The translations under genes were made by a program, and so were the position numbers. A stretch of DNA of 64,000 nt from an uncultured Prevotellaceae bacterium (lineage in GTDB: Bacteria; Bacteroidota; Bacteroidia; Bacteroidales; Bacteroidaceae): contig CAMHUI010000004.1 of the NCBI GenBank assembly GCA_946188345.1, forward strand, positions 1 to 64,000, read 5' to 3'. How positions within the stretch are numbered: position 1 is the stretch's first letter; the number at the start of each line of letters is the position of its first letter. Positions 1 through 64,000 of the stretch are shown here, in pieces. Under the pieces are notes generated by a model. That model was given only the letters and a program-made list of their open reading frames with translations. It was not told the DNA's origin and made no database searches.

Positions 1-63
1 CTATATTTCAATCATTTCAAAGAACGCTTAGCGATTTTTAGTGGACAACAATGATAGAATACA

Positions 64-106
64 ATAAAAAAAGTTACTATGCCTGCATAAGCAAACATAG
101 TAACTT
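64..106 (-). terminator. intrinsic terminator of the ampG-like operon
   Basis: A perfect 11-bp inverted repeat (AAGTTACTATG / CATAGTAACTT) with a 14-nt loop is followed by a T-run when read on the minus strand. It lies just past the stop codon of the minus-strand permease gene, so it probably ends the fusion protein-permease transcript. Bases 1-63 show no gene. Confidence 0.8.
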
Positions 107-129
107 ATAATTCTTTGAGCGCGCTCCCT

Positions 130-1419
130 TTAGTCGGCTTCTGGCTGTTTCTTTCCGAAGTTCGGGTCGATATCGAGGAAGGCCGTTACCAAGAAGGTGA
201 TGGCGCAGGTAGCAATGACGATGAGGAAGAACGTCTGATAGCCCACAGCCTGCTGCAGTGCTCCGGCGAACAGTCCGGGAATCATCATCGACAATGCCAT
301 GAAAGCCGTGCACAAGGCATAGTGAGAAGTTTTATACTCACCCTGACAGAAGTAAATGAGATAGAGCATGTAGGCAGTGAATCCAAATCCGTAGCCGAAC
401 TGCTCAATAAAGACACAGACATTTACCACGAGAAGACTCTCGGGCTGAGCATAGCTGAGATAGACATAGACGACATCTGGCAGAGTGATGGCGCAGACCA
501 TTGGCCACAGCCACCGACGCAAGCCATGGCGCCCTGCAGCCATACCGCCAAGAATACCTCCGAGCGTAAGACCAATCACACCGACAGTGCCCTGCACCAA
601 TCCGAGTTCCTGTGGGGCGATGCCCAAGCCACCGCTACCGCGCCCGTCGAGGAGGAAGAGTGTCGAGACCTTCACCAGCAATCCTTCCGGCATCCGGTAC
701 AGGAGCATGAAGAGAATGGCCAAGACGACCGTCTTGACGGGAGCCTTGGTGAAGAACGTCCGGATGGTATCCACGACGCCATTCAGGATGTCGCGTGCGC
801 TGCCCTGCTCTTTGGCCTGGTCCTCAGCGGGCCTGGGAAGGATGAACCCGTGCCATAGCCAAAGGGCAATCAAGATGCCGGCTGTTCCATAGAAGACGAG
901 GGCCCACGAAAAGGCAATGCTGTTGCGGGCGAGCACCTGCAGGTTGCCTGCAATCATAATGAGTACCCCCTGTCCGAAGAGGGTTGCTATGCGATAGAAT
1001 GTCGACCTGATGCCAACGAAGAAAGCCTGCTGATGCTGGTCAAGTCCGAGCATGTAGAAGCCATCGGCTGCAATGTCGTGGGTGGCGCTGGAGAAAGCCA
1101 TCAGCCAGAAGAAGCAGAGCGAACCCTTCAGCCATGCCGACGTAGGTATGGTGAAGGCCACTCCTCCGAGGGCTGCTCCGATGAGCAGCTGCATCGAGAT
1201 AATCCACCAACGCTTCGTCTTAATAAGATCAACGAATGGACTCCACAAGGGTTTGATGACCCACGGCAGGTAGAGCCACGAGGTATAGAAGGTGATGTCG
1301 GCATTGTTGAGTCCCATCTGCTTGTAGAGCACAAGCGAGACCGTCATCACGACTACATACGGCAGTCCCTCAGCAAAATAGAGTGAGGGCACCCATGCCC
1401 ACGGATTTCTGTTTTTCAT
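130..1419 (-). CDS. AmpG-like MFS permease (probable muropeptide importer)
   Basis: A 429-residue polytopic membrane protein of the major facilitator superfamily. The N-terminus (YFAEGLPYVVV, then LYLPWVIKPLWSPFVDL) matches the AmpG/acetyl-CoA transporter-like branch, whose members import anhydro-muropeptides for cell-wall recycling. About twelve hydrophobic segments are visible, with a charged loop near residues 195-215. It lies 20 nt downstream of the SpoIID fusion gene on the same strand, so the two are probably co-transcribed. The partner's SpoIID domain acts on peptidoglycan in other bacteria, which supports a cell-wall recycling role. The substrate itself is inferred, not shown. Confidence 0.8.
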   Translation of the reverse strand: MKNRNPWAWVPSLYFAEGLPYVVVMTVSLVLYKQMGLNNADITFYTSWLYLPWVIKPLWSPFVDLIKTKRWWIISMQLLIGAALGGVAFTIPTSAWLKGSLCFFWLMAFSSATHDIAADGFYMLGLDQHQQAFFVGIRSTFYRIATLFGQGVLIMIAGNLQVLARNSIAFSWALVFYGTAGILIALWLWHGFILPRPAEDQAKEQGSARDILNGVVDTIRTFFTKAPVKTVVLAILFMLLYRMPEGLLVKVSTLFLLDGRGSGGLGIAPQELGLVQGTVGVIGLTLGGILGGMAAGRHGLRRWLWPMVCAITLPDVVYVYLSYAQPESLLVVNVCVFIEQFGYGFGFTAYMLYLIYFCQGEYKTSHYALCTAFMALSMMIPGLFAGALQQAVGYQTFFLIVIATCAITFLVTAFLDIDPNFGKKQPEAD

Positions 1420-1439
1420 ACTTTTATCTTAATATGGTA

Positions 1440-4400
1440 TTATTCGTAAATACGTTTGATCTCAGCGCCTTGATAGTAGGTCAGCAGGATTTCGTCGTAG
1501 CTGTAGCCGCGCTCTCCCATCACAGCAGCTCCAATCTGACAGAGTCCCACGCCATGTCCCCAACCGTGTCCATGCAGGTGGAAGGTCAAGGGCACTGAGT
1601 CACCTTCGGCTCCCTTGGGATAGACTTTCTGTATCTCGAAGTTACTGCTCTTCAGGTGAGAGTCAGACAAGGCGCGTCTTATTTCGAGTTCCTTGCCGAT
1701 GGTGAAGTGTCCCTTGGTGCCTTGCAGCTTCAGTTTCCAGATGCGTCCGCTCTTGCCTCGCTCCAGGGGGATGATGTCGACGATGGCTCCCAGGTCGAGG
1801 TTTAGTTTCTGCTTCAACAGGGCCTGCAGACGCTCATTGGTAATCTCTTCATGCCAGTCGTTGAAGTCCTGAGTCTCTTGGTCGTAGTCGTTGAGCACCT
1901 GTCGGATGATGCCCTCGTCGCGTGTATTGCAGAACGGGTCCTTGACAGAGACGAGATAGGGTTTCTTGATGTCTTCCCAGCAATACTGGAACTCCTCGGT
2001 CCTTCCTCCGCAGCACTTCGAGAAGCGGGCATCGCAAATATCGCCCTCGCTCATGAGGATCTGTCCGCGGGTAGCCTTCACAGCCTCAGCCACGTGCGGA
2101 TTGGCTGCACGTGTGATGCCCTGGTAGCGCTGGCAGTGGTCGTCGGCACAGACATCGAAGATGGTATGGTCGTCGCGGTCGTACCAGCGGATGAGCTCGT
2201 CTTCCTTTTTGATGAAAGAGAAGAAGCTGTTCTGTTGCTGGTCGTGCGTCTTCATGCGTTGCATCTGAGCCAGCAGCCAGCTACGCGAGATGACGGCATG
2301 GGCCTTCAGCAGTTCAAGCGACGAGGTGGCGTTCATCTCGCTGGAGATGACGCTCTGCAGGTATTGCTCAACTGGAAGGATGTTGATGGCGCAGACTTTG
2401 TTTTCTTCTACGACAAGTCGCAGCACGCCTTGGAAGGTCTGTGTCTCATGGCGTTCCCAGTGGAAGTTTACTCCAATGACGACGTCACGCAGCGAGAACG
2501 ATGCCTCGGATGCTAACGGCCGGAAGGTAAGCTCGCGGTAATGCTCTCCCTGCCAGAGTATTCCTCCTTCGAACACGCTCACCTCCTGCTCGCCCTCCAC
2601 GTGCTCGCCCTTGGCCTCGTGGGCTCCGTTCAGTGTGAAGCTGATGCGCTCACCGCTGACGATGCCGACCTTGACGTTGGGCTCCTCGCCATCGAAGAGG
2701 GCCGACTGGGTGGTCAGCACGATTTCTTCGAAGAGCGTTTGTATGCGCTGTGCGATGCTGTCGGCTTCGGGCATGCTGATGCCACATTCGGCGATGATGC
2801 TGGTGGCCTGCTCGGCAGTGATTCCACGGAAGTCTTCCTCCCGGGGTGTCACGATGAAGCCTGCCATATCGAGCGAACCGGGGCTAACCATCATCTGCTC
2901 GCGCCCTTCGCGGAAGTAGCAGTCTGGACGGTGTTTGCTGCGGGGTATGATGACAGTCACGAAGTCGTCGGCATGGCGCCATGCCAGGATGTTGTGCGAG
3001 GGTTCATCCCTGCCCTCGCCTGTGATGGCAGCACTCTGCTGGAGGGCTTTGTATAGGACGTTATACATGGTTTCGTCAGACTTCTGCGAACGGCTGACGA
3101 TGACAAATATCGGGCACAAATAGTCGCGCACCAGACCAATGAATTCACCTTCGGCCATCTGATGAATGACGTCGATGTCGCGGCTGAGCCGTGGCCAGGC
3201 ATTCTGCAGGGGCAGGATGCCACTGGTGCCTGCCTGCAGATGCATGTGGTCAGGCGCACTGGCACCGCACTGCGGGCCGTTGTAGAACACGACGAGGTTG
3301 TTGTAGCGTGTCAGCAGCCGGTGTATCTCGCCGTAGTTGCCACGGATGCGCTGTGGCTTATGCTTGGTGCTGGGGATGGTGAAGTGCATGGGAAGAATGG
3401 GGAACGGATTGACGAGCAGCTGGTAGTCGTTGTCGACCACCTTGCTGAGCTGCACCTCCGGGCGGTTGTCGGCGCAGAGGAAGCAGGGACGCTCCTTGAT
3501 GGAGACCTTGTCAATCTTCGCCCCGGTAGAGACGATGCGTGCTGGGTTCCACTGCACCCTGAGTGTCTGCTCTCCGCTGACCAGCTCGCGGCTTCTGGCT
3601 CTCAGCAGGTCGCGATAGCGCTGACGGGCATCGTCCCAAAGGTCCAGCTGGCGATCGAAGTATCTGTCGAGCGAGTCTTCGACGTGCCCGGCCGTATGGC
3701 GCTCACGGGCCTTCAGCTCCATGGTGCGCAGCCGGTCCTTGTAGGCATTGTTGGCATTCTGCCGCTCAATGCTCAAGGCTGCGTCGCTGTTGCCCTCCCA
3801 TCGGCGGCAGAGGTATAGCTCGTCGTAGATGCGACCGATGCGGTAGCGGCGCGAGAAGGCAAGCCCCATGGCATAGTCCTCTCCGTAGCTGGTGTTGGGG
3901 AACTGTATCTGCCGGGCCAGGGGTGTGAAGAAAGCCCTCGGCGCTCCGAGGCCGTTGATACGCAGGGCATTGTTGGGGCCGTTCTCGTCGGTCCACTCGC
4001 GATGGTCGATGAGTCCCGGCGGGAGCGTATTCAACTGGAAGTCGCACATGCGGTAGCTGCCGACAATCATCGCGGCTTTCTGGTCGTAGAAGGCATCGAC
4101 GATGCGTTGCAGCGTGTGGACAGATGAATAGAGGTCGTCGGAGTCAAGCTGCACGGCGAAGCGTCCGCAGCGTGTGTCGTTGATGGCGACGTTCCAACAG
4201 CCGCCGATACCCAGGTCCGTCCGCTCGGGGATGAGGTGGATGAGATGACCACCCAGTGCCTTGATTTTCTCGGTGGTGCCGTCGGTAGAGTGGTTGTCCA
4301 CCACGATGACGTTGAAGGGGAAGGAAGTCTCCTGCTGCAGCGCCGAGGCTATGGCATCGGCAATGGTCTGCACGCGGTTATAGACGGGTATGATGACAGA

Positions 4401-5186
4401 GGCCTCGACGGCAAACTCCTGTTCGCCGAAGTCGGGAACCTCATAACTGGTCGTGTCGACGAGAGCCTGCAGTGCCGCCAGATGTCGGGTGACGACCTGC
4501 TCCATCTCCACCTGCACCTCTCGGTTGCGCGGGTTCACATAGTCGAACTGCTTCTCTCCGCTGGCTCTTCCGTCGGTCTCCTGCTCAGAGTATAGGTATT
4601 CGTTCAGGTGGCACAGGCTGCCCACGAGGCTCAGTGCGAGCCTGAGGGCATAGAAGGCGGCGTAGCGGAGCGACGGCAGATAGAGTGTTCCAGCCGACTC
4701 CTCCTCAGCCTCTGCCTCTGCGCAGAAAGCCTGCAGGGCGTCCGTACGCACCAGCCAGAGGGCACCGAAGTCGAAGTCGTCGCGCAGCGAACCTTCCTGA
4801 TAGTCGATGACGGGATGCTTCACTTGCTCTCCCGAGCCCTGGACTACCTGATAGTCGCTATACACCATCACGGCCTCCATGTTCTCTGCCGTCTGCATGA
4901 AACGCTCCGTGGCGTTCTGCCCGAGCGCTGCCAGCGTGGGTCTCACGCCCAGCAGCACATAGGCTGCATGAGCATTCCGTGCCACGGCGCTCACCGTGCT
5001 CCAGGCCGTCAGACTATCCACCTCCAACCACTCACAGTCGGCCGGACATTCGTGGGCAGCGGCATACGTCGGCGACGCCAACAGATAGATATATCGCACA
5101 CTCTTCGAGCGGCGCAGGGTGTCAAGGATGCCTCCCATAGCCTGCACATCAGCACATGGCAGGAAGCAGTCGATAGAATTACGCAT
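1440..5186 (-). CDS. glycosyltransferase / DUF4922 HIT-like phosphorylase / SpoIID triple fusion
   Basis: A 1248-residue protein with three recognisable parts. Residues about 262-470 are a family 2 glycosyltransferase ([22 protein letters not shown]), preceded by an extra 260-residue region that looks like a decayed or divergent GT-like half. Residues about 540-815 resemble DUF4922, related to GalT/Ap4A-phosphorylase proteins of the HIT superfamily, with a PDHMHLQ active-site-like motif at 645-651. Residues about 830-1248 are a SpoIID/LytB (amidase enhancer) domain ending in [15 protein letters not shown]. No signal peptide is visible, which is odd for a SpoIID domain. The downstream AmpG-like permease suggests a peptidoglycan-related function. 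The combined activity is unknown. Confidence 0.75.
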
Positions 5187-5207
5187 AGTCTTTGTTTTTT
5201 AAATCAA

Positions 5208-5325
5208 CTGCAAAGTTACGATTAAGCGAGGACAAAACAAAAGAAAAAAGGCGTTTTTTTTCTGTTTGTTCATCCGAGCGATAGTAACTTCGGCGCAGCC
5301 AATGTCACGATTAAGCGCCCTTTTG
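5208..5325. repeat. single copy of the 87-bp promoter-bearing repeat family
   Basis: The sequence (AAAGTTACGATTAAGCGAGG, a purine-rich stretch, a T-run, TTTGTTCNTCCGAGCG, AGTAACTTCG, then ACGATTAAGCG) is clearly related to the tandem copies at 13369-13590. Copies at the two sites differ in A/T-run lengths and scattered substitutions. Confidence 0.65.
5211..5242 (-). promoter_or_regulatory. Bacteroidota-type promoter for the triple fusion gene
   Basis: Read on the minus strand, TAACTTTG (-7) is preceded at 19 bp by TTTTG (-33), matching the Bacteroidota housekeeping promoter. It lies about 25 bp from the start codon. The promoter forms one end of a dispersed repeat that also provides the glutaminase promoter near 13.4 kb. 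Confidence 0.65.
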
Positions 5326-5387
5326 GGAATCATCGTCCTTGACTTTCTCTCAATAGCGCCCCCTCTTTTTTTAGGAAGCAAAAAAAA

Positions 5388-5600
5388 GTTAATGTCCGGA
5401 ACAACCTTTGCATAAAGAGGTTAAGAAAGATTCTTTGTGACCAAATTTTAAAAAAAATCTGGTCTCGTCGTGACCAAAAATCAGACCCATATCTGGTCTC
5501 GTTGAGACCAAGGCTTGGTCTCTGTGTGACCAAAGGGTGGTCTCTATATGACCAAGGGCTGGTCTCGTCGTGACCAAGGCTTTGTCTCTGCACGACTGTA
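5388..5600. repeat. dispersed element: head sequence plus 22-bp palindromic array (copy A)
   Basis: A head (AAAAAAGTTAA, then GAAC-ACCTTT--ATAAAG) is followed by imperfect palindromic units TTGGTC-N7-GACCAA plus a short spacer. Unit starts are at 5461, 5495, 5517, 5539, 5561 and 5583; the last four steps are exactly 22 bp. A second copy with the same head and orientation lies at 57350-57535. No convincing gene overlaps it, and there are no spacer sequences as in CRISPR. Confidence 0.75.
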
Positions 5601-5679
5601 TAAAAGATAAGAGGGCCGGATAATCTCAATAATAAGGAAAGAGGGATAGCTGTGACACCGCCGCGAGGGTTTCTGCCGG

Positions 5680-6555
5680 TTAGTGATTGCGGTAGGCTTT
5701 TGGCGAGAGGCCCTTCATGCGCGAGAAGAATTTGCTGAAGGATGCCTGGTCGGCGAAGTGGAGTCGGTCGGCTATCTGGGCGATGCTCAGCTGCGAGGTG
5801 GTAAGCAGGAAGGAGGCTTCCATGATGATGAACTGATTGATGTAGTCGACGACGGTTCGGCCTGCCACCTGTCGGACCACACGCGAGAGGTAGACGCTGG
5901 AGATGTTGAGCTCGGAGGCGTAGAAGGCGATGTCGTGATGCTCGGCGAAGTGGAGTGGCAACAGGCGGATGAAGCCGATAAAGATTTCCTCCACACGCTG
6001 GGGTACGGTGCGCTGGGGAATGGCACGCTCCTGCACGCTCTGCAGGTCGAGCAGGAAGACGGCATAGAGCATACGCAGAATCTCTGCCTTGTAGATATGG
6101 TCTGAGTGCAGATAGTCGCGTATTTCCAACATCTTCTTGGCCAGCCGCAAGGCATCGTCGTGAGGCAGTGCCACCTTGGGCTCGTGCAGCTGCACAACGG
6201 GGGTATAGGCAATATACACGAGGTCGTGGATGGTGGGCAGTTCAATGGTCACGTGCTCGTCGGCCAACAGGCAGATGCCGTGGTAGTCGTCAGAAGCGTC
6301 AATAATGGTGACGGACAGGCCGGGGGAATACGTATAGACGTCGTCGGCACGCAGCGTCAGCTCCTTACCGTTGTAGACGATAGTGAGCCATCCCTGGGTG
6401 ACCAGCGTAAACGTGTAGGCTGCCATGTAGCCATGGGTCTCGTTGGCACGGTAGGTGATGGTCGCATCGGTCTCGTTGCAATATATCTTGCCGTCCCAAT
6501 GGGCCACGGGTTCCGCCCCATGCATCTTCATCCATGCCTCGCGCAAACTATACAT
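5680..6555 (-). CDS. AraC-family transcriptional regulator
   Basis: The C-terminal ~100 residues are an AraC/XylS double helix-turn-helix (ASELNISSVYLSRVVRQVAG, then IAQIADRLHFADQASFSKFFSRMKGLSPKAYR). The N-terminal part looks like a cupin-type sensing domain, ligand unknown. The ORF opens further upstream to a GTG at 6636, but an ATG at 6555 is preferred. A minus-strand TATCTTTG box lies at 6564-6571, and the upstream extension would overlap the divergent regulatory region. An ATG at 6531 with a GAGG in front is an alternative. The gene diverges from the ferritin-like gene, whose promoter carries two direct-repeat half-sites suited to an AraC dimer. Confidence 0.85.
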   Translation of the reverse strand: MYSLREAWMKMHGAEPVAHWDGKIYCNETDATITYRANETHGYMAAYTFTLVTQGWLTIVYNGKELTLRADDVYTYSPGLSVTIIDASDDYHGICLLADEHVTIELPTIHDLVYIAYTPVVQLHEPKVALPHDDALRLAKKMLEIRDYLHSDHIYKAEILRMLYAVFLLDLQSVQERAIPQRTVPQRVEEIFIGFIRLLPLHFAEHHDIAFYASELNISSVYLSRVVRQVAGRTVVDYINQFIIMEASFLLTTSQLSIAQIADRLHFADQASFSKFFSRMKGLSPKAYRNH

Positions 6556-6563
6556 ATCGGGTA

Positions 6564-6571
6564 CAAAGATA
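6564..6571 (-). promoter_or_regulatory. putative -7 box of the AraC-family gene
   Basis: TATCTTTG on the minus strand fits TAnnTTTG. It would place transcription start near 6557, almost at the ATG chosen for the regulator, so the message would be nearly leaderless unless the ATG at 6531 is used. A good -33 element is not evident. Confidence 0.4.
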
Positions 6572-6589
6572 AGGATTTTTCCTGAACAA

Positions 6590-6619
6590 TGTATCGTTTC
6601 AGACAAATTTTGTATCGTT
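6590..6619. promoter_or_regulatory. direct-repeat half-sites, candidate AraC-family operator
   Basis: TGTATCGTT occurs at 6590-6598 and again at 6611-6619 in the same orientation, 21 bp apart (two helical turns). The second copy ends 5 bp before the -33 TTTG of the ferritin-like promoter, the usual position of an AraC activator site. Binding by the adjacent regulator is inferred. Confidence 0.45.
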
Positions 6620-6624
6620 CTGTC

Positions 6625-6656
6625 TTTGTGAAACACAGAAAAAGGCTATAACTTTG
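6625..6656 (+). promoter_or_regulatory. promoter of the ferritin-like gene
   Basis: A TTTG (-33) at 6625-6628 is followed 20 bp later by TAACTTTG (-7) at 6649-6656. The start codon lies about 30 bp further on. Confidence 0.65.
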
Positions 6657-6687
6657 CAGTCACTATTATTAACTTAAAAACATTTTT

Positions 6688-7143
6688 ATGGACGCAAAGA
6701 AATCAATTGAGGCCCTCCAGTTCTTCGCAACGGGACTGACCGAGGGCGCACTGGTGCACAAGTTGCAGGGACAGATCTTCAAGTCGCAAGGCTTCAGCAA
6801 GCTGGGCCAGAAGTATATCGACCACTTCAACGAGGAGATGGCGTGGGTAGAGAAGTTTGTAGAGCGTATTCTCGACCTGGGCGGCGAAATCAAGTTTGAG
6901 GGAGCCAAGGCTCGCGAACTGTGCTGCGACCCCGTAGCCTATATCAAGGCCGACCTCGACATCCAGAAGGCTGGCGTAGACCTGCTCTACAAATGTTGTG
7001 AGGGACTCATCAACGACCCCACCACCTATGACATCATGAAGGCTTATCTGGCCGACGAAGAGGAAGACCTCTACTGGAGCCAGGGCGCACTGGAGATGAT
7101 TGAGAACATCGGCAAGCAGAACTGGCTGTTTACTCAAGTTTAA
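6688..7143 (+). CDS. ferritin-like (bacterioferritin/Dps-type) protein
   Basis: A 151-residue all-helical protein with a ferritin-like four-helix pattern. Candidate metal ligands sit in helices carrying HFNEEMAWVEKF (about residues 48-59) and YLADEEEDLYW (about 112-122). Its length suits the bacterioferritin/Dps-like range. It starts with ATG 30 bp after a strong promoter and diverges from an AraC-family gene. Downstream are a small winged-helix-like protein and an MBL-rubredoxin fusion, so the cluster suggests iron storage or oxidative defence. Exact class (ferritin, Bfr or Dps) cannot be settled by eye. Confidence 0.75.
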   Translation: MDAKKSIEALQFFATGLTEGALVHKLQGQIFKSQGFSKLGQKYIDHFNEEMAWVEKFVERILDLGGEIKFEGAKARELCCDPVAYIKADLDIQKAGVDLLYKCCEGLINDPTTYDIMKAYLADEEEDLYWSQGALEMIENIGKQNWLFTQV

Positions 7144-7157
7144 TTATAATAATAGGT

Positions 7158-7331
7158 ATGAAGGAACAAGTATTAAAGGCCATGCGCGAGGCTGGCAAGC
7201 CTGTTTCTGCAGGCGATGTAACGAAGGCACTCGGCGCCGACCGCAAGGAAGTGGACAAGGCTTTCGCAGAGCTGAAGAAAGACGGTGCCATCGTATCGCC
7301 CGTGCGCTGCAAGTGGGAACCTGCCAAATAA
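7158..7331 (+). CDS. 57-residue winged-helix-like protein
   Basis: This ORF is missing from the track because it is short. It starts at ATG 7158 and encodes 57 residues: an N-terminal helix (KEQVLKAMREAG), a segment VSAGDVTKALGADRKEVDKAFAELKKDG resembling a helix-turn-helix, and a short beta-wing end (AIVSPVRCKWEP). It starts 14 bp after the ferritin-like gene and is likely co-transcribed. It could be a small transcription factor or a nucleic-acid-binding accessory protein. The single cysteine (CKW) near the end is a possible redox sensor, which is speculation. Confidence 0.75.
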   Translation: MKEQVLKAMREAGKPVSAGDVTKALGADRKEVDKAFAELKKDGAIVSPVRCKWEPAK

Positions 7332-7512
7332 CACCGCGTGACGAATACAACGGCTTCGACTGGTGCTCACGCACCACGACGCAATAATTTTTTTCTTCAA
7401 ACGAGAGGACGTCTGATTGGAGTGACTGAGCCGCAAGGCTGAGACACGCCATCCGGCGTCCCCTTATTATTTGATAAGGCCAAAAACAACAACATTCAAG
7501 AATAACGCCACC

Positions 7513-8454
7513 ATGGAAATAAAAGCCATAAAATTCAGGAAAGACGGTTTCTACTCTCAGCCCTTTGTCTTCGGCGGCGAAGAGGGAGTTGACCTATTCA
7601 ACAAGAACATCCGCTATCGCGGCAGTCTGCAAAACTATCTTATCGACACTGGCAGTGAAGTCATCCTGGTTGACACCGGACTGCCTGCAGGAACACCTGA
7701 GGAAGTGCCCGACGAATCATCACCTGCCTATACAGGAAAGGACATCTGCAGCTATATGGAAGCCTTCGAGGCCCTCGGCTACCAGCCCGAACAGGTGACC
7801 AAGATTCTGCTCACCCACCGCCACGCCGACCACAGCGGTGAGCTGCGTTCGTTCCCCAATGCCGAGATCTACGTCAACGCAGACGAGCTGACCGCCCAGG
7901 AACTGCAGGGACTCGACAGGCTGGTGCCAGTCAGCTTCACCGACGGAGCCTACTACAACTTCCCTAAATGTCAGAAGATACAAGACGGCATCTACTTCAT
8001 CAAAGCTAAAGGCCACACCAACGGCAACAGTATCGTCGTCGTTGAGAAGGACGGGCTGTTCTACATGATTCACGGCGACATCACCTACGTCGACGAAGCC
8101 CTCTACGAGAACAAACTGTCGGTTGTCTTCGACGACCTTGCAGCAGCCCGTGAGACTCTGAACCATGTTCGCGAATTCGTCAGCAGCCACCCCACGGTGT
8201 ATCTCTCGACCCACACCCCCCAGGGCTATGAGAACCTGGAGGCACGGCGCGTCATGGACTTAGAACACCCTGTAGAAACCATCTTCGACGAGATTGACTT
8301 CTCCAAGCAGGAAGCCTCCGGCAAATACGTCTGTTCCATCTGCGGCTTTGTATACGACCCGGCAGAGCACGACGGCGTAGCCTTCGAAGACCTGCCTGAA
8401 GACTGGCGTTGCCCCCGCTGCAAGCAGAGCAAGGAGAAATTCAATAAAGCCTGA
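7513..8454 (+). CDS. MBL-fold hydrolase with C-terminal rubredoxin domain
   Basis: 313 residues from the ATG at 7513; the track extends to a TTG at 7471 that has no clear ribosome site. The first ~255 residues are a metallo-beta-lactamase fold with the HRHADHSG metal motif and later His/Asp ligands ([22 protein letters not shown]). The last ~50 residues form a rubredoxin domain with two CxxC pairs ([22 protein letters not shown]) binding one iron. Domain order is as in flavodiiron-related proteins, but no flavodoxin domain is present. A redox role next to a ferritin-like gene is plausible. The substrate is unknown. Confidence 0.85.
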
Positions 8455-8514
8455 TGCGATGAAACTGACGGGAACAAGAAACAGAAGAAACACACTCATT
8501 CTGTAATATCGTTA

Positions 8515-8556
8515 GAAAAATCCGTAAATTATTGCATGGCAGTCTGCGGATTTTTT
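8515..8556 (+). terminator. intrinsic terminator after the MBL-rubredoxin gene
   Basis: AAAAATCCG pairs with CGGATTTTT across a 22-nt loop and the T-run continues. It sits about 60 bp after the stop codon and immediately before the next gene's -7 box. Confidence 0.7.
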
Positions 8557-8558
8557 CT

Positions 8559-8566
8559 TATCTTTG
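8559..8566 (+). promoter_or_regulatory. -7 box for the lipoprotein hydrolase gene
   Basis: TATCTTTG followed by C fits TAnnTTTGC and lies about 30 bp before the ATG at 8597. Confidence 0.5.
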
Positions 8567-8596
8567 CAGCATCTTACAGTAATAGTAATAAGGAAA

Positions 8597-9688
8597 ATGA
8601 AGAAAGTAATCACCCTGGCAATGCTGGCTGCGATAGTGCTCTCAGCATGCACGAACCCAAAAAAGAAAGAGAATATGACACATTTGACACTGACTCAGGA
8701 ATGGGACAAGACTTTCCCGAAAAGCGACAAGGTGGCCCACAAGAAGGTCACCTTCCACAACCGCTATGGCATTGAACTGGCCGCAGACATGTATACCCCA
8801 CTCACTCCCCCTGAAGGAGGAAAGTACGCCGCCATCGCCGTGAGCGGCCCATTTGGTGCGGTGAAGGAGCAGAGCTCCGGCCTCTATGCCCAACACATGG
8901 CCGAGCGCGGCTTTCTGGCTATTGCCTTCGACCCGTCGTTCACGGGAGAGAGCGGAGGCGAGCCCCGCCGCATGGCATCGCCTGACATCAACACGGAAGA
9001 CTTCCTCGCCGCCGTAGACTTCCTTTCAACCTTGGACAACGTAGACCCCGAGCACATCGGCATCATCGGTATCTGCGGCTTCGGCGGCATGGCCGTCAAT
9101 GCTGCTGCCATCGACCCGCGCATCAAGGCCACCGTAGCCGCAACCATGTACGACATGTCGAAGGTCAACGTGGAAGGCTACTTCAAGAGCGAGGACACGC
9201 CTGCCCAGCGCATGGAGAAGCGCAAGGCCATAGCCCGGCAGCGCACTGAAGACTATAAGAGCGGCAGCTACCAGCGTGCAGGCGGAGTCATCGACCCGCT
9301 GCCAGAAGATGCACCATGGTTCGTCAAGGACTACCATTCCTATTATAAGACTCCGCGCGGATACCACGAGCGCAGCGGCAACTCCACCGACGGATGGAAC
9401 GTCATCGGATGCCAATCGTTCATGAACCAGCCCCTGCTCTGCTGGGCACAGGAGATTGAGAACCCCGTCTTGCTCATCCATGGCGAGAAAGCCCACTCAC
9501 GCTACTTCAGCGAGTATGCCTTCGAACGAATGACAGGCAAGCACGTGGAAGGACAGAGTGCCACCGAAGGCAACAAGGAACTGCTCATCATCCCGGGAGC
9601 CTCACATGTCGACCTCTACGACGACGTGGCCGGCGTCATACCCTACGACAAGATAGAACAGTTCTTCAAATCAAGCTTCGCCTTATAG
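8597..9688 (+). CDS. alpha/beta hydrolase lipoprotein (dienelactone hydrolase-like)
   Basis: Start chosen at 8597, where AAGGA precedes the ATG and the protein begins MKKVITLAMLAAIVLSAC, a lipoprotein signal with lipobox LSAC. The remaining ~345 residues form an alpha/beta hydrolase fold: a GFGGMAVNAAAIDPR nucleophile-elbow region where serine is replaced by glycine at the canonical GxSxG centre (ICGFGGMA), an HGEKAHSRYF segment and a C-terminal PGASHVDLYDD histidine. The missing nucleophile serine is odd: the elbow reads G-x-C-G-F-G-G, so cysteine may be the nucleophile, as in dienelactone hydrolase. It is exported and anchored in an envelope membrane. The substrate is unknown. Confidence 0.75.
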   Translation: MKKVITLAMLAAIVLSACTNPKKKENMTHLTLTQEWDKTFPKSDKVAHKKVTFHNRYGIELAADMYTPLTPPEGGKYAAIAVSGPFGAVKEQSSGLYAQHMAERGFLAIAFDPSFTGESGGEPRRMASPDINTEDFLAAVDFLSTLDNVDPEHIGIIGICGFGGMAVNAAAIDPRIKATVAATMYDMSKVNVEGYFKSEDTPAQRMEKRKAIARQRTEDYKSGSYQRAGGVIDPLPEDAPWFVKDYHSYYKTPRGYHERSGNSTDGWNVIGCQSFMNQPLLCWAQEIENPVLLIHGEKAHSRYFSEYAFERMTGKHVEGQSATEGNKELLIIPGASHVDLYDDVAGVIPYDKIEQFFKSSFAL

Positions 9689-9720
9689 GCCGACTTTAGA
9701 GACTCTTCATCCCAACAATT

Positions 9721-9748
9721 CCCTCTGGTCACCCGCATGGCCAGAGGG
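9721..9748. other. 8-bp perfect hairpin upstream of the ZIP transporter
   Basis: CCCTCTGG and CCAGAGGG flank a 12-nt loop 20 bp before the transporter start codon. There is no T-run on either side, so it is a weak terminator candidate. It could be a metal-regulator operator or an mRNA hairpin. Confidence 0.35.
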
Positions 9749-9767
9749 CCTATAAAAAAAACAGACA

Positions 9768-10550
9768 ATGATGGACGGCACCACACTCGCACTCATCATA
9801 CCCTTTGCAGGAACGCTGTTAGGCTCTGCCTTTGTCTTTCTGATGCGCGACACCATGTCGGGCATCGTTCAGCGCACCCTCCTGGGCTTTGCCTCGGGCG
9901 TGATGGTGGCAGCCTCGGTGTGGTCGCTGCTCATCCCGAGCATCGAGATGTCGGGCCACGATGGCGCCCTGTCGGTACTTCCTGCTGCCGTCGGCATGCT
10001 CGCCGGCATGGGGTTCCTGCTACTCATCGACATGCTGACGCCCCACCTGCACCCAGGCGACGACAGTCCCGAAGGACCGCGAAGCCACCTCTCACGAACG
10101 TCGATGCTCGCACTCGCCGTCACCATTCATAACATCCCGGAAGGCATGGCCGTGGGTGTTGTCATTGCAACCATGCTACAAGGCGGTACCACCATCACAG
10201 CAGCCAGCGCACTGGCCGTCTCGCTCGGCATCGCCATCCAGAACATTCCCGAAGGAGCCATTATCTCCATGCCCCTTCGGGCTGAGGGAAACAGCAAGAC
10301 AAAATCTTTCCTTGTCGGCGGACTCAGCGGATTGGTTGAGCCCATCGGAAGCATCGCCATCATCCTGCTGGCATCCATCCTACAACCGCTGCTACCCTTC
10401 CTGCTGGCCTTTGCGGCAGGGTCGATGCTCTATGTCGTTGTCGAGGAACTCATCCCGGAAGCCTCACAAGGTAGGCACAGCAACCTCGGCACCATCGGAT
10501 TCGCCATCGGATTCGTATTGATGATGGTGCTCGACGTGGTACTTGGATAG
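9768..10550 (+). CDS. ZIP-family divalent metal transporter
   Basis: A 260-residue membrane protein with about eight hydrophobic segments. The two family signature helices are present: HNIPEGMAVG (about residue 122) and a partner IQNIPEGAIISMP, which form the binuclear metal site of ZIP transporters (ZupT/GufA type). A histidine-containing loop (TPHLHPGDD) lies between helices, as expected. ZIP proteins move Zn2+ or Fe2+ into the cytoplasm. The metal here is not decided by sequence. Confidence 0.9.
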   Translation: MMDGTTLALIIPFAGTLLGSAFVFLMRDTMSGIVQRTLLGFASGVMVAASVWSLLIPSIEMSGHDGALSVLPAAVGMLAGMGFLLLIDMLTPHLHPGDDSPEGPRSHLSRTSMLALAVTIHNIPEGMAVGVVIATMLQGGTTITAASALAVSLGIAIQNIPEGAIISMPLRAEGNSKTKSFLVGGLSGLVEPIGSIAIILLASILQPLLPFLLAFAAGSMLYVVVEELIPEASQGRHSNLGTIGFAIGFVLMMVLDVVLG

Positions 10551-10678
10551 CTTTAGGGATTTTCCTCCCACAAATAGGGTTTTTCCTTTGCAGGGCTAAG
10601 AAAATCTTCGTTACTTTGCAACGTGAACATTAAGAACGAAGATTATTAACGCTAAAAATGATAGAAAGGACAAGCACT

Positions 10679-11878
10679 ATGAAAAAGTTACTCTTCACTT
10701 TCGCAGCACTGTTCATGATGACAGTTTCGGCCAGCGCCATGAGCTACGAGCAGGCGCGTCAGCAGGCCTTGTTCCTCACAGATAAGATGGCCTATGAGCT
10801 CAACCTCACCGAAGAGCAATACGAGGCTGCATACGAAATCAACCTCGACTATCTGATGAGTGTCAACCACTACGACGACCTCTATGGCACGTACTGGGAG
10901 CACCGTAACCTCGACCTGAGCTACATCCTGCTCGACTGGCAGTATCGGGCATTCCTCAACGCCTCCTACTTCTATCGTCCCCTCTATTGGCGCGATGGTT
11001 TCTGGCACTTCGGCATCTATGCCCGCTACCCCTACCGTGACTACTTCTACTTCGGAATGCCTCGCTTCTACGCCGTATATCGCGGCGGCCACTCATGGCA
11101 CATGAACGGCGGACGTTCCTGGTATCACGGACGCGACTGGCACCGTCCCCACCACGGCGGAGCACCCCACAGCGGCATGCGCGACGGCTTCAACCGTGGC
11201 GACTACGGACAGGGCAACCGCGGAATGAATCCTCCCCGCCATGGCAATAACGACGGGCGCAACCAGCACTTCGGTGACAATCGCCGTAGCGAGAACCTTA
11301 ACAATGGCCATGCCAACAATGGCCACATCGGCAGCAGCTCTCAGCCCCACCAGCCGATGACAGGCACCCGCTCAGGCAGCTCGGCCAACGGCAGCAGCAA
11401 CCGCCAAACCGGCGGAGGCAACTTCGGAGGCGTACGCAACAGTACGGAAATGCGCAGCAATGCTGCTACTAACAGCACCCGCTTTGGTCGTGAGAGCAGC
11501 ACCCGCACCACGGTGAACAACCCGCCCTCGGTCCGCACCACGACGACCCGCCAGAACGATGCAGCTACGCGTCAGGCACCTGTCTCACGCTCCGACTCCT
11601 ATCGTTCTTCCGGCAGTTCATCCAGCCGCAGCAGCAGCTCTTTCGGAGGCTCTGCCAGCCGCAGCAGTTCATCTGCCAGCCGTAGCAGCTCTTTCGGAGG
11701 CTCATCAAGCCGCAGCAGTTCATCTGCCAGCCGTAGCAGTTCTTTCGGACGCTCATCCAGCCGCAGCTCTTCATCCCACAGCTCAGCAGGCGCCTCAACC
11801 CGCAGCAGCGGTGGCAGCCACAGCAGCGGCGGACATAGCGGAGGAAGCCGCGGAGGTAACTTCGGAGGACGCAGATAG
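10679..11878 (+). CDS. secreted protein with Tyr/Trp-rich middle and Ser/Arg low-complexity tail
   Basis: The start at 10679 is preferred over the track's 10658 because AGAAAGGA lies 8 nt before it and the protein then begins with a signal peptide (MKKLLFTFAALFMMTVSASA). The mature protein has a helical segment with LTEEQYEAAYEINLDYL, a Tyr/Phe/Trp-rich region, a Gly/Asn/His-rich stretch, and about 110 residues dominated by Ser, Arg and Gly ((S)RSSSSASRSSSFGG repeats). The repeats are visible in the DNA as near-identical ~50-bp copies around 11640-11760. No catalytic domain is recognised; an envelope or matrix role is a guess. Confidence 0.7.
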   Translation: MKKLLFTFAALFMMTVSASAMSYEQARQQALFLTDKMAYELNLTEEQYEAAYEINLDYLMSVNHYDDLYGTYWEHRNLDLSYILLDWQYRAFLNASYFYRPLYWRDGFWHFGIYARYPYRDYFYFGMPRFYAVYRGGHSWHMNGGRSWYHGRDWHRPHHGGAPHSGMRDGFNRGDYGQGNRGMNPPRHGNNDGRNQHFGDNRRSENLNNGHANNGHIGSSSQPHQPMTGTRSGSSANGSSNRQTGGGNFGGVRNSTEMRSNAATNSTRFGRESSTRTTVNNPPSVRTTTTRQNDAATRQAPVSRSDSYRSSGSSSSRSSSSFGGSASRSSSSASRSSSFGGSSSRSSSSASRSSSFGRSSSRSSSSHSSAGASTRSSGGSHSSGGHSGGSRGGNFGGRR

Positions 11879-11914
11879 AACATACAACTTTCAATTTCAA
11901 TATACTTCAAAAGC

Positions 11915-11950
11915 AAGAGACGCAACCCATTTGCGGGTAGCGTCTCTTCT
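11915..11950. terminator. strong hairpin between convergent genes
   Basis: AAGAGACGC-A-ACCC pairs with GGGT-A-GCGTCTCTT around a 6-nt loop and is followed by a T-rich tract on the plus strand. It separates the secreted-protein gene from the convergent DNPH1-like gene, so it probably terminates both. Confidence 0.75.
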
Positions 11951-11973
11951 TTGTTTCTTTCCCTTTAGAGGCC

Positions 11974-12390
11974 TTACACCTTGAGAATGTCTTCCAGAAT
12001 ATTGAAGACCTGCTCCTCGTTCGTGTAGGGATAGATATGGAAATAGGGATTGCCCGTAAGCATGGCCGAGAGCTGGGTCTTGGCAGAGTTGTAGAGCAGG
12101 TGGCAAGGAATACTGTATCGCTCAGCATAGGCCAGCTCATAGCCGACGCCCAGCGACGGACAGGTGCACTCGCCAATAAGCATCTCGCTCTGCCGCAGCC
12201 AGGCGGTGTCCTGGTCGTATATCCGACCATCACGCTGCCGTCCCTGCTCGGTCAGTAGCAGTTTCTCGCTTCCTACATGCTCTGTCAACACCGTATCAGT
12301 CTGCTGGATATAAGCAATCATCCGGCGGTAGAGGTCGGCATCGACACGCCCACCTCGAATGGAACCTGCAAAATAAATCTTTCTCTTCAT
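11974..12390 (-). CDS. nucleoside 2-deoxyribosyltransferase-like / DNPH1-type N-hydrolase
   Basis: A 138-residue protein with the family's N-terminal loop (IYFAGSIRGGR, residues 5-15) and the catalytic region GVGYELAYAE. The SIRGGR motif and size resemble DNPH1 (Rcl), which hydrolyses 2'-deoxynucleoside 5'-monophosphates to base and deoxyribose phosphate, better than classical ribosyltransferases. It would act in cytoplasmic nucleotide salvage or sanitation. It lies 42 bp downstream of the glutaminase gene on the same strand, but no functional link is evident. Confidence 0.75.
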   Translation of the reverse strand: MKRKIYFAGSIRGGRVDADLYRRMIAYIQQTDTVLTEHVGSEKLLLTEQGRQRDGRIYDQDTAWLRQSEMLIGECTCPSLGVGYELAYAERYSIPCHLLYNSAKTQLSAMLTGNPYFHIYPYTNEEQVFNILEDILKV

Positions 12391-12432
12391 ACTCGCGAAC
12401 TATTTTATATGTACGTAAGAAGTACCAGGAGG

Positions 12433-13344
12433 TCAGAAGATAGACTCTTCTGTATCGGTAGTCAGCATCTCCAAGGCCTTCAGCCCCATCACTGAGTTTC
12501 CTTTGCCGTTGAGCCGAGGACTCCATACGGCCACGGAATAGACGTTGGGATTGATGGCTGCGATGCCGCCTCCTACCCCGCTCTTTCCAGGCAGTCCTAC
12601 AAGGAAAGAGAACTCGCCCGCCTCATCGTAGAAGCCACATGTCTGCATGATGGCATTGATGCGTTTCACCTGCGACATCGTCAGCTGGATGCCCGCATAG
12701 CAGAATGGCTGCCGATGATCGGCAAAGGGTCTGAACGCATGTGCCAGCTGGCGGCAGCTCATCTCTACCGAGCAACAGAGGAGATACAGGTCGAGCACGT
12801 CGTCGATGCGGTTGCGAATGTTGCCGTGATACTTCAGCATGTTGACGATAGCGGTGTTCAGATATGCCTGCGAACGCTCCGACTCGGCCACGGCAGGCTG
12901 ATAGTCCACATGGCTGCCGGCAATGGCCCTCAAGAACTCAATGAACTGCTGCTTGGCATCAGGCAACCGGTCAATGAGGATGTCAGCCATGACCAATGCC
13001 CCGGCATTGATGAACGGGTTACGGGGCTTGCCGTGTTCATACTCCAATTGGACGAGCGAGTTGAAAGCATTGCCCGAAGGCTCTTTCCCCATGCGCTGCC
13101 AGAGGTTGTCGCCCTCCATGCTTAGACACATGGCCAGCATGAAGACCTTCGTGATACTCTGTATGGAGAAGGGCACGTCGGCATCGCCCACCGTAACAGG
13201 CGCGCCGCCGAGCGGTTCCAGACAGATACCGAACTGGTCGGGATTGACCTCGGCCAAGGCTGGGATATAGTCAGCTTGCTTACCCTCATGGCGGAAGGGT
13301 TCCAGCCGGTCAACAATATGCTCTAAAATAATCTGATAGTCCAT
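12433..13344 (-). CDS. glsA: glutaminase A
   Basis: 303 residues, the usual length for the serine-dependent beta-lactamase-related glutaminases that convert L-glutamine to glutamate and ammonia. The active-site SxxK motif (SITK, residues 63-66) is intact, and NPFINAGALVMADIL and GLPGKSGVGGGIAAINP match conserved blocks. The gene has its own promoter inside the 87-bp repeat unit immediately upstream. No accessory regulatory domain is present. Confidence 0.95.
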   Translation of the reverse strand: MDYQIILEHIVDRLEPFRHEGKQADYIPALAEVNPDQFGICLEPLGGAPVTVGDADVPFSIQSITKVFMLAMCLSMEGDNLWQRMGKEPSGNAFNSLVQLEYEHGKPRNPFINAGALVMADILIDRLPDAKQQFIEFLRAIAGSHVDYQPAVAESERSQAYLNTAIVNMLKYHGNIRNRIDDVLDLYLLCCSVEMSCRQLAHAFRPFADHRQPFCYAGIQLTMSQVKRINAIMQTCGFYDEAGEFSFLVGLPGKSGVGGGIAAINPNVYSVAVWSPRLNGKGNSVMGLKALEMLTTDTEESIF

Positions 13345-13364
13345 AGTATTATCAATTTCATGTG

Positions 13365-13395
13365 CAAAGTTACGATTAAGCGAGAGAAAAACAAA
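13365..13395 (-). promoter_or_regulatory. glutaminase promoter carried by the first repeat copy
   Basis: On the minus strand, TTTG is followed 19 bp later by TAACTTTG. The spacing matches the promoter upstream of the triple-fusion gene, which lies in a related repeat. Confidence 0.6.
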
Positions 13396-13590
13396 GGAAA
13401 AAAGGCAGTTTTTTCAGTTTGTTCTTCCGAGCGTGAGTAACTTCGACGAAGTCAATGTTACGATTAAGCGAGAGAAAAACAAAGGAAAAAGGCAGTTTTT
13501 TCAGTTTGTTCTTCCGAGCGTGAGTAACTTCGACAAAGTCCATGTTACGATTAAGCGAGAGAAAAACAAAGGAAAAAAAAGATTTTTTAT
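13369..13590. repeat. 87-bp tandem repeat, two full copies plus a partial third
   Basis: The unit begins GTTACGATTAAGCGAGAG at 13369, 13457 and 13544 (88- and 87-bp steps). It includes a purine-rich AAAACAAAGGAAAAA stretch, a T-run, TTTGTTCTTCCGAGCG and GAGTAACTTCGACRAAGTC. Only the copy nearest glsA keeps a perfect -7 box; the others read TAACATTG or TAACATGG. The region accounts for the spurious N-terminal extension of the LRR ORF in the track. Confidence 0.85.
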
Positions 13591-13645
13591 TCAATTTCGA
13601 CTAATAATTATTACCTTTGCAAAAAGATTAAAAAAAAACAATGCT

Positions 13646-16135
13646 ATGAAAAAGAATCGGACAAAAATCATGTTCCAAGTGTTTATGACCTTGCTGGCAA
13701 CATGGCTGATGCCTGCCGCCATGCAGGCTGCAGACAACGACAATTTCACCGAAGCACTGGAAGGCTTCACGTCGACTGGCGAGATACAGACCGTCACGGG
13801 CACTTTCCGCATCCTCAGCGAAGAGCAGAAGACCTGCGAGCTGACCGGTGAAGTCAATGGCTCAACGTACAACACAGCCATTGTCAAGATGGACCTTCCG
13901 AGTGAAGTCAATGGCTACAAGTTGGTCTCCATCACTGCCAAGTTCACCTTTGTGAAGGAACTGGAAGAGGTGACGCTCCCGGAAACCGTTGAAAGCATTG
14001 GCGGATGCTTTATACAGATGCAGAAGCTTCGCAAGTTTACTGCAGCCGAGGGTCTGAAACACATCGTCGGCACCACTTTTTATAACTGTCCCGTCCTGTC
14101 AGACCTTAGCCTGCCTTCCTCCGTGGAGGACATCGGCGAGTCTTCATTCTATAACTGCCAGAGCCTCCGGTCGTTCTGCCTGCCGAAGAGCTGTGCGAAC
14201 TTCAACGGCCGGGTGCTCGACTCCTGCTCCAACCTTGACGAGATTACCATTGAAGACGGCAACACCACTTTCTATTCACCTGCAGGCAGCAACGTCGTGA
14301 TGAAGAAGGATGGCAGCGATGTGATACTGGTCTGTGCAGCCAACAAATGCGTACTGCCCGACGACTTCACCGTTATCGGCCCCCATGCCTTCTCCACCAG
14401 GACCATCGACGAAATCAAACTGCCGCACACGCTGAAGAACATCGACACCAGTGCTTTCTTTGGCGTGCGCACCAAGGAAATCACCATCCCCAACTCCGTG
14501 ACCATCCTGGGACGCTTTGCCTTCCAGGCCAGCACCACCCTGGAGCGTGTAGCCTTTGAAGAGCCCTGCCAGCTGCAGTCGTTCGCCGCAAGTGCCTTCC
14601 TGAACTGCACATCACTGACCGACATCGTCATCCCAGAGAGCATCACCTACATCGACGAAAGCCTTTTTGAGGGCTGCAAGTCACTGACGAAGATTCGCAT
14701 ACCTAATGTCACCAAGATTTCCTCCAATGCCTTCAAGGGCTGCACGGCGTTGAACGAGGTTGTCATCGACAGCCGTACGCACGACCTCATCATCGACAAC
14801 TATGCCTTCAGCGGATGCAACAGCGTGAAGAGCCTCGTCTTTGAGCATCGTTACCCATGGGCCATCCGTCCGAACGACAACTTCAGCAGAAGCACCCTCG
14901 AGAACTTCGTATTCCCCGTAAGCCACTATAAGATTGCCACCGGACGCTTCAGATACACACCCGAAGCCCTCCATCCGTTCATTCTGCTGAGCGACGACCC
15001 CAACGGCACGCCCTATGGTTCCTTCGACACCAACTTTGCCCTGCCGGCCGACCTGAAAGCATATATTGCCGTAGACTATGACAAAGCCAGCAATACCGTA
15101 GCTTTAGAGCAGGTGGACGCCGTCTACAAAGAAGAAAATGAAGGCCATGCCACCGGAGTCATCCTAAAAGGTGAACCCGGGAAACGCTACGAGCAGTTCT
15201 TCATCCTGCCCAACAATAGGGAAAACCCATACAAGGACCGCAACCTGCTGACAGGCAATTCCAACGTCAGACAGATGGTCACCACCCTCAGCACCTACAG
15301 CGACGTCGTCAACTTCCCCTTCAAGGGCGACCGCTTCGAGTATACCTATGCCGCAGAAACCACCGGGTACGACTTCCAGGTTGAATGTCCGGATGCCTAC
15401 CTGACGCTGCCGATGAACCAAGTCGGCGCGCAGAACCCTGTCTACATACGCGGCATGGAATCCCTCAAGCCCCTACCCCTCCTACCGGCTGAACGTACCG
15501 ACATCGTTTTCGGCGACTTCACCGAGGAAACCGACCTCGACGGACAAGTCATCGGATGGGTCTACTACGCCCTGCACGGGGATGACGGCTACGATGCCGA
15601 AAACCACTGCCTGACGCTGAACTCGAATATGAGCGAGCAGACCCTGGCCGACATCCTCAATATGGTAGAGACGGGCACCGCCGGATTCGGCATGCTGTAT
15701 AGCGGCATCGTGCTCTACCTGCCGGCCGGCGAGGGAACCGTCAGCATCGACGCTATGACGCGCGGAAACTACGAACTGAAGGTGAAGATTGGCGGCGACG
15801 CTGACGCAGCACTCACCTTCAAGAAGAACGAACGCGGCACCATCGACGTAGAGTATGCCGTCGACGAGCCTACCTACTGCTATATCTTCGGACTTGAGCA
15901 GGAAGCAGGCGCCAAGGCCAAGCGCGTAGAAGCCAGCGAGAACAGCGCCAGCATCTATGCCATCAGCATACAGCCCGAGACGACCGACGTGAACGCTGTT
16001 GAGCCAGCAGCCCGCCAGACCGGACAATGCTTCGACCTGCAAGGCCGCCGCATCAACCCGACAGGCAACACCCGACAGCCGACACTGAACAAGGGCATCT
16101 ATATCATCGACGGCAAGAAAACCGTCATCAAATAG
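13646..16135 (+). CDS. BspA-like leucine-rich-repeat surface protein
   Basis: Start set at 13646, where the protein begins MKKNRTKIMFQ with a signal peptide ending near MQAAD. The track start at 13433 runs back into the tandem repeat. After a ~50-residue leader, residues about 75-480 hold repeated 23-residue LRR_5 (BspA/TpLRR) units (ITIPNSVTILGRFAFQ, IVIPESITYIDESLFEGC). The C-terminal half is beta-rich with unknown domains, and the protein ends in a tail (DLQGRRI, then KGIYIIDGKKTVIK) typical of secreted Prevotella/Bacteroides proteins. BspA-like proteins can bind host or microbial surfaces; that role is inferred. A promoter TACCTTTG lies at 13612. Confidence 0.8.
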   Translation: MKKNRTKIMFQVFMTLLATWLMPAAMQAADNDNFTEALEGFTSTGEIQTVTGTFRILSEEQKTCELTGEVNGSTYNTAIVKMDLPSEVNGYKLVSITAKFTFVKELEEVTLPETVESIGGCFIQMQKLRKFTAAEGLKHIVGTTFYNCPVLSDLSLPSSVEDIGESSFYNCQSLRSFCLPKSCANFNGRVLDSCSNLDEITIEDGNTTFYSPAGSNVVMKKDGSDVILVCAANKCVLPDDFTVIGPHAFSTRTIDEIKLPHTLKNIDTSAFFGVRTKEITIPNSVTILGRFAFQASTTLERVAFEEPCQLQSFAASAFLNCTSLTDIVIPESITYIDESLFEGCKSLTKIRIPNVTKISSNAFKGCTALNEVVIDSRTHDLIIDNYAFSGCNSVKSLVFEHRYPWAIRPNDNFSRSTLENFVFPVSHYKIATGRFRYTPEALHPFILLSDDPNGTPYGSFDTNFALPADLKAYIAVDYDKASNTVALEQVDAVYKEENEGHATGVILKGEPGKRYEQFFILPNNRENPYKDRNLLTGNSNVRQMVTTLSTYSDVVNFPFKGDRFEYTYAAETTGYDFQVECPDAYLTLPMNQVGAQNPVYIRGMESLKPLPLLPAERTDIVFGDFTEETDLDGQVIGWVYYALHGDDGYDAENHCLTLNSNMSEQTLADILNMVETGTAGFGMLYSGIVLYLPAGEGTVSIDAMTRGNYELKVKIGGDADAALTFKKNERGTIDVEYAVDEPTYCYIFGLEQEAGAKAKRVEASENSASIYAISIQPETTDVNAVEPAARQTGQCFDLQGRRINPTGNTRQPTLNKGIYIIDGKKTVIK

Positions 16136-16157
16136 CCCCCTTCATCAGCCCTCTCCA

Positions 16158-16838
16158 ATGGACAACCTTTTTCACGGCGAACCCATCCACAGCTGCCCCG
16201 AGCTGATGGAGTTCATCGAAACAGTGGGCTTTCTCCCGCTCCTCGACAGCGGCATCGCAGGCTTCTCGGCCGAGGAGCTCGTCGACGACGATTGCCGCTA
16301 CGTCGTCTTCCCCGACGGCGGGTGGGACTGGCCTCTGTGGAAATGGAAAGGCCCCATCGTCACCGACGGACACTTCGCCTACGGTAAATTCTTCAACTCC
16401 AAGGCCGGCTTCATCAGCCGGAAGTGGTGGCCCGACTTCTGCAACTACCGCCGCAGCACGAACCCTCAACCCGAGGAAGGCACCATCGAGGAAGCCATCC
16501 TCGCCGTGCTGCACGAAGGCGGCAGCATGATTACCCGTGAGCTACGCGCCGCCTGCGGATTCACAGGCCCGAAGATGCGCAGCCGCTTCGATGCCTATGT
16601 GACGCGGCTGCAGATGGCCTGCCGCATCGTCACCGAAGACTTCGTCTACCCGCAAGACCGCCACGGACGCGAATATGGTTGGGGATGGTCGCTGCTCACC
16701 CTGCCCGAACACCTCTACGGCCGCGAGGCATGCCACTGCGAACGCACACCCGAAGAGTCATACCAGCGCATCATCAGCCACCTCCGCCACATCCTGCCAA
16801 AAGCCACAGAAGCACAGCTGACGAAGCTCATCAAGTAA
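16158..16838 (+). CDS. AlkZ-related winged-helix protein
   Basis: 226 residues. The N-terminal part (EFIETVGFLPLLDSGIAGFSAEELV, WDWPLWKWKG, YGKFFNSKAGFIS) resembles a group annotated as AlkZ-related. The middle (EEAILAVLHEGGSMITRELRAACGF) reads as a winged helix, as in AlkZ/YcaQ DNA glycosylases. The catalytic QxD/QxQ motifs of true AlkZ are not apparent, so glycosylase activity is doubtful. It begins 22 bp after the LRR gene, probably on the same transcript. The assignment rests on remembered family features. Confidence 0.5.
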   Translation: MDNLFHGEPIHSCPELMEFIETVGFLPLLDSGIAGFSAEELVDDDCRYVVFPDGGWDWPLWKWKGPIVTDGHFAYGKFFNSKAGFISRKWWPDFCNYRRSTNPQPEEGTIEEAILAVLHEGGSMITRELRAACGFTGPKMRSRFDAYVTRLQMACRIVTEDFVYPQDRHGREYGWGWSLLTLPEHLYGREACHCERTPEESYQRIISHLRHILPKATEAQLTKLIK

Positions 16839-16916
16839 GCCATCACACCCATCCCCACCCGCAGGAAGGTAAACGCAGGATGCGCAGGATTTGAATTATT
16901 TTTACAAAAAACCTTA

Positions 16917-16945
16917 AAGTCGCCTTCAACAGGCGGCTTTTTTTG
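16917..16945 (+). terminator. intrinsic terminator after the LRR/AlkZ-related genes
   Basis: AAGTCGCCT pairs with AGGCGGCTT around a short TCAAC loop and is followed by seven Ts, about 80 bp after the stop codon. Confidence 0.75.
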
Positions 16946-17650
16946 AAATTATTTTCCCACGGTCGCAAATAACGCAGTTTTGAGCCATTTTGCGCAACCC
17001 ATTGAGACTGAAACGAATAGCCATTCCCTCCGTCTCAGCTGCCGAAAAACCGACCAACAAAACCGACTTTTCGGACTGCGAAGGGCAGGCTTTCGTTCAG
17101 ACTTTCGGTACAAAAGTCATGACGATAAGTAAGAAATCGTGGTGCGATTTCTAAGATATCATCGGGCGAATCGGTACAAAAGTCTTGACGATTTGTACCG
17201 AAAGTCTGTGAGGTTAGCCATGAAGGTTGAAAAAAGTGGCAGGAAAAGTGGAAATCTTTTTCTAGAACACCCAAAAATCCTGACAAGATTTTTCGGTAAA
17301 AAATCATGACAATGGCTTTTGGATTCCCATGATGGATTTTTTCGACTTGGGCGTTCCTGGTCCAAGTGGTAATGAGAACGACACCTACGAGGTATGGGAT
17401 CTTGTTCCTCGCAACATCCTTGGAGATAGCCAAGCAGATGTAAGCCGTTTCGAGACTGAGCAACGAATATCATCCATAATTCTGTTTGTTTTCATAAAAG
17501 CCTCCTTTCCTTTAATCATCATCTATCGTGAAAGATAGCTCGCCCAAGAGTTCCGTCCCTTTGACGACACCTTGCCTCCATCTTCCTACAGTCAACAGAT
17601 TTCTTTTTTATGCGTGCCTTTTTTGGGGGGACTCTGTCACCCAGCAATAA
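16946..17650. other. gene-poor interval with REP-like hairpin and short direct repeats
   Basis: No convincing gene is seen. CGGTACAAAAGTC-TGACGAT occurs twice (about 17108 and 17172), with a third degenerate copy (TTTTCGGTAAAAAATC) near 17290. A perfect 8-bp hairpin AGAAATCG-tggtg-CGATTTCT lies about 17132-17152. A minus-strand ORF of 36 codons at 17385-17495 has an AAAGGAAAGGAGG site before its ATG but matches nothing I recognise; it may be a decayed gene start. The next gene is a REP-type transposase, so the hairpins may be its substrates. Confidence 0.5.
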
Positions 17651-18679
17651 TCAGCCACCGTGTGCAAGGCGTAAGCCTTGTATTGCCACGGCCGTAGCAT
17701 GGCCGATGCTGCTAATGGTGCCAGTAAGACTGTTAAGGTAATGAAAGTGCTCGTATGCACTTGTAAAGTTTGGCAAATCCTCTGGCCACGGAGCAAGTAC
17801 AAGAAGCGAGCCGTGAGCACACGCCTCGTAACGGCTACGCTCGGGCTTCCAGTAGCGGCTAATAGGTTCTGCTTGCACATGAATCAGTCGAAGATGCCTT
17901 TCCAAGGCCATATTCTTGATACGCTTCTCACATTCTGAAATGCCGGAAGTGACCAGCACGTCTCCGCTTAGGGCTGCCATGATGAGGCGTTGGCTCTCAG
18001 TTTGCCAGTATTCTGTGTTTTCTGTGGGAATACCATCGGTGTAGCGGTGGAACATCACCTGGTGTTTCTCTGGCTGACGAAGAAGAAACATGTTGCCAAA
18101 GGCGCTGTAGCGTGTTCCTCCAATGGTAATGCACAACGCACGTTGGAACAAATCGGGATATTCGCGCCGCATCATGTAGCGTAGCGGATTGTCACGAAGA
18201 TAGCGCTTCCAGTTCTCCAACTGTCCGTCGCGCATCAGGATATGGTCGTTATAGTTAGGCTCAAAGAGGGGAGGACGAGACTCTGTGGCTGACGCCCCAG
18301 ACACGGTGGCTTTCAATTCCCACCAAGCACGACTGACCCCGCCATTGAAAGCACCAATGACGATGCCAAGGTGCTTGCCTTTGGACAATGTCTGATTGAT
18401 GCGGACTATCATGTGCAAATGGTCGGGCATAAGACACACCTGCCAGACATCGACCTCCGGGTAATAATGATGAATCTTAGGAACCTCGCTGTCAAGAACA
18501 GCCTGCCCAAGCACAGACGGTTTTATGTGAGGTCTTTCACCGCCAGTCTTTGTTGTACCAACAATCTCCCCAAAGACAGGAAACCGCCCGGCAACCACAA
18601 TGGTCACCTCGTATGTTCCTGGCACTGCGTAGTTGTGGCCATACATGCGTCGTGTCTGACAACTCTCGCTCATCATCAT
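17651..18679 (-). CDS. REP-associated tyrosine (IS200-like Y1) transposase
   Basis: A 342-residue protein with the HUH motif of Y1 transposases (PDHLHMIV) and a downstream tyrosine region (RYLRDNPLRYMMRREYP). It is much longer than IS200 TnpA (~150) and matches the single-copy RAYT type. RAYTs nick and rejoin single-stranded hairpin elements and scatter REP sequences. The adjoining 17.1-kb hairpin and the long palindromes at 44.2 kb are candidate targets. The gene sits between a non-coding interval and a broken restriction gene, so the position is probably an insertion site. Confidence 0.85.
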   Translation of the reverse strand: MMMSESCQTRRMYGHNYAVPGTYEVTIVVAGRFPVFGEIVGTTKTGGERPHIKPSVLGQAVLDSEVPKIHHYYPEVDVWQVCLMPDHLHMIVRINQTLSKGKHLGIVIGAFNGGVSRAWWELKATVSGASATESRPPLFEPNYNDHILMRDGQLENWKRYLRDNPLRYMMRREYPDLFQRALCITIGGTRYSAFGNMFLLRQPEKHQVMFHRYTDGIPTENTEYWQTESQRLIMAALSGDVLVTSGISECEKRIKNMALERHLRLIHVQAEPISRYWKPERSRYEACAHGSLLVLAPWPEDLPNFTSAYEHFHYLNSLTGTISSIGHATAVAIQGLRLAHGG

Positions 18680-18779
18680 GCGTAATTACCGTGCAAAAAT
18701 AATACTTTTCATCCAAAATCCCTTCGTTTTCACTATGCTAAGTGCGTTTTTTGCTATTTTTTACCTATGATGGGGAGAA

Positions 18780-18890
18780 TTATCCCTTCCCCTCCACAAT
18801 CCTGATTTCTTCCTCCGTCAAGCCGTAGAGCTGATAGACGAGGCGGTCGATTTCGGATTCTAAGGCTGAGGTGTCGGCAGAGCTTTTCGG
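18780..18890 (-). pseudogene. C-terminal remnant of a type IIG/Eco57I-like methylase-restriction enzyme
   Basis: Minus-strand translation gives ALESEIDRLVYQLYGLTEEE followed by a short tail and a stop at 18780. This is the conserved extreme C-terminus of Eco57I/BREX-type N6-adenine methylase-endonucleases. Upstream the frame is lost in an A/T-rich stretch (TTTTCGGTAAAAAAAATC) resembling the degenerate copy at 17290. Between this fragment and hsdR, a second short minus-strand frame (KYIEYRMGDGTVRKVVVK) runs to a stop; its origin is unclear. Confidence 0.6.
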
Positions 18891-18970
18891 TAAAAAAAAT
18901 CTTACATTTCACTACTTCACAACAACCTTCCTCACCGTGCCATCACCCATACGGTATTCGATGTATTTCC

Positions 18971-21421
18971 TCACACCGCACAATACAATCTCCGTTGCAA
19001 CTCGAAGTAATGCTCACGTATGTCAGTAACAGACATCTTTAACCTTTCCTTGGCATCCCTCATAGAGTTAAACCTGATGCTGATAAAGGTCTTCAGTTTG
19101 TCTGTGCCAAGTTCCTTGAAGCCGTTGCAGGCATAGTATTCCAATATAAGGTCATCAAATTCTCGTTGCTCCTTATTCAGCGCATCAACAAACTGTTTCT
19201 TCACCAGTTCCACCCTCTTTGCCCGCTCTATGGGTGTTGAGTCATAGGCTATGTATTCCAGCACGTCGAGCAAGTCGCACTTCTGCATCTTCAGCATATT
19301 CTTCAGCAGATTTAGCTTATCTTCTGCAAAGCCTGCTTCATCAAGCGTTCTCAACAGTTGTTCGCGAGTTTCCGGGTTCGACCATTTTTCTCTCAGGTCA
19401 TCTGATCCAGAGAAGAATTCCGGGATTCTGCCAAAGAGTTTCTTCACGTATTCATCAAGACTGATGAACTCGTCGCCAAAGAATATCTTCTGCTCCCAAG
19501 TCGTTTCAAGAGAGAGTCTTCTCCCATTAGACAATTTGATATCTATCAGATTTGTCTTAGGCCCTTCACATGTGCAAGGCAGATTGCCGCATACGGGGCA
19601 AGGCTCTGGCTCTCTGAACATTCCGCCGCTACCATCTTCCTCTGGCATTGTATAACGTTTCTTCTTACAAGTGCAAGGCCAGTTGCCACATACGGGGCAA
19701 TAGGTGTCGCCATCCCACTCCGGGTCTTTGAACATTTCAGTTGCTCCCACAAAGTCATAGATGGTGAAATAATACTTCTTGTCGAACAAGCGCGTGCCAC
19801 GACCTATGATTTGCTTAAACTCCACAATGTTCTGCACAGGGCGCATCAATACGATGTTGCGCACATTGCGGGCGTCAACACCAGTACTCAACTTATACGA
19901 GGTGGTCAGAATCGTGGGCAATAGTTTCTCGTTGTCTTGGAAGGTTCGCAGTGTTGCCTCTCCCACTTCTCCGTCATCAGCCGTCACTCGCTCACAATAG
20001 TTGTTGGCTGGTCGCCGTTTGTGTTTGTTCACCATATCGCGCACTATCATGGCGTGCTTCTGTGTGGCACAGAAGATGATGGTCTTTTCGTCGGGGTCAA
20101 TCTTGTTCAGCAACTCCTGCACACGATGTTCGTCACGTTCCTTTATCTGTATTCTGCCATTATAAAAGTCCGACTCCGTATAAATCTTTTCCGGGTCCAC
20201 CTCTCCGCTCTTCACCTTATCGCCTTCCTCATACTGGTAGTCATCAATGTTACTCGTCGATATGTCCACACGGAAAGGAACAAGGAAACCGTCCTCAATG
20301 CCTTGTTTCAGCGAGTAGGTATATACGGGCTCTCCAAAGTAGGCATAGGTATTGGCATTGTCCTTTCTTCTTGGCGTAGCAGTCATACCCAGTTGATAAG
20401 CTGAGTCAAAGTATTCCATCAACTTACGCCACTCGCTTTCATCGTTGGCACCGCCACGATGACATTCGTCGATGATGATGAAGTCAAAGAAGTCGCGCTC
20501 ATACTGCATATAGTATGGCTGGTCGTTTGAGCCTTCAGGAATACCGATGCCTTGTTCCTCTGCCTTCTGCGCATTAGGTGAAGTCATCATCGTCTGGAAG
20601 ATGGTGAAATAAAGGTTGCGGGCTGTGGGGACTCTGTAGTTATTCTTTCGCAGTTCCTTGGGCGTCATGCGGCACATCGCGTCCTCAGGGAACTGGTCGA
20701 AGTCGTTGATGGCCTGGTTCGCAAGGATGTTTCTGTCAGAGATAAACAGGATTCTCGGCGCACGCTCTACACCCTTTGTCGACCACTTCGTCTGCGTCAG
20801 CTTCCAGCATATCTGGAAAGCCGTATAGGTCTTTCCCGTACCTGTCGCCATTGTCAGCAAGATGCGGTTGCGCTGCTTTGCCACTGCCTCCAGCACATTC
20901 TTGATGGCTATCTCCTGATAGTAACGAGGCTGGCGCCCGCCACTACGATTCAGCGCACACAGGTTGAACTTGTCGCGCCAAGGGTTCTCTTCAGGAAAGG
21001 TCATCTGCCACAAGTCCTGTGGCGTTGGGAAACTGTCTATATCATGTTCCTTGCTGGGGATGACATAATCACCCTTACCATTCTTCACACCCATGTCGAT
21101 AAACCATATCTCATCGCCATTGGTGCTGTAGGTGTAGCGAATATTCAGGGCATCGGCATAGAGCTTGGCTTGCCCTACACCCTCAGACACATCCTTCTCG
21201 TCGCTCTTGGCCTCAATCACGGCCAATTTGATACCCTTGTATTCCAGGATATAGTCAGCCTTCTTAGGGTTCTTGTTACCAGTAGTCGTGATGCGTCCAG
21301 GAGCTATATAGGCACTTTGCTCCACCAGTATCTTACTGCCTAGAACAATCCCCCAGCCGGCATCCCGCAGCTTGGGGTCTATCTTGTTCAGTCGGGTCTG
21401 CGCTTCGTTCATAATAGTCAA
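18971..21421 (-). CDS. hsdR: type I restriction enzyme, R subunit
   Basis: 816 residues. An N-terminal PD-(D/E)xK-like nuclease (DYILEYKGIKLAVIEAK, about 56-72) precedes two RecA-like helicase lobes: Walker A MATGTGKTYTA (191-201), DECHRGG motif II, then IGRGTRL motif VI. It is the translocating, cutting subunit of a type I system. After the helicase come two zinc-knuckle-like CPVCGNxPCTC motifs, one near CPVCGNWPCTC and a repeat CPVCGNLPCTC, an uncommon insertion. It is the last gene of the hsdM-hsdS-orf-hsdR operon, starting 3 bp after the membrane-protein gene. Confidence 0.93.
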   Translation of the reverse strand: MTIMNEAQTRLNKIDPKLRDAGWGIVLGSKILVEQSAYIAPGRITTTGNKNPKKADYILEYKGIKLAVIEAKSDEKDVSEGVGQAKLYADALNIRYTYSTNGDEIWFIDMGVKNGKGDYVIPSKEHDIDSFPTPQDLWQMTFPEENPWRDKFNLCALNRSGGRQPRYYQEIAIKNVLEAVAKQRNRILLTMATGTGKTYTAFQICWKLTQTKWSTKGVERAPRILFISDRNILANQAINDFDQFPEDAMCRMTPKELRKNNYRVPTARNLYFTIFQTMMTSPNAQKAEEQGIGIPEGSNDQPYYMQYERDFFDFIIIDECHRGGANDESEWRKLMEYFDSAYQLGMTATPRRKDNANTYAYFGEPVYTYSLKQGIEDGFLVPFRVDISTSNIDDYQYEEGDKVKSGEVDPEKIYTESDFYNGRIQIKERDEHRVQELLNKIDPDEKTIIFCATQKHAMIVRDMVNKHKRRPANNYCERVTADDGEVGEATLRTFQDNEKLLPTILTTSYKLSTGVDARNVRNIVLMRPVQNIVEFKQIIGRGTRLFDKKYYFTIYDFVGATEMFKDPEWDGDTYCPVCGNWPCTCKKKRYTMPEEDGSGGMFREPEPCPVCGNLPCTCEGPKTNLIDIKLSNGRRLSLETTWEQKIFFGDEFISLDEYVKKLFGRIPEFFSGSDDLREKWSNPETREQLLRTLDEAGFAEDKLNLLKNMLKMQKCDLLDVLEYIAYDSTPIERAKRVELVKKQFVDALNKEQREFDDLILEYYACNGFKELGTDKLKTFISIRFNSMRDAKERLKMSVTDIREHYFELQRRLYCAV

Positions 21422-21424
21422 TTA

Positions 21425-22090
21425 TTATCTATCGGAAAATAACATACGTTTACCTACTGCATAACCAGCACCCCAAAGAGTAATCCCAAGTCCTATAATA
21501 GAGGTGATTCCTTTGACAGATATTTCACTAACGACAAATGTTTCATTATTTCTATCCTCTAAATGAATACCAAACAAACCATATAAGGAGAAAAAGAGAA
21601 GGAAAGCAAAAAACAGAACAATAATTGAAACATACCAAAATTCTATTGTACGTGCTCTTTTAACTTTAATAATTTTATCCTTAATTTCCTTTTTAAACTC
21701 GTCCTCCAGTTCTTTAAACTTATATTTCGTCAAAACGTAAGCAACGTCTTTGATATTTCTATCGCTTTTATCCACTATGCCATATAATGATTCTTCAAAA
21801 TACTCGGGTGTTGTCTCCATAATTTCTTTAACTTTAGCCCGAGTTAAGGCTTTATAATGCTCTCCATCTTTCAAATGGGTTCGTTTCAAATACAATTTGT
21901 ATTGATCTTCTATTCTATCTGAAATTATAGCAGGAACCATATCCTTTCTAAGTTTAGCCACTTTAGTAACATAATAAAGGATATATGCAATCTGCTCTTT
22001 GGGAGGTTGGTCGTCGAAGTTTATTATGTCAAAATAATCTTCTAACGTAAGTATGATTTTTATATCTCTTTCCATAACTGTACTATTCAA
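21425..22090 (-). CDS. two-helix membrane protein embedded in the type I RM operon
   Basis: 221 residues, lower in GC than its neighbours. The first ~145 residues are charged, helical and probably cytoplasmic. Then come two transmembrane segments (FWYVSIIVLFFAFLLFFSLYG, about 151-171, and a second near 190-212) joined by a short polar loop. No known domain is recognised. The start overlaps the hsdS stop by 8 bp and the stop is 3 bp before hsdR, so it is translationally coupled with the RM genes. A membrane effector or helper of the RM system is possible; nothing in the sequence proves it. Confidence 0.75.
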   Translation of the reverse strand: MNSTVMERDIKIILTLEDYFDIINFDDQPPKEQIAYILYYVTKVAKLRKDMVPAIISDRIEDQYKLYLKRTHLKDGEHYKALTRAKVKEIMETTPEYFEESLYGIVDKSDRNIKDVAYVLTKYKFKELEDEFKKEIKDKIIKVKRARTIEFWYVSIIVLFFAFLLFFSLYGLFGIHLEDRNNETFVVSEISVKGITSIIGLGITLWGAGYAVGKRMLFSDR

Positions 22091-23219
22091 AAACTTGTCG
22101 TAATATTGCTTGTTTCAATGCGTCGCACTCCTGAAACATCTTGTCGAAGTTCGCTTGGAGGCGGTCAACTTTGGATTTCAGAGAGTCGAGAGTGGCAACG
22201 ATGGATTGCTGCTCGGAGAGAGGGGGCACAGGAATGCTAATCGCTTTTAATGCTGGGGCGTTTGTATGAACAACCTTCAGTTTCGTTTTACCCAATCCCT
22301 TTTGTCTTATGGCTTCTGGAGTAGTCAGAGCATAAGCAAGAAACTTCGGATTTTGATTATGTTTCATGCAAATAATATCGCCACCACAGAGGCATTTTTC
22401 ATTACCCAAATAAGCTATCGTCTTACCTATATCCTCTACGCTTTCACCTGTTATTGCAAATAATAAATCACCATGTTCGAAATACTTTGGAGAAGATATG
22501 TATTCTTCTTTTGTGTGCGAAACACAAGTATCAAATCCAACATTATAAGTCGTGTATATTTCTCCATATCTAACACAGGGCGTTCCTTCTTTTGTTACTT
22601 GGTCACGTCTTATTCCACAACCTCTGTACATATCAGTTGCTAAATCACCAAGCGTCTTTTCTTCCCACCCTTCTTTTGGTTCCATCATTTCTTTGAGTGA
22701 TGCTTGGAAGAGGGCTTTGGCTTCATTGAGTGCTTTTTCTGCATTAGCCTTCATTGCATCTATCTTTGCAAAAGCAGAGTCCAGATAATCTACGATGGAT
22801 AGCTGCTCGGAGAGAGGTGGGATGGGAACGGAAATGGAACACATTTTCTCTTGATTTAATTTAGGAACAGTTACACCGGTTATATAACTTTGCAGATTTG
22901 AATAGTTCAGGAAATAAATTAGCCAATAATCACTTATTACCTCTCTCCTAGGTCTTAAGGCATGAGCGTGATTATTCACCCAACTTTTACCTTCAATGCG
23001 GTATGCAGAACATTCTCCTGCTCCCCATTTTGCGCCATCTTCCCCTAATAAAACAAGAGGCTCATCGAATATATAATCCTTAACATAATCTAGCAACCCA
23101 GTTGCACCATAATACGGAATTGCACCGGATTCCCTTTTAGATTTTGTAATCGGCTTCCTTCGTGAATCAAGAATGTCGCAACATTCCTTTATTGTCAATA
23201 ATTCCCACCCTTCTTTCAT
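22083..23219 (-). CDS. hsdS: type I restriction enzyme, specificity (S) subunit
   Basis: 378 residues with two target-recognition domains, each followed by a conserved helical spacer: IPPLSEQLSIVDYLDSAFAKIDAMK near 165 and VPPLSEQQSIVATLDSLKSKVDRLQ near 345. HsdS chooses the bipartite DNA target for methylation and cleavage. Its ATG overlaps the hsdM stop (ATGA). The recognition domains are AT-richer than hsdM, as is usual for exchanged TRDs. No inverted repeats for phase-variable shuffling were seen. Confidence 0.93.
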   Translation of the reverse strand: MKEGWELLTIKECCDILDSRRKPITKSKRESGAIPYYGATGLLDYVKDYIFDEPLVLLGEDGAKWGAGECSAYRIEGKSWVNNHAHALRPRREVISDYWLIYFLNYSNLQSYITGVTVPKLNQEKMCSISVPIPPLSEQLSIVDYLDSAFAKIDAMKANAEKALNEAKALFQASLKEMMEPKEGWEEKTLGDLATDMYRGCGIRRDQVTKEGTPCVRYGEIYTTYNVGFDTCVSHTKEEYISSPKYFEHGDLLFAITGESVEDIGKTIAYLGNEKCLCGGDIICMKHNQNPKFLAYALTTPEAIRQKGLGKTKLKVVHTNAPALKAISIPVPPLSEQQSIVATLDSLKSKVDRLQANFDKMFQECDALKQAILRQVFE

Positions 23220-24673
23220 TTCACCATCTCCATGATTTCGTTGATAAGCGTCTGATTCTCGCTATTGAGGGCAAGGATAGTTTCAGCGATCTCGCTGGGG
23301 GTGCGCTCGTCCACTTCCTCTACTTTGTTAGGGTTCTTAACGCTCAGGTCGCAACTGTCATCGAGGGTGCTGACATCGAGTGTCCATGAATGTTCGCTCT
23401 CTACCTTTGTTTTCTGCAAAGTAAGGAACTCCTGCATATCAGCCTCCGTCAATGGCTGCGTCTTGGTGAAGTGCTTATCTACCTGATAGTACCAAATCTT
23501 CTGCGTCGGCTCGCCCTTGGTGAAGAACAAAACAACCGTCTTCACGCCAGCACCCGTGAACACGCCACTGGGCAGGTCGAGAATGGTATGAAGATTACAA
23601 TTCTCCAAAAGCATTTTTCTTATCGCGCTGGCATCACCATTGCTCAGGAAGGTGTTCTTGATGACTATGCCAGCACGACCGCCAGCCTTCAGCATCTTGA
23701 TGAAGTGTTGCATGAACATATAGGCTGTCTCGGAGGTGCGAATTTCAAAGTTCTGCAACACCTCACCACGCTCATTGCCGCCAAAGGGTGGATTGGCAAG
23801 GATGACGTTTTTGCGGTCGCTCTCCTGTATCTGACTGAGATTCATGGCAAGGGTGTTGCCATGCGTGATGTTGGGGGCAGAAACGCCGTGGAAGATCATG
23901 TTCATCGTGGCGATGATATAGGGCAGTCCTTTCTTCTCCTTGCCAAAGAAGGTGTTGTGCTGCAACGTCTCGTGGTCTTTCACGCTCTTGATCTTATCCT
24001 TCATGTAGAGGAACGCCTCGCAGAGGAAACCAGCCGAACCACAGGCAGGGTCATAGACCGTCTCGCCTATCTTTGGGTCAACCACCTTGATGATGCTGCG
24101 AATCAGAGGGCGCGGAGTGTAATACTCACCACCATTGCGCCCTGCATTGCCCATACGCTGGATATTGCTCTCATAAAGAACGGTCATTTCGTGCTTGTCC
24201 TCGGCACTTTGGAAGTGGAGTTCATCAATCATGTTGATAATCTCACGCATGTTGAAGCCTGAGCGAATCTTGTTGTGCAGTTCTCCAAAGATTTCACCTA
24301 TCTTATACTCCAGCGAATCGGTAGTGGTAGCCGTATTCTGGAAGTCTTTGAGGTAGGGAAAAAGCTTCTGGTCAACAAATTCCACCAGGTCGTCGCCACT
24401 CATGGCATTGACAGTATCGAGCACCATTCGGCCCGTCTGCGGGTCGCGCTTCTTGGGTGTTGCCCATTGGCTCCAGCGATAGAAGCCAGAAACCAGTCGC
24501 TTGTAGGACTTGCCATCAAGTTCGGCTTCCTCCTCACGTTCCGTTTCCAGATCGTCGAGGTACTTCAGGAACAGCATCCACGATTTCTGCTCCAAATAAT
24601 CAAGTTCACTACCACACCCCTGCTCCTTCCACAGGATTTGGTCAATAGCCTTGAATGTGTTTTCGTATTTCAT
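23216..24673 (-). CDS. hsdM: type I restriction-modification N6-adenine methylase, M subunit
   Basis: 485 residues with an N-terminal HsdM helical domain and a class-gamma N6-adenine methyltransferase core: SAM motif I VYDPACGSAGFL (about 207-218) and catalytic motif IV NPPFGG. With HsdS it methylates the target. The gene opens the operon and is preceded by a ~350-nt untranslated leader that holds the structured RNA, unusually long for an RM operon. Confidence 0.95.
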   Translation of the reverse strand: MKYENTFKAIDQILWKEQGCGSELDYLEQKSWMLFLKYLDDLETEREEEAELDGKSYKRLVSGFYRWSQWATPKKRDPQTGRMVLDTVNAMSGDDLVEFVDQKLFPYLKDFQNTATTTDSLEYKIGEIFGELHNKIRSGFNMREIINMIDELHFQSAEDKHEMTVLYESNIQRMGNAGRNGGEYYTPRPLIRSIIKVVDPKIGETVYDPACGSAGFLCEAFLYMKDKIKSVKDHETLQHNTFFGKEKKGLPYIIATMNMIFHGVSAPNITHGNTLAMNLSQIQESDRKNVILANPPFGGNERGEVLQNFEIRTSETAYMFMQHFIKMLKAGGRAGIVIKNTFLSNGDASAIRKMLLENCNLHTILDLPSGVFTGAGVKTVVLFFTKGEPTQKIWYYQVDKHFTKTQPLTEADMQEFLTLQKTKVESEHSWTLDVSTLDDSCDLSVKNPNKVEEVDERTPSEIAETILALNSENQTLINEIMEMVK

Positions 24674-24749
24674 TTATCTCTTGTTTTAGTCAGCATACAG
24701 ACTATATCTTCAGGCTTGCTTACAGGTAAAGACCAAGAGACCTCAGGAC

Positions 24750-24779
24750 ACAAAAGAAGCGCGAGTCATGGCTCTTCTC
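24750..24779 (-). terminator. terminator-like hairpin at the end of leader RNA A
   Basis: On the minus strand, GAAGAGC and GCGCTTC pair (one mismatch) and are followed by TTTTGT. The hairpin is imperfect, about 75 bp before the hsdM ATG, and corresponds in position to the stronger terminator of leader B. It could act as an attenuator. Confidence 0.4.
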
Positions 24780-25025
24780 TTGAATCTTGAGGTCCTCGGA
24801 ATGTACCTGTAACACTAGATATAAGTCATGCCCGCGCTATACGCACGGGCATCGGCTGACTTACTCAAAGTGTTACATCATTGAAATTTCCGAGGTTTCA
24901 AGATTCTCTGAATAAATAGCTGATGCTATTGTTTTAACCAACGAAAATCATACCGCCACCCTGCGCTCAGGGATTCCACGCCTGATGTGTGAGGTCGGCG
25001 CCGTCAACGACGATTCAGCGATACT
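24750..25025 (-). ncRNA. structured leader RNA, copy A (upstream of hsdM)
   Basis: Minus-strand RNA from a likely TSS near 25025 to a terminator-like hairpin at 24779-24750. In order, it has a 5' AACAAGTATCGC-GAA end, a small hairpin (CGTCG/CGGCG), a CCCTG-AGCG-CAGGG hairpin followed by GGCGGTATGATTTT (24972-24941), an AATAGC/GCTATT hairpin and a long hairpin. The long hairpin is closed by TTCCGAGG...CAAGATT arms (24905-24888 with 24801-24783) and capped by the ATGCCCGTGC/GCGCGGGCAT stem. Copy B shares the 5' end, the core and the capped stem, with compensatory changes. It may be a cis-regulator or a free RNA. I know no named family that fits. Confidence 0.7.
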
Positions 25026-25031
25026 TGTTTG

Positions 25032-25039
25032 CAAAAGTA
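25032..25039 (-). promoter_or_regulatory. -7 box of leader RNA A
   Basis: TTCGTACTTTTGCAAACAAG on the minus strand fits the TAnnTTTG consensus (TACTTTTG) and is almost identical to the promoter of leader B. A convincing -33 element was not found. Confidence 0.55.
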
Positions 25040-25078
25040 CGAAATAATTCGGATTCAACACAGAAAAAAGGGAAAAAT

Positions 25079-25234
25079 GTTGAATTTCATTCTCCGTTTT
25101 CTCGCCATGGCAAAGTTCAAACAAGTTTGGCTCTGCTCATCTGGCTTAACGAAAAGGTTGAATTTCATTCTCCGTTTTCTCGCCATGGCAAAGCTCAAAC
25201 AAGTTTGGCTCTGCTCATCTGGCTTAACGAAAAC
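25079..25234. repeat. two near-identical 78-bp tandem copies
   Basis: Copies start at 25079 and 25157 (GTTGAATTTCATTCTCCGTT) and differ at two bases. They lie between the leader A promoter and the tmRNA promoter. The unit is open in several frames, giving repeated track ORFs on both strands, but none looks like a real gene. Confidence 0.85.
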
Positions 25235-25299
25235 GTTCATAATTTTTCGATGTTGAGTGGGTGTTTCTCTGAGAAAATGTTAAATTTCGGGGGCTATTG

Positions 25300-25330
25300 T
25301 TGGTGTAACAAAGGAAAATGCGTACCTTTG
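25300..25330 (+). promoter_or_regulatory. promoter of the tmRNA gene
   Basis: TTG at 25300-25302 is followed 20 bp later by TACCTTTG at 25323-25330, about 26 bp before the mature tmRNA 5' end. Confidence 0.7.
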
Positions 25331-25355
25331 CAGCGGATTACTACATCTATAATCT

Positions 25356-25753
25356 GGGGTTGACTGGATTTGACAGCGGGTTGAGATGGTACGTAAGCAC
25401 GCGGAGCCTCGGAGGCTATCTCCTTAAACGAAGCTTTCAGAAAATTAATTGGCAACAATGAGTATGCTCTCGCTGCCTAATCGAAGTATAGTAGATTACT
25501 GGCTTTATTCCTTCACCAGGTGAGGGAACGAGACGTCGCTCCAAGGATGTTTTTCCGAATCTGAGGGTTCAGCGGCGCAGACAAATCGGGAATAGTCCGG
25601 CAGGTGCCTCGACGGCCGGGCGAAACTTTAGAGGATAAGGCTGCGGTTGGTGGTCCAGGTCTTGCCACAGCACGAAAACCAAAGGCTGGAATAAGCGTGT
25701 AGAAAGCGTATGGTTTCCCTGTTTGGACGCGGGTTCGACTCCCGCCAGCTCCA
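25356..25753 (+). tRNA. ssrA: transfer-messenger RNA (tmRNA)
   Basis: The 5' GGGGTTG pairs with the 3' CAGCTCC to form a seven-base-pair acceptor stem. The T-arm GCGGGTTCGACTCCCGC is intact, and CCA is only partly encoded. The mRNA-like part encodes the tag GNNEYALAA ending TAA (25451-25480), close to the GENNYALAA-type tag of Bacteroidales. tmRNA rescues stalled ribosomes and tags nascent proteins for ClpXP. It is placed under tRNA because no tmRNA type is available. Confidence 0.93.
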
Positions 25754-25761
25754 CAAAAAGA

Positions 25762-25799
25762 ACAGACATCGGCATCTATAGCCCGCTGTCTGTTTTTTG
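25762..25799 (+). terminator. tmRNA terminator
   Basis: ACAGACA pairs with TGTCTGT around an 18-nt loop and is followed by a T-run directly after the mature tmRNA 3' end. Confidence 0.8.
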
Positions 25800-26151
25800 T
25801 TTTAAGTTTTTGGCCATTTTACTTTGTTTTGTAAAATTTATTTACCATCCATACAGATATCTTGTTAGGATGTATATGCATTGGCTTCGACGAAGGAATC
25901 AAGCAGGCATTGCATTGGAAGAAGCAAAGCTTTTAATCTAAAACAGGACAAATGGAGGGAGTTTCCGTAAAGATACTTGGCCCCAACAATCAGCTGTAGA
26001 TAAAGAATCCGTTACTTGTAAAGATATTTCAAACCCATCTGCCGCCAGTTGAAAATGTGCAGGAAATGGCGGAAGATGGAGAGGGCTGCACAAAAACTTG
26101 CTTCTGTGCAACTTTTAAGAAAAAAAGCACTTTTTTTCAAAGAAAAAGCAT
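25800..26151. other. intergenic interval between tmRNA and the polysaccharide locus
   Basis: No gene is supported. The track ORF at 25723-25941 runs out of the tmRNA and has no family resemblance. tmRNA 3' ends are frequent integration sites, so this may be scar sequence, but no direct repeat of the tmRNA end was found. Confidence 0.4.
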
Positions 26152-26159
26152 TACCTTTG
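26152..26159 (+). promoter_or_regulatory. -7 box for the polysaccharide locus
   Basis: TACCTTTG followed by C fits TAnnTTTGC and lies 66 bp upstream of the first export gene. No obvious TTG lies at the usual -33 distance. Confidence 0.5.
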
Positions 26160-26224
26160 CAACAATTTTGCAAAAACGGAGTTATAATACATATTAAAGC
26201 ATCAAAAAGAAGCGAATCAAAACA

Positions 26225-28819
26225 ATGAAAAAGACGAGATATATGCGAAAACTCATTCTTATCACGCTGATGGCCGTGCTATGTCCGACGGCTATCTTGG
26301 CGCAGTCTTCGTCGATGACCGACGAGCAGATTATGAGCTACATCCTGAAGGAGCACGAGAACGGCCGCACACAGGAAGAAATCGCCATGCGACTGGTGCA
26401 GCGAGGTGTAGACATTAAGCAGGTGCAGCGCGTCCGTAAGAAGATGGAACGCCTACAGAAGCAACAGGGTCTGGGTGCCCAGGACGACGGTTCGTTCTCC
26501 AACACGACGAACGGCCAGAGCCGTCTGCGCAAAAACAACACGCAGGAGAAACTCGACCCGACAGGCAACCTGTCGAACAAGCGTGTGCAGAAGCCCCGCA
26601 CGAAGAAACACACCTTTGACGACCAGGACGACGAATACCAGATGATGGTTGGCGAGCTGGGCGGCATTATGCCCGTAGACTCCATCGCCTGGCTGGAAGA
26701 CCTGCTGGCTGAGCAGGAGAAGGAGAAGCAGAAAATCTATGGCCACGACCTGTTCAACAACGAGTCGCTGACCTTTGAGCCCAACATGAACATCGCTACG
26801 CCGCGCGACTACCTCATCGGCCCAGGCGATGCCGTAGTGGTTGACATCTACGGTGAGACGCAGAAGTCGATTGACTATACAGTCTCGCCCGACGGCGACA
26901 TTGTCATCGACGGCTTCGGCCCCATCAACATCGGAGGCCTGACCGTAGACCAGGCCAACCAGCGCCTGCGCAGCAAATTGGCCGGCCGCTATGCCGGATC
27001 GCAAGCCAAGCTGACCGTGGGACAGACACGCACCATCCTCGTCAACGTGGCCGGCGACGTCGTTGCCCCTGGCACCTACACGATGTCGGCCTTCTCAACC
27101 GTATACAACGCCCTCTATATGGCAGGCGGCCCAACAGAGATCGGTACGCTGAGAAACATCAAGGTCTACCGCAACAACCGCCTTATCTCCACCGTCGACG
27201 TCTATGACTACCTGCTCAACGGCCGCCTGTCGGGCGACATACGTCTGACCGACAACGACCAGATTGTGGTGGGCTCGTACGACTGTCTGGTCAACCTCAC
27301 GGGTAAGGTAAAGCGCCCGATGTTCTACGAGATGAAGCGCAACGAGAGCCTTGCCTCGCTGCTGGAATATGCCGGAGGCTTCACTGGCGACGCCTACAAG
27401 AAGTCGGTGCGAGTGGTGCGCAAGAACGGCCGCGAATACTCCGTCCATGTGGTCAAGGAGTTTGATATGTCCACGTTCCAGATTGCCGACGGCGACTCCG
27501 TCAGCGTTGACTCCATCCTGACTCGCTACGAGAACACCGTTGAGGTGAAGGGTGCCGTCTTCCATCCCGGCATGTATCACGTCGGTGGCGACATCACCAG
27601 CGTTCGCCAGCTGCTTGAGGCTGCCGAAGGCGTCACCGAGGAAGCCTTCACCGCCCATGCCGTGATGCACCGCATGAAGGACGACCGCACGCTGAAGGTC
27701 ATCCAGGTGGATGTCGACGGCATCATGAACGGCACCGTGGCCGACATTGCCCTGCAGCAGAACGACGTCCTCTTCATCCCCACCAAGCAGGAGAAGATGG
27801 TCGACCAGACCATCAAGATACATGGTGAGGTGCACTATCCGGGCACCTATCAGTATGCCGAAGGCGAGACCATCGAAGACTTCATCCTCCAGGCCGGCGG
27901 ACTGAAAGACGCTGCCTCGACGGCAAAGGTCGACATCTCGCGCCGCATCAGCGACCCGAACGCACTGGTCACCGATACCATCATCGCCCGCACCTACACT
28001 TTCAAGCTGAAAGAAGGCTTTGTCATCGATGGCGAGCCGGGCTTCACACTGATGCCTTTCGACGAGGTCTACGTGCGTAAGAGCCCTGGCTACTACGAGC
28101 AGCAGAACGTCGAGGTAGACGGTGAAGTGATGTTCAGCGGCACCTATACACTGGCCAAGAAGAACACCCGACTCTCCGACCTCATTCAGGCTGCCGGCGG
28201 TGTGAACGACCGAGCCTTCGTAGCCGGAGCCCGATTGGAACGCCGCTACAACGAGCAGGAACGTCTGTCGGCCGAAGCCGTGCAGAAGAAAGCCCGTGAA
28301 GAGATGGAAGCCTCTCTGCAGGAACAAGCCGCCCGACTGGGCAACGCATCGCTGGCCAACATGAAGGGCAATGAGCAGCTGAAGAAATACGACATCGGCG
28401 AGACCTATCCCGTTGGTATCGAGCTCGACAAAGCCCTGGCCAATCCCGGCGGCAAGGAAGATATCGTGCTGCGCGAAGGCGACCGCCTCGTCGTGCCGCA
28501 ATACAACGCCACGGTCAAGATCAACGGTGAGGTGCTCTACCCCAACACCGTCGGCTACGTGGCCGGCAAGAGCGTGAGCTACTACGTCAACCAGGCCGGC
28601 GGATTCTCGGACAAGGCCAAGAAGAGCCAGACCTATATCCGCTATGCCAACGGCATGGTGTCGAAGGTTGGCCACGATGCCAAGGTCAAGCCCGGTTGCG
28701 AAATTGTGGTTCCCGCCAAGAGCCTCAACAAGATGACCACCGCCGAACGTCTCTCGATGGCCACATCGGCAGGCTCCTTCGCAGCCATCATAGCAACCAT
28801 TGCCAACATCATCCTCTAA
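26225..28819 (+). CDS. Wza-like polysaccharide export protein with multiple SLBB domains
   Basis: 864 residues with a signal peptide (MRKLILITLMAVLCPTAILAQ). After a charged, partly coiled region (residues 25-180) comes a polysaccharide-export domain (DYLIGPGDAVVVDIYGETQ), then at least five SLBB-type repeats (V-G-V-PGTY or YPG-TY motifs). A hydrophobic C-terminal helix (SAGSFAAIIATIANIIL) ends the protein. It should form the outer-membrane export channel for the capsule or exopolysaccharide. It is the first gene of the locus, followed 25 bp later by the chain-length regulator. Confidence 0.9.
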   Translation: MKKTRYMRKLILITLMAVLCPTAILAQSSSMTDEQIMSYILKEHENGRTQEEIAMRLVQRGVDIKQVQRVRKKMERLQKQQGLGAQDDGSFSNTTNGQSRLRKNNTQEKLDPTGNLSNKRVQKPRTKKHTFDDQDDEYQMMVGELGGIMPVDSIAWLEDLLAEQEKEKQKIYGHDLFNNESLTFEPNMNIATPRDYLIGPGDAVVVDIYGETQKSIDYTVSPDGDIVIDGFGPINIGGLTVDQANQRLRSKLAGRYAGSQAKLTVGQTRTILVNVAGDVVAPGTYTMSAFSTVYNALYMAGGPTEIGTLRNIKVYRNNRLISTVDVYDYLLNGRLSGDIRLTDNDQIVVGSYDCLVNLTGKVKRPMFYEMKRNESLASLLEYAGGFTGDAYKKSVRVVRKNGREYSVHVVKEFDMSTFQIADGDSVSVDSILTRYENTVEVKGAVFHPGMYHVGGDITSVRQLLEAAEGVTEEAFTAHAVMHRMKDDRTLKVIQVDVDGIMNGTVADIALQQNDVLFIPTKQEKMVDQTIKIHGEVHYPGTYQYAEGETIEDFILQAGGLKDAASTAKVDISRRISDPNALVTDTIIARTYTFKLKEGFVIDGEPGFTLMPFDEVYVRKSPGYYEQQNVEVDGEVMFSGTYTLAKKNTRLSDLIQAAGGVNDRAFVAGARLERRYNEQERLSAEAVQKKAREEMEASLQEQAARLGNASLANMKGNEQLKKYDIGETYPVGIELDKALANPGGKEDIVLREGDRLVVPQYNATVKINGEVLYPNTVGYVAGKSVSYYVNQAGGFSDKAKKSQTYIRYANGMVSKVGHDAKVKPGCEIVVPAKSLNKMTTAERLSMATSAGSFAAIIATIANIIL

Positions 28820-28843
28820 AGTCTATTAAAACGCTGAAAGAAT

Positions 28844-29911
28844 ATGGCTGAAAACAAAAACAAACGCCTCGAAGTCATCGACTTGGGAAAAATCATAAAA
28901 GACGCTTGGAATCGCAAATGGTTCATCTTCAAGGCCCTCTGCGTTGCCTTCGTTCTGTCGAGCATCTACATCCTGCCTGTGCCGAGAACCTACACCACAG
29001 AGGTGAAGGTGGCCCCTGAGACTGAAAACTCGCTGTCGGGTGGCGCACTGAGCAACATCATGTCGACCATGGGACTTGACTTCGACCAGATGCAGACCAA
29101 CGATGCCATCTCGCCCATCCTCTACCCCGACCTACTCGACGACAACGGGTTCGCATCGAAGCTCTTCAACATCCACGTTGAGAGTGCCGACGGCGAAATC
29201 AAAACCACCTACTACGACTATCTGGCCAAATACCAGAAGCAGTCGCCCTGGTCGGCTCCTATCCGATGGATGAGGAAGCTCTTCAAGTCCAAGAAGAGTA
29301 GCACTGACGTGCATGAGTTCGACCCCTATTGGATGACAAAGATTGAAGACACCGTGACAAAGAAGCTGCGCAAGAACATCCACATCAGCATCGACAAGAA
29401 GACGGCTGTCATCACTATCAACGTCACCGACCAAGATAAGCTCATCTGCCGCTCGATGGCCGACTCGACACGTCTCGTGCTGATGAACTTCATCACCGAC
29501 TACCGCACCACCAAGGCCCGCTTCGACATGGACTACTACACCGAGCTTGTTGACGAAGCCCGCATGGAATACGAGCAGGCCCGCCAACGCTACGCAGCCT
29601 ATGGCGACTCCCACACCGACGCCTCGCTGCCCAGCGTGCGCTCCAGACTCGACGACCTGGAGAACGACATGCAGCTGAAATACAACACCTACAGCACCCT
29701 AAGTGCCCAGCAACAGGCCTCAAAAGCAAAGGTGCAGGAACGTACGCCGGCCTTCACGCTCGTCAAAGGCGCTGCCGTGCCCATCAGACCGACAGGACCG
29801 AAGCGCGTCTACTTCGTATTCGGCATGCTCATGCTCACCTTCTTCGGATGCTTCGTCTACATCGAGAAAGAAGAGATACGTAAGTTCTTCAAACCAGCAG
29901 AAGAAAGTTGA
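28844..29911 (+). CDS. Wzz-type chain-length determinant protein
   Basis: 355 residues with a Wzz domain: an N-terminal membrane helix (FIFKALCVAFVLSSIYILP, about 27-45), a periplasmic region with coiled coil (YYTELVDEARMEYEQARQRY) and a C-terminal helix (VYFVFGMLMLTFFGCFVYI). No kinase domain follows, so it is not a Wzc-type fusion. It controls polymer length together with the Wzy-like polymerase. Confidence 0.88.
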   Translation: MAENKNKRLEVIDLGKIIKDAWNRKWFIFKALCVAFVLSSIYILPVPRTYTTEVKVAPETENSLSGGALSNIMSTMGLDFDQMQTNDAISPILYPDLLDDNGFASKLFNIHVESADGEIKTTYYDYLAKYQKQSPWSAPIRWMRKLFKSKKSSTDVHEFDPYWMTKIEDTVTKKLRKNIHISIDKKTAVITINVTDQDKLICRSMADSTRLVLMNFITDYRTTKARFDMDYYTELVDEARMEYEQARQRYAAYGDSHTDASLPSVRSRLDDLENDMQLKYNTYSTLSAQQQASKAKVQERTPAFTLVKGAAVPIRPTGPKRVYFVFGMLMLTFFGCFVYIEKEEIRKFFKPAEES

Positions 29912-29944
29912 TTATAGAGTGTTCAGTCAAGTGATTAGCAACTC

Positions 29945-31471
29945 ATGAAGCCTGCAGAAAGAGCCATCGTCAACACCGCCGCACAGCACATCAGGTCCAT
30001 CCTGAATGTGTTGCTGTCGCTCTATTCCACACGTCTGGTGCTGGTGGCCTTGGGAGAGCGCTCCTTCGGCACGTTCTCGCTGGTGGCTGGCGTCGTCGTC
30101 ATGCTGGGATTCCTGACCAATGCGATGGTCATAACAACCCAGCGCTACCTCTCTTTCTATCATGGCAAAGAGCAACTGTCACGACTGAAGATATTCTTCT
30201 CCAACAGCCTCTTCCTGCATCTCGTCATCGGAACAGTCCTCGTTGGACTAATGGTGTGTCTGACTCCCTTGGTGTCGCTGCTGAACATCACCCCCGATCA
30301 GCTACCGGCAGCCAAGAAAGTCTATCTGCTGATGGCGCTGTCCCTCCTCTTCACTTTCATCGCCGCCCCCTATCGTGCGCTCTTCATCGCCCGCGAGAAC
30401 ATCGTCTACATCTCCATCATCGACGTACTCGACGGAGTATTCAAGCTGTTGCTGGCCTTCATGTTGCTGCACATCAACGGCGACCGGCTCATTGCCTATG
30501 CCTGCATGATGGTGGGCATCATGGCGTTCAACTACCTGGCCTTTGCCCTCTATGCCCACGCAAAGTTTGAGGAAGGCTTGCTCTGGCCACAACGGAAAAG
30601 CATCAGCCGACGCATACTGAAAGAAATCAGCAGTTTTGCCGGATGGACCATCTACAGCATGGGATGCGTCATCGGACGGACACAAGGCATTCACGTCGTA
30701 CTGAACAACTTCTTCGGAACCATCATCAATACCGCTTACGGATTGTCCCTTCAGGTATTCACTGCAGTGCAGTTCATAGCCCAGGCAGTCATCAATGCCA
30801 TGAGTCCGCAGATTGTCAAGGCAGAAGGCGCCAATGACCGCAAGCACATGCTCAGCCTGGCTGCCACAACCAGTAAGTTCGCCTATCTGTTGCTGGCTTT
30901 AATCGTCATCCCCATCATCTTTGAGATGCCCAACATCCTTGACGTCTGGCTAAAGAAAGTTCCTGACAATTGTGTCACCTTATGCCGTATCATTCTCATA
31001 TCGGCGCTCGTTGATCAGACTACGATAGGACTGAATATTGCCAATCAGGCCATCGGAAAAATCAGAGACTATTCGCTCGTTATCAACACTCTGAAGCTTT
31101 CAACACTGATATTCATATGGTTGACGCTCAGCAAAGGATATACCGTAACTATGGCCATGATGTGGTTCATCATCATCGAACTGGCAGGAGCCCTCATCAG
31201 ACTACCTTTCTTGAAAGCATTGGCAGGACTCTCCATCAGAGACTACTCCACCAAGGTATTCTTGCGCATCGCTCCCCCTACCATTATCACCAGCCTCTCC
31301 TGCTGGGTGATAATCAACCAGATTGATTTTCCCTTCCGCTTCTTGCTGACAATAACCATAGCCATCATCATAGGATTGGCAACCATCTGGACTACCAGCC
31401 TCACCTCAGAAGAGAAAGACATGACAAAGATGTTGGCAAATAAAGTTTTTAGAAGAAATAAAAATGGGTGA
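29945..31471 (+). CDS. Wzx-like lipid-linked oligosaccharide flippase
   Basis: 508 residues, about 12-14 membrane segments, with the MATE/PST fold typical of polysaccharide flippases (RSILNVLLSLYSTRLVLVALGERSFGTFSL at the start). Flippases turn undecaprenyl-linked repeat units to the periplasm. It precedes the polymerase gene, with its TGA stop overlapping a GTG. Confidence 0.85.
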   Translation: MKPAERAIVNTAAQHIRSILNVLLSLYSTRLVLVALGERSFGTFSLVAGVVVMLGFLTNAMVITTQRYLSFYHGKEQLSRLKIFFSNSLFLHLVIGTVLVGLMVCLTPLVSLLNITPDQLPAAKKVYLLMALSLLFTFIAAPYRALFIARENIVYISIIDVLDGVFKLLLAFMLLHINGDRLIAYACMMVGIMAFNYLAFALYAHAKFEEGLLWPQRKSISRRILKEISSFAGWTIYSMGCVIGRTQGIHVVLNNFFGTIINTAYGLSLQVFTAVQFIAQAVINAMSPQIVKAEGANDRKHMLSLAATTSKFAYLLLALIVIPIIFEMPNILDVWLKKVPDNCVTLCRIILISALVDQTTIGLNIANQAIGKIRDYSLVINTLKLSTLIFIWLTLSKGYTVTMAMMWFIIIELAGALIRLPFLKALAGLSIRDYSTKVFLRIAPPTIITSLSCWVIINQIDFPFRFLLTITIAIIIGLATIWTTSLTSEEKDMTKMLANKVFRRNKNG

Positions 31472-31500
31472 AATCCCACAAAAGAAATCATAGGATTTAT

Positions 31501-32703
31501 ATGCAAATACGTCTCGACAGACTTCCATGGTTACAAGTGCTTGCCAGCAGTTGCATCGTCGTGCAGGCAAGTGTGACGTTCAACATCTTCGGATTCCTGC
31601 AGCCTGTGTCGTATCTTGTCCTCTTCATGACATTGCTATTCTTTCTCGTCATGGTCCTTCTTTTCTGCCGGACACCCAAGATGTCATTATTCGATTTCGC
31701 CTGCACAATGTTCTTCACATTGTTATTATCTTTCACCATAGTCAACGGTACCGACATTAAGGACTGCATATATATATGCGCAGGAGTGTTGCTGACAATT
31801 CTCATGTTTAACTACTTCCGCAACAACCTGAAACTGATCATCCTGAGCATGGGCATCACGTTTTCATTGTTAGCCTATGCAAATATAGCCCTGATGCTGA
31901 TGTTCCCCGACTGGATCTTCATGACTGACGAATGGGACAGCTATCTGCTAGGAGGCAACTATAATTCTATCGGAATCCGACTCATCACGGCCATCATCGT
32001 CAACTACGTCTGTGTGAGATACTACAGGAAATGGATACTAAACCTAATCCTGCTCATCATTATCTCCATAGGCACCCTTATACTGGTGGGGTCAATGACT
32101 GCCACAACAGGTGTCATCCTCTTCACCCTCACTTGCTTTATACCTTCTGTTCGGCTGCAGAAGATTGCCTTTATCACTTTCTTCATCTTTTACGTGCTGT
32201 TCCAAATTGGCGTATGCTTTCAGGGTGAAGGCCTGCAAGACAACCCGCTTGCAGTATATTTCATACAAGACATCTTAGGAAAAAACCTGACCTTTACCAA
32301 CCGCACGGTACTCTGGGATGCAGCCGCCAGAATGTTCTGGCAGTCACCAGTCATCGGATATGGATTTGTGGATACCGATTGGTACAATGCGCACATGGCC
32401 TCCTTTGCCATTGGCCCACACAACTATATCTATAGCATCCTGCTGAACGGGGGCATCATTCTGATACTTGTCTTCATCAGCATTGTCGCCTTGGCCTTCC
32501 GCCGTATTTGGCCCAACCTCGACAGAACGGGGGGAGCATTACTGCTGGGATTTACGACCGTGCTTTTCATGGAAACAATGGAGGTTTATCCCCACTTCTT
32601 TAATTTTCTGCTCTTGGCACTCATCTTCTATTATCCCGAGTTGAAGACGACTTGGGAAACAGAAAATCCACAAGAAAACCTTGAAGAAACCGAAAACATA
32701 TGA
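31501..32703 (+). CDS. Wzy-like O-antigen/EPS polymerase
   Basis: About 400 residues from the ATG at 31501; the track begins at a GTG at 31468. At least ten hydrophobic segments surround a larger periplasmic loop near residue 290-320 (GYGFVDTDWYNAHMASFAIGPHNYI), as in O-antigen ligase and Wzy proteins. It is assigned polymerase because it follows the flippase. Its TGA overlaps the ATG of the dehydrogenase gene (ATGA). Confidence 0.75.
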   Translation: MQIRLDRLPWLQVLASSCIVVQASVTFNIFGFLQPVSYLVLFMTLLFFLVMVLLFCRTPKMSLFDFACTMFFTLLLSFTIVNGTDIKDCIYICAGVLLTILMFNYFRNNLKLIILSMGITFSLLAYANIALMLMFPDWIFMTDEWDSYLLGGNYNSIGIRLITAIIVNYVCVRYYRKWILNLILLIIISIGTLILVGSMTATTGVILFTLTCFIPSVRLQKIAFITFFIFYVLFQIGVCFQGEGLQDNPLAVYFIQDILGKNLTFTNRTVLWDAAARMFWQSPVIGYGFVDTDWYNAHMASFAIGPHNYIYSILLNGGIILILVFISIVALAFRRIWPNLDRTGGALLLGFTTVLFMETMEVYPHFFNFLLLALIFYYPELKTTWETENPQENLEETENI

Positions 32704-33968
32704 AACAGATAAAGATTGCCGTCATCGGCCTTGGATATGTCGGACTGCCTTTAGCCCGACTGTTTTCTACAAAATATCCCACCATCGGCTATGACCTGAA
32801 CCAAGAGCGTGTCGACGCCCTCATGCAGGGTCATGACGCTACGCTCGAAGTAAGCGACGAACTGCTTCAGGAAGCCATCACCAAGCATGGATTCCGATGC
32901 ACAACCAATCTCGATGAGATTCGTGACAGCAACTTCTATGTTATAGCCGTTCCCACCCCTGTCGATCAGAACAACCGGCCCGACCTGCGTCCGCTGTGGG
33001 GCGCCTCAGAAACCGTAGGAAAGGTTATCAGCAAAGGCGACATCGTCGTCTACGAGTCAACCGTATACCCAGGGGTAACCGAAGAAGAATGTCTTCCCGT
33101 CGTAGAACGGGTAAGCGGACTGAAGTTCAACGTTGACTTCTTTGCCGGCTACTCACCCGAGCGCATCAATCCGGGCGACAAGCAGCACACCGTGGAGAAG
33201 ATCAAGAAGGTGACATCGGGTTCGACACCTGAGGTGGCTGATATTATTGACGATGTCTACAACTCAGTCCTTGTCAACGGCACCCATAAGGCACCCTCTA
33301 TCCGCGTGGCCGAAGCATCGAAGATTATAGAGAACTCCCAGCGCGATGTCAACATTGCCTTCATGAACGAACTGGCAAAGATATTCAATGCCATGGGCAT
33401 CGATACCCATGACGTCATTGAGGCTGCCTCCAGCAAATGGAACTTCATCAAGCTCTCGCCGGGGCTTGTCGGCGGTCACTGCATCTCGGTCGACCCCTAC
33501 TATCTCATCCAGAAGGCACAGGTTTATGGCGTTCTGCCGCGCATCATGTCGAATGCACGCCGACTCAACGACGGCATGGGCGACTATGTGGCTCAGCAGA
33601 CCATCAAGCTCATGAATAAGAAAGGTGTCTTGGTAAAAGACGCCAACATCCTCATTCTCGGCATTACGTTCAAGGAAAACTGTCCTGACATCCGCAACAC
33701 CAAGGTTGTAGACATCTATCACACGCTGCAGGAATACACCGACAACATCACCATCTTCGACCCATGGGCCGACCCCGTCAGGGTAAAACATGAATATGGA
33801 ATCTGCATCGACAGCCAGCTCAGCGGCGGAAGGTTTGACGCCATCATTTTGGCCGTGGCCCACCACGAGTTCCTTGGCTTAGACTTAAAGAGCTTGCTTA
33901 ACGAAAATGGCGTCATTTACGATGTAAAAGGCATCTTGCCCCGAGACATCATCGACGGAAGATTATAA
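32700..33968 (+). CDS. UDP-N-acetyl-D-mannosamine/hexosamine dehydrogenase (WecC/TviB family)
   Basis: 422 residues of the UDP-glucose/GDP-mannose dehydrogenase family. The N-terminal NAD site (IAVIGLGYVGLPLARLF, 6-22) and the catalytic cysteine in GGHCISVDPYYL (about 262) are intact. These enzymes oxidise a UDP-N-acetylhexosamine C6 alcohol to the uronic acid. With the WecB-like epimerase in this locus, the product is likely UDP-ManNAcA. The stop codon abuts the convergent GT4 stop with no gap. Confidence 0.88.
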   Translation: MKQIKIAVIGLGYVGLPLARLFSTKYPTIGYDLNQERVDALMQGHDATLEVSDELLQEAITKHGFRCTTNLDEIRDSNFYVIAVPTPVDQNNRPDLRPLWGASETVGKVISKGDIVVYESTVYPGVTEEECLPVVERVSGLKFNVDFFAGYSPERINPGDKQHTVEKIKKVTSGSTPEVADIIDDVYNSVLVNGTHKAPSIRVAEASKIIENSQRDVNIAFMNELAKIFNAMGIDTHDVIEAASSKWNFIKLSPGLVGGHCISVDPYYLIQKAQVYGVLPRIMSNARRLNDGMGDYVAQQTIKLMNKKGVLVKDANILILGITFKENCPDIRNTKVVDIYHTLQEYTDNITIFDPWADPVRVKHEYGICIDSQLSGGRFDAIILAVAHHEFLGLDLKSLLNENGVIYDVKGILPRDIIDGRL

Positions 33969-35126
33969 CTACGACTTTTGAATAACAGATAAATACGTTT
34001 GATATATTTGCTGAGTATTTCTAAGAGATGTGAACAGCTTCATTGCCCTATTTCTTCCATTCTCAGAGATACTCAGCATTCTCGTTCTATCTTCTATCAA
34101 CAAACGCATGAGCCTTGCAAGCTCCTCAACATCCCCTAAATGATAGATGAAGCCAGAAATACCTTTCTCCACAATCTCTTGATTAGCACCAGAGTCAGAT
34201 GCAATTACAGCCAAATTATGCATCATGTATTCTATTGTAACCCTGCCAAAAGCCTCAAAACTGGACAGCATCAAGCCTGCATCCATCTGACTCAAATGGA
34301 AACTGATATTATCGCTCTCACCCTGGAATGTGATATAGTCTGATAAACTATTTTCTTTTATAAAATTCTCAAGTTCCTGGGCATATACGATTTCCTCCAT
34401 ACCAATGAAAGACAAATGGAAATTTTTTACTCCCCATCGATTAACAAGAATATCCACAGCGCGAAGTGATTCCAACTGATTCTTCTGCGAAGACAACAAC
34501 CCCACCATGCAGAATTGAAAAACACTATTTTGGTGACGTGCTGCAAATTGCTCGTCTGGAGGAAGTACACCATTATATATCATCTCAATTTTCTCTGCGG
34601 GAATTCTGTCAGAATAATAACTCTTCAATGACTTGGATATAGCTATAAATACATCGCTCTGCTTATACAACCACTTTTCATAGCTATTCCCCAATAACGA
34701 TACCAGCCCCAGTCCTAACTCTCCGAATTCTCTCAGATGCCATACGTGTGGCGTATGCTTTACCCTACTGAGTAATGCTCCAAGACTGATTACACTTCCA
34801 TTACTGTGTATTACGTCAAAACGAACGGCACGCAACTTCCATAATATATATGGATACCACAGAAGATTAGACAGGCATTTCAAATAGCTCTTCCAGTTTC
34901 GTCTTTCCTTGAACCAATAGAAACGATAGCAGAAACATTCAATATGTTGCTCCTGACACGTTTTGAAAAGATTACGTTTCGCATAGGCTGGGTGCACTAA
35001 AGGCATCAGTACTATCGGCTCAATCTGATAGTTTTCCCTCAGTTCCAACATAAGTCTGAGCATAGAACTGTTAGCTCCTGCCATGACAACGGTATGTGTC
35101 ACAAACAAAACGCGTAGTCTTCCCAT
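33969..35126 (-). CDS. GT4-family glycosyltransferase, inverted in the locus
   Basis: 385 residues with GT-B fold features: an N-terminal FVTHTVVMAGANSSMLRLM and a GT4 C-terminal domain with SSFEAFGRVTIEYMMHNLAVIASDSGANQEIV, where the EAFG segment contacts the sugar nucleotide. It lies on the opposite strand to the rest of the locus and its stop touches the upstream dehydrogenase stop. It is AT-richer than neighbouring genes. It was probably inserted separately and adds one sugar of the repeat unit. Confidence 0.82.
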   Translation of the reverse strand: MGRLRVLFVTHTVVMAGANSSMLRLMLELRENYQIEPIVLMPLVHPAYAKRNLFKTCQEQHIECFCYRFYWFKERRNWKSYLKCLSNLLWYPYILWKLRAVRFDVIHSNGSVISLGALLSRVKHTPHVWHLREFGELGLGLVSLLGNSYEKWLYKQSDVFIAISKSLKSYYSDRIPAEKIEMIYNGVLPPDEQFAARHQNSVFQFCMVGLLSSQKNQLESLRAVDILVNRWGVKNFHLSFIGMEEIVYAQELENFIKENSLSDYITFQGESDNISFHLSQMDAGLMLSSFEAFGRVTIEYMMHNLAVIASDSGANQEIVEKGISGFIYHLGDVEELARLMRLLIEDRTRMLSISENGRNRAMKLFTSLRNTQQIYQTYLSVIQKS

Positions 35127-35303
35127 TGTTTTAAATGCCTTAATATATGTTTAGCGGGCTCCGCCTAATTCTTGTATACTTGTCTTATTCTACTCAAATT
35201 AGAAAATCATGTTATTATAATAACGCAACAAAAACGTGATTATTGTATGCAAAACCAGTAATCATATCCTGTAACCAGAGAAATACAAAAATAGCTGCAA
35301 ATG

Positions 35304-35335
35304 TTTGGCAGTTCAAAATTAAATGATTAACTTTG
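35304..35335 (+). promoter_or_regulatory. promoter of the second half of the polysaccharide locus
   Basis: TTTG at 35304-35307 is followed 20 bp later by TAACTTTG at 35328-35335, about 55 bp upstream of the GT2 gene. It gives the downstream genes their own start point after the inverted GT4 gene. Confidence 0.65.
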
Positions 35336-35390
35336 TCAATAAATACTGGTTACAAAGAATGATATATCATCTTATCCCCAGCCAAATGTA

Positions 35391-36317
35391 ATGAGTAGCA
35401 TCAAGATTGCAACCCTCCTGACCGTTTATAACCGCAAGCAGAAGACTCTTTCCTGTCTGCAGCATCTGTTTGCCGCCATTGCTTCCTGTCAGCAGCTGAC
35501 CGGCCGGCAGCTTCAGGTGACGGTCTTCATCACCAACGACGGTTGCACCGACGGAACAGAGGAAGCCATCAAGAATCTGTATCCCCAAGAGGATATCCAT
35601 ATCATACAAGGCTCCGGCAACCTCTTCTGGGCCGGAGGCATGCGATTGGCCTGGCAGACAGCTATCGATAGCGGCCAGACATGGGACTACTTCCTACTGC
35701 TGAACGACGACACCGATGTCAGGGAAAACGTCTTCGAACAATTGTTTGAAGCCCAGCAGAAAGGTTTGGCAACGAAGGGCATCAACGGCATTGCGTCAGG
35801 CATCACCTGCGACAAGAACAATCCCGAACAAATCACCTACGGAGGCTTCATTTTCGCCAACAAAACCAAGGGACGCCACACGCTGGCACTTCCCACAGGA
35901 CAGCCGCAGGAAATAGACCTTGCCCACGCCAACATTCTTCTTATCCACAAGCAGGTAGTCGACACCATCGGCATCTTCCACGACGGCTTCCTGCACGGCT
36001 GTGCCGACCATGACTACAGCCTCATGGCCCAACGTCACGGCATCCCCATTATGGCAACCGCTCAGGTATGCGGGGCATGCGACTACGACCATGAGTCCAG
36101 CGAAGATGAGATTCTGCAACTCAGAAAGATGTCACTGGCTGAAAGAAAGAGATTCATCAACTCCCCCACTCACTCCGACAGAGACTATCTGCTCCTCATC
36201 CGACGCCATATGCCCATGCGATATCCCATGGCAGTACTGCTGCGACGCATTCGGCTCTATTGCCCTACGGCATACTATTGGATAACGAACCTCAGAGGTA
36301 TTTACAAGACTGAATAG
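35391..36317 (+). CDS. GT2-family glycosyltransferase (rhamnosyltransferase-like)
   Basis: 308 residues with the GT-A core: [26 protein letters not shown] and the LLLNDDTDV DxD region. The [14 protein letters not shown] segment and the order of motifs resemble WcaA/rhamnosyltransferase-type enzymes. It should add a sugar to the lipid-linked repeat unit in the cytoplasm. Confidence 0.85.
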
Positions 36318-36331
36318 AAGAAACATCAGAT

Positions 36332-37555
36332 ATGAAGAAGATATTATTGGTATTCGGCACCCGGCCCGAGGCCATCAAGATGGCCCCGCTGGTGATTGCC
36401 CTGAAGCAAGACGCACGTTTCGAGACCATTGTTTGTGTCACCGGACAGCACCGGGAGATGCTCGATCAGGTACTTCAGATTTTCGACATCACACCCGAGT
36501 ACGACCTGAACATCATGCGGCAGGGGCAAGACCTCTACGACGTGACGGCCCGTGTGCTTACCGGCATGCGCGACGTGCTGAAAGAAGTGCAGCCCGACGT
36601 CGTGTTGGTCCACGGCGACACCACCACCTCCACAGCTGCCGCACTGGCGGCCTTCTACCAGCAAATACCCGTAGGCCATGTAGAAGCCGGACTGCGCACC
36701 CACAACATCTACAGCCCCTGGCCTGAGGAGATGAACCGTCAGATAACAGGCCGCATCGCCACCTATAACTTCGCACCTACGCCACTCTCGGCCGAAAACC
36801 TGAAGGCTGAGCAAGCACACGGAAAGATATTCATCACGGGCAACACCGTCATCGATGCCCTCCACATGGTGGTTGACCGGCTGAAGAGCGACCCCGCACT
36901 GGCAAAGGCCCAAGAGGAAGTCTTACACAATGCAGGCTACGACGTCGCCAGATTAAACGCTACGCCTGCCATTGACTCTAAACTCTCAACTCTAAACTCT
37001 GAACAGCAACAGCGAAAACTGGTGCTGATCACCGGCCATCGCCGCGAGAACTTCGGCGAAGGCTTCATCAGCATGCTGACAGCCATGAAGGACCTCTCAG
37101 AGAAGTACCCCGATGTAGACTTTGTCTACCCGATGCACCTCAACCCCAACGTCCGGAAGCCCATCCATCAAGTCTTCTCCGGCATGGAGTCACTCTCCTT
37201 GGGCGAGGGCTGGGGAGAGGCCCACAACTTCTTCTTCATTGAGCCCCTGCAGTATCTTGAATTTGTCTATCTGATGGAAAAGTCGACCCTTGTCCTGACC
37301 GACAGCGGCGGCATCCAGGAAGAAGCTCCCGGCCTGGGCAAGCCCGTGCTCGTGATGCGCGATACCACCGAGCGCCCCGAGGCCTTGGAGGCTGGCACCG
37401 TGAAACTCGTCGGCACCGACTACAGTCTCATCGTGAGCGAAGTGAGCCGGCTACTCGACGACGCAGAGGCCTACCGACAGATGAGCCATGCCGTCAATCC
37501 CTATGGCGACGGTCTGGCCTGCCAGCGCATCATCAACACGCTATCAGAAGAATAA
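36332..37555 (+). CDS. wecB: UDP-N-acetylglucosamine 2-epimerase (non-hydrolysing), with in-frame insertions
   Basis: 407 residues against the family's usual 370-380. Conserved blocks are intact: [36 protein letters not shown] and [11 protein letters not shown], so it should convert UDP-GlcNAc to UDP-ManNAc. Two stretches do not look like the family: [11 protein letters not shown], from repeated CTCTAAACTC-type DNA (about 36970-37005), and [11 protein letters not shown], from CTCTCCTTGGGCGAGGGCTG (about 37192-37220). Both resemble intergenic repeats that have entered the gene in frame. With the dehydrogenase it would supply UDP-ManNAcA. Confidence 0.93.
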
Positions 37556-37564
37556 AGAAAGGCT

Positions 37565-38647
37565 ATGCTACATATTGCGCTTATAGACGACTCCTACCCC
37601 ATCAACACCCGCAACGAGAAGATACTCAACTCCCTCGCCGCCCACTACGGCGAGGAGGTGAAGCTTTCTGTCATCACATGGGACAGAAGCAACCGATATA
37701 CTGGCGACATCCCGGGATACTACGTCTACAAACGCGACTCTGCCTATGGCAACAAGACGCGCAAACTGCTCAACCTGTGGGGCTATCGCCGTTTCTGCCA
37801 TGAGACAATCCACTGGCTGAAACCCGACGTCGTTATCGCCTCCCATTGGAACAACCTGGTTTCGGTTCCGCGTCTCGACCGCAGCCGGCAGATGTTCATC
37901 TACGAGAACCTTGACGTCCCCACCGAAGCCTACCTGCTGCGCAAGGCATCGACACTGCTGGAGCATTGGCACCTGCGCCGCGTCGACCTCATCATCCACG
38001 CCTCACGGTTCTTCCGGCAGCTTTACTCTCCACGGATACCACAGATAGTCCTTGAGAACAAACCCGCCATGGCTACTGAGCCACAGGAGCACTGTCTCCA
38101 CCAGCCTATCCGCATAGCCTACATCGGTGCCCTCCGATACATCGACATGCTCCGGCGCCTCGTGGATGCCGTCAGGGGAGAGGAACGCATCCAGCTATTC
38201 TTCCATGGGGGTGGGCATGCACTGGAAAAATTAAAAGAATATGCCGACGGCGAAGACAACATTGTCTTCACAGGGTATTACCAATACGAACAGATTACCG
38301 AACTCTACCGACAGACAGACATTGTATGGGCTGCCTATCCCAACAAAGACTTCAACGTGAAGTATGCCATCTCGAACAAGTTCCACGAGTCGCTAGCCTT
38401 CACCGTTCCAGCCATCTACTCCGAGCAGACCTGTCTGGGTGACTTCGTAGAAAGGCATGGTATCGGCATCACCATCAACCCCAATTCCGCCGAAGACATC
38501 AGAAAACGGCTGCTGGAGGTGTGCAACGGAGCGTATGACATGGGAAAGATGCAACAAAGACTGTTGGAATTCCAACAAAAACAGACTACCTGGGATGAGG
38601 ACTTCCTGCAGGTAGTCAATGCCATCGACCACTCCCGGAAACCCTAA
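37565..38647 (+). CDS. GT4-like glycosyltransferase
   Basis: 360 residues with a GT-B fold: an N-terminal domain beginning IALIDDSYPINTRNEKIL and a C-terminal nucleotide-sugar-binding half (RIAYIGALRYIDMLRRLVDAV, VFTGYYQYEQITELYRQTDIVWAAYP, then EQTCLGDFVERHGIGITI). No membrane segment is evident. It begins 9 bp after wecB and probably adds one residue to the repeat unit. The acceptor and donor are unknown. Confidence 0.72.
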   Translation: MLHIALIDDSYPINTRNEKILNSLAAHYGEEVKLSVITWDRSNRYTGDIPGYYVYKRDSAYGNKTRKLLNLWGYRRFCHETIHWLKPDVVIASHWNNLVSVPRLDRSRQMFIYENLDVPTEAYLLRKASTLLEHWHLRRVDLIIHASRFFRQLYSPRIPQIVLENKPAMATEPQEHCLHQPIRIAYIGALRYIDMLRRLVDAVRGEERIQLFFHGGGHALEKLKEYADGEDNIVFTGYYQYEQITELYRQTDIVWAAYPNKDFNVKYAISNKFHESLAFTVPAIYSEQTCLGDFVERHGIGITINPNSAEDIRKRLLEVCNGAYDMGKMQQRLLEFQQKQTTWDEDFLQVVNAIDHSRKP

Positions 38648-38649
38648 TT

Positions 38650-38752
38650 GGCTTCCTCATTTCCCATTTCTCATTGGCTTACCCTTCGGCCGCCAACCTT
38701 CGGTTCCTCATTTCTCATTTCTCATTCCTCATTCCTCATTTCTCATTTCTTC
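38650..38752. repeat. decamer-like simple repeats (CTCATTTCTCATT)
   Basis: The gap between two convergent genes is largely made of CTCATTTCTCAT-type units in degenerate tandem order, interrupted by a GGCCGCCAACC block. It overlaps the end of the GH16 gene. These resemble the repeat seen within wecB. Confidence 0.65.
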
Positions 38753-39561
38753 TGGTACACCCTGACCCAGTCTACCTGCGTCTCGTACGTGAAGTCCTTG
38801 TCGTATGGCTTGGCCCAGCCACCTGGCTTTCCTAATGCCTGGTTGAGGATGATATAGAACGGATGGTCGAAAGGCCACTGTCCGTTGCGCAGTTGCTCGG
38901 GGGCATTACTCTTGCGATAGGTAAACGTCGGAACGCCGTCGATATAGAACCTCAGCTCCGTGGGTGTCCATTCCACACCGTAGACATGCCAGCCCGCCAC
39001 ACGCTTCTTGACGTTGTGTGTCTTCGGCTGTGTCTGGCGCTTCACGCCCACCACGTTGGTCCAATAGGTATGCACCGTCTGATAGGCTATATTCTGCCTG
39101 TCTATCGTTTCGAAGATATCAATTTCTCCCCCCTTGGGATGGTCCTCGCATGGAGGCTGGGGCATGAGCCAGAAGGCCGGGAAGTTTCCGTCGTGGCGGC
39201 GCGTCTTCATACGGGCCTCAACCAGTCCATACTGGAACGAATAGAGTCCGAGCGACTTGATGCCTCCTGTCAGCATAGGAACGGTATCGGCCTGAAGGTC
39301 GTCGTTGGCCATGGCGCGCATCAACAGTTTACCGTTGCGCACCTCCACCAACCGCTCGTCGTTGCTCATGAAGCGGTTCCACGTAGCGGCCTGACGCACA
39401 CACCGACGCCACTTCGAGGCATCAGGCTGGCTGCCAGCGCCATCAAACTCATCATGAAACACCAGCTGATAGCCGTCCTTCTGCTGCTGAGCATTCACAT
39501 CACTCCCCGTCAGCAGCAACGCTGCCGACAGAGCCGCCAAGACAAAGCATTTATTCTTCAT
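38743..39561 (-). CDS. family GH16 endo-beta-glycosidase (laminarinase-type), exported
   Basis: 272 residues. Start set at the ATG at 39561, giving the signal peptide MKNKCFVLAALSAALLLTGSDVNA; the track begins upstream without support. The GH16 catalytic motif GGEIDIFETI carries both glutamates, and HVYGVEWTPTELRFYIDG is the second conserved block. It may process or release the polymer, or act on diet or plant beta-glucans. It is transcribed opposite to its neighbours. Confidence 0.88.
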   Translation of the reverse strand: MKNKCFVLAALSAALLLTGSDVNAQQQKDGYQLVFHDEFDGAGSQPDASKWRRCVRQAATWNRFMSNDERLVEVRNGKLLMRAMANDDLQADTVPMLTGGIKSLGLYSFQYGLVEARMKTRRHDGNFPAFWLMPQPPCEDHPKGGEIDIFETIDRQNIAYQTVHTYWTNVVGVKRQTQPKTHNVKKRVAGWHVYGVEWTPTELRFYIDGVPTFTYRKSNAPEQLRNGQWPFDHPFYIILNQALGKPGGWAKPYDKDFTYETQVDWVRVYQKK

Positions 39562-39676
39562 AGACAAAGCGTTACAAGGTTCTGACAGCAAAGGAAACAA
39601 AAAAAATCTACATGGCAAAATAAAAGTAAGGAATTAACACAATAGTTTGGCACTTTTTCTGTTATTATATATAGAT

Positions 39677-40447
39677 ATGGAAGAAAAGAAAAACGCCAAG
39701 CCCGTCGTATCGGTAGTCATGCCGATGCATAATTCCGCCAAATACCTGCGCGAAGCCATCGAGTCCGTCAGAGCCCAGACCTACCGCCGCTGGGAACTTC
39801 TCATCATCGACGATGCCTCCACCGACGGTTCTGCCGACATAGCCAGGGAATATGCCGAGAAAGACGACCGCATCCACGTGCTCAAAAACGAGAATCCCAT
39901 CGGCATGCCTTCAGCACCCCGCAACATCGGCATCCAGGAAGCGCGCGGACGGTTCATCGCCTTCCTCGACAGCGACGACATGTGGTACGCCCATAAGCTG
40001 GAACAGCAACTACCCCTCTTCCGCGACCCCTTCGTAGCCATCGCCTACTCCAACTACGAGAAAACCGACGAGAACAGCAAACGACGCGACCGCATCGTCA
40101 GCGCACCACGGCAGGCCGACTACAAAACCCTGCTCAGAGGAAACGTCATAGGAAACCTCACAGGCATCTACGACACCCGCAAAACCGGAAAAGTCATCAT
40201 CAAAGACACCCACCACGAAGACTATGCCATGTGGCTGCAGATACTACACATGGGATTCATCGCACGAAATACAGGCACCATCGCTGCAGCCTATCGTATC
40301 ACCAACGGATCAGTATCAGCCAGCAAGCTAAGAACCATGCAATGGCAATGGAACATCTACAGAAACATAGAACACATACCCCCCATGAAGTCAGCCTGGT
40401 ATTTCCTGCACTACGCCTACAAAGCCTTCTTCAAAAGCCTCATCTGA
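39677..40447 (+). CDS. GT2-family glycosyltransferase
   Basis: 256 residues from the ATG at 39677; the track start at 39647 is upstream of it. GT-A motifs: VSVVMPMHNSAKYLREAIES, IDDASTDGSAD and FLDSDDMWYAHKLEQQL. It resembles WfaP/EpsE-type enzymes that extend the lipid-linked unit. A ~95-bp gap separates it from the sugar transferase gene. Confidence 0.85.
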   Translation: MEEKKNAKPVVSVVMPMHNSAKYLREAIESVRAQTYRRWELLIIDDASTDGSADIAREYAEKDDRIHVLKNENPIGMPSAPRNIGIQEARGRFIAFLDSDDMWYAHKLEQQLPLFRDPFVAIAYSNYEKTDENSKRRDRIVSAPRQADYKTLLRGNVIGNLTGIYDTRKTGKVIIKDTHHEDYAMWLQILHMGFIARNTGTIAAAYRITNGSVSASKLRTMQWQWNIYRNIEHIPPMKSAWYFLHYAYKAFFKSLI

Positions 40448-40546
40448 AGAAGTGCAGAATATATGCAACTTTTTTTCATTACGATACAATAAAAAGCAAA
40501 GACGTACGTTCTATAATAAAGAAAAAACATACGTGCAAGCACCATA

Positions 40547-41176
40547 ATGACAAAACTTGAAAACGGATATATACTCGACGGAATGAATGAGCTCGAACGC
40601 AACACGAAGCGCATCTTCGACTTCTTCGTAGCACTCATCTGTCTCGTCATCTTCTCACCACTCTTCCTCATCTGCTACATCGCCATCCGGCGCGAAGACG
40701 GCGGACCAGCCATCTTCAAGCAAGAGCGCATCGGACGCTTCGGCCGGCCATTCAACATCTATAAGTTCCGCTCCATGCGCGTCGACGCAGAAAAAGACGG
40801 ACCAGCACTCTATCAACACGAAAACGACACCCGAATGACACGCGTCGGAAAATTCCTGCGCGACCACCACCTCGACGAGCTGCCACAGCTCTGGAACGTC
40901 GTTAAAGGCGACATGGCCTTCATCGGACCACGTCCCGAACGCAAATACTACATCGACCAAATCATCGAGCGCGACCCACGCTACGTCTACCTCTACCAGA
41001 TAAGGCCAGGCGTCACCTCCTATGCCACACTCTACAACGGATACACCGACACCATAGAGAAGATGCTCCGACGCCTCGAACTCGACCTCTACTACCTCGA
41101 GCACCGCTCCTGGTGGTTCGACATCAAGCTGCTCGGGATGACATTCCTCAGCATCGCCTTCGGAAAAAAGTTCTGA
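40547..41176 (+). CDS. bacterial sugar transferase (initiating phosphoglycosyltransferase)
   Basis: 209 residues with one N-terminal membrane re-entrant helix ([25 protein letters not shown]) and the family signatures [37 protein letters not shown] and [15 protein letters not shown]. It transfers a sugar phosphate to undecaprenyl phosphate and begins repeat-unit synthesis. It is the short PglC/WbaP-core form without extra membrane helices. It is the last gene of the locus. Confidence 0.92.
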
Positions 41177-41232
41177 CACAAAGGAACACGCGCCACACAC
41201 CAGCAACACCTGACACAACAAGATACCCCATA

Positions 41233-41281
41233 GCAGCCAATTCCCTTCCCAACAACGGAGAGAATTGGCTGCAACTTTTTA
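41233..41281 (+). terminator. terminator of the polysaccharide locus
   Basis: A perfect 11-bp stem (GCAGCCAATTC / GAATTGGCTGC) with an 18-nt loop is followed by AACTTTTT. Confidence 0.85.
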
Positions 41282-41316
41282 GCCAAACTAAAACACAAAA
41301 CATCATCTATTGAAAA

Positions 41317-41404
41317 GTAATAGATGATTTATTACTGAGTAATAGATGATTTATTACTGAGTAATAGATGATTTATTACCGAGTAATAGATGATTTATTA
41401 CTTT
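41317..41404. repeat. 22-bp palindromic tandem array (copy C)
   Basis: Four units AGTAATAGATGATTTATTAC start at 41317, 41339, 41361 and 41383, exactly 22 bp apart. Each unit is an inverted repeat AGTAAT-N9-ATTACT. There are no spacers. It lies just after a terminator and shares period and palindromy, but not sequence, with the arrays at 5.5 and 57.4 kb. Confidence 0.85.
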
Positions 41405-41604
41405 GCAATAAATAATCTTTTGCATCTTGATTACCACCTTCTCACCCCATCTCCGTGAAGAAATCATCACATCATCAGCAACCGACAACAACCTTATCTG
41501 CATAAAGACGCCGCATGATTGCCATAGAGCCCCTACTGCCATAGACAATCATCTTTTTTTCCTAAAAATCCCATCTATTTTTTCTCGATTCACATTTTTC
41601 TTCG

Positions 41605-41612
41605 TACCTTTG
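41605..41612 (+). promoter_or_regulatory. -7 box of leader RNA B
   Basis: TTCGTACCTTTGCAACAAG fits the consensus (TACCTTTG) and is nearly identical to the promoter of leader A. Confidence 0.6.
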
Positions 41613-41619
41613 CAACAAG

Positions 41620-41873
41620 TATCGCCGAAATGCCTAAAAGGCATCAGCCACGGCAGAGTCCTTGAACGCAGGGGGGCGGTATGATTTTAGTGGAACTATA
41701 ACAAGCGTTTGCTGTTATTCGGAATTGTCCTAAGAATCTCGCAAATTCAAAGAAACAAAAACCGATGAATAAGTTGCAAGCGTCTGTGCGTTAAGCATGG
41801 GCGTGACTTATCTGGTTTTTGTAGGCATGCGAGAGCCTTTAGGACATGGATGAGAATCGTCCATGTCTTTTTT
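41620..41873 (+). ncRNA. structured leader RNA, copy B (upstream of the EcoRI-family methylase)
   Basis: About 254 nt from the inferred TSS to a terminator. It has the 5' AACAAGTATCGC-GAA end, an ATGCC/GGCAT hairpin, CCTTG-AACG-CAGGG followed by GGCGGTATGATTTT (41660-41691), an ATAACA/TGTTAT hairpin and a long hairpin. The long hairpin's arms are TGTCCTAA (41726) and TTTAGGACA, TCTCGCA/TGCGAGA, and ACAAAAACC/GGTTTTTGT, and it is capped by CGTCTGTGC/GCATGGGCG. Compared with copy A the sequence differs but pairing is kept. It could attenuate the downstream methylase operon or be released as a free RNA. Confidence 0.7.
41843..41873 (+). terminator. intrinsic terminator at the end of leader RNA B
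   Basis: A perfect 8-bp GACATGGA/TCCATGTC stem with six following Ts lies about 60 bp before the methylase start. Its first four bases (GACA) also pair with the 5' arm of the long leader hairpin, so the two structures compete. Confidence 0.8.
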
Positions 41874-41931
41874 GTGCTCTATGCGAAGCCTACTCCTCCG
41901 AAGATAAGCAATACGCACTAATGTGTAACGT

Positions 41932-43008
41932 ATGGCTAACAAAAACCTTAATGCTGCTAAAACGGCAAAGAAAGATGAGTTTTATACTCAACTGACAGAC
42001 ATCGAACGGGAATTGCAACACTATTGGAAGCACTTCCGCGACAAGGTAGTATTGTGCAACTGCGACGATCCCTATGAGAGTAATTTCTTCAAGTACTTTG
42101 CACTTCGGTTCAATCAGTTAGGACTGAAGAAACTGATTTGCACATGCTACAACGGTTCGCCCGTCCAAGGCAACGAACTCATGATTGACTTCGGCGACTT
42201 TTCCGAAGAACCCAAAAAGATAGCCTATAAGGTAGAGATAACGGAAGTAAAGGACCTGAATGGCGATGGAGCAGTAGACTTGTCTGACGTTCAATACCTA
42301 CTCCAAAACGACAAAAACGTTTGTTCTATCCTCAAGACTGGTGACTTCCGCGACCCAGAGTGCATCGAACTCCTGAAACAGGCCGACATCGTTGTAACTA
42401 ACCCACCGTTCTCCTTGTTCCGAGAATACATCGGACAACTAATGGAATACGATAAGAAGTTTTTAATAGTAGGAAACCAAGGAGCTATAATATATAAAGA
42501 AATATTCCCAAGCGTAATTAACAATAAAATTTGGCTTGGGTATGGCTTTAAAGGAGGTGCCGCCCATTTCGTATCTCCTTACGAAGATGTAGCGACAGCC
42601 ACAGACCACAAAGCTGGTATGATAAGAGTTTCAGGAGTGCATTGGTTCACAAACATGGAAATACCAAAAAGGAATGAAGAAATTGACTTAGTTTGTAGAT
42701 ATTCACCAGAAGAATATCCGAAATACGATAATTATAATGCCATTAATGTAGATAGAACACAAGATATTCCTTGCGATTATGATGGAATTATGGGAGTTCC
42801 TATAACATTCCTTGACAAATATAATCCCAATCAATTCGAAATAGTATGGCAAGCAAGTGGAAATACAAAAGCTTCCGCACCAAGTTCTGTCCTTAAAGAA
42901 ATTGGTTATAATGCACATCCTGATGACCGTGGTGGGTGTGGAGTCGTGAGAGGCAAAAGGCAATACAGCAGAATATTAATTCGCAATAAACATCCCAAAA
43001 AGACTTGA
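41932..43008 (+). CDS. EcoRI-family adenine-specific DNA methyltransferase
   Basis: 358 residues of the M.EcoRI family (N-terminal NAAKTAKKDEFYTQLTDIERE, catalytic NPPF at 157-160). It should methylate N6-adenine in a specific DNA site. Residues 108-124 read DLNGDGAVDLSDVQYLL, an EF-hand/dockerin-like calcium-loop pattern, in a DNA enzyme. The gene is coupled to the DUF262-HNH gene, so it is probably the modification half of a restriction-like pair. The second half is AT-richer than the first, which hints at transfer. Confidence 0.88.
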   Translation: MANKNLNAAKTAKKDEFYTQLTDIERELQHYWKHFRDKVVLCNCDDPYESNFFKYFALRFNQLGLKKLICTCYNGSPVQGNELMIDFGDFSEEPKKIAYKVEITEVKDLNGDGAVDLSDVQYLLQNDKNVCSILKTGDFRDPECIELLKQADIVVTNPPFSLFREYIGQLMEYDKKFLIVGNQGAIIYKEIFPSVINNKIWLGYGFKGGAAHFVSPYEDVATATDHKAGMIRVSGVHWFTNMEIPKRNEEIDLVCRYSPEEYPKYDNYNAINVDRTQDIPCDYDGIMGVPITFLDKYNPNQFEIVWQASGNTKASAPSSVLKEIGYNAHPDDRGGCGVVRGKRQYSRILIRNKHPKKT

Positions 43009-43022
43009 CTGCAGGAAAAAGA

Positions 43023-44144
43023 ATGACAATCAAGCAAATAGAAGTGACCGTTGGTGACATCACCAAGGGTTATGTGAATAACGATGAACAAGGTGTTCGT
43101 GGCTACGATGGTTTATTGGACATCCGCCCACCCTACCAGCGAGAGTTTATCTACAACGAAAAGGAACAGCAGGCAGTCATCAATACCGTACTGCAAGGCT
43201 ATCCGCTGAACGTGATGTACTGGGTAAAGCGAAGTGAGGATGCCGAGTGCCCCTACGAAGTGATGGACGGGCAGCAGCGTACGCTCTCGCTCTGCGAATA
43301 TGTAGACGGAAAATTCGCCTACGAGTTTAAGAACTTTTTCAATCAGCCCGAAGATATTCAGAAGCGCATCCTCAACTATCCGCTTACCATCTACGTCTGT
43401 GAGGGTGAAGCATCAGAAAAACTGGAGTGGTTTAAGACTATCAACATTGCAGGCAAGCCGCTGAACGACCAAGAGATAAATAATGCCATCTATGCCGGTC
43501 CCTTCGTAAGCGATGCCAAGCGCCACTTCTCAAAGAGCAACAGCGGGGCAGCCCGTTTGGGCAAAGACCTGGTCAACGGAACTCCCATCCGACAGGACTT
43601 TCTGAAGGTGGCATTACAGTGGATAGCCGACCATGAGACTCGGTGCGGCCATCGGCAGACCATAGTAGGCTATATGGCCGACCACCAGCATGACCCTAAT
43701 GCCAACAACCTTTGGTCTTACTTCCAAACGGTGCTCAACTGGGCCATCACCAACTTTGACATGAAGAAATTCAAGAAGATAATGAAGGGCTTGGACTGGG
43801 CTTGGCTGTACGACAAGTATGGTTCGGAGACTTTAAATACTGCAGCTCTCGGGAAACGCATTTCCGAACTGATGCGCGACAGCGAAATACAGCGTCAGGC
43901 AGGTATCATACCATACGTTCTGACTGGCGACGAGCACTACCTCGACTTACGGGCCTTTCCTGAAGACATTAAGTTAAAGGTATGGGAGCAGCAAGGTCAT
44001 AAGTGCGCTATCTGCGGCAAGGTGTTTGATTATGAGTTTATGGAGGGCGACCACATCACTCCTTGGCGTGAAGGTGGCCGAACTGTTATAGAGAATTGCC
44101 AGATGCTGTGCCGCGAATGTAACAGGAGAAAGGGAGCCAAATAA
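43023..44144 (+). CDS. DUF262/ParB-like and HNH endonuclease protein
   Basis: 373 residues from the ATG at 43023, which has AGGAAAAAG in front; the track's TTG at 43005 is less likely. The N-terminal DUF262 (GmrSD-N-like) region has RPPYQREFIYNEKEQQAVI and a DGQQRTLSL motif. The C-terminal ~50 residues form an HNH nuclease (CAICGKV, GDHITPW, N-C-R-CNRRKG). DUF262 proteins can use nucleotides to trigger nicking. Next to the EcoRI-family methylase this looks like the nuclease half of a restriction or anti-phage pair. The function is not demonstrated. Confidence 0.82.
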   Translation: MTIKQIEVTVGDITKGYVNNDEQGVRGYDGLLDIRPPYQREFIYNEKEQQAVINTVLQGYPLNVMYWVKRSEDAECPYEVMDGQQRTLSLCEYVDGKFAYEFKNFFNQPEDIQKRILNYPLTIYVCEGEASEKLEWFKTINIAGKPLNDQEINNAIYAGPFVSDAKRHFSKSNSGAARLGKDLVNGTPIRQDFLKVALQWIADHETRCGHRQTIVGYMADHQHDPNANNLWSYFQTVLNWAITNFDMKKFKKIMKGLDWAWLYDKYGSETLNTAALGKRISELMRDSEIQRQAGIIPYVLTGDEHYLDLRAFPEDIKLKVWEQQGHKCAICGKVFDYEFMEGDHITPWREGGRTVIENCQMLCRECNRRKGAK

Positions 44145-44159
44145 AAACTCCTAATATCA

Positions 44160-44461
44160 ATTGCTGTCTGGTAAAAAGCGGCCCGCAGGGCCAGTGAGAA
44201 CTTAGCCCCGGGCAACGCCCAGGGTTGAGGGTGCAGAGTAACTGGCGCCCCGAAGGTGGCAAAAGAATTGCATCCTGTTCCGTTCTTTTGCCACCTTCGG
44301 GGCGTTTTATCCGCCAATTCGCTGCCCAGGGCGTTGCCCGGGGCTAAGTTCTCACTGGCCCTGCGGGCCGCAAATAAGCCACTTTGTTTTGGAAATATTG
44401 ACGAACACGGATAAACACTGGGGTAGTCAAAGAAGGTAAAACATTTTTACCAGACACCAAT
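44160..44461. mobile_element. MITE-like element with nested palindromes
   Basis: About 300 bp bounded by near-perfect 17-bp inverted repeats (TTGSTGTCTGGTAAAAA at 44161-44177 and its complement at 44444-44460, one mismatch). Inside, a 47-bp inverted pair (44178-44224 with 44325-44371, one mismatch) surrounds a 22-bp inverted pair (44246-44267 with 44283-44304). No ORF is convincing. It could be mobilised by a transposase recognising the ends. No clear target-site duplication was seen. Confidence 0.7.
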
Positions 44462-44536
44462 AGGTCAAAAAAAGACGGCATGGAAATGATGCCGTCTATG
44501 GAGTTGGAATGTAGCGTGAGGCCGCTACGGGAGGGG

Positions 44537-44986
44537 TTAGTACTTCCTGAGTTCGAGCTGGAGGGTTGGTGATTTTAGCTTCAGTCGGCTGCCAGTGAGC
44601 TCGACGATGGTGAAGGTCTCAGTGAGCGCACTGATGCCGAAGCGTCGCAGTTCGGCAATGTCCTCCACGGCGGGGTCGCCCGTGTCGCGGTTGTTATAGA
44701 CGGGGCTGCTGACGGTAAGCGTCGTATTGGTCTGCTCAAAGCGACAGAGGATGTTGGTAAAGTATCCCATCTCGAGTGTTGCCTGGCGCAACTGTAGCAG
44801 ACGGCCCTGGAAGCCCCACGTGAGGCCTTCGGCCGTGACGTCCTCCACCTCTTCGGTGGCGATGGTGGTGATGGTGGCCAGCTGCCAGAAACCGTCGAGC
44901 TTTCCATTGTCGGAGGTCTCTATCTCGCAGCTGCCGAGCATGAGCAGCAGACTGATGATGCAAGCGGTTGAAAGTATCTTCTTCAT
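44537..44986 (-). CDS. lipocalin-like small lipoprotein
   Basis: 149 residues beginning MKKILSTACIISLLLMLGSC, a lipoprotein signal with lipobox LGSC. The mature part is beta-rich (LDGFWQLATI at the start, VSSPVYNNRDTGD later), resembling lipocalin-like lipoproteins of Bacteroidales. No further family assignment is possible. Its start is 40 bp from the stop of the next gene upstream, the Wzi-like gene on the same strand. Confidence 0.65.
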   Translation of the reverse strand: MKKILSTACIISLLLMLGSCEIETSDNGKLDGFWQLATITTIATEEVEDVTAEGLTWGFQGRLLQLRQATLEMGYFTNILCRFEQTNTTLTVSSPVYNNRDTGDPAVEDIAELRRFGISALTETFTIVELTGSRLKLKSPTLQLELRKY

Positions 44987-45026
44987 TACGGAATGATGGT
45001 TGTTGACTGTTAATATCCCCTATTAT

Positions 45027-46604
45027 TTATTTCCTTTTCTTTCGCCCAAGTGTTCCCTGCTTGATGACGGTGAGCTGTGCGCCGTAGTTGTTTCCCAACC
45101 ACTTGCCGCTGTCCATGCCTACGGCTCCGCGGATGCTCCATCCTTGCAGCCGGCTTTCCTCGGGGAAGTGCCATGTGGCCTCGGCCATCAGGTTGAAACT
45201 CTTCAGGGGCTTGGGGTATACGTTATAGTAGGAGCCGAAGCCCTTGCGATAGGTTGCCAGGAGGCGATAGCCGAGCAGGTCGCTGGGTTGCCCGCTCAGT
45301 CCGAGGTGGATGGCCTGGAAGCGGTTGTCCTCGACCACGATGCGGCCGTCGCTGTTGTAGAGCGGCGAACGATAGAGGGGGTTGCCGATGACCTGGCCCC
45401 AGTGCTGCCAACCGGTGAAGATATGGTGGTTGTAGTAGTTGTCGAGGCCGGTATAGTGTTCGGCCAGGTTGACGGTGTGGTCGTGATAGGTCGGCCCACC
45501 CTGATACTTCGTCGTGAGGTATTCAAGCACGACGCCGTTGACCAGATGGTTATACTTCAGCCGGAACTCGGCGCCGAGCATCCAGTCCTTGAAGTCGTAG
45601 AGGAAGTAGCGGTGCTTGACGATGCGGTTGGCATCGGCACCCTCGCCCCATCCGTTGTTGGCGATGTGCACCATCATAGAGTTGTCTTCGAAGAACTGGT
45701 CGACATAGAACCCCAGTGCCCAGGTCTCTTCGTCGTAGTTCAGCCGTGCCACATAGCTGCCCAGATGGTTTCCCTCTGCGTTCTTGTAGTTGCCGTCGGT
45801 AGCATCGGAGCCTCCAGGGAAAAGGGCATTGACAAACGACTTCGCGCCCGACTCGTTCTCGATGACGCTGCCGTCGGGCTGGTAGCTCTTGCCGCCGAAC
45901 TGGCAGGCCATCTCCAGGCCTATCTCAAACGACAGCGGGAAATAGCGCTCCTCGTTACCCACCTTGAAGTAGATGGCCTTGGAGTGATAGAGGGCGTTCT
46001 CGGTATAGCGTTGCTGCTGATGGGTGAAGTCCTGCTGCCAGCTGTCGTCGGTGGTGATGCCATAGGCCAGATGTCCCTTCAGCCGCAGCCAGCCCTTCGT
46101 GCGGGGCACCACCCAGTAGTCGGGCAGTCCGGCCCACACCTGAGGGATCGGTCGGGCGTTGATGCCAAGCGTCTGGGCGCCGGAGCTGAGATAGGGATTC
46201 TTCATCTGGGGCAAACGCTCCTTGCTACCTACCGTCAGGACGGCGTGAAGCCAACGGGCCTCGACGAAGGCCTGCTGAACGACGAGGGTGCTGGTGAAGC
46301 CTGTGGCCACAGCCACGTCGGCACCATAGCCAATGCCCCAGTGGCGCAGCGAGTCGTTGCGGAGCGGACGGATGAGTGAGCCGCGAACGTAGCCGTTGAC
46401 ATCGTCGAGCGAACTCAGACCATAGCGGTTGGCATTGAGCCAGAGTGGCGTCGTGCCATCGGAAACGGTAGCCTGAACCTCGGCCTTATACTCCAGCCCG
46501 TTGAAAGGCTTAAGCGCACCGGCCTCCTCTTCACCGTCGAGGGCTTGTGAAAAGGCGCTCAGCGGCAAGAGCAATGCCGACAAAAGGGTGTATCGTATGT
46601 TCAT
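45027..46604 (-). CDS. Wzi-family capsule assembly outer-membrane protein
   Basis: 525 residues with a signal peptide (MNIRYTLLSALLLPLSAFSQA) and alternating aromatic beta-strands (GLEYKAEVQATVSDGTTPLWLNANRYGL and LRLKGHLAYGITTDDSW) characteristic of a porin-like Wzi barrel. Wzi proteins help fix capsule to the surface. It is some 4 kb from the export locus, on the opposite strand. Confidence 0.75.
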   Translation of the reverse strand: MNIRYTLLSALLLPLSAFSQALDGEEEAGALKPFNGLEYKAEVQATVSDGTTPLWLNANRYGLSSLDDVNGYVRGSLIRPLRNDSLRHWGIGYGADVAVATGFTSTLVVQQAFVEARWLHAVLTVGSKERLPQMKNPYLSSGAQTLGINARPIPQVWAGLPDYWVVPRTKGWLRLKGHLAYGITTDDSWQQDFTHQQQRYTENALYHSKAIYFKVGNEERYFPLSFEIGLEMACQFGGKSYQPDGSVIENESGAKSFVNALFPGGSDATDGNYKNAEGNHLGSYVARLNYDEETWALGFYVDQFFEDNSMMVHIANNGWGEGADANRIVKHRYFLYDFKDWMLGAEFRLKYNHLVNGVVLEYLTTKYQGGPTYHDHTVNLAEHYTGLDNYYNHHIFTGWQHWGQVIGNPLYRSPLYNSDGRIVVEDNRFQAIHLGLSGQPSDLLGYRLLATYRKGFGSYYNVYPKPLKSFNLMAEATWHFPEESRLQGWSIRGAVGMDSGKWLGNNYGAQLTVIKQGTLGRKKRK

Positions 46605-46698
46605 AGTGTCTGTTTTTTTTCTAATTTAATAACGTTCGTGCGTCCATTATATTGTATATTCTTGCAACAGGACAAGAGATTTTTCAAAGCAAAGAGCC

Positions 46699-47607
46699 TT
46701 ACCGACCGGTCGCACCCTTAGCTCGCCCCGCTGAAGGGTCTTCGCTGAATAACAAGGTTGCCACCTCTGTCTCCTGCCCCACCCTCACGTCGACGGAGGA
46801 GAGCTTCTGCTGAGCGATGAGACTGGCACTGCCATCAAGGGCAGATACTTCCATCTGCAGGACATCTGTCGCTTCATGAGGGATGGTATAGACCTCGAAG
46901 ACGGAGTTAGCGGAGAACTGGTCGGGAGTGAGGGTGCGCAGCTCGGTCTGACGCGACTGCTTGGCACCGAAGGTTGTGGTGGGATTGAGCGTGCTGCTGC
47001 CGCCCGTATAATAGAAGCGATACTGAGAGACTACTTGTGGAGTGGGTTCAAGTATCCGAACGCGCACCTTGGCGACACAGCGCTGCAAGACGATGGGCAG
47101 CGACGTGGTGCCGTCGGTAATCTCCACTTCCTCGCAGGCAAGGAAGGTGTCGGTCATCTTATTGTTAGGGAAAGAAACCTCGCTGAGCGAAGTGATGGTG
47201 GCTGAGGCAGTGCCACTATGGGCGACGGCAACAAGCTGGTAGGTGCCGTTGTCTAAGGTCAGCTCGAAGGTGCCGAAGTTGGCGTCGTTGAGCGTCTGAT
47301 GGATGGTCTTGCCCACCTTCGCCCCATTCTTGAAGAAGGCAAGACTCATGCGGGTACACAAGTCGGCAACGGGCAGATGCTCGTCAGACATGGGCTCTTC
47401 CGAGTCTGTTAGGGAATATGGAGCAAAGGCGGCCGGCCCTTGCAGGGAGGCAACAAATCGGATTCTACGAATGCCGTCATCGGTGGAAGAGTCAGTCCCG
47501 CTCGTCACTTCATCCGACTCTTCAAGGATAGGCTTCTCGCAGCCCGCAAAGAACAGAGCAAGGAGAAGAGTCAGGACTTTGAGACAACGAGCAATGGGCT
47601 TCATCAC
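46699..47607 (-). CDS. FimB/Mfa2-like fimbrial-anchor lipoprotein
   Basis: 302 residues, starting MMKPIARCLKVLTLLLALFFAGC with a lipobox AGC. The mature protein resembles the FimB/Mfa2 family that anchors Bacteroidales fimbriae: a beta-rich N-terminal domain with LTLDNGTYQLVAVAHSG, then FYYTGGSSTLNPTTTFG. No neighbouring FimA-like subunit is seen in the window. It follows the nuclease lipoprotein gene by 10 bp and is probably co-transcribed. Confidence 0.6.
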   Translation of the reverse strand: MMKPIARCLKVLTLLLALFFAGCEKPILEESDEVTSGTDSSTDDGIRRIRFVASLQGPAAFAPYSLTDSEEPMSDEHLPVADLCTRMSLAFFKNGAKVGKTIHQTLNDANFGTFELTLDNGTYQLVAVAHSGTASATITSLSEVSFPNNKMTDTFLACEEVEITDGTTSLPIVLQRCVAKVRVRILEPTPQVVSQYRFYYTGGSSTLNPTTTFGAKQSRQTELRTLTPDQFSANSVFEVYTIPHEATDVLQMEVSALDGSASLIAQQKLSSVDVRVGQETEVATLLFSEDPSAGRAKGATGR

Positions 47608-47617
47608 AGGAATCTGG

Positions 47618-48595
47618 TTATTTATCTAAGTTCCAGGCCCTGACCACGTTGTCACGTGGCAACGACTCGACAGCCTTCTCGATGTCGTCGGGGAGGTTGC
47701 AGAAGAAGTCAAGCCCCGTCAGATTCTCCAGCTCGTCAATGTTGCGGACATAATTACTCATGACATAGTTGCTGGGCACGGATGCTGTCTGGTCTACCCA
47801 GAAGCCAAGCGCCTTGTAGCCTCCGTTGCCTGAGGCCTTGCTCTTGCAGAGGATGGCCATGAAGAAATAACGCGGAACGGGAATCTGATTTTTTCCGCTG
47901 CCAAGGTACTTGATTATGTCGGCTTCGCGGTCGATGGTGCCACCTTTTACAATATACAAAGTGTCGCGGAAGTTGGCATTGTTCCAACCAGAGACGCCTC
48001 CATAGCCATGGATGCGCGTTTCCATGTCGGCCCAGATGCCTGCATTGATAGAATTCAGCTGCGGCTGCATGTTTGTCATGTAGAAGGTCTGCCGGTTGGC
48101 CGCCTGATTGTAGGAATAGGCACGGTCGGCTGATGGCATCATGTGGCCGTGGTCAAAACCCGAATTCCAATAGGGGTCGACGGTGAAATGATACTGTGAA
48201 GGCAGGTCGGGGTCGTTGGGATACTCTGAGAAATTACCTGAGGTGTCTCGGGGCTTGCGGTCAATCTTACTGCTGCTGTTTCCGGCATGCATACGATAGC
48301 ACGACCAGCGCTGGGCATGCTTCTCCGTGTCCCACTGCACACTGTAGTTGATACCGAAGGAAGCCCGATGGACTATCATGACATCGGCCTCGGCATTGCG
48401 CGAATGGTGGGTGGTGAGACTGGGAAACTCCAGACGGCCATAGACGGCTGACTGGCGGGTGTCGTTGCGGTTGGTGTTATTGCGGACGGCGGCAGAAGAT
48501 GAGTCGTCGTCAGTAAACTCGACATCGGTGCCGCAGGAAGCCAGCAGCAACAACGGCAACAACAATAGTGACAAGGGGCGTAATTTCATCATCAT
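47618..48595 (-). CDS. DNA/RNA non-specific endonuclease lipoprotein
   Basis: 325 residues with lipoprotein signal (LLLLASC). The NUC1-type beta-beta-alpha-metal active site appears as FDHGHMMPSADR (canonical DRGH is DHGH here) with NMQPQLNSINAGIWADME downstream. It should be a surface or periplasmic nuclease needing Mg2+. It may cooperate with the nucleic-acid utilisation genes at 49-56 kb, although it is on a separate transcript. Confidence 0.9.
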   Translation of the reverse strand: MMMKLRPLSLLLLPLLLLASCGTDVEFTDDDSSSAAVRNNTNRNDTRQSAVYGRLEFPSLTTHHSRNAEADVMIVHRASFGINYSVQWDTEKHAQRWSCYRMHAGNSSSKIDRKPRDTSGNFSEYPNDPDLPSQYHFTVDPYWNSGFDHGHMMPSADRAYSYNQAANRQTFYMTNMQPQLNSINAGIWADMETRIHGYGGVSGWNNANFRDTLYIVKGGTIDREADIIKYLGSGKNQIPVPRYFFMAILCKSKASGNGGYKALGFWVDQTASVPSNYVMSNYVRNIDELENLTGLDFFCNLPDDIEKAVESLPRDNVVRAWNLDK

Positions 48596-48626
48596 CTCTG
48601 GTTTTGCTAAGAAGGTCAGCTTTTAT

Positions 48627-48679
48627 TAAAAAAAAGAAGTGCGCCCGCACGCATATGCAACTACGTTCGAACGCACCTC
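48627..48679 (-). terminator. terminator of the rpmE2 gene
   Basis: On the minus strand GAGGTGCG pairs with CGCACTTC and is followed by an eight-T run. The loop is long and may hold a second weak stem. Confidence 0.6.
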
Positions 48680-48730
48680 TCCGAAAAATTTAATCTCTAT
48701 ATCGACTGAAAAAGATAGTCAAGCAATGTC

Positions 48731-48982
48731 TTACTTCTTGATCTTACCGTAGCGGCTCATGAAGCGGTCAACACGACCGGCAGTGTCAACGAGCGTGCTC
48801 TTACCCGTATAGAAGGGGTGAGAGGTGTTAGAGATTTCGACTTTTACCACTGGGTAAGTTTCACCTTCGAATTCCACTGTATCATTGGTCTTTGCTGTGG
48901 ACTTCGTAAGGAACATATCGCCGTTGGACATGTCACGGAACACGACGGGGCGATAGTTTTCGGGATGAATACCTTTTTTCAT
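48731..48982 (-). CDS. rpmE2: ribosomal protein bL31, type B (zinc-free)
   Basis: 83 residues from the ATG at 48982; the track's extra N-terminus is upstream sequence. It begins [20 protein letters not shown] and has [10 protein letters not shown], the type B L31 pattern. There is no cysteine, so this is the zinc-independent paralogue used when zinc is scarce. Confidence 0.95.
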
Positions 48983-49155
48983 TGTTTCTTTAAATGTTAT
49001 TATTAATATTGCTTTGTTACTTCGTTTGCAAGTATTCGGCTGATGCCTATACACTTAGCAGGGTGCAAAATTACAAAGAATTTCGCACCCTGCCAAATAT
49101 TTTAAGGATTATTTTCTGAAAATCTTACTTTTACTCTTTCGAGCAAGAGAAAGAC

Positions 49156-51144
49156 TTAGTTGAAAGTGATGACAATCTTCGAGAAGCGCAGCTGGCTCGT
49201 TGCACGTGTTGCCTCGCTGGTGTTGGTCACCTTCACAACAGATGAGCCAATCTGGGTTGCTCCAACCATGTTATCGTTGAAGGTGGCTGAACCTGGCTCA
49301 ATGGTAACGGCTTGGGAGGCATTGCAGATATCATTGCCCTGATTGGTGCAGGTAATGGCAATCTCGCTGACGGTCTTGTTGCCGGCGTTTATCGTGAAGC
49401 TGTTCTTGGGATACATTCGGACGGCCTCTGCTGCTGTCGACGTTGCCTCGTAGTACTTGGGGGCATTGGTGTTGCCTCCACCATCGAAGGTGATGACTGT
49501 TCCATCGACAAGGGTCAGCGTGGGGACAACGGCTCCCTTTTCCAGGCCCAGCTCGGCTGAGGTCAGCGTCAGGGTATTGCCATCGAGGGTTCCAAACGTC
49601 TTGTCTGGGTTGGGATTAGGATTGGGGTTGGGGTTGTCACCATCGGTAGGCACCTTGCCACCCTGCTTCACCAACAGAGGAAGACCTTCGCCACTATCGG
49701 TAGCGGTGAGTTCGGTGTATTTGCTGACAAACTGGATAGACTTGCCCGTAGCAACATTCTTAACCGTGGCCTTGCCATCTTCAGCGACACTGGCGCTCCA
49801 GACATAGTTGGAGGCAGGCTTCGTGGCTGAGACCTGGAAGCTGTTGTGGGTGTCATCCATATAGAAGTACTGACCCTGGGCATCCTGAAGGGTGAAACCG
49901 CCTTCGACAGCCGTAAAGGTGAAGAGGTCGGCCTCGCTACCTGTCAGTGTTCCGTCAGCAGCGATGCTGGTCTGGTTGGCCGTGGGATACATGTAGCCAT
50001 AGGAGTTGTCGTTGAAGGGTTTGTAAGCATATACTTCGTAAGCATTAGATGCCTTGTAGACGAAGAAGTATTTGCCAGCCTCCAGGTTCGACTCGTCGGG
50101 AGTGGGAGTCGGAGTAGGATTGTCGCCACCAGAGGTCAGGGAGACAAGGTAGCTGTTGGCAATCTCATGAATCACGACTTGACTCTTGTTCACATACTTC
50201 ATCAGGTTACCGAAGACTACGACCTCGTCACCAGCCTTGATGTCGTTAACGGAGCTGAACTTCTCGCCATTGAGACCATCACCGGCATACACCTGAACCT
50301 GATTGTTCTTGGTGCCGTCGTCGGAGATATAGTAGTTGATGTTGCCATACTTGGCGAAGTTGTCGGCATTGGTTGCCACGCTGACGACCTTACCCTTCAC
50401 ATAAGCCTTCTCGGAGGTTGAGGCGCCATCATCAAGGGCATTAATCATCTCAATGGCAGCGGCAGTGGTAATTGGAGCCTCTGCTGTACCGATGGTGTTG
50501 CCCGGCTCTTCAGGACCAGGAGCATCGCCATTGCCTTCACCTTCCTTCACGACAACATTCTTAACTTCCCATGTGGAAGCGTTCTGGGTGTTGCAAGCGA
50601 AGTAGAAAGCGACGCGAACCTTTTCCTGTCCGAGGAACTGCTGGGGAATGTTCTGGCTGTAGGTAGACCAGTTGTCCCAATCGCGGCCTTCGGTAAGTGT
50701 ACCTGTCACGTCAACCCAGTTGGTAGTAGCAGGATTACCTGTATAGTCGCTGGTCAGGAACACTTTGTTCTCAGTTCCAGAAGCCACATAGCGAAGGATG
50801 TAGTCGAACTGCAGATAAGCCTTTTCTGCTCCGGAGAGATTGATTTCTGGAGAGATAAAGTAGCTCTGCGACTCAACCTTGGGCACGTCATTAGAGATAT
50901 GACCGGTACCTTTAGCGTATCCGTGGGAATCAACAACCCAGGCCTGGCTTCCTTCTTTTGTATTGGCATTGATGAAGCCGAAATCATTGCTACCGCTAAA
51001 GTTTGCGTCAAGATAAGTTCCCTCTGGCAGGACGGGTTCACCCTCTGAACCAGGGATGTTGTACGGCGCAGGAACGTCTTCACAACTTGTGAATGCGAAT
51101 GTGGCAACTGCTATTGCCAGCATTGATTTGATAATTTTCTTCAT
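49156..51144 (-). CDS. multi-domain surface lipoprotein (choice-of-anchor-J and OB-like)
   Basis: 662 residues with lipobox FTSCEDVP. Residues about 45-205 resemble a choice-of-anchor-J domain (SYFISPEINLSGAEKAYLQFDYILRY). Residues about 220-340 look like an OB-type fold (AYVKGKVVSVATN, INYYISDDG, DEVVVFGNLMKY). The C-terminus is beta-rich with proline-threonine linkers (TPTPTPDE, NPNPNPNPD). It lies 44 bp after the DUF5689 gene, so it probably belongs to the TBDR operon. Nucleic-acid or phosphate binding is an inference from the OB-like fold and neighbours. Confidence 0.65.
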   Translation of the reverse strand: MKKIIKSMLAIAVATFAFTSCEDVPAPYNIPGSEGEPVLPEGTYLDANFSGSNDFGFINANTKEGSQAWVVDSHGYAKGTGHISNDVPKVESQSYFISPEINLSGAEKAYLQFDYILRYVASGTENKVFLTSDYTGNPATTNWVDVTGTLTEGRDWDNWSTYSQNIPQQFLGQEKVRVAFYFACNTQNASTWEVKNVVVKEGEGNGDAPGPEEPGNTIGTAEAPITTAAAIEMINALDDGASTSEKAYVKGKVVSVATNADNFAKYGNINYYISDDGTKNNQVQVYAGDGLNGEKFSSVNDIKAGDEVVVFGNLMKYVNKSQVVIHEIANSYLVSLTSGGDNPTPTPTPDESNLEAGKYFFVYKASNAYEVYAYKPFNDNSYGYMYPTANQTSIAADGTLTGSEADLFTFTAVEGGFTLQDAQGQYFYMDDTHNSFQVSATKPASNYVWSASVAEDGKATVKNVATGKSIQFVSKYTELTATDSGEGLPLLVKQGGKVPTDGDNPNPNPNPNPDKTFGTLDGNTLTLTSAELGLEKGAVVPTLTLVDGTVITFDGGGNTNAPKYYEATSTAAEAVRMYPKNSFTINAGNKTVSEIAITCTNQGNDICNASQAVTIEPGSATFNDNMVGATQIGSSVVKVTNTSEATRATSQLRFSKIVITFN

Positions 51145-51188
51145 AGTTATATTTCTTTTTTGTTTTTATTCGTTCTTGGTTCTTCTTC

Positions 51189-52061
51189 CTACTGGTTTGC
51201 AATCCGCAGGTCGCTGGTCTTACGCATCATAATCTGCCATGTGCCACGATACTGTGTGGCAATGCCGACGATGTCGCAGGCAATCTTCTCTCCCGTCTCT
51301 TTATTGAAAGGCAGGACCGTTGCAGCGAAATCGGCATAAGAACTGGTGCGCACGATGAGCTTGCTGGATGAATAGCCGTCAATCTGCTGGTTGAAGTAGT
51401 TGCCACCCGAGCCTGAGCCATCGATGAGAGTCTTGGTGCCGTCGGCATCCTTGAAGGTGACACCGCGCAGGATGACGAGTCGGCCGCTGTTGGTGTTGAT
51501 ATCATTCTCTACCTCTGAGAAGTCTACGGGCTGGACAGCGTCGGGATTGATTTCACCGACAAGTTTGACGTGGCTGTTCCAGATGTCTTTCGACATACGT
51601 CCGATTTGCCCGTTATAGGGTGCACCGAGCTCAAGCTGATTGCCGTAGCCACCGACGTAGAGTCCCTTCAGGTCGATAATGATCTGCTGTCCTTCGGCGA
51701 GATAGCCGTTGATACCGCCTTGGTTGACGGCAACAATCATGGCACCTGTCTCGTCTTGCACGGCAAACTGCTTGTAGAGGTTGCCGCCCACGTCATTACC
51801 TGATACATAGACGCGCAGCTTGATATCGTCTTCCACGAGTTTGTTGCTGCTGTTGGCAATGGCGTCGGCATAGTTGGGATGGGCCTTCAGTTCGGCAATG
51901 GTGATGATGCCGTCTTCAGTGATACTATTGTTCCCGAATGGAGCCTGGTCAGAGACCGGCTCTTTCCAATCGTTATTGAAAAGCGAGTCGTCGCCATCGA
52001 GGCAAGAGGTCAGTGCGAGGCATGTCGCAGCGGCCATGAAGAAATATTTAAGTGCTTTCAT
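51189..52061 (-). CDS. DUF5689-domain lipoprotein
   Basis: 290 residues, lipobox LTSCLDGD. The body reads as DUF5689 (IITIAELKAHPNYADA, IKLRVYVSGNDVGGNLYKQFAVQDETGAMIVAVNQGG). The family commonly sits beside TonB-dependent receptors and endonuclease/phosphatase genes, as here. It starts 14 bp downstream of the receptor gene. Confidence 0.8.
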   Translation of the reverse strand: MKALKYFFMAAATCLALTSCLDGDDSLFNNDWKEPVSDQAPFGNNSITEDGIITIAELKAHPNYADAIANSSNKLVEDDIKLRVYVSGNDVGGNLYKQFAVQDETGAMIVAVNQGGINGYLAEGQQIIIDLKGLYVGGYGNQLELGAPYNGQIGRMSKDIWNSHVKLVGEINPDAVQPVDFSEVENDINTNSGRLVILRGVTFKDADGTKTLIDGSGSGGNYFNQQIDGYSSSKLIVRTSSYADFAATVLPFNKETGEKIACDIVGIATQYRGTWQIMMRKTSDLRIANQ

Positions 52062-52075
52062 AACTGTTTCGCTTT

Positions 52076-54610
52076 TTAGAATTTATAGGTTACGATGAGC
52101 ATTCCGTTGGTACCGTTGGCATAGAACTTCTTGGGGCTCTTCTGGAACTTGTAGGCGCGGATGTCGTCATCATTGACGTCCTTGCGGTCCTTACGGTTCT
52201 GCTCCATACCACCGGTCACAATCTTGGTGTTGTTGAGGATGTTGGTCAGCATGAGGTTGATGCTGAGCGAGCCTTTCTTCAGATAGATGCTACGTCCGAT
52301 GCTTGCGTCGAGCATAAAACCGCCGTCGCCCTTAGCCTGAGAATAGCGGTTGTAGGAACTCTGACCAAAGTTGTCGCGTGTGGTATTCTCGCTGGCATAG
52401 CGTGTTACGGGCGTGTAATAGAGATAGATTCGGTCGTAGTAGTTGCCGATGAGGTCGAGGAACCATCCGTGAGCGTGGTAGTTCAGGTCGATGCTACCAG
52501 CTGTGAGCGGTGTGCATCCCTCACGCATACCCTTCGAAAGGACGATGTCTTCGTAGGTCTTGCCGTCCTGCGACTTGGTATAGATGACTTTACCGTCGTT
52601 GATATATTCAGCGTCGCTGATGGTACCGAGCATCTTGATATTGAATGTCGAACTGAGCTTGAAGTTCAGGCCGGCCTCAACGCCGTAGTAGTGCTTCTTG
52701 AGTCCGTTGATGGAGACATAGGAGAACGAGTTCTGGGAGTCGTCGTAGTACATGCTGTATTCAGCGACGTGGGCCAGTCGGCTGTAGAAGGCGCTGATGT
52801 TGGCATGCAGCCAGGAGGTCTCGAGCTGGTAGCCGAGTTCTGTGGAGAAGACGTCCTCGTTCTTGAGGTCCTTCACGAAGTCGTTGTTGATTTGCGGAGC
52901 TGCAAAAGCCGTGCGTGCTACGGGAGCCTTCTTTTCATATCCGATACCGAAGGAGAGCGTGTTGCCGCGGCCTGCATTGAGCGAGGAGCCGAACTTGAAT
53001 CCGCCGTCAACGAACTTAGCCGTCTTGCTCTTGCCGTAGGAGTTGTCGACAGCCAGACCGTTGCGCATCTTACCTTCACGCTGCATGGTCTGTCCGCCGA
53101 GGCGAGCTGATACTGAGTAGTGGACGGGGCCGAAATTCTCTGCATAGGTGCTCCAAATCTGAGCCTTGTTGACGAAGATGTTATAGTCGTAGGCGAAGCG
53201 GTCGCCGACCTTGACTTCTGCATTGGGGTTGTTGACGTCATACTGTGCCTGCGGGTCTGTCTCCAGATAGGTTCCGACGACGTAGGTATTCAGGTTGCGG
53301 AAGGAGGCTGCTCCGAGGAGGTCTTCCATGGTCTGGTAGTGCATGCCCTTGTTGGTCGACACGACGAAGCCTGAGTTGAGCGACTGTGTCTTGGAGAGTT
53401 GCTTCTTGAGCGACGATGCGAGGTTGATGGTCAGCTGATCGTCGTGATAGGCCTGAAGGTAGTACATGGCGTCAGCTCCCTGAGCCGATGCAACCTTGTT
53501 GGAGAAGTAGAGGCGGTCCCAGTTGATCTGCCGGTTGGCCTTCGAGGCGCTCAGAAAGTCATAGGAAGCCCGCCATGCGGCCATGCCGGCAGCGGTGCGG
53601 TTGTCGGCATCGGTGGGATCCCACACGTTGTAGCTGTAGCTGGGCATGGTGCTGTAGTAGTCGGGGGCCGGGTTGGTGGAATTGTTGTAGCTCAGGCGAG
53701 AGCTGCTATACTGCGCATACTTGCCGAAGAGCGTTGTAGTGAGCTTGGTGTCATCGTTGATGTTCCAGTCCCAGGTCATGAGGGCCGAGGGTGCGAAGTC
53801 GCGGATGATACGCGAGTTGCGCTTCTTGCCGTTCTGATAACCCCAGTTGGGATTGTAGAAACGGTTATTGGCAATCCAGTACATCTCATCGGTGGATGCT
53901 GCCTGAGCTCCGCGCTCGGTCGGGTTACCCCATGTGACGAGCGATATGGAATGTTTGTCATTGATGAGTTTCTCTGCTCCGAGGAAGTAGCTGAAGGCAT
54001 TGTAGAATGTTCCCTCGATATAGGCGGTCGACGGATTGGCGTAGCGGTAGGTGAGTCCGAGCGACCATGCCCATCCTTTGTCGTTGAAGCCTGAATTATA
54101 GCTATACATTCCGCGGAAGGTGTAGTTTCTGTTGGCGCCTGCTACAGAGAGACGGTGTCCCACGGGCAGCGAGCTGGGGCGGAAGTTATAGTTGTTTGAG
54201 CCGCCCAGGCCTGTCATGGCGAAGTTATTGTCTTCGAAGGGAAGCGATGCCTCCACGCTGCGTGTCTGGTTGTTGAGTCCTCCGACGAGTGAGTAGCGGA
54301 ACTCGCCTCTCTCGGCATCGTTGGCAGGGTTGCCGTTGATGTAGATATCGTTGTACTTGGAGTTGTATGCACGGAACTTGAATCGTGCCGGGCTCCATTT
54401 GTAGCCAACTTCGCTGGCATAGGCATTGGTGTTTGAGCCCAGCACGGTGACTTCTTGCGAGACGTTGTCGTCTTCTCCGAGCTGCGACTCAGACAATGTG
54501 AATGCCGATTCGTCGATGACGATGACATTCTGCTCCTGCTTCCCGTCAGTCTGCGCCGCGGCTAACGAGGCATAGCAGAGAGCAATCACTGCTAATCTTA
54601 ATCTGTTCAT
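52076..54610 (-). CDS. TonB-dependent-receptor-like outer-membrane barrel
   Basis: 844 residues with a signal peptide (MNRLRLAVIALCYASLAAAQ). The plug is unusual: the usual carboxypeptidase-regulatory domain is absent, and only a weak plug signature (IYINGNPANDAERGEFRYSLVGGLN) is seen. The rest is an extended beta-barrel, ending LIVTYKF with the terminal aromatic residue typical of barrel proteins. It presumably imports a substrate processed by the co-located lipoproteins and nuclease, and it diverges from the endonuclease gene. Confidence 0.85.
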   Translation of the reverse strand: MNRLRLAVIALCYASLAAAQTDGKQEQNVIVIDESAFTLSESQLGEDDNVSQEVTVLGSNTNAYASEVGYKWSPARFKFRAYNSKYNDIYINGNPANDAERGEFRYSLVGGLNNQTRSVEASLPFEDNNFAMTGLGGSNNYNFRPSSLPVGHRLSVAGANRNYTFRGMYSYNSGFNDKGWAWSLGLTYRYANPSTAYIEGTFYNAFSYFLGAEKLINDKHSISLVTWGNPTERGAQAASTDEMYWIANNRFYNPNWGYQNGKKRNSRIIRDFAPSALMTWDWNINDDTKLTTTLFGKYAQYSSSRLSYNNSTNPAPDYYSTMPSYSYNVWDPTDADNRTAAGMAAWRASYDFLSASKANRQINWDRLYFSNKVASAQGADAMYYLQAYHDDQLTINLASSLKKQLSKTQSLNSGFVVSTNKGMHYQTMEDLLGAASFRNLNTYVVGTYLETDPQAQYDVNNPNAEVKVGDRFAYDYNIFVNKAQIWSTYAENFGPVHYSVSARLGGQTMQREGKMRNGLAVDNSYGKSKTAKFVDGGFKFGSSLNAGRGNTLSFGIGYEKKAPVARTAFAAPQINNDFVKDLKNEDVFSTELGYQLETSWLHANISAFYSRLAHVAEYSMYYDDSQNSFSYVSINGLKKHYYGVEAGLNFKLSSTFNIKMLGTISDAEYINDGKVIYTKSQDGKTYEDIVLSKGMREGCTPLTAGSIDLNYHAHGWFLDLIGNYYDRIYLYYTPVTRYASENTTRDNFGQSSYNRYSQAKGDGGFMLDASIGRSIYLKKGSLSINLMLTNILNNTKIVTGGMEQNRKDRKDVNDDDIRAYKFQKSPKKFYANGTNGMLIVTYKF

Positions 54611-54822
54611 ATTGTAATGGTTATAAATTATTCTTTACGTCCTTGGTTTTGTAGATTGTTTAGGTCCGCTTTTTCGGGTACAAAGTAACAAAGAAAATTT
54701 TAAAGAAAAAAGTTTTTTTTACGTTTTTTTCCAAAAACATGCTCATTTGTCAGAAATAATTACGATATTTGCACTTTGAAAAATTATTACAACCAAGTAC
54801 ACATTATTATTTATACGCGTAT

Positions 54823-55878
54823 ATGAGAAAAACACTATTGCTACTTACCTGTCTGCTGATAACAAGTTTCTCAGCCAACGCACAGGAGAAGAAGGTCCTT
54901 GCCTATGGCATCGGCTTCTACAATCTGGAAAACCTGTTCGACACGGTCCACGATGAGGGAAAGAACGACAACGAGTACCTTCCCGACGGAAGCAACAAAT
55001 GGGGCGAGCTGAAATACTCGCACAAGTTGAAGAACATGGCCCGAGCTCTGGCCGACATGGGCACCGACCGTCTGCCCGACGTGGGTTGCGCTGCCATCGG
55101 TGTCAGTGAGGTTGAGAATGCACACTGCCTGACCGACCTCTGCAACCAGGAGCCTCTCAAGGCCCGCAATTTCCAGTTTGTCCACATCGAAGGTCCTGAC
55201 AAGCGCGGTGTCGACTGCGCCCTGCTCTACAACCCCGCCTTCTTCACCGTGCGCAGCGCCAAACTCGTACCCTATGTCTATGAGAAGAAAAAGGATATCG
55301 AGAACGACCGCCAGACGCGCGGATTCCTCACCGTCAGCGGCACCATGGCCGGCGAGCACGTCACCATCATCGTGAACCACCTGCCAAGCCGCCGAGCTGG
55401 CTCCTACTACCGCGAGCTCGGCGCCAAGCAGATATTTGCATTGAAGGAAGAGCTACTGCGCGAAGACCCCGACTGCAAGATTTTCATCATGGGCGACATG
55501 AACGACGACCCCACCAACAAGAGCATGAAGAAGGTACTCCGTGGAAAACCTGAAATCAGCAAGGTTGAAGACGGTGACATGTATAACCCCTGGTACAACA
55601 TTCTGGCCAAGGAAGGCAAGGGAACACTGATGTATAACGGTGCATGGAATCTCTTCGACCAGATTCTCATGACACCCAACGTCCTCAACCGCAACGGCGA
55701 GCGAGACCTCTCCACACTGAAGTTCTTCTCCAACCAGGTGTGCCGCATGCCCTATCTCTTCCAGCAGTCGGGCAAGTATAAGGGTTCCCCCCTGCGTACC
55801 CACGCCGGCGGCGTATGGCTCGACGGCTACAGCGACCACCTACCCGTAGTGGTCTATCTGGTCAAGGAACAGCAATAG
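54823..55878 (+). CDS. exported endonuclease/exonuclease/phosphatase-family protein
   Basis: 351 residues starting at the ATG at 54823 with a signal peptide (MRKTLLLLTCLLITSFSANA); the track start is upstream of it. EEP motifs: GIGFYNLENLF, a SEVEN glutamate, NHLPSRRAG, MGDMNDDP and SDHLPVVVY. It is predicted to cleave nucleic acids or phosphate esters outside the cytoplasm. Divergence from the TBDR gene and DUF5689 suggests a shared control region and a nucleic-acid/phosphate scavenging function. Confidence 0.85.
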   Translation: MRKTLLLLTCLLITSFSANAQEKKVLAYGIGFYNLENLFDTVHDEGKNDNEYLPDGSNKWGELKYSHKLKNMARALADMGTDRLPDVGCAAIGVSEVENAHCLTDLCNQEPLKARNFQFVHIEGPDKRGVDCALLYNPAFFTVRSAKLVPYVYEKKKDIENDRQTRGFLTVSGTMAGEHVTIIVNHLPSRRAGSYYRELGAKQIFALKEELLREDPDCKIFIMGDMNDDPTNKSMKKVLRGKPEISKVEDGDMYNPWYNILAKEGKGTLMYNGAWNLFDQILMTPNVLNRNGERDLSTLKFFSNQVCRMPYLFQQSGKYKGSPLRTHAGGVWLDGYSDHLPVVVYLVKEQQ

Positions 55879-55937
55879 CCCGCCCCCTACCACGGGAGGA
55901 GACCTTACATGAGCTGGATGGTAGAAAAAAGGTGATC

Positions 55938-56594
55938 ATGAGCAACAGCAAGACCACACGAGAGCGTTGCCAATCCCCCGCACCTTCGGGAGTGAACGAG
56001 GGTGGGCTTGAGTCCCATCCCTGGTCGCCCTTTCTGCCTGACCACTGCCGCCTGCTGATGCTCGGCAGCTTTCCGCCCGCACGGAAGCGGTGGTCGATGG
56101 ACTTCTTCTATCCCAACTTCACCAACGACATGTGGCGAATCGTAGGTTTCTGCTTCTTCGGCGACAAGAACCATTTTGTCGACGCCGACCGCAAGACCTT
56201 CCGCATAGAAAGCCTGATACCCTTCCTGCATGGGAAAGGTATCGGGCTTTATGATACAGCAAAGGTTGTCAAGAGGCTGAAGAACACGGCTGCCGACAAA
56301 GACCTCGAAGTGGTAGAACCCACCGACCTGAGGGCTCTGCTGCACAGCATTCCCGAGTGCACCGACGTCGTCACCACAGGCGAGAAAGCCACCGACGTCT
56401 GTTGCCAACAGCTCAACATCGCTGCCTCGCCGGCCGTAGGCACCAGCACAGCCTTCCCCTTCGAGGGCCGCCAGCTACGCCTCTGGCGCATGCCCAGCTC
56501 CTCGCGAGCCTACCCAATGGCCGTAGAGAAGAAAGCTGAAACCTATCAGAGAGTATTCGAAACCATCTATCAGCCTGCCAACGTCCCCGACTAA
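55938..56594 (+). CDS. uracil-DNA glycosylase-family protein
   Basis: 218 residues from the ATG at 55938, which has AAAAAAGG before it; the track start overlaps the previous gene. LLMLGSFPPARKRWSMDFFYPNFTNDMWRIVG and WRMPSSSRAYPMAVEKKAETYQRVF match the UDG/MUG-type fold with its C-terminal SSS loop. The family removes damaged or mismatched bases. The exact lesion is unknown. Confidence 0.78.
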   Translation: MSNSKTTRERCQSPAPSGVNEGGLESHPWSPFLPDHCRLLMLGSFPPARKRWSMDFFYPNFTNDMWRIVGFCFFGDKNHFVDADRKTFRIESLIPFLHGKGIGLYDTAKVVKRLKNTAADKDLEVVEPTDLRALLHSIPECTDVVTTGEKATDVCCQQLNIAASPAVGTSTAFPFEGRQLRLWRMPSSSRAYPMAVEKKAETYQRVFETIYQPANVPD

Positions 56595-56642
56595 CAGGCA
56601 GGTCCTGCCCCATCGAAGAAGGCAGGAAGGGGTCATAAAGAT

Positions 56643-57275
56643 ATGAACAAAATCACCATCATCGGCATTGCCGGAGGTACGGGGTCGGGCAAGACCACCG
56701 TCGTGAAGAAAATCGTAGAGGCACTGCCGCCTCACTATGTAGCCGTGGTGCCACTCGACTCCTACTACAACGACACCACCCATCTGACCGACGAGGAGCG
56801 TAAAGCCATCAACTTCGACCATCCCGACGCCTTCGACTGGAAGTTGCTCATCAAGCAAGTGAACGAGCTCCGTCAGGGACACGACATTGAGCAGCCCACC
56901 TACTCGTACATCCTCTCCAACCGTCTGCCAGAAACCATCCACGTGGAGCCCAAGCCCGTCATCGTCATCGAGGGCATCATGACGCTCTGCAACAAGAAAC
57001 TGCGCGACATGATGGACCTGAAGATATTCGTCGACACCGACCCCGACGAACGCCTCATCCGTAACATCCAGCGCGACACCATCGACCGCGGACGCACCGT
57101 CTCAATGGTCGTCGACCGCTATCTGAAGGTGCTCAAGCCCATGCACGAGCAGTTCATCGAGCCCACCAAGCGCTACGCCGACATCATCATCCCACAGGGT
57201 GGAGAAAACGTCAAGGGCATCGGCATCCTCTGCAAATACATAGAAGGCCTCATGCCTGAAGAGAAAAACGTTTAG
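56643..57275 (+). CDS. udk: uridine kinase
   Basis: 210 residues with Walker A GGTGSGKT (9-16) and the family sequences PLDSYYND, FDHPDAFDW and FVDTDPDERLIRN. It phosphorylates uridine and cytidine to UMP/CMP in pyrimidine salvage. Confidence 0.95.
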   Translation: MNKITIIGIAGGTGSGKTTVVKKIVEALPPHYVAVVPLDSYYNDTTHLTDEERKAINFDHPDAFDWKLLIKQVNELRQGHDIEQPTYSYILSNRLPETIHVEPKPVIVIEGIMTLCNKKLRDMMDLKIFVDTDPDERLIRNIQRDTIDRGRTVSMVVDRYLKVLKPMHEQFIEPTKRYADIIIPQGGENVKGIGILCKYIEGLMPEEKNV

Positions 57276-57349
57276 GGCGTTCAGACCGTTTTCGGTGGCT
57301 GACACCCGCCTTTCATTTCTTCCCCAGACAAGGCCATCCTCCAAATCTA

Positions 57350-57535
57350 AAAAAAAGTTAACTTCCAGAACTACCTTTATATAAAGGCCTTTAGCGAAGT
57401 CGTTTGAGACCAGATTCTCTCCATTTTTTGGTCTCGTCGTGACCAAGGCTTGGTCTCAATGTGACCAAAGGCTGGTCTCAGTGTGACCAAAGGCTGGTCA
57501 TAGCGTGACCAAACAGTGGTCATTCCTTGGTCAGC
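57350..57535. repeat. dispersed element: head plus 22-bp palindromic array (copy B)
   Basis: A head (AAAAAAAAGTTAACTTCCAG, then CCTTTATATAAAGG) precedes GGTC-centred units at 57430, 57452, 57474, 57496 and 57518, each 22 bp apart. Units are palindromic (TTGGTC/GACCAA). Same order and strand as the element at 5388-5600. Confidence 0.75.
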
Positions 57536-57557
57536 CCTCCGACATCTGTATTGACGC

Positions 57558-57599
57558 AAGAAAGCCTGCACAGAATTGCGCTTCTGTGCAGGCTTTCTT
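57558..57599. terminator. bidirectional terminator between udk and the DUF308 gene
   Basis: A perfect 18-bp stem (AAGAAAGCCTGCACAGAA and its complement) with a six-base loop, followed by T-runs on both strands. It sits between convergent genes. Confidence 0.9.
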
Positions 57600-57643
57600 T
57601 GCTGTCTCGCCCGCAGGCAGACTATCAAATCAACAAGGGAAGG

Positions 57644-58336
57644 CTACTCCTCGGGGGCTACTTCGGCCGTTACTTCTTCGGCCTCCTCTGCCACTCTTTC
57701 TGACTCTTCGATTACTTCTTCAGCCTCATCGCCCACTACCTCTGCCTCCTGCGGCTCCTCCGGCTGGCCGGGCTCCTCGACGACGAGCAGCGAGGCGGCA
57801 TACTGCTTGAACAGGCGGCGTATCATCAGCGCGTTGATAAGCTCGACGACGCCGTAGATCATCATAGCCCACCCGATGATGAGCAGCGGGGCTGATATCA
57901 TCTGGCTGGGGTTGACCACGCAGAGGATGCCGATGAGCAGCAACAGCGTGGGCATAATCCACCAGCGCAGCCCTACCCTGCCGTAGCGGGTGGCGGCGGC
58001 CAGGCTGGCATACTGGCCTAACGAACTGAGTATCAGGATGCCGGCCAGGATGTAGATGAGGGCCACCAGGAACGCCTTGGGCATGACGACGAGCACGATG
58101 CCGAAGATGACACTGCCCATGCCGACGACCCATGTCAGCCCGTCGGCCAGGCCCTTGCCCTCTTCCAAGGCAGCCTGACGCTGTGCCACAAAGGCCGACA
58201 CGCAGGCCACGATGCCGGAGATGAAGAACAGGATGCCCAGCGTCACCGTGATGGCGACGACGGCATCATTGCGGAATTTCACTAACAGTGCGCCAATGAC
58301 GATGGCTGCGATGGCGCGGAAGATGGAACTTCTCAT
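57644..58336 (-). CDS. DUF308/HdeD-family membrane protein
   Basis: 230 residues starting at the ATG at 58336. The track extends to 58420, but a minus-strand -7 box at 58390-58397 would put transcription start about 50 bp before 58336 and after the longer start. Six hydrophobic helices of the DUF308 (HdeD) type are visible (AIAAIVIGALLVKF, VGMGSVIFGIVLVVMPKAFLVALIYILAGILIL). An acidic, Glu-rich C-terminal tail follows. Family members are linked with acid resistance; function here is unknown. Confidence 0.8.
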   Translation of the reverse strand: MRSSIFRAIAAIVIGALLVKFRNDAVVAITVTLGILFFISGIVACVSAFVAQRQAALEEGKGLADGLTWVVGMGSVIFGIVLVVMPKAFLVALIYILAGILILSSLGQYASLAAATRYGRVGLRWWIMPTLLLLIGILCVVNPSQMISAPLLIIGWAMMIYGVVELINALMIRRLFKQYAASLLVVEEPGQPEEPQEAEVVGDEAEEVIEESERVAEEAEEVTAEVAPEE

Positions 58337-58389
58337 ATTACGGGTTTTTATGGTTTCAAGAAAAACGTTTAAGAATGGAGTTCTGCGTA

Positions 58390-58397
58390 CAAAAGTA
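58390..58397 (-). promoter_or_regulatory. -7 box of the DUF308 gene
   Basis: TACTTTTG on the minus strand fits TAnnTTTG. Its position excludes the longer start codon in the track. Confidence 0.5.
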
Positions 58398-58493
58398 CGT
58401 TTTTTTTCCGAAACGGCCACCCTTTTCCACCTTATTTCTATATCCGCGCGTGTAAAAAAGCGTTATTTCTGCACGTTTTTACGAGTTTTTGAG

Positions 58494-58501
58494 TACCTTT
58501 G
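58494..58501 (+). promoter_or_regulatory. -7 box of rlmN
   Basis: TACCTTTG followed by C, 33 bp before the chosen rlmN ATG. Confidence 0.55.
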
Positions 58502-58534
58502 CAGTGATTTTGTAGTGATAGCTTGAAAACTGAC

Positions 58535-59581
58535 ATGGTTGACAACCCCACCATACCACTGCTTGGGAAGACGCAGGACGAGCTGAAGGAGCTGGCCCGC
58601 AGTCTGGGCATGCCTGCCTTCACGGGCGGACAGATGGCCCAGTGGCTCTACCAGAAGCACGTGACCGACATCGACGAGATGACCAACCTCTCGAAGCAGA
58701 ACCGCGAACGGCTGCGCGAGGCCGGCTATGGCATCGGCTGTCAGGCGCCCATCGATGCCCAATACTCCGTCGACGGCACCATCAAGTATCTCTTCCCCGT
58801 CGGCGCGGGAAAAGAGTTCGTCGAGACCGTCTTCATACCCGACGGCGAGCGCGCCACGCTGTGCGTCTCCTGCCAGGTGGGATGCAAGATGAACTGCCTC
58901 TTCTGCCACACCGGCAAACAGGGATTCCACGGCCAACTCTCGCCGGCCGACATCCTGACCCAGATCTACGCCCTGCCCGAGCGCGAACAGCTCACCAACA
59001 TCGTCTTCATGGGCCAGGGCGAGCCGATGGACAACCTCGATGCCGTGCTCCGAGCCACAGAAGTGCTCACCGCCCAATGGGGCTACGCCTGGAGCCCGAA
59101 GCGCATCACCGTGAGCACCGTGGGCATCCGCGGCAAGCTGAAACGCTTCATCGAAGAGAGCCAATGCCACCTGGCCGTCAGCCTGCACGCCCCAAGCCAC
59201 GAACAAAGGGCCAGCCTGATGCCAGCCGAGAAGGCCATGGGCATCGAGGAAGTGGTAGCCCTGCTGCGCAACTACGACTTCTCCCACCAGCGGCGACTGT
59301 CGTTCGAATACATCGTCTTCAGCGGACTTAACGACAGCCATGAGCACGCCCGGCAGCTGCTGCAGCTGCTCAACGGACTGGACTGCCGCATCAACCTCAT
59401 CCGCTTCCACCAGACACCCGGCGTGCCGCTGCCAGCTACCAGCGAGGCATCCATACAGTCATTCTGCGACTATCTGACACGCAACGGCATCTTCACCACC
59501 ATCCGCGCCTCCAGAGGACAGGACATCTACGCTGCCTGCGGACTGCTATCGACAGCACGAAAGGCACAGCAGCAACACTGA
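58535..59581 (+). CDS. rlmN: dual-specificity 23S rRNA / tRNA adenine-C2 methyltransferase
   Basis: 348 residues from the ATG at 58535; the track uses a TTG at 58523. The radical-SAM cluster CKMNCLFC is present, along with GQGEPMDN and the C-terminal cysteine ACGLL that accepts the methyl group. It methylates A2503 of 23S rRNA and A37 of some tRNAs. Confidence 0.95.
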   Translation: MVDNPTIPLLGKTQDELKELARSLGMPAFTGGQMAQWLYQKHVTDIDEMTNLSKQNRERLREAGYGIGCQAPIDAQYSVDGTIKYLFPVGAGKEFVETVFIPDGERATLCVSCQVGCKMNCLFCHTGKQGFHGQLSPADILTQIYALPEREQLTNIVFMGQGEPMDNLDAVLRATEVLTAQWGYAWSPKRITVSTVGIRGKLKRFIEESQCHLAVSLHAPSHEQRASLMPAEKAMGIEEVVALLRNYDFSHQRRLSFEYIVFSGLNDSHEHARQLLQLLNGLDCRINLIRFHQTPGVPLPATSEASIQSFCDYLTRNGIFTTIRASRGQDIYAACGLLSTARKAQQQH

Positions 59582-59624
59582 CAACCGACAATCTCATCAA
59601 CCACATAAACTCCCGTAAACAGCA

Positions 59625-60710
59625 ATGGAAGAAAGAAAAATCCGCGTGGCCATCACCCACGGCGACACAAACGGCATCGGATACGAACTGATTTTTAAAA
59701 CCTTCGCAGAACCCGAGATGCTCGAACTCTGCACGCCCATCATCTACGGCTCGCCAAAGGTGGCAGCCTACCACCGGAAGGCCCTCGACATCGAGGCCAA
59801 CTTCAGCATCATCAACCGGGCTGAAGATGCCCAGGACGGACGCGTCAACCTGCTCACCTGCTTCGACGACGAGGTGAAAGTGGACTTCGGACAGGCCACC
59901 CCCGAGTCAGGACAGGCCGCCCTGCAGGCCCTCGACCGCGCCATGACAGACTACCGGCAAGGACTCTTCGACGCACTCGTCTGCCTGCCCGTCAGCAACA
60001 CCAACATCCAGATAGAAGGCGCCCCCTTCAGAGGACTGGCAAGCTATCTGGAGACCTGCCTCGGAGAAGGCCAGAAGGCACTGCCCATCTACCTGACCCA
60101 TGACATGCGCGTGGCCGTAGCAGCCGACGGACTCTCCATGAAAGACGTACCGCAGGCCATCAATGAGGCCAACATGGAACACGTCATCCGCACCCTCTTT
60201 GAGGCGCTGCGACGCGACCTGCGCATCTACAACCCACGCATCGCACTGCTCGCCCTCAACAGCAATGCCGAGGGCAACGAGGAGAAAAACATCATGAAGC
60301 CCCTCGTGAAAAAACTCAACGAGCAGAAAGTCAACGTCTTCGGTCCCTACCCTGCCGACACCTTTTTCGGCGAGCGCCAATACGGAGTCTTCGACCTGGT
60401 GCTGGCCATCTACCACGACCAAGGCATCGTGCCGCTGAAGACTCTGACCTACGAACAGGCACACATCAGCTACAGTGGACTGCCCGTGGTATGCACCTCC
60501 ATCAACGACACGCCACAATACGACATCGCCGGAAGCGGAAAAGCTGACGAAAGCGCACTCAGACAGGCCATCTATACCGCCATCGACATCGTGCGCAACC
60601 GCCAGACCTACGACGAGCCACTGGCCAACCCACTGCCGAAACTCTATCACGAGAAACGCGACGAGAGCGAGAAAGTACGCTTCAACATCCCCAAGAAGAA
60701 AGAAGAGTGA
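59625..60710 (+). CDS. pdxA: 4-hydroxythreonine-4-phosphate dehydrogenase
   Basis: 361 residues with the PdxA metal-site motif [10 protein letters not shown] and [14 protein letters not shown] at the start. It oxidises 4-phosphohydroxy-threonine in pyridoxal-phosphate synthesis. Its TGA overlaps the GTG start of the next gene. Confidence 0.95.
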
Positions 60711-61753
60711 GCCGCAAATACCAAAACGCCTTCTTCATCTTCGGCATCGCCGTACTGGCACTGATGCTCAGCCAGCTGGACTATGCCGAAGTATGGAGCG
60801 GCCTGCAGCACGCAGGCTATTGGTTTCTGGCCGTCATCGCACTGTGGATAGCCCTCTATGCCATCAACACAGCAGTCTGGTGGCTCATCATCAAGGCACA
60901 GACAACATCCGGCACACCTTCTGACAACGCAGCAGAAAGCAGGAAACACCTACCCTTCTCCTTCCTGTGGCTCTATAAACTCACCGTCTCAGGCTTTGCC
61001 CTGAACTACGCCACTCCAGCCGGACTTATGGGCGGCGAACCCTATCGCATCATGTCGCTGGCACCAGCCATCGGCACAGAACGGGCAACATCTTCGGTCA
61101 TACTCTATGCCATGACCCACATCTTCAGCCACTTCTGGTTCTGGCTCATCTCCATCGCACTCTACCTCATCACCCAGCCACTGAACCTGTTCATGGGTGT
61201 GGTACTGGCGGCAGCAACCCTATTCTGCGTACTCGGAATATGGTTCTTCATGGCTGGATATCGGAAAGGACTCGCCGTCAGGGCACTGAACATCCTGCGG
61301 CACATACCGCTGCTTTCCAAATGGGCCAGGCCATTCATCGAACAACACCGGCAACAGCTTGACAACATCGACCGACAGATAGCAGCCCTGCATAGCCAAA
61401 ACCCGCAGACCTTCGTGGGAGCCGTGCTGCTGGAGATAAGCTGCAGAATACTCTCGGCACTTGAGATTCTGTTCGTGCTGCACGTCATCATGCCAACAGC
61501 CAACTACCTCGACTGCATCCTCATCCTCGCCTTCACCAGCCTGCTGGCCAACCTGCTCTTCTTCATCCCCCTGCAACTGGGCGGAAGGGAAGGCGGATTC
61601 CTCATGTCGGTGTCGGGACTCGGAATGGGAACCAGCGCCGGAGCCTTCGTGGCACTCATCATCCGACTCAGGGAACTCGTATGGACAGGCATCGGACTGC
61701 TGCTCATCAACCTCGAAAAAAGAAAACAACACACCAACGAAGAAACGGCATAA
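60707..61753 (+). CDS. YbhN/UPF0104-family lysylphosphatidylglycerol synthase-like membrane protein
   Basis: 348 residues with about eight hydrophobic helices and the UPF0104 segment [15 protein letters not shown]. Starts with GTG overlapping the pdxA stop codon (GTGA). The family resembles the membrane half of lysyl-PG synthase, a presumed lipid flippase. No lysyltransferase domain is present. Confidence 0.8.
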
Positions 61754-61864
61754 TAAAAATCGTAGCAAGCCAAGAGACAAGTACACTTTTTCAGAAGATT
61801 CTGCCCACGACATTCGTCATTCTACTTTTTTATTCGTAACTTTGCCGAAAGTTAGCTAAAAACC

Positions 61865-62485
61865 ATGCACATAGCCATCGCAGGAAACATTGGCAGCGGC
61901 AAGACAACGCTCACAAATCTCCTGGCCAAGCACTACGGCTGGGAACCACGGTTCGAAGCCGTGGACTACAACCCCTACATGGAGGACTACTACAAGGACA
62001 TCCAGCGATGGTCCTTCAATCTGGAGTGTTTCTTCCTGAAAGAGCGCTTCAAAGACCTGCTCGACATCGCCAAATCCGACCACACCATCATCCAAGACCG
62101 CACCATCTATGAGGGCGTCTACGTCTTTACGGCCACCAACAAAGCCATGGGACACCTCGACGACCGCGACTTCCAGACCTATATGGAACTGTTCCAGCAG
62201 ATGACGGAAATCGTCAAGGTGCCCGACCTGATGATCTACCTGCGCGCCTCGGTGCCACACCTCGTGCAGAACATCCAGAAACGAGGACGGGACTACGAAC
62301 AGACCATCCCCCTGGAATACCTGCAGAACCTCAACGAACGCTACGAAGACTTCATCTTCAACAAATACAAAGGACGCGTCATCGCCATCAACGTCGACGA
62401 CATCGACTTCCTCAACAACCCTAAAGACTTCGCTGGCATCATCGACAAAATCGACCGGACTCTCTTCGGACTGTTCACAGACTAA
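61865..62485 (+). CDS. deoxynucleoside kinase
   Basis: 206 residues with P-loop GNIGSGKTTL (6-15), the DR(S/T) motif QDRTIYEG and an RGRDYEQTIPLEYL lid arginine segment. It phosphorylates a deoxynucleoside such as dA or dG. A paralogue follows 33 bp downstream. Confidence 0.9.
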   Translation: MHIAIAGNIGSGKTTLTNLLAKHYGWEPRFEAVDYNPYMEDYYKDIQRWSFNLECFFLKERFKDLLDIAKSDHTIIQDRTIYEGVYVFTATNKAMGHLDDRDFQTYMELFQQMTEIVKVPDLMIYLRASVPHLVQNIQKRGRDYEQTIPLEYLQNLNERYEDFIFNKYKGRVIAINVDDIDFLNNPKDFAGIIDKIDRTLFGLFTD

Positions 62486-62518
62486 GACTCATCACACACC
62501 ACCTAACACCAAACACCT

Positions 62519-63142
62519 ATGCATATCGCAATAGCAGGAAACATCGGAAGCGGAAAGACCACTCTGACAAAAATGCTCGCCCACCGATACGGATGGACAC
62601 CACGCTTCGAACCCGTAGACAACAACCCCTACCTGGCCGACTTCTACGCCGACATGCCCAGATGGGCCTTCAACACACAAATCTACTTCCTCAACAAACG
62701 ATTCGCCGAGGTCGTAGAAATCTCCAAATGCAAGGAAACCATCATTCAAGACCGCACCATCTTTGAAGACGCACGCATCTTCGCACCAAACCTGCACGAC
62801 CAAGGCATGATGAGCGACCGCGACTTCGACAACTATACCGACCTCTTCGACCTCATGATCTCGCTTGTCAAACTGCCTGACCTCATGATATACATCCGGT
62901 CGACCATACCCAATCTCGTCGCACAGATACAGAAACGAGGCCGCGAATTCGAAAAATCCATACGAATAGACTATCTGCAAGGACTCAATGACAGATACGA
63001 AGCATGGATCAGCACCTACAAAGGACCACTGCTCATCGTCGACGGAGACAGGCTGAAATTCGGCAACAACCCAGAAGACTTCAAACAAGTAACCGATATG
63101 ATTGACGCAAAACTATTCGGTTTCTTCCCCATGGACGAATAG
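62519..63142 (+). CDS. deoxynucleoside kinase, paralogue
   Basis: 207 residues with the same P-loop GNIGSGKTTL, QDRTIFEDA and KRGREFEKSIRIDYL motifs. It is clearly homologous to its upstream neighbour but diverged, suggesting a tandem duplication with different substrate preferences. Confidence 0.9.
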   Translation: MHIAIAGNIGSGKTTLTKMLAHRYGWTPRFEPVDNNPYLADFYADMPRWAFNTQIYFLNKRFAEVVEISKCKETIIQDRTIFEDARIFAPNLHDQGMMSDRDFDNYTDLFDLMISLVKLPDLMIYIRSTIPNLVAQIQKRGREFEKSIRIDYLQGLNDRYEAWISTYKGPLLIVDGDRLKFGNNPEDFKQVTDMIDAKLFGFFPMDE

Positions 63143-63214
63143 AGAAAAGACAAGAATAACGGCGAAAAAAAAGAAAAAGTCTGACAAAATTGCAGTCGTT
63201 TGAAATATTTTATG

Positions 63215-63222
63215 TAATTTTG
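63215..63222 (+). promoter_or_regulatory. -7 box before the sigma-54 activator gene
   Basis: TAATTTTG (fits TAnnTTTG) is only 8 bp before the ATG, so the transcript would be almost leaderless. Confidence 0.35.
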
Positions 63223-63229
63223 TCACCCA

Positions 63230-64000
63230 ATGGACACATCCGAACTGCAAAGAATCAAACAACGCTACAACATCGTCGGCAACAGCGACGGGTTGAACAG
63301 AGCACTTGACGTGGCACTGCAAGTCGCGCCAACCGACCTTAGCGTACTCATCATCGGAGAAAGCGGAGTCGGAAAAGAAATCATACCCAGAGTCATACAC
63401 GACCAGTCGCCAAGACGCAGAGAGAAATATTTTGCCATCAACTGCGGCGCCATACCCGAAGGAACCATCGACGGAGAACTCTTCGGACACGAGAAAGGGT
63501 CATTCACCGGAGCCATCGGCGAAAGCGAAGGATATTTCGGAATAGCCAACAAAGGCACCATCTTCCTCGACGAAGTAGGCGAACTGCCACTGGCCACACA
63601 AGCACGACTGCTGCGCGTACTCGAGACAGGAGAATACATCCGAGTCGGTGGAACACAAATCAGGAAGACCGACGTCCGCATCGTAGCAGCAACAAACATC
63701 AACATGCAGAAAGCCATCACGGAAGGACGATTCCGTGAAGACCTCTACTACCGACTCAACACCATCCCCATACAGATGCCCCCCCTCCGCGACAGAGGAC
63801 AAGACATCATACTACTCTTCAAGCTCTTCGCCATGCAAATGGCCGAGAAGAACCGCATGCCAAAAATCGTACTCACCCCAGAAGCACAGCAACTCATGCT
63901 CAGCTACAAATGGCCTGGCAACGTCAGACAACTCAAGAACATCACCGAGCAGATGTCAGTGCTCAGCGAGAAGAGGGAAATCGACCTTGACACCCTAAGA
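63230..64000 (+). CDS. sigma-54-interacting transcriptional regulator (partial, runs off window)
   Basis: At least 257 residues; the 3' end is outside the window, so the DNA-binding part is not seen. AAA+ signatures are clear: Walker A GESGVGKE, GSFTGA (family GAFTGA), Walker B IFLDEVGELP and RFREDLYYRLN. There is no N-terminal receiver domain, so input may come from a partner or from expression. Confidence 0.9.
   Translation, partial: MDTSELQRIKQRYNIVGNSDGLNRALDVALQVAPTDLSVLIIGESGVGKEIIPRVIHDQSPRRREKYFAINCGAIPEGTIDGELFGHEKGSFTGAIGESEGYFGIANKGTIFLDEVGELPLATQARLLRVLETGEYIRVGGTQIRKTDVRIVAATNINMQKAITEGRFREDLYYRLNTIPIQMPPLRDRGQDIILLFKLFAMQMAEKNRMPKIVLTPEAQQLMLSYKWPGNVRQLKNITEQMSVLSEKREIDLDTLR

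Follow-up and report, generated by a model that had tools for sequence, protein, structure and literature searches.

The 64-kb window that we analysed (the whole stretch of DNA, from an uncultured Prevotellaceae bacterium) contains two structured RNAs, leaders A and B, each lying directly upstream of a restriction-modification operon. Judging from comparative genomics, these are members of a large family, absent from Rfam, of structured 5'-leader RNAs of the Bacteroidales, about 250-320 nt long, that probably act in cis as attenuators or switches, most often of restriction-modification operons.

From the promoter to the end of the 5' domain, leaders A and B can be aligned. The window has two exact copies of the promoter TTCGTACYTTTGCAA, at 25043-25029 (-) and 41601-41615 (+), where 0.01 would be expected, and both RNAs have the same 5' end (AACAAGTATCGC(T/C)GAA), the CCYTG-ARCG-CAGGG hairpin, and an identical 14-base core, GGCGGTATGATTTT, at 24957-24944 (-) and 41675-41688 (+). 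The apical stem differs in sequence between the two leaders but its pairing is kept. All of these similarities had been described in the initial annotation, and we found each of them again, along with the placement of leader A before a type I restriction-modification operon and of leader B before a methylase-nuclease pair, which we assign to an EcoRI-type methylase and a GmrSD/HNH protein. The claimed extent of leader A (24750-25040) was too short, as the RNA runs from about 25030 to the start codon of hsdM at 24673 (-); leader B runs from about 41614 to the start of the methylase at 41932 (+). The folding energies of the two leaders, relative to shuffled sequences, have z scores of -6.4 and -4.5. 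The promoter by itself is an ordinary Bacteroidales promoter, because an unrelated gene elsewhere in the same genome has a near-identical one. We also considered a possible third copy of the leader in this genome: there is a promoter match before an aminotransferase-like gene, and the RNA is absent.

All of leader A is on the minus strand. Its promoter, TTCGTACTTTTGCAA (25029..25043), is an exact match within the window and includes the Bacteroidetes -7 box, TAnnTTTG. In the 5' domain (24929..25030), helix P0 (GTATCGCTG at 25024-25016 with TGGCGGTAT at 24958-24950) encloses the hairpin CCCTGAGCGCAGGG (24972-24959). The 3' domain (24677..24928) matches our covariance model R1, described below, at 62.3 bits. 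Along it lie the 5' strands of helices P1 (24927-24908) and Pb (24905-24898), strand A (24895-24888), a central hairpin (24866-24821), strand B (24801-24791), the 3' strand of Pb (24790-24783), and a terminator-like hairpin (AGAAGAGC-CATGACTC-GCGCTTCT, 24751..24778) that is followed by TTTG, a weak U-tract. This hairpin is borderline: it was missed by a standard scanner and found by our own scan. The 3' strand of P1 (CTGAAGATATAGTCTGTATGCT, 24692..24713) is just 5' of the hsdM start codon at 24673. HsdM (N6_Mtase, HsdM_N; 23216..24673) is the first gene after the leader, and the rest of the operon (18971..23219) encodes HsdS (23219-22083), a 221-amino-acid membrane protein (22090-21425) without any match in Pfam or NCBIfam, and HsdR (21421-18971), all on the minus strand.

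The surroundings of this operon have some features of their own. Behind hsdR, an open reading frame at 17651-18679 (-) has a sub-threshold match to the REP-associated tyrosine transposase NF047646 (E = 7e-10). On the other side, a tmRNA gene (25356-25756 (+), tag GNNEYALAA) begins about 310 nt from the promoter of leader A and runs in the opposite direction. Between the two is a 78-bp unit with 2.1 repeats and 96% matches (25074-25237). The type I operon is directly beside the tmRNA gene, which is possibly an insertion site.

Leader B is on the plus strand, and its promoter (TTCGTACCTTTGCAA, 41601..41615) is again an exact match within the window. The 5' domain (41614..41698) consists of P0 (GTATCGCC at 41619-41626 with GGCGGTAT at 41675-41682) and the hairpin CCTTGAACGCAGGG (41660-41673). 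The 3' domain (41699..41937) scores 239.7 bits with R1, but leader B is a member of the training set for that model. Its elements are the 5' strands of P1 (41705-41722) and Pb (41727-41734), strand A (41737-41744), the central hairpin (41767-41812), strand B (41827-41837), and the 3' strand of Pb (41838-41845), which is overlapped by the base of a terminator-like hairpin (AGGACATGGATGAGAATCGTCCATGTCTT plus TTTTG, 41841..41874). The initial annotation had noticed a long terminal hairpin in both RNAs. In leader B this is a terminator-like hairpin of 13 pairs with a U-tract, called by the standard scanner, while the version in leader A is weaker. Behind the hairpin is strand C (41876..41893), in which GCTCT can pair with AGAGC of strand B and GCCTAC with GTAGGC at 41821-41826. 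The 3' strand of P1 (CCGAAGATAAGCAATACGC, 41898..41934) has an alternative pairing at its end, ATACG (41911-41915) with CGTAT (41929-41933), which covers the start codon (41932-41934). The first gene after leader B encodes an EcoRI-type adenine methyltransferase (41932..43008 (+); PF13651, E = 9e-152), and behind it is a gene for a GmrSD_N (DUF262) and HNH nuclease (43005..44144 (+)), which has a weak, sub-threshold NCBIfam match to IscB via its HNH domain. About 200 nt upstream of the promoter, a 22-bp palindromic unit, AGTAATAGATGATTTATTACTG, is present four times (41316-41402).

Homologues are not limited to these two RNAs. A blastn search of 200 genomes of the family with leader B gave strong matches in many genera. 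We then built the covariance model R1 from 17 aligned relatives of leader B that have clear structure. Leader A, which is outside the training set, was found by R1 at 62 bits (E = 1.8e-14), and therefore leaders A and B are homologous over the 3' domain too, that is, along their whole length. Full-length copies were found by the model in 154 of the family's 399 genomes (21 of 30 genera) and in 53 of 247 genomes of the order, and a draw from the phylum gave matches in 7 of 248. Genomes often have several copies, with up to six among the matches listed; the complete genome G233 has three. An independent scan of GTDB genomes with the pattern of the central hairpin alone gave at least 120 stretches; when R1 was run on 81 loci (80 of these stretches and one viral contig), the RNA was present in 80. 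One stretch, from Providencia, lacks the RNA according to R1 and was set aside as a chance match of the hairpin pattern. The carriers include Segatella copri strain Indica, Prevotella disiens, Paludibacter, a Porphyromonas cangingivalis MAG, and Bacteroidales bacterium KHT7. Some GTDB records duplicate genomes of the first set (e.g., L248 and L106).

The domain of leader B had no match in the phages or plasmids that we searched, and scans of viral contigs with the hairpin pattern found a single contig in one case and none in the other. That sole viral copy (L324, on IMGVR_UViG_3300042547_001222, 2045-2266 (+)) is followed by a gene for a putative HSDR_N-type restriction protein, by the look of its N-terminus. 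In another genome (G153), three contigs (L042, L050, and L052) have similar leaders before LRR-type secreted proteins. Both in G153 and in other genomes there are contigs whose ends fall within or close to the RNA, a pattern that a multicopy element would give.

Scattered copies, and contigs that end inside the RNA as if it were multicopy, might suggest a mobile or catalytic RNA (a group I or group II intron, a HEARO or omega-type RNA, or a retron RNA) that is found before these genes by chance. Also, AAGATATAGTC in leader A resembles what we take to be a segment of the group I core. We consider this explanation very improbable. No intron, HEARO, or retron family of Rfam matched the leaders at E up to 10 or the homologues at E up to 1, no common endonuclease or reverse transcriptase adjoins the RNA, and the stretch AAGATATAG is one strand of P1. 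As to the individual candidates, a group I intron was rejected as covariance models detect no catalytic core in the leaders at E up to 10; the HEARO or omega RNA of IscB, as Rfam gives no match and the downstream genes are mutually unrelated; and a retron RNA, as no reverse transcriptase is among the downstream families shown. More generally, the initial annotation did not recognise the RNA as a named family, and neither does Rfam. Across the whole window, Rfam 15 gives the tmRNA only, with no family at gathering score for either leader; at E up to 10, leaders A and B have only chance matches (E of 1.9-7.7), and at E up to 1, six homologous loci have only sub-threshold matches to microRNAs.

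The alignments indicate that the family is conserved as a structured RNA. Among 99 aligned copies, 37 of 44 pairs have double-sided changes, and in the helix formed by strands A and B (A:B), each of the seven inner pairs is kept in every copy, though most of them vary widely. In an independent set of 80 copies, 92.3% of cells are paired, as compared to 74.8% if columns are shuffled and 31-46% with slid partners. Covariation in that set is very strong (0.452, versus 0.150 when shuffled and about 0.05 when slid), as the comparison of just two copies had led the initial annotation to expect. On all three points that could have told against that annotation (further homologues, covariation, and a match to a known family), the outcome was in its favour. 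The partner-swap and column-shuffle controls remove relatedness only in part, but near-duplicates were dropped and the two sets agree. On the sense strand, there are 521 G-U cells versus 30 A-C cells. An excess of G-U over A-C is expected only if the molecule acts as RNA on the sense strand, so we conclude that it does.

In copies L038-L167, strand A of helix A:B (columns 54-61 of alignment A3) draws on a small set of sequences that recur across distant copies, including CCUGAGAA, CCUAGGAA, UCUCGCAA, UGUAGGAA, and CGUAGGAA. We considered whether each genome maintains different A:B sequences to avoid cross-talk, and rejected this: 3 of 43 pairs are identical versus 3.9 expected (P = 0.47).

The arrangement of the RNA relative to promoter and gene is also conserved. 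Of 165 copies, 134 have a TAnnTTTG box at a distance of 40-160 nt upstream of the 3' domain, versus 10 in shuffles. The 5' domain has a median length of about 59 nt and is closed by P0, although some copies look unstructured; across 116 leaders, P0 scores 7.22 versus 5.84 +/- 0.11 with swapped partners. A hairpin with an ANCG loop is present in the 5' domain of 46 of 165 copies (2.5 expected). P1 closes the 3' domain, inside which are Pb, A:B, the long central hairpin, and finally the hairpin Pg. From the beginning of the 3' strand of P1 to the start codon, the median distance is 37 nt (interquartile range 34-41). Because R1 includes start-codon columns, the offset of -5 from the end of the model is partly built in, but the distance from P1 is not. 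This arrangement, with a conserved structured RNA on the sense strand between promoter and start codon, is that of a cis-regulatory leader. A short upstream open reading frame after GGCGGTATG (MIFVG* in leader A) does not appear to be a conserved leader peptide: in about 15 homologues judged by eye, its frame and start codon vary.

What kinds of genes lie behind the RNA? About 75-80% of the first downstream genes are restriction-modification genes or related, and these are of unrelated types. In 94 neighbourhoods from Bacteroidaceae, this is so for 66 of the 85 genes directly behind the RNA and for 9 of 9 where the called frame begins further on. In the GTDB set of 67 first genes, homology identifies 47 as being of restriction type, and Pfam class or similarity adds three. 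The downstream families include EcoRI_methylase with GmrSD, HsdM/S/R, MmeI, Eco57I/TaqI_C, SNF2/PLD helicase with Eco57I methylase, N6_N4 with ResIII, and D12, C5, PglX-like, and MAD2-like methylases, so that type I, II, IIG/IIL, and III systems, BREX/MADS-like methylases, and others are represented. By position, restriction genes account for 47 of 71 first genes, 19 of 52 second genes, 4 of 33 third genes, 0 of 22 later genes, and 0 of 61 upstream genes. Because the association is positional, with a high rate for the first gene and none upstream, it does not reflect mere residence in defence islands.

The initial annotation tied the RNA to DNA modification, and this link is strong in Bacteroidaceae and their relatives but is not universal in other Bacteroidia. 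In other families of Bacteroidia, only 7 of 26 genes are restriction genes, and most of the rest encode secreted, surface, or unknown proteins. The exceptions overall include acyltransferases (Acyl_transf_3, MBOAT), BspA-type LRR proteins, SIR2-like proteins, and ion channels. We therefore view the family as a broader class of leaders whose main use is in the restriction systems of gut lineages. Nor is a trigger that is specific to restriction or infection implied, because the genes downstream outside of Bacteroidaceae and their relatives are mostly for secreted or unknown proteins. The mix of genes points to no metabolite or ligand.

The initial annotation had left it between a cis-regulatory and a trans-acting RNA. 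A promoter and a terminator-like hairpin do frame a self-contained unit of about 250 nt, and genomes carry several copies, as might be expected of a small RNA that acts elsewhere, on mRNAs, on a protein, or on the neighbouring enzymes. We find this doubtful, and a cis-acting leader fits far better, because conservation does not end with the terminator-like hairpin but reaches the start codon: strand C, the P1 3' strand, and the fixed spacing between P1 and the gene all lie past the hairpin. Also, the downstream enzymes are mutually unrelated, which makes it unlikely that one of them is a shared protein partner of the RNA.

The initial annotation overlooked the conserved terminator-like hairpin and the helices that compete with it. 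Pg with its U-tract satisfies the definition of a terminator in 78 of 99 and 65 of 80 copies, versus about 7 in shuffles. We tested three overlaps between helices by swapping partners among the RNAs. First, the extension of the terminator's base into the 3' strand of Pb scores 2.34 versus 1.22 +/- 0.155 for swapped partners and 2.61 versus 1.57 +/- 0.152 (near-duplicates removed); none of 2000 swaps reached the observed value in either case. Second, strand B can also pair with strand C, behind the terminator (6.71 versus 5.60 +/- 0.132 and 5.87 versus 5.07 +/- 0.128, near-duplicates removed). The longest B:C helices have up to 11 pairs (L106 and L167), and forced B:C was at least as stable as forced A:B in 54 of 72 folds, these 72 copies having been pre-selected as those whose B:C stem has six pairs or more. 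A:B is unbroken in evolution, yet B:C is often as stable there, which would fit if A:B is the earlier fold, made during transcription, and may be replaced afterwards. In leader B, B:C overlaps A:B by a few bases only, and the two helices may partly coexist. Third, the 3' strand of P1 can pair with bases around the start codon (5.91 versus 5.26 +/- 0.147 and 5.56 versus 5.05 +/- 0.16; 5.0 versus 4.64 +/- 0.11 in a stricter first version of the test). This is the smallest of the three effects, significant on average in both sets but modest, and the pairing is short in leader A.

That third pairing, which exceeds swapped partners, and the median of 37 nt between the 3' strand of P1 and the start codon would suit a purely translational switch or an enhancing leader, in which the RNA would uncover or mask the start codon and the hairpin with the U-tract would be only a structural element. 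Bacteroidetes make little use of Shine-Dalgarno pairing, which would also fit, and hairpins with U-tracts can be something other than terminators. But about 80% of copies keep the hairpin with its U-tract, which also competes with Pb, and a purely translational device would need neither, so we think it rather unlikely that control is only translational. At the level of sequence, the family has the terminator hairpin, U-tract, and competing helix of a transcription attenuator, with leader A as a borderline example.

If the RNA is a cis-acting attenuator, then transcription would start at the TAnnTTTG promoter, and the 5' domain (P0 and the ANCG-loop hairpin) and the central domain (Pb, A:B, and the long central hairpin) would fold first. 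The terminator-like hairpin would form next, with its lower stem borrowing bases from the 3' strand of Pb. If Pb is held, then the terminator would be shortened and the polymerase would read through; if Pb is open, the terminator would be complete and transcription would end some 60-100 nt short of the start codon. Once the polymerase has read through, strand C could take strand B from strand A, and the 3' strand of P1 could pair with its 5' partner or with the start-codon bases, which would add translational control. From the sequences, we infer that transcription proceeds as drawn here, that termination occurs, that the switch has this direction, and that a ligand, a protein, or a physiological state is sensed. 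Candidate triggers are infection, entry into a new host, or the general growth state; the last is a candidate because it would fit the genes for secreted proteins.

The silencing, delay, or raising of restriction-modification operons is known for a few single systems, via proteins or antisense RNA. These include C proteins and the antisense RNAs of EcoRI and Eco29kI (PMC3874152). As is proposed for the leaders, those RNAs control a restriction-modification operon, but they are antisense and act on one system each, whereas the leader is on the sense strand and is common to type I, II, IIG/IIL, III, and other systems. Riboswitches are not mentioned in that review of restriction-modification regulation (PMC3874152). 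Attenuation riboswitches and other cis-acting leaders resemble our family in having a long structured 5' leader, a helix set against a terminator-like hairpin, an adjoining gene start, and use in many operons; they differ in that our family has no match in Rfam, no hint of a metabolite, and mainly unrelated restriction-modification systems downstream.

Other structured RNAs from Bacteroidetes and gut microbiomes have also come from comparative genomics (Weinberg et al. 2010, PMC2864571; Fremin and Bhatt 2021, PMC8040213). Their main texts contain no mention of restriction or methyltransferase genes, though an unnamed entry in a supplement is possible, and those of their RNAs that are deposited in Rfam do not match the leader family. 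Nor does the 2017 survey of 224 RNAs, compared via Rfam only. AbiF-type abortive infection (PMC12373285) is similar in that RNA-based regulation is reported to be linked to a phage-defence gene, but it involves one protein family in one host. We found no prior description of the leader in Rfam or in open-licence papers, while a listing under an opaque name is possible, as supplements and many journals were outside the search.

The most far-reaching idea is that the leader is a shared sensor, which would place the unrelated phage-defence systems scattered over a cell's chromosome, and some surface-modifying genes, under one signal at the level of RNA. The signal of such a defence-wide riboregulon might be some metabolite or state that shifts upon infection or upon entry into a new host. 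We offer this as a tentative speculation that is unlikely but conceivable. One structured leader that serves type I, II, IIG/IIL, and III systems, BREX/MADS-like methylases, and other systems across the Bacteroidales would give a dominant group of gut bacteria a common layer of control over their defences. Once the trigger is found, it would reveal the signal that sets the level of restriction, and this may bear on why many Bacteroidales are difficult to transform.

Follow-up and report, generated by a model that had tools for sequence, protein, structure and literature searches.

A structured leader RNA, read from the sequence at 41619-41916 and here called leader B, lies ahead of a DNA-methylase gene in the window, the whole 64,000-nucleotide stretch of DNA that was analysed. 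It almost certainly belongs to a new and apparently undescribed family of cis-leader RNAs in Bacteroidota. In the reading that we favour, and to which we give an even chance, leader B represents the restriction-modification type found in Prevotella, and this large family of 5' leaders acts in cis as a two-state switch, probably through conditional termination of transcription. The folds, which are conserved and overlap, point to an on/off switch, a bistable leader laid out like an attenuator. This layout is a trait of the family and is not specific to the methylase.

Architecture of leader B

Leader B, like the genes behind it, is encoded on the plus strand. A Bacteroidetes-type –7 promoter box (TACCTTTG, 41605-41612) abuts the RNA structure on its 5' side, and homologous leaders carry a TAnnTTTG-like box at the equivalent position. 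AT-rich tandem and inverted repeats (AATAGATGATTTATTACTGAGT-like, 41296-41422) are found upstream of this promoter. The predicted fold of leader B beats all 200 of 200 dinucleotide shuffles (z = –4.18).

The 5' part is a cloverleaf domain (41619-41682) in which helix P1 pairs GTATCGCC (41619-41626) with GGCGGTAT (41675-41682). It holds three hairpins, one at 41630-41644, one at 41660-41672 and a small one in the interval separating them. Across 34 sequences, 96.3% of the cells in the cloverleaf are paired, with 42 double-change cells as opposed to 8.5 after shuffling. The covariance model of this domain (R1) matches leader B at 41609-41688. It is followed by the region 41700-41723, which contains hairpin hpR (41700-41716) as well as strand R/R' (41705-41723). 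This strand has two possible partners, strands N (41762-41772) and S (41897-41916); 41709-41723 and 41897-41911 form an inverted repeat.

The core of the 3' domain is a long hairpin (41726-41846), whose helix Y joins strand a (41726-41742, TGTCCTAAGAATCTCGC) to strand b (41829-41846, GCGAGAGCCTTTAGGACA). Within it lie helix M (41755-41763/41814-41822) and an apical hairpin formed by hp5 (41781-41789) and hp3 (41795-41803). The corresponding model (R2) matches leader B at 41696-41849. Two further helices reach beyond the long hairpin. Helix X (41821-41893) pairs b1 (GTAGGC, 41821-41826) with c2 (GCCTAC, 41888-41893) and crosses Y, either as a pseudoknot or as an alternative to it. Helix Z (41831-41880) pairs b2 (GAGAGC, 41831-41836) with c1 (GCTCT, 41876-41880), takes a strand that is also used by Y and surrounds hairpin T. 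The latter (41843-41873) is terminator-like, with a GACATGG..CCATGTC stem-loop (41843-41867) followed by six T (41868-41873); its strand T3 (41858-41865) is complementary to hp3 as well. Strand S and a small start-codon hairpin (ATACG.. with ..CGTAT) make up the end of the leader (41897-41931), as read in the sequence and supported by the R:S test described below.

Hairpin T and the 3' arm of the long hairpin have four bases in common (GACA, 41843-41846), and the ATG of the methylase gene at 41932 lies 64 bp past the T stem. The first-pass annotation had thus correctly described a terminator about 60 bp before the methylase start that overlaps the long hairpin by four bases. A terminator scan recovers the T site with 13 pairs. 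The calculated energies of leader B with the long hairpin complete (–55.5 kcal/mol) and with the terminator complete (–56.0 kcal/mol) are 0.5 kcal/mol apart, making the two forms nearly isoenergetic. When the energies were compared automatically across classes in general, T came out ahead instead of in balance; the helix ends chosen in that comparison were unreliable, and we do not count it as support. Sharing of bases between T and the long hairpin was found in 11 of 11 EcoRI-methylase-type homologues and in 39 of the 40 leaders examined; the helix ends set by the script are generous, and the numbers of shared nucleotides are upper limits.

Some readings were discarded. A leader-peptide attenuator was rejected, as the possible ATGATTTT.. 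open reading frames (MILVEL in leader B, MIFVG in its second copy, leader A) are unconserved, with the ATG or the short length lost in five leaders (L006, L009, L010, L085 and L089). A group I intron or derived ribozyme resembles the leader by eye only, in the order of its crossing helices, and omega RNA and integron sites likewise show a visual resemblance only; the Rfam search gave no match to any of these, for the ribozymes at E values up to 10.

Competing pairings and a proposed two-state model

In a MAFFT alignment of 40 leaders, 97.6% of the cells in helix Y and the apical hairpin are paired, with 248 double-change cells versus 73 after shuffling. The values for 80 mostly phylum-wide sequences are 95.9% and 540 versus 147; the counts of this second alignment, which was fitted to the model, lean its way, and the MAFFT alignment agrees with them. 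Long-range helices were assessed by comparing the pairing energy of a sequence's own strands with that of strands swapped between sequences, within classes for the Prevotella set. The within-class z scores were –10.5 for Y (a:b2), –6.2 for Z (b2:c1), –5.2 for X and –3.6 for R:S. These and the following z scores are strong indications and not exact probabilities, because the windows were picked with the sequences in view and relatives do not count as independent observations. The negative-control pairings a:c1 and N:S gave no signal within class (0.1 for a:c1; controls 0.1 and –0.3). Phylum-wide, hp5:hp3 reached –11.0, R':N –10.3 and T3:hp3 –7.6, while the hp5:T3 control scored +1.3.

Two strands therefore each take part in two mutually exclusive, co-evolving helices: b2 pairs with the upstream strand a or with the downstream strand c1, and, in the phylum-wide set, hp3 pairs with hp5 or with T3. 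Directly after T, a U-tract (6 or more T among 7 positions) is found in 84% of the phylum-wide loci, compared with 29% and 12% further downstream. The proposal in the first-pass annotation that competing structures form an attenuator-like layout is borne out by these conserved alternative pairings of b2, the phylum-wide U-tract and the near-isoenergetic forms. Leader B has, between promoter and gene, a hairpin with a direct U-tract and a conserved, competing upstream pairing, as an attenuator with an intrinsic terminator would.

What we observe is a conserved structure with pairings that compete and co-evolve, together with a conserved U-tract; termination, the direction of control and the trigger are inferences. 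In the putative read-through state, b would pair with the upstream strand a in helix Y and hp5 with hp3, so that the base of the T hairpin would be drawn off the U-tract and RNA polymerase would continue. In the stop state, T would capture the shared GACA, its stem would directly abut the U-tract and transcription would end about 60 bp ahead of the gene. In relatives, T could capture more of b2, and T3 could take hp3. Since c1 is made only after the U-tract, helix Z cannot be the antiterminator, and Y and hp5:hp3 are better candidates.

The two-state reading is supported by the promoter box right before the RNA and by the near-constant distance from this box to the gene start, about 290-375 nt in the leaders examined. 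A second –7 box (TAnnTTTG) is absent from the 62 nt past the terminator in all 40 leaders (0/40), which speaks against a separate downstream promoter, the finding that the first-pass annotation had named as one that would count against attenuation. The evidence on the other side is that hp3:T3, whose arms stand about 60 nt apart, is not significant in the Prevotella set alone (z = –1.0) and that classes A, D and H have few U (1-4 of 8) past the outer end of their extended T hairpin. Only the EcoRI-methylase class combines a perfect stem with a strong U-tract that stays unpaired behind it. Elsewhere among the restriction-modification leaders, T is lengthened into a longer hairpin that largely contains the T-run, and termination there may thus be weaker or replaced by translation control.

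Control of translation instead of transcription would fit several of these observations. Pairing of R with S could free an A-rich ribosome-binding stretch, or S could pair near the start codon and hide it, with T being a mere structural tip of helix Z. The R:S pairing co-evolves within classes, the T-run of classes A, D and H lies largely within the extended T/Z hairpin, and the restriction-modification leaders possess both S and the start-codon hairpin. However, by eye, these two elements go unrecognised in most other loci, yet the U-tract is kept throughout the phylum, and we consider translation control as the main mechanism rather unlikely. Under the two-state reading, the same elements, R with S and the hairpin reaching the ATG, may form a second layer near the start codon that affects translation in the restriction-modification members.

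Distribution and downstream genes

The gene behind leader B encodes a DNA adenine methylase of the EcoRI_methylase family (PF13651; MTase_II match; 41932-43008) and is followed by a restriction endonuclease gene with GmrSD_N and HNH domains (REase_II match; 43005-44144). A short repeat past the endonuclease gene (44178-44377) recurs, partly inverted, on another contig of the genome (L004). A genome search revealed a second copy of the RNA in the same window, leader A (24745-25032, minus strand; fold z = –6.35), located before the gene for the type I methyltransferase HsdM (23216-24673, minus strand; MTase_I, 4e-152). Upstream of leader A, a stretch of about 75-80 bp (AGCCAGATGAGCAGAGCCAAACTTG..GAATGAAATTCAAC) occurs twice as a direct repeat (25100-25230), adjoined by a tmRNA gene (25356-25754).

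The combined pattern of promoter box and 5' domain was found at 32 loci of the genome collection, which their titles assign without exception to Prevotellaceae or related Bacteroidaceae. Of the 28 loci with enough downstream sequence, 26 lead to restriction-modification or PLD-SNF2 helicase genes, a count made manually, in part from similarity to class members that had been scanned; the remaining two (L022 and L043) have the 5' domain only. These lone cloverleafs (L043 1319-1399, L022 5018-5099) have their own promoter box and a possible 25-codon open reading frame (MIFVGKRYDKITKQTNKTIKTHPLY). Among Prevotellaceae, the downstream genes encode type I, II, IIG and III methylases or fused enzymes, as well as PLD-SNF2 helicases. 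At L028 and L083, the leader ends early, past helix Y, and runs straight into a cytosine-methylase-like gene.

Of the two domains, the 3' one has by far the wider distribution. Whereas the cloverleaf was found in 11 of the 121 genomes searched within the family, the covariance model of the core detects 81 of 247 Bacteroidales genomes from 63 genera, scoring as many as 12 copies per genome; in a sample taken from the whole of Bacteroidota, it detects 16 of 248 genomes. Xylanibacter brevis ATCC 19188 has a single copy (L026). At two loci, tandem core copies lie within about 350 bp (L141 251-599, L145 1295-1639). Outside Prevotellaceae, 62 downstream proteins, an uneven set to which single genomes contribute several copies, include nine with a TonB plug and six BspA-type repeat proteins; other members match the MTase_I, II, III, IIG, EcoRI_methylase and ZorA models. 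Lipoprotein genes are likewise found behind the core RNA. The gene behind the core RNA in L136 is MotA/ExbB-like and is most likely the one scanned member that matches ZorA of the Zorya defence system.

This list of genes bears on what the switch might respond to. The first-pass annotation had suggested that leader B may attenuate the methylase operon; the attenuator-like layout holds, but not a restriction to the methylase, as genes for helicases, ZorA, TonB receptors, BspA proteins and lipoproteins follow this RNA too. The same list counts against the sensor of DNA modification that the annotation had called imaginable. DNA methylation is an unlikely trigger because most sampled downstream genes outside Prevotella are unrelated to methylation.

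That one fold is common to very diverse downstream genes would also be expected of a protein-bound leader. A host factor, such as a NusG paralogue or another RNA-binding protein, could read the fold and promote readthrough of long or foreign operons, as in LoaP or put/EAR-type RNAs, rather than the leader being ligand-driven. One genome (G356) contains two leaders (L085 and L092) with the same unusual 5' domain, as expected if this domain tracks a host factor. However, such a factor is only hypothetical, and the mutually exclusive conserved pairings suggest more than a docking site, making this explanation distinctly improbable in our view.

With promoter, RNA and terminator, leader B can also be read as a complete unit, some 255 nt long. 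It could thus serve mainly as a free small RNA that terminates at the T hairpin, with the downstream gene expressed via readthrough. This is very unlikely, as the conserved strands c1, c2 and S sit past the terminator and find their partners upstream within the RNA, which moreover keeps a constant position before genes.

BLAST searches with leader B matched some loci in the 5' half only and others only from about 41694 on, indicating that the 5' and 3' modules recombine independently. It is nonetheless scarcely credible that the RNA is a mobile or recombining sequence module travelling with cassette-like genes and devoid of a regulatory role, since the extensive compensatory changes need selection on RNA or single-strand structure and three of four viral scans found no copy, the fourth giving a single match. 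That match, to a short generic apical-hairpin pattern, is on a viral contig (IMG/VR; L170 293-323). BLAST against plasmids and phages yielded short chance matches only.

In Rfam, only the tmRNA of the window scored above the gathering threshold, and nothing meaningful was found in leader B at E values up to 10. Our literature search, partial in coverage, yielded no description of the leader; large unnamed prediction sets from microbiome screens may include the family.

Implications and comparison with known systems

An RNA leader that is conserved in roughly one in three of the Bacteroidales genomes sampled, frequently in multiple copies and ahead of genes for defence and for surface proteins, would mean that gene control in a major phylum of the gut and rumen has a layer so far unrecognised. 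The expression control of restriction-modification systems, a long-standing question with regard to their safe entry into new hosts, would become directly testable at the RNA level. As a more speculative extension, which we regard as a long shot, one bistable RNA device could serve as a common on/off module of Bacteroidota for anti-phage systems (several restriction-modification types and ZorA) and surface proteins such as TonB receptors. If so, the cell would switch its defence and its exposed receptors via one RNA signal.

The proposed two-state leader is reminiscent of transcription attenuators of the trp type and of many riboswitch platforms, in which one strand takes part in two exclusive helices, one of them ending in a U-tract shortly before the gene. 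However, the present family has neither a conserved leader peptide nor a known aptamer, contains crossing helices and is found throughout the phylum before unrelated genes. The DUF805 RNA (Rfam RF03081) is likewise a cis-regulatory RNA. It is described by a separate 68-nt model, which matches neither leader B nor the other tested loci, apart from a neighbour at L133. There, a DUF805 RNA (1364-1432, minus strand) comes right after the U-tract of a core RNA, placing two leader RNAs in tandem.

Leaders for processive antitermination of the LoaP, UpxY and RfaH type also carry polymerase into operons that are long or variable. The NusG paralogue UpxY comes from Bacteroides, and leaders of this type are tied to capsule or antibiotic operons, whereas our analysis linked no such factor to the present RNA. 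The time or dose of expression of restriction-modification genes is known to be controlled by controller proteins (C proteins). In contrast to these, the candidate controller described here is an RNA leader, common to many types of system and to non-defence genes.
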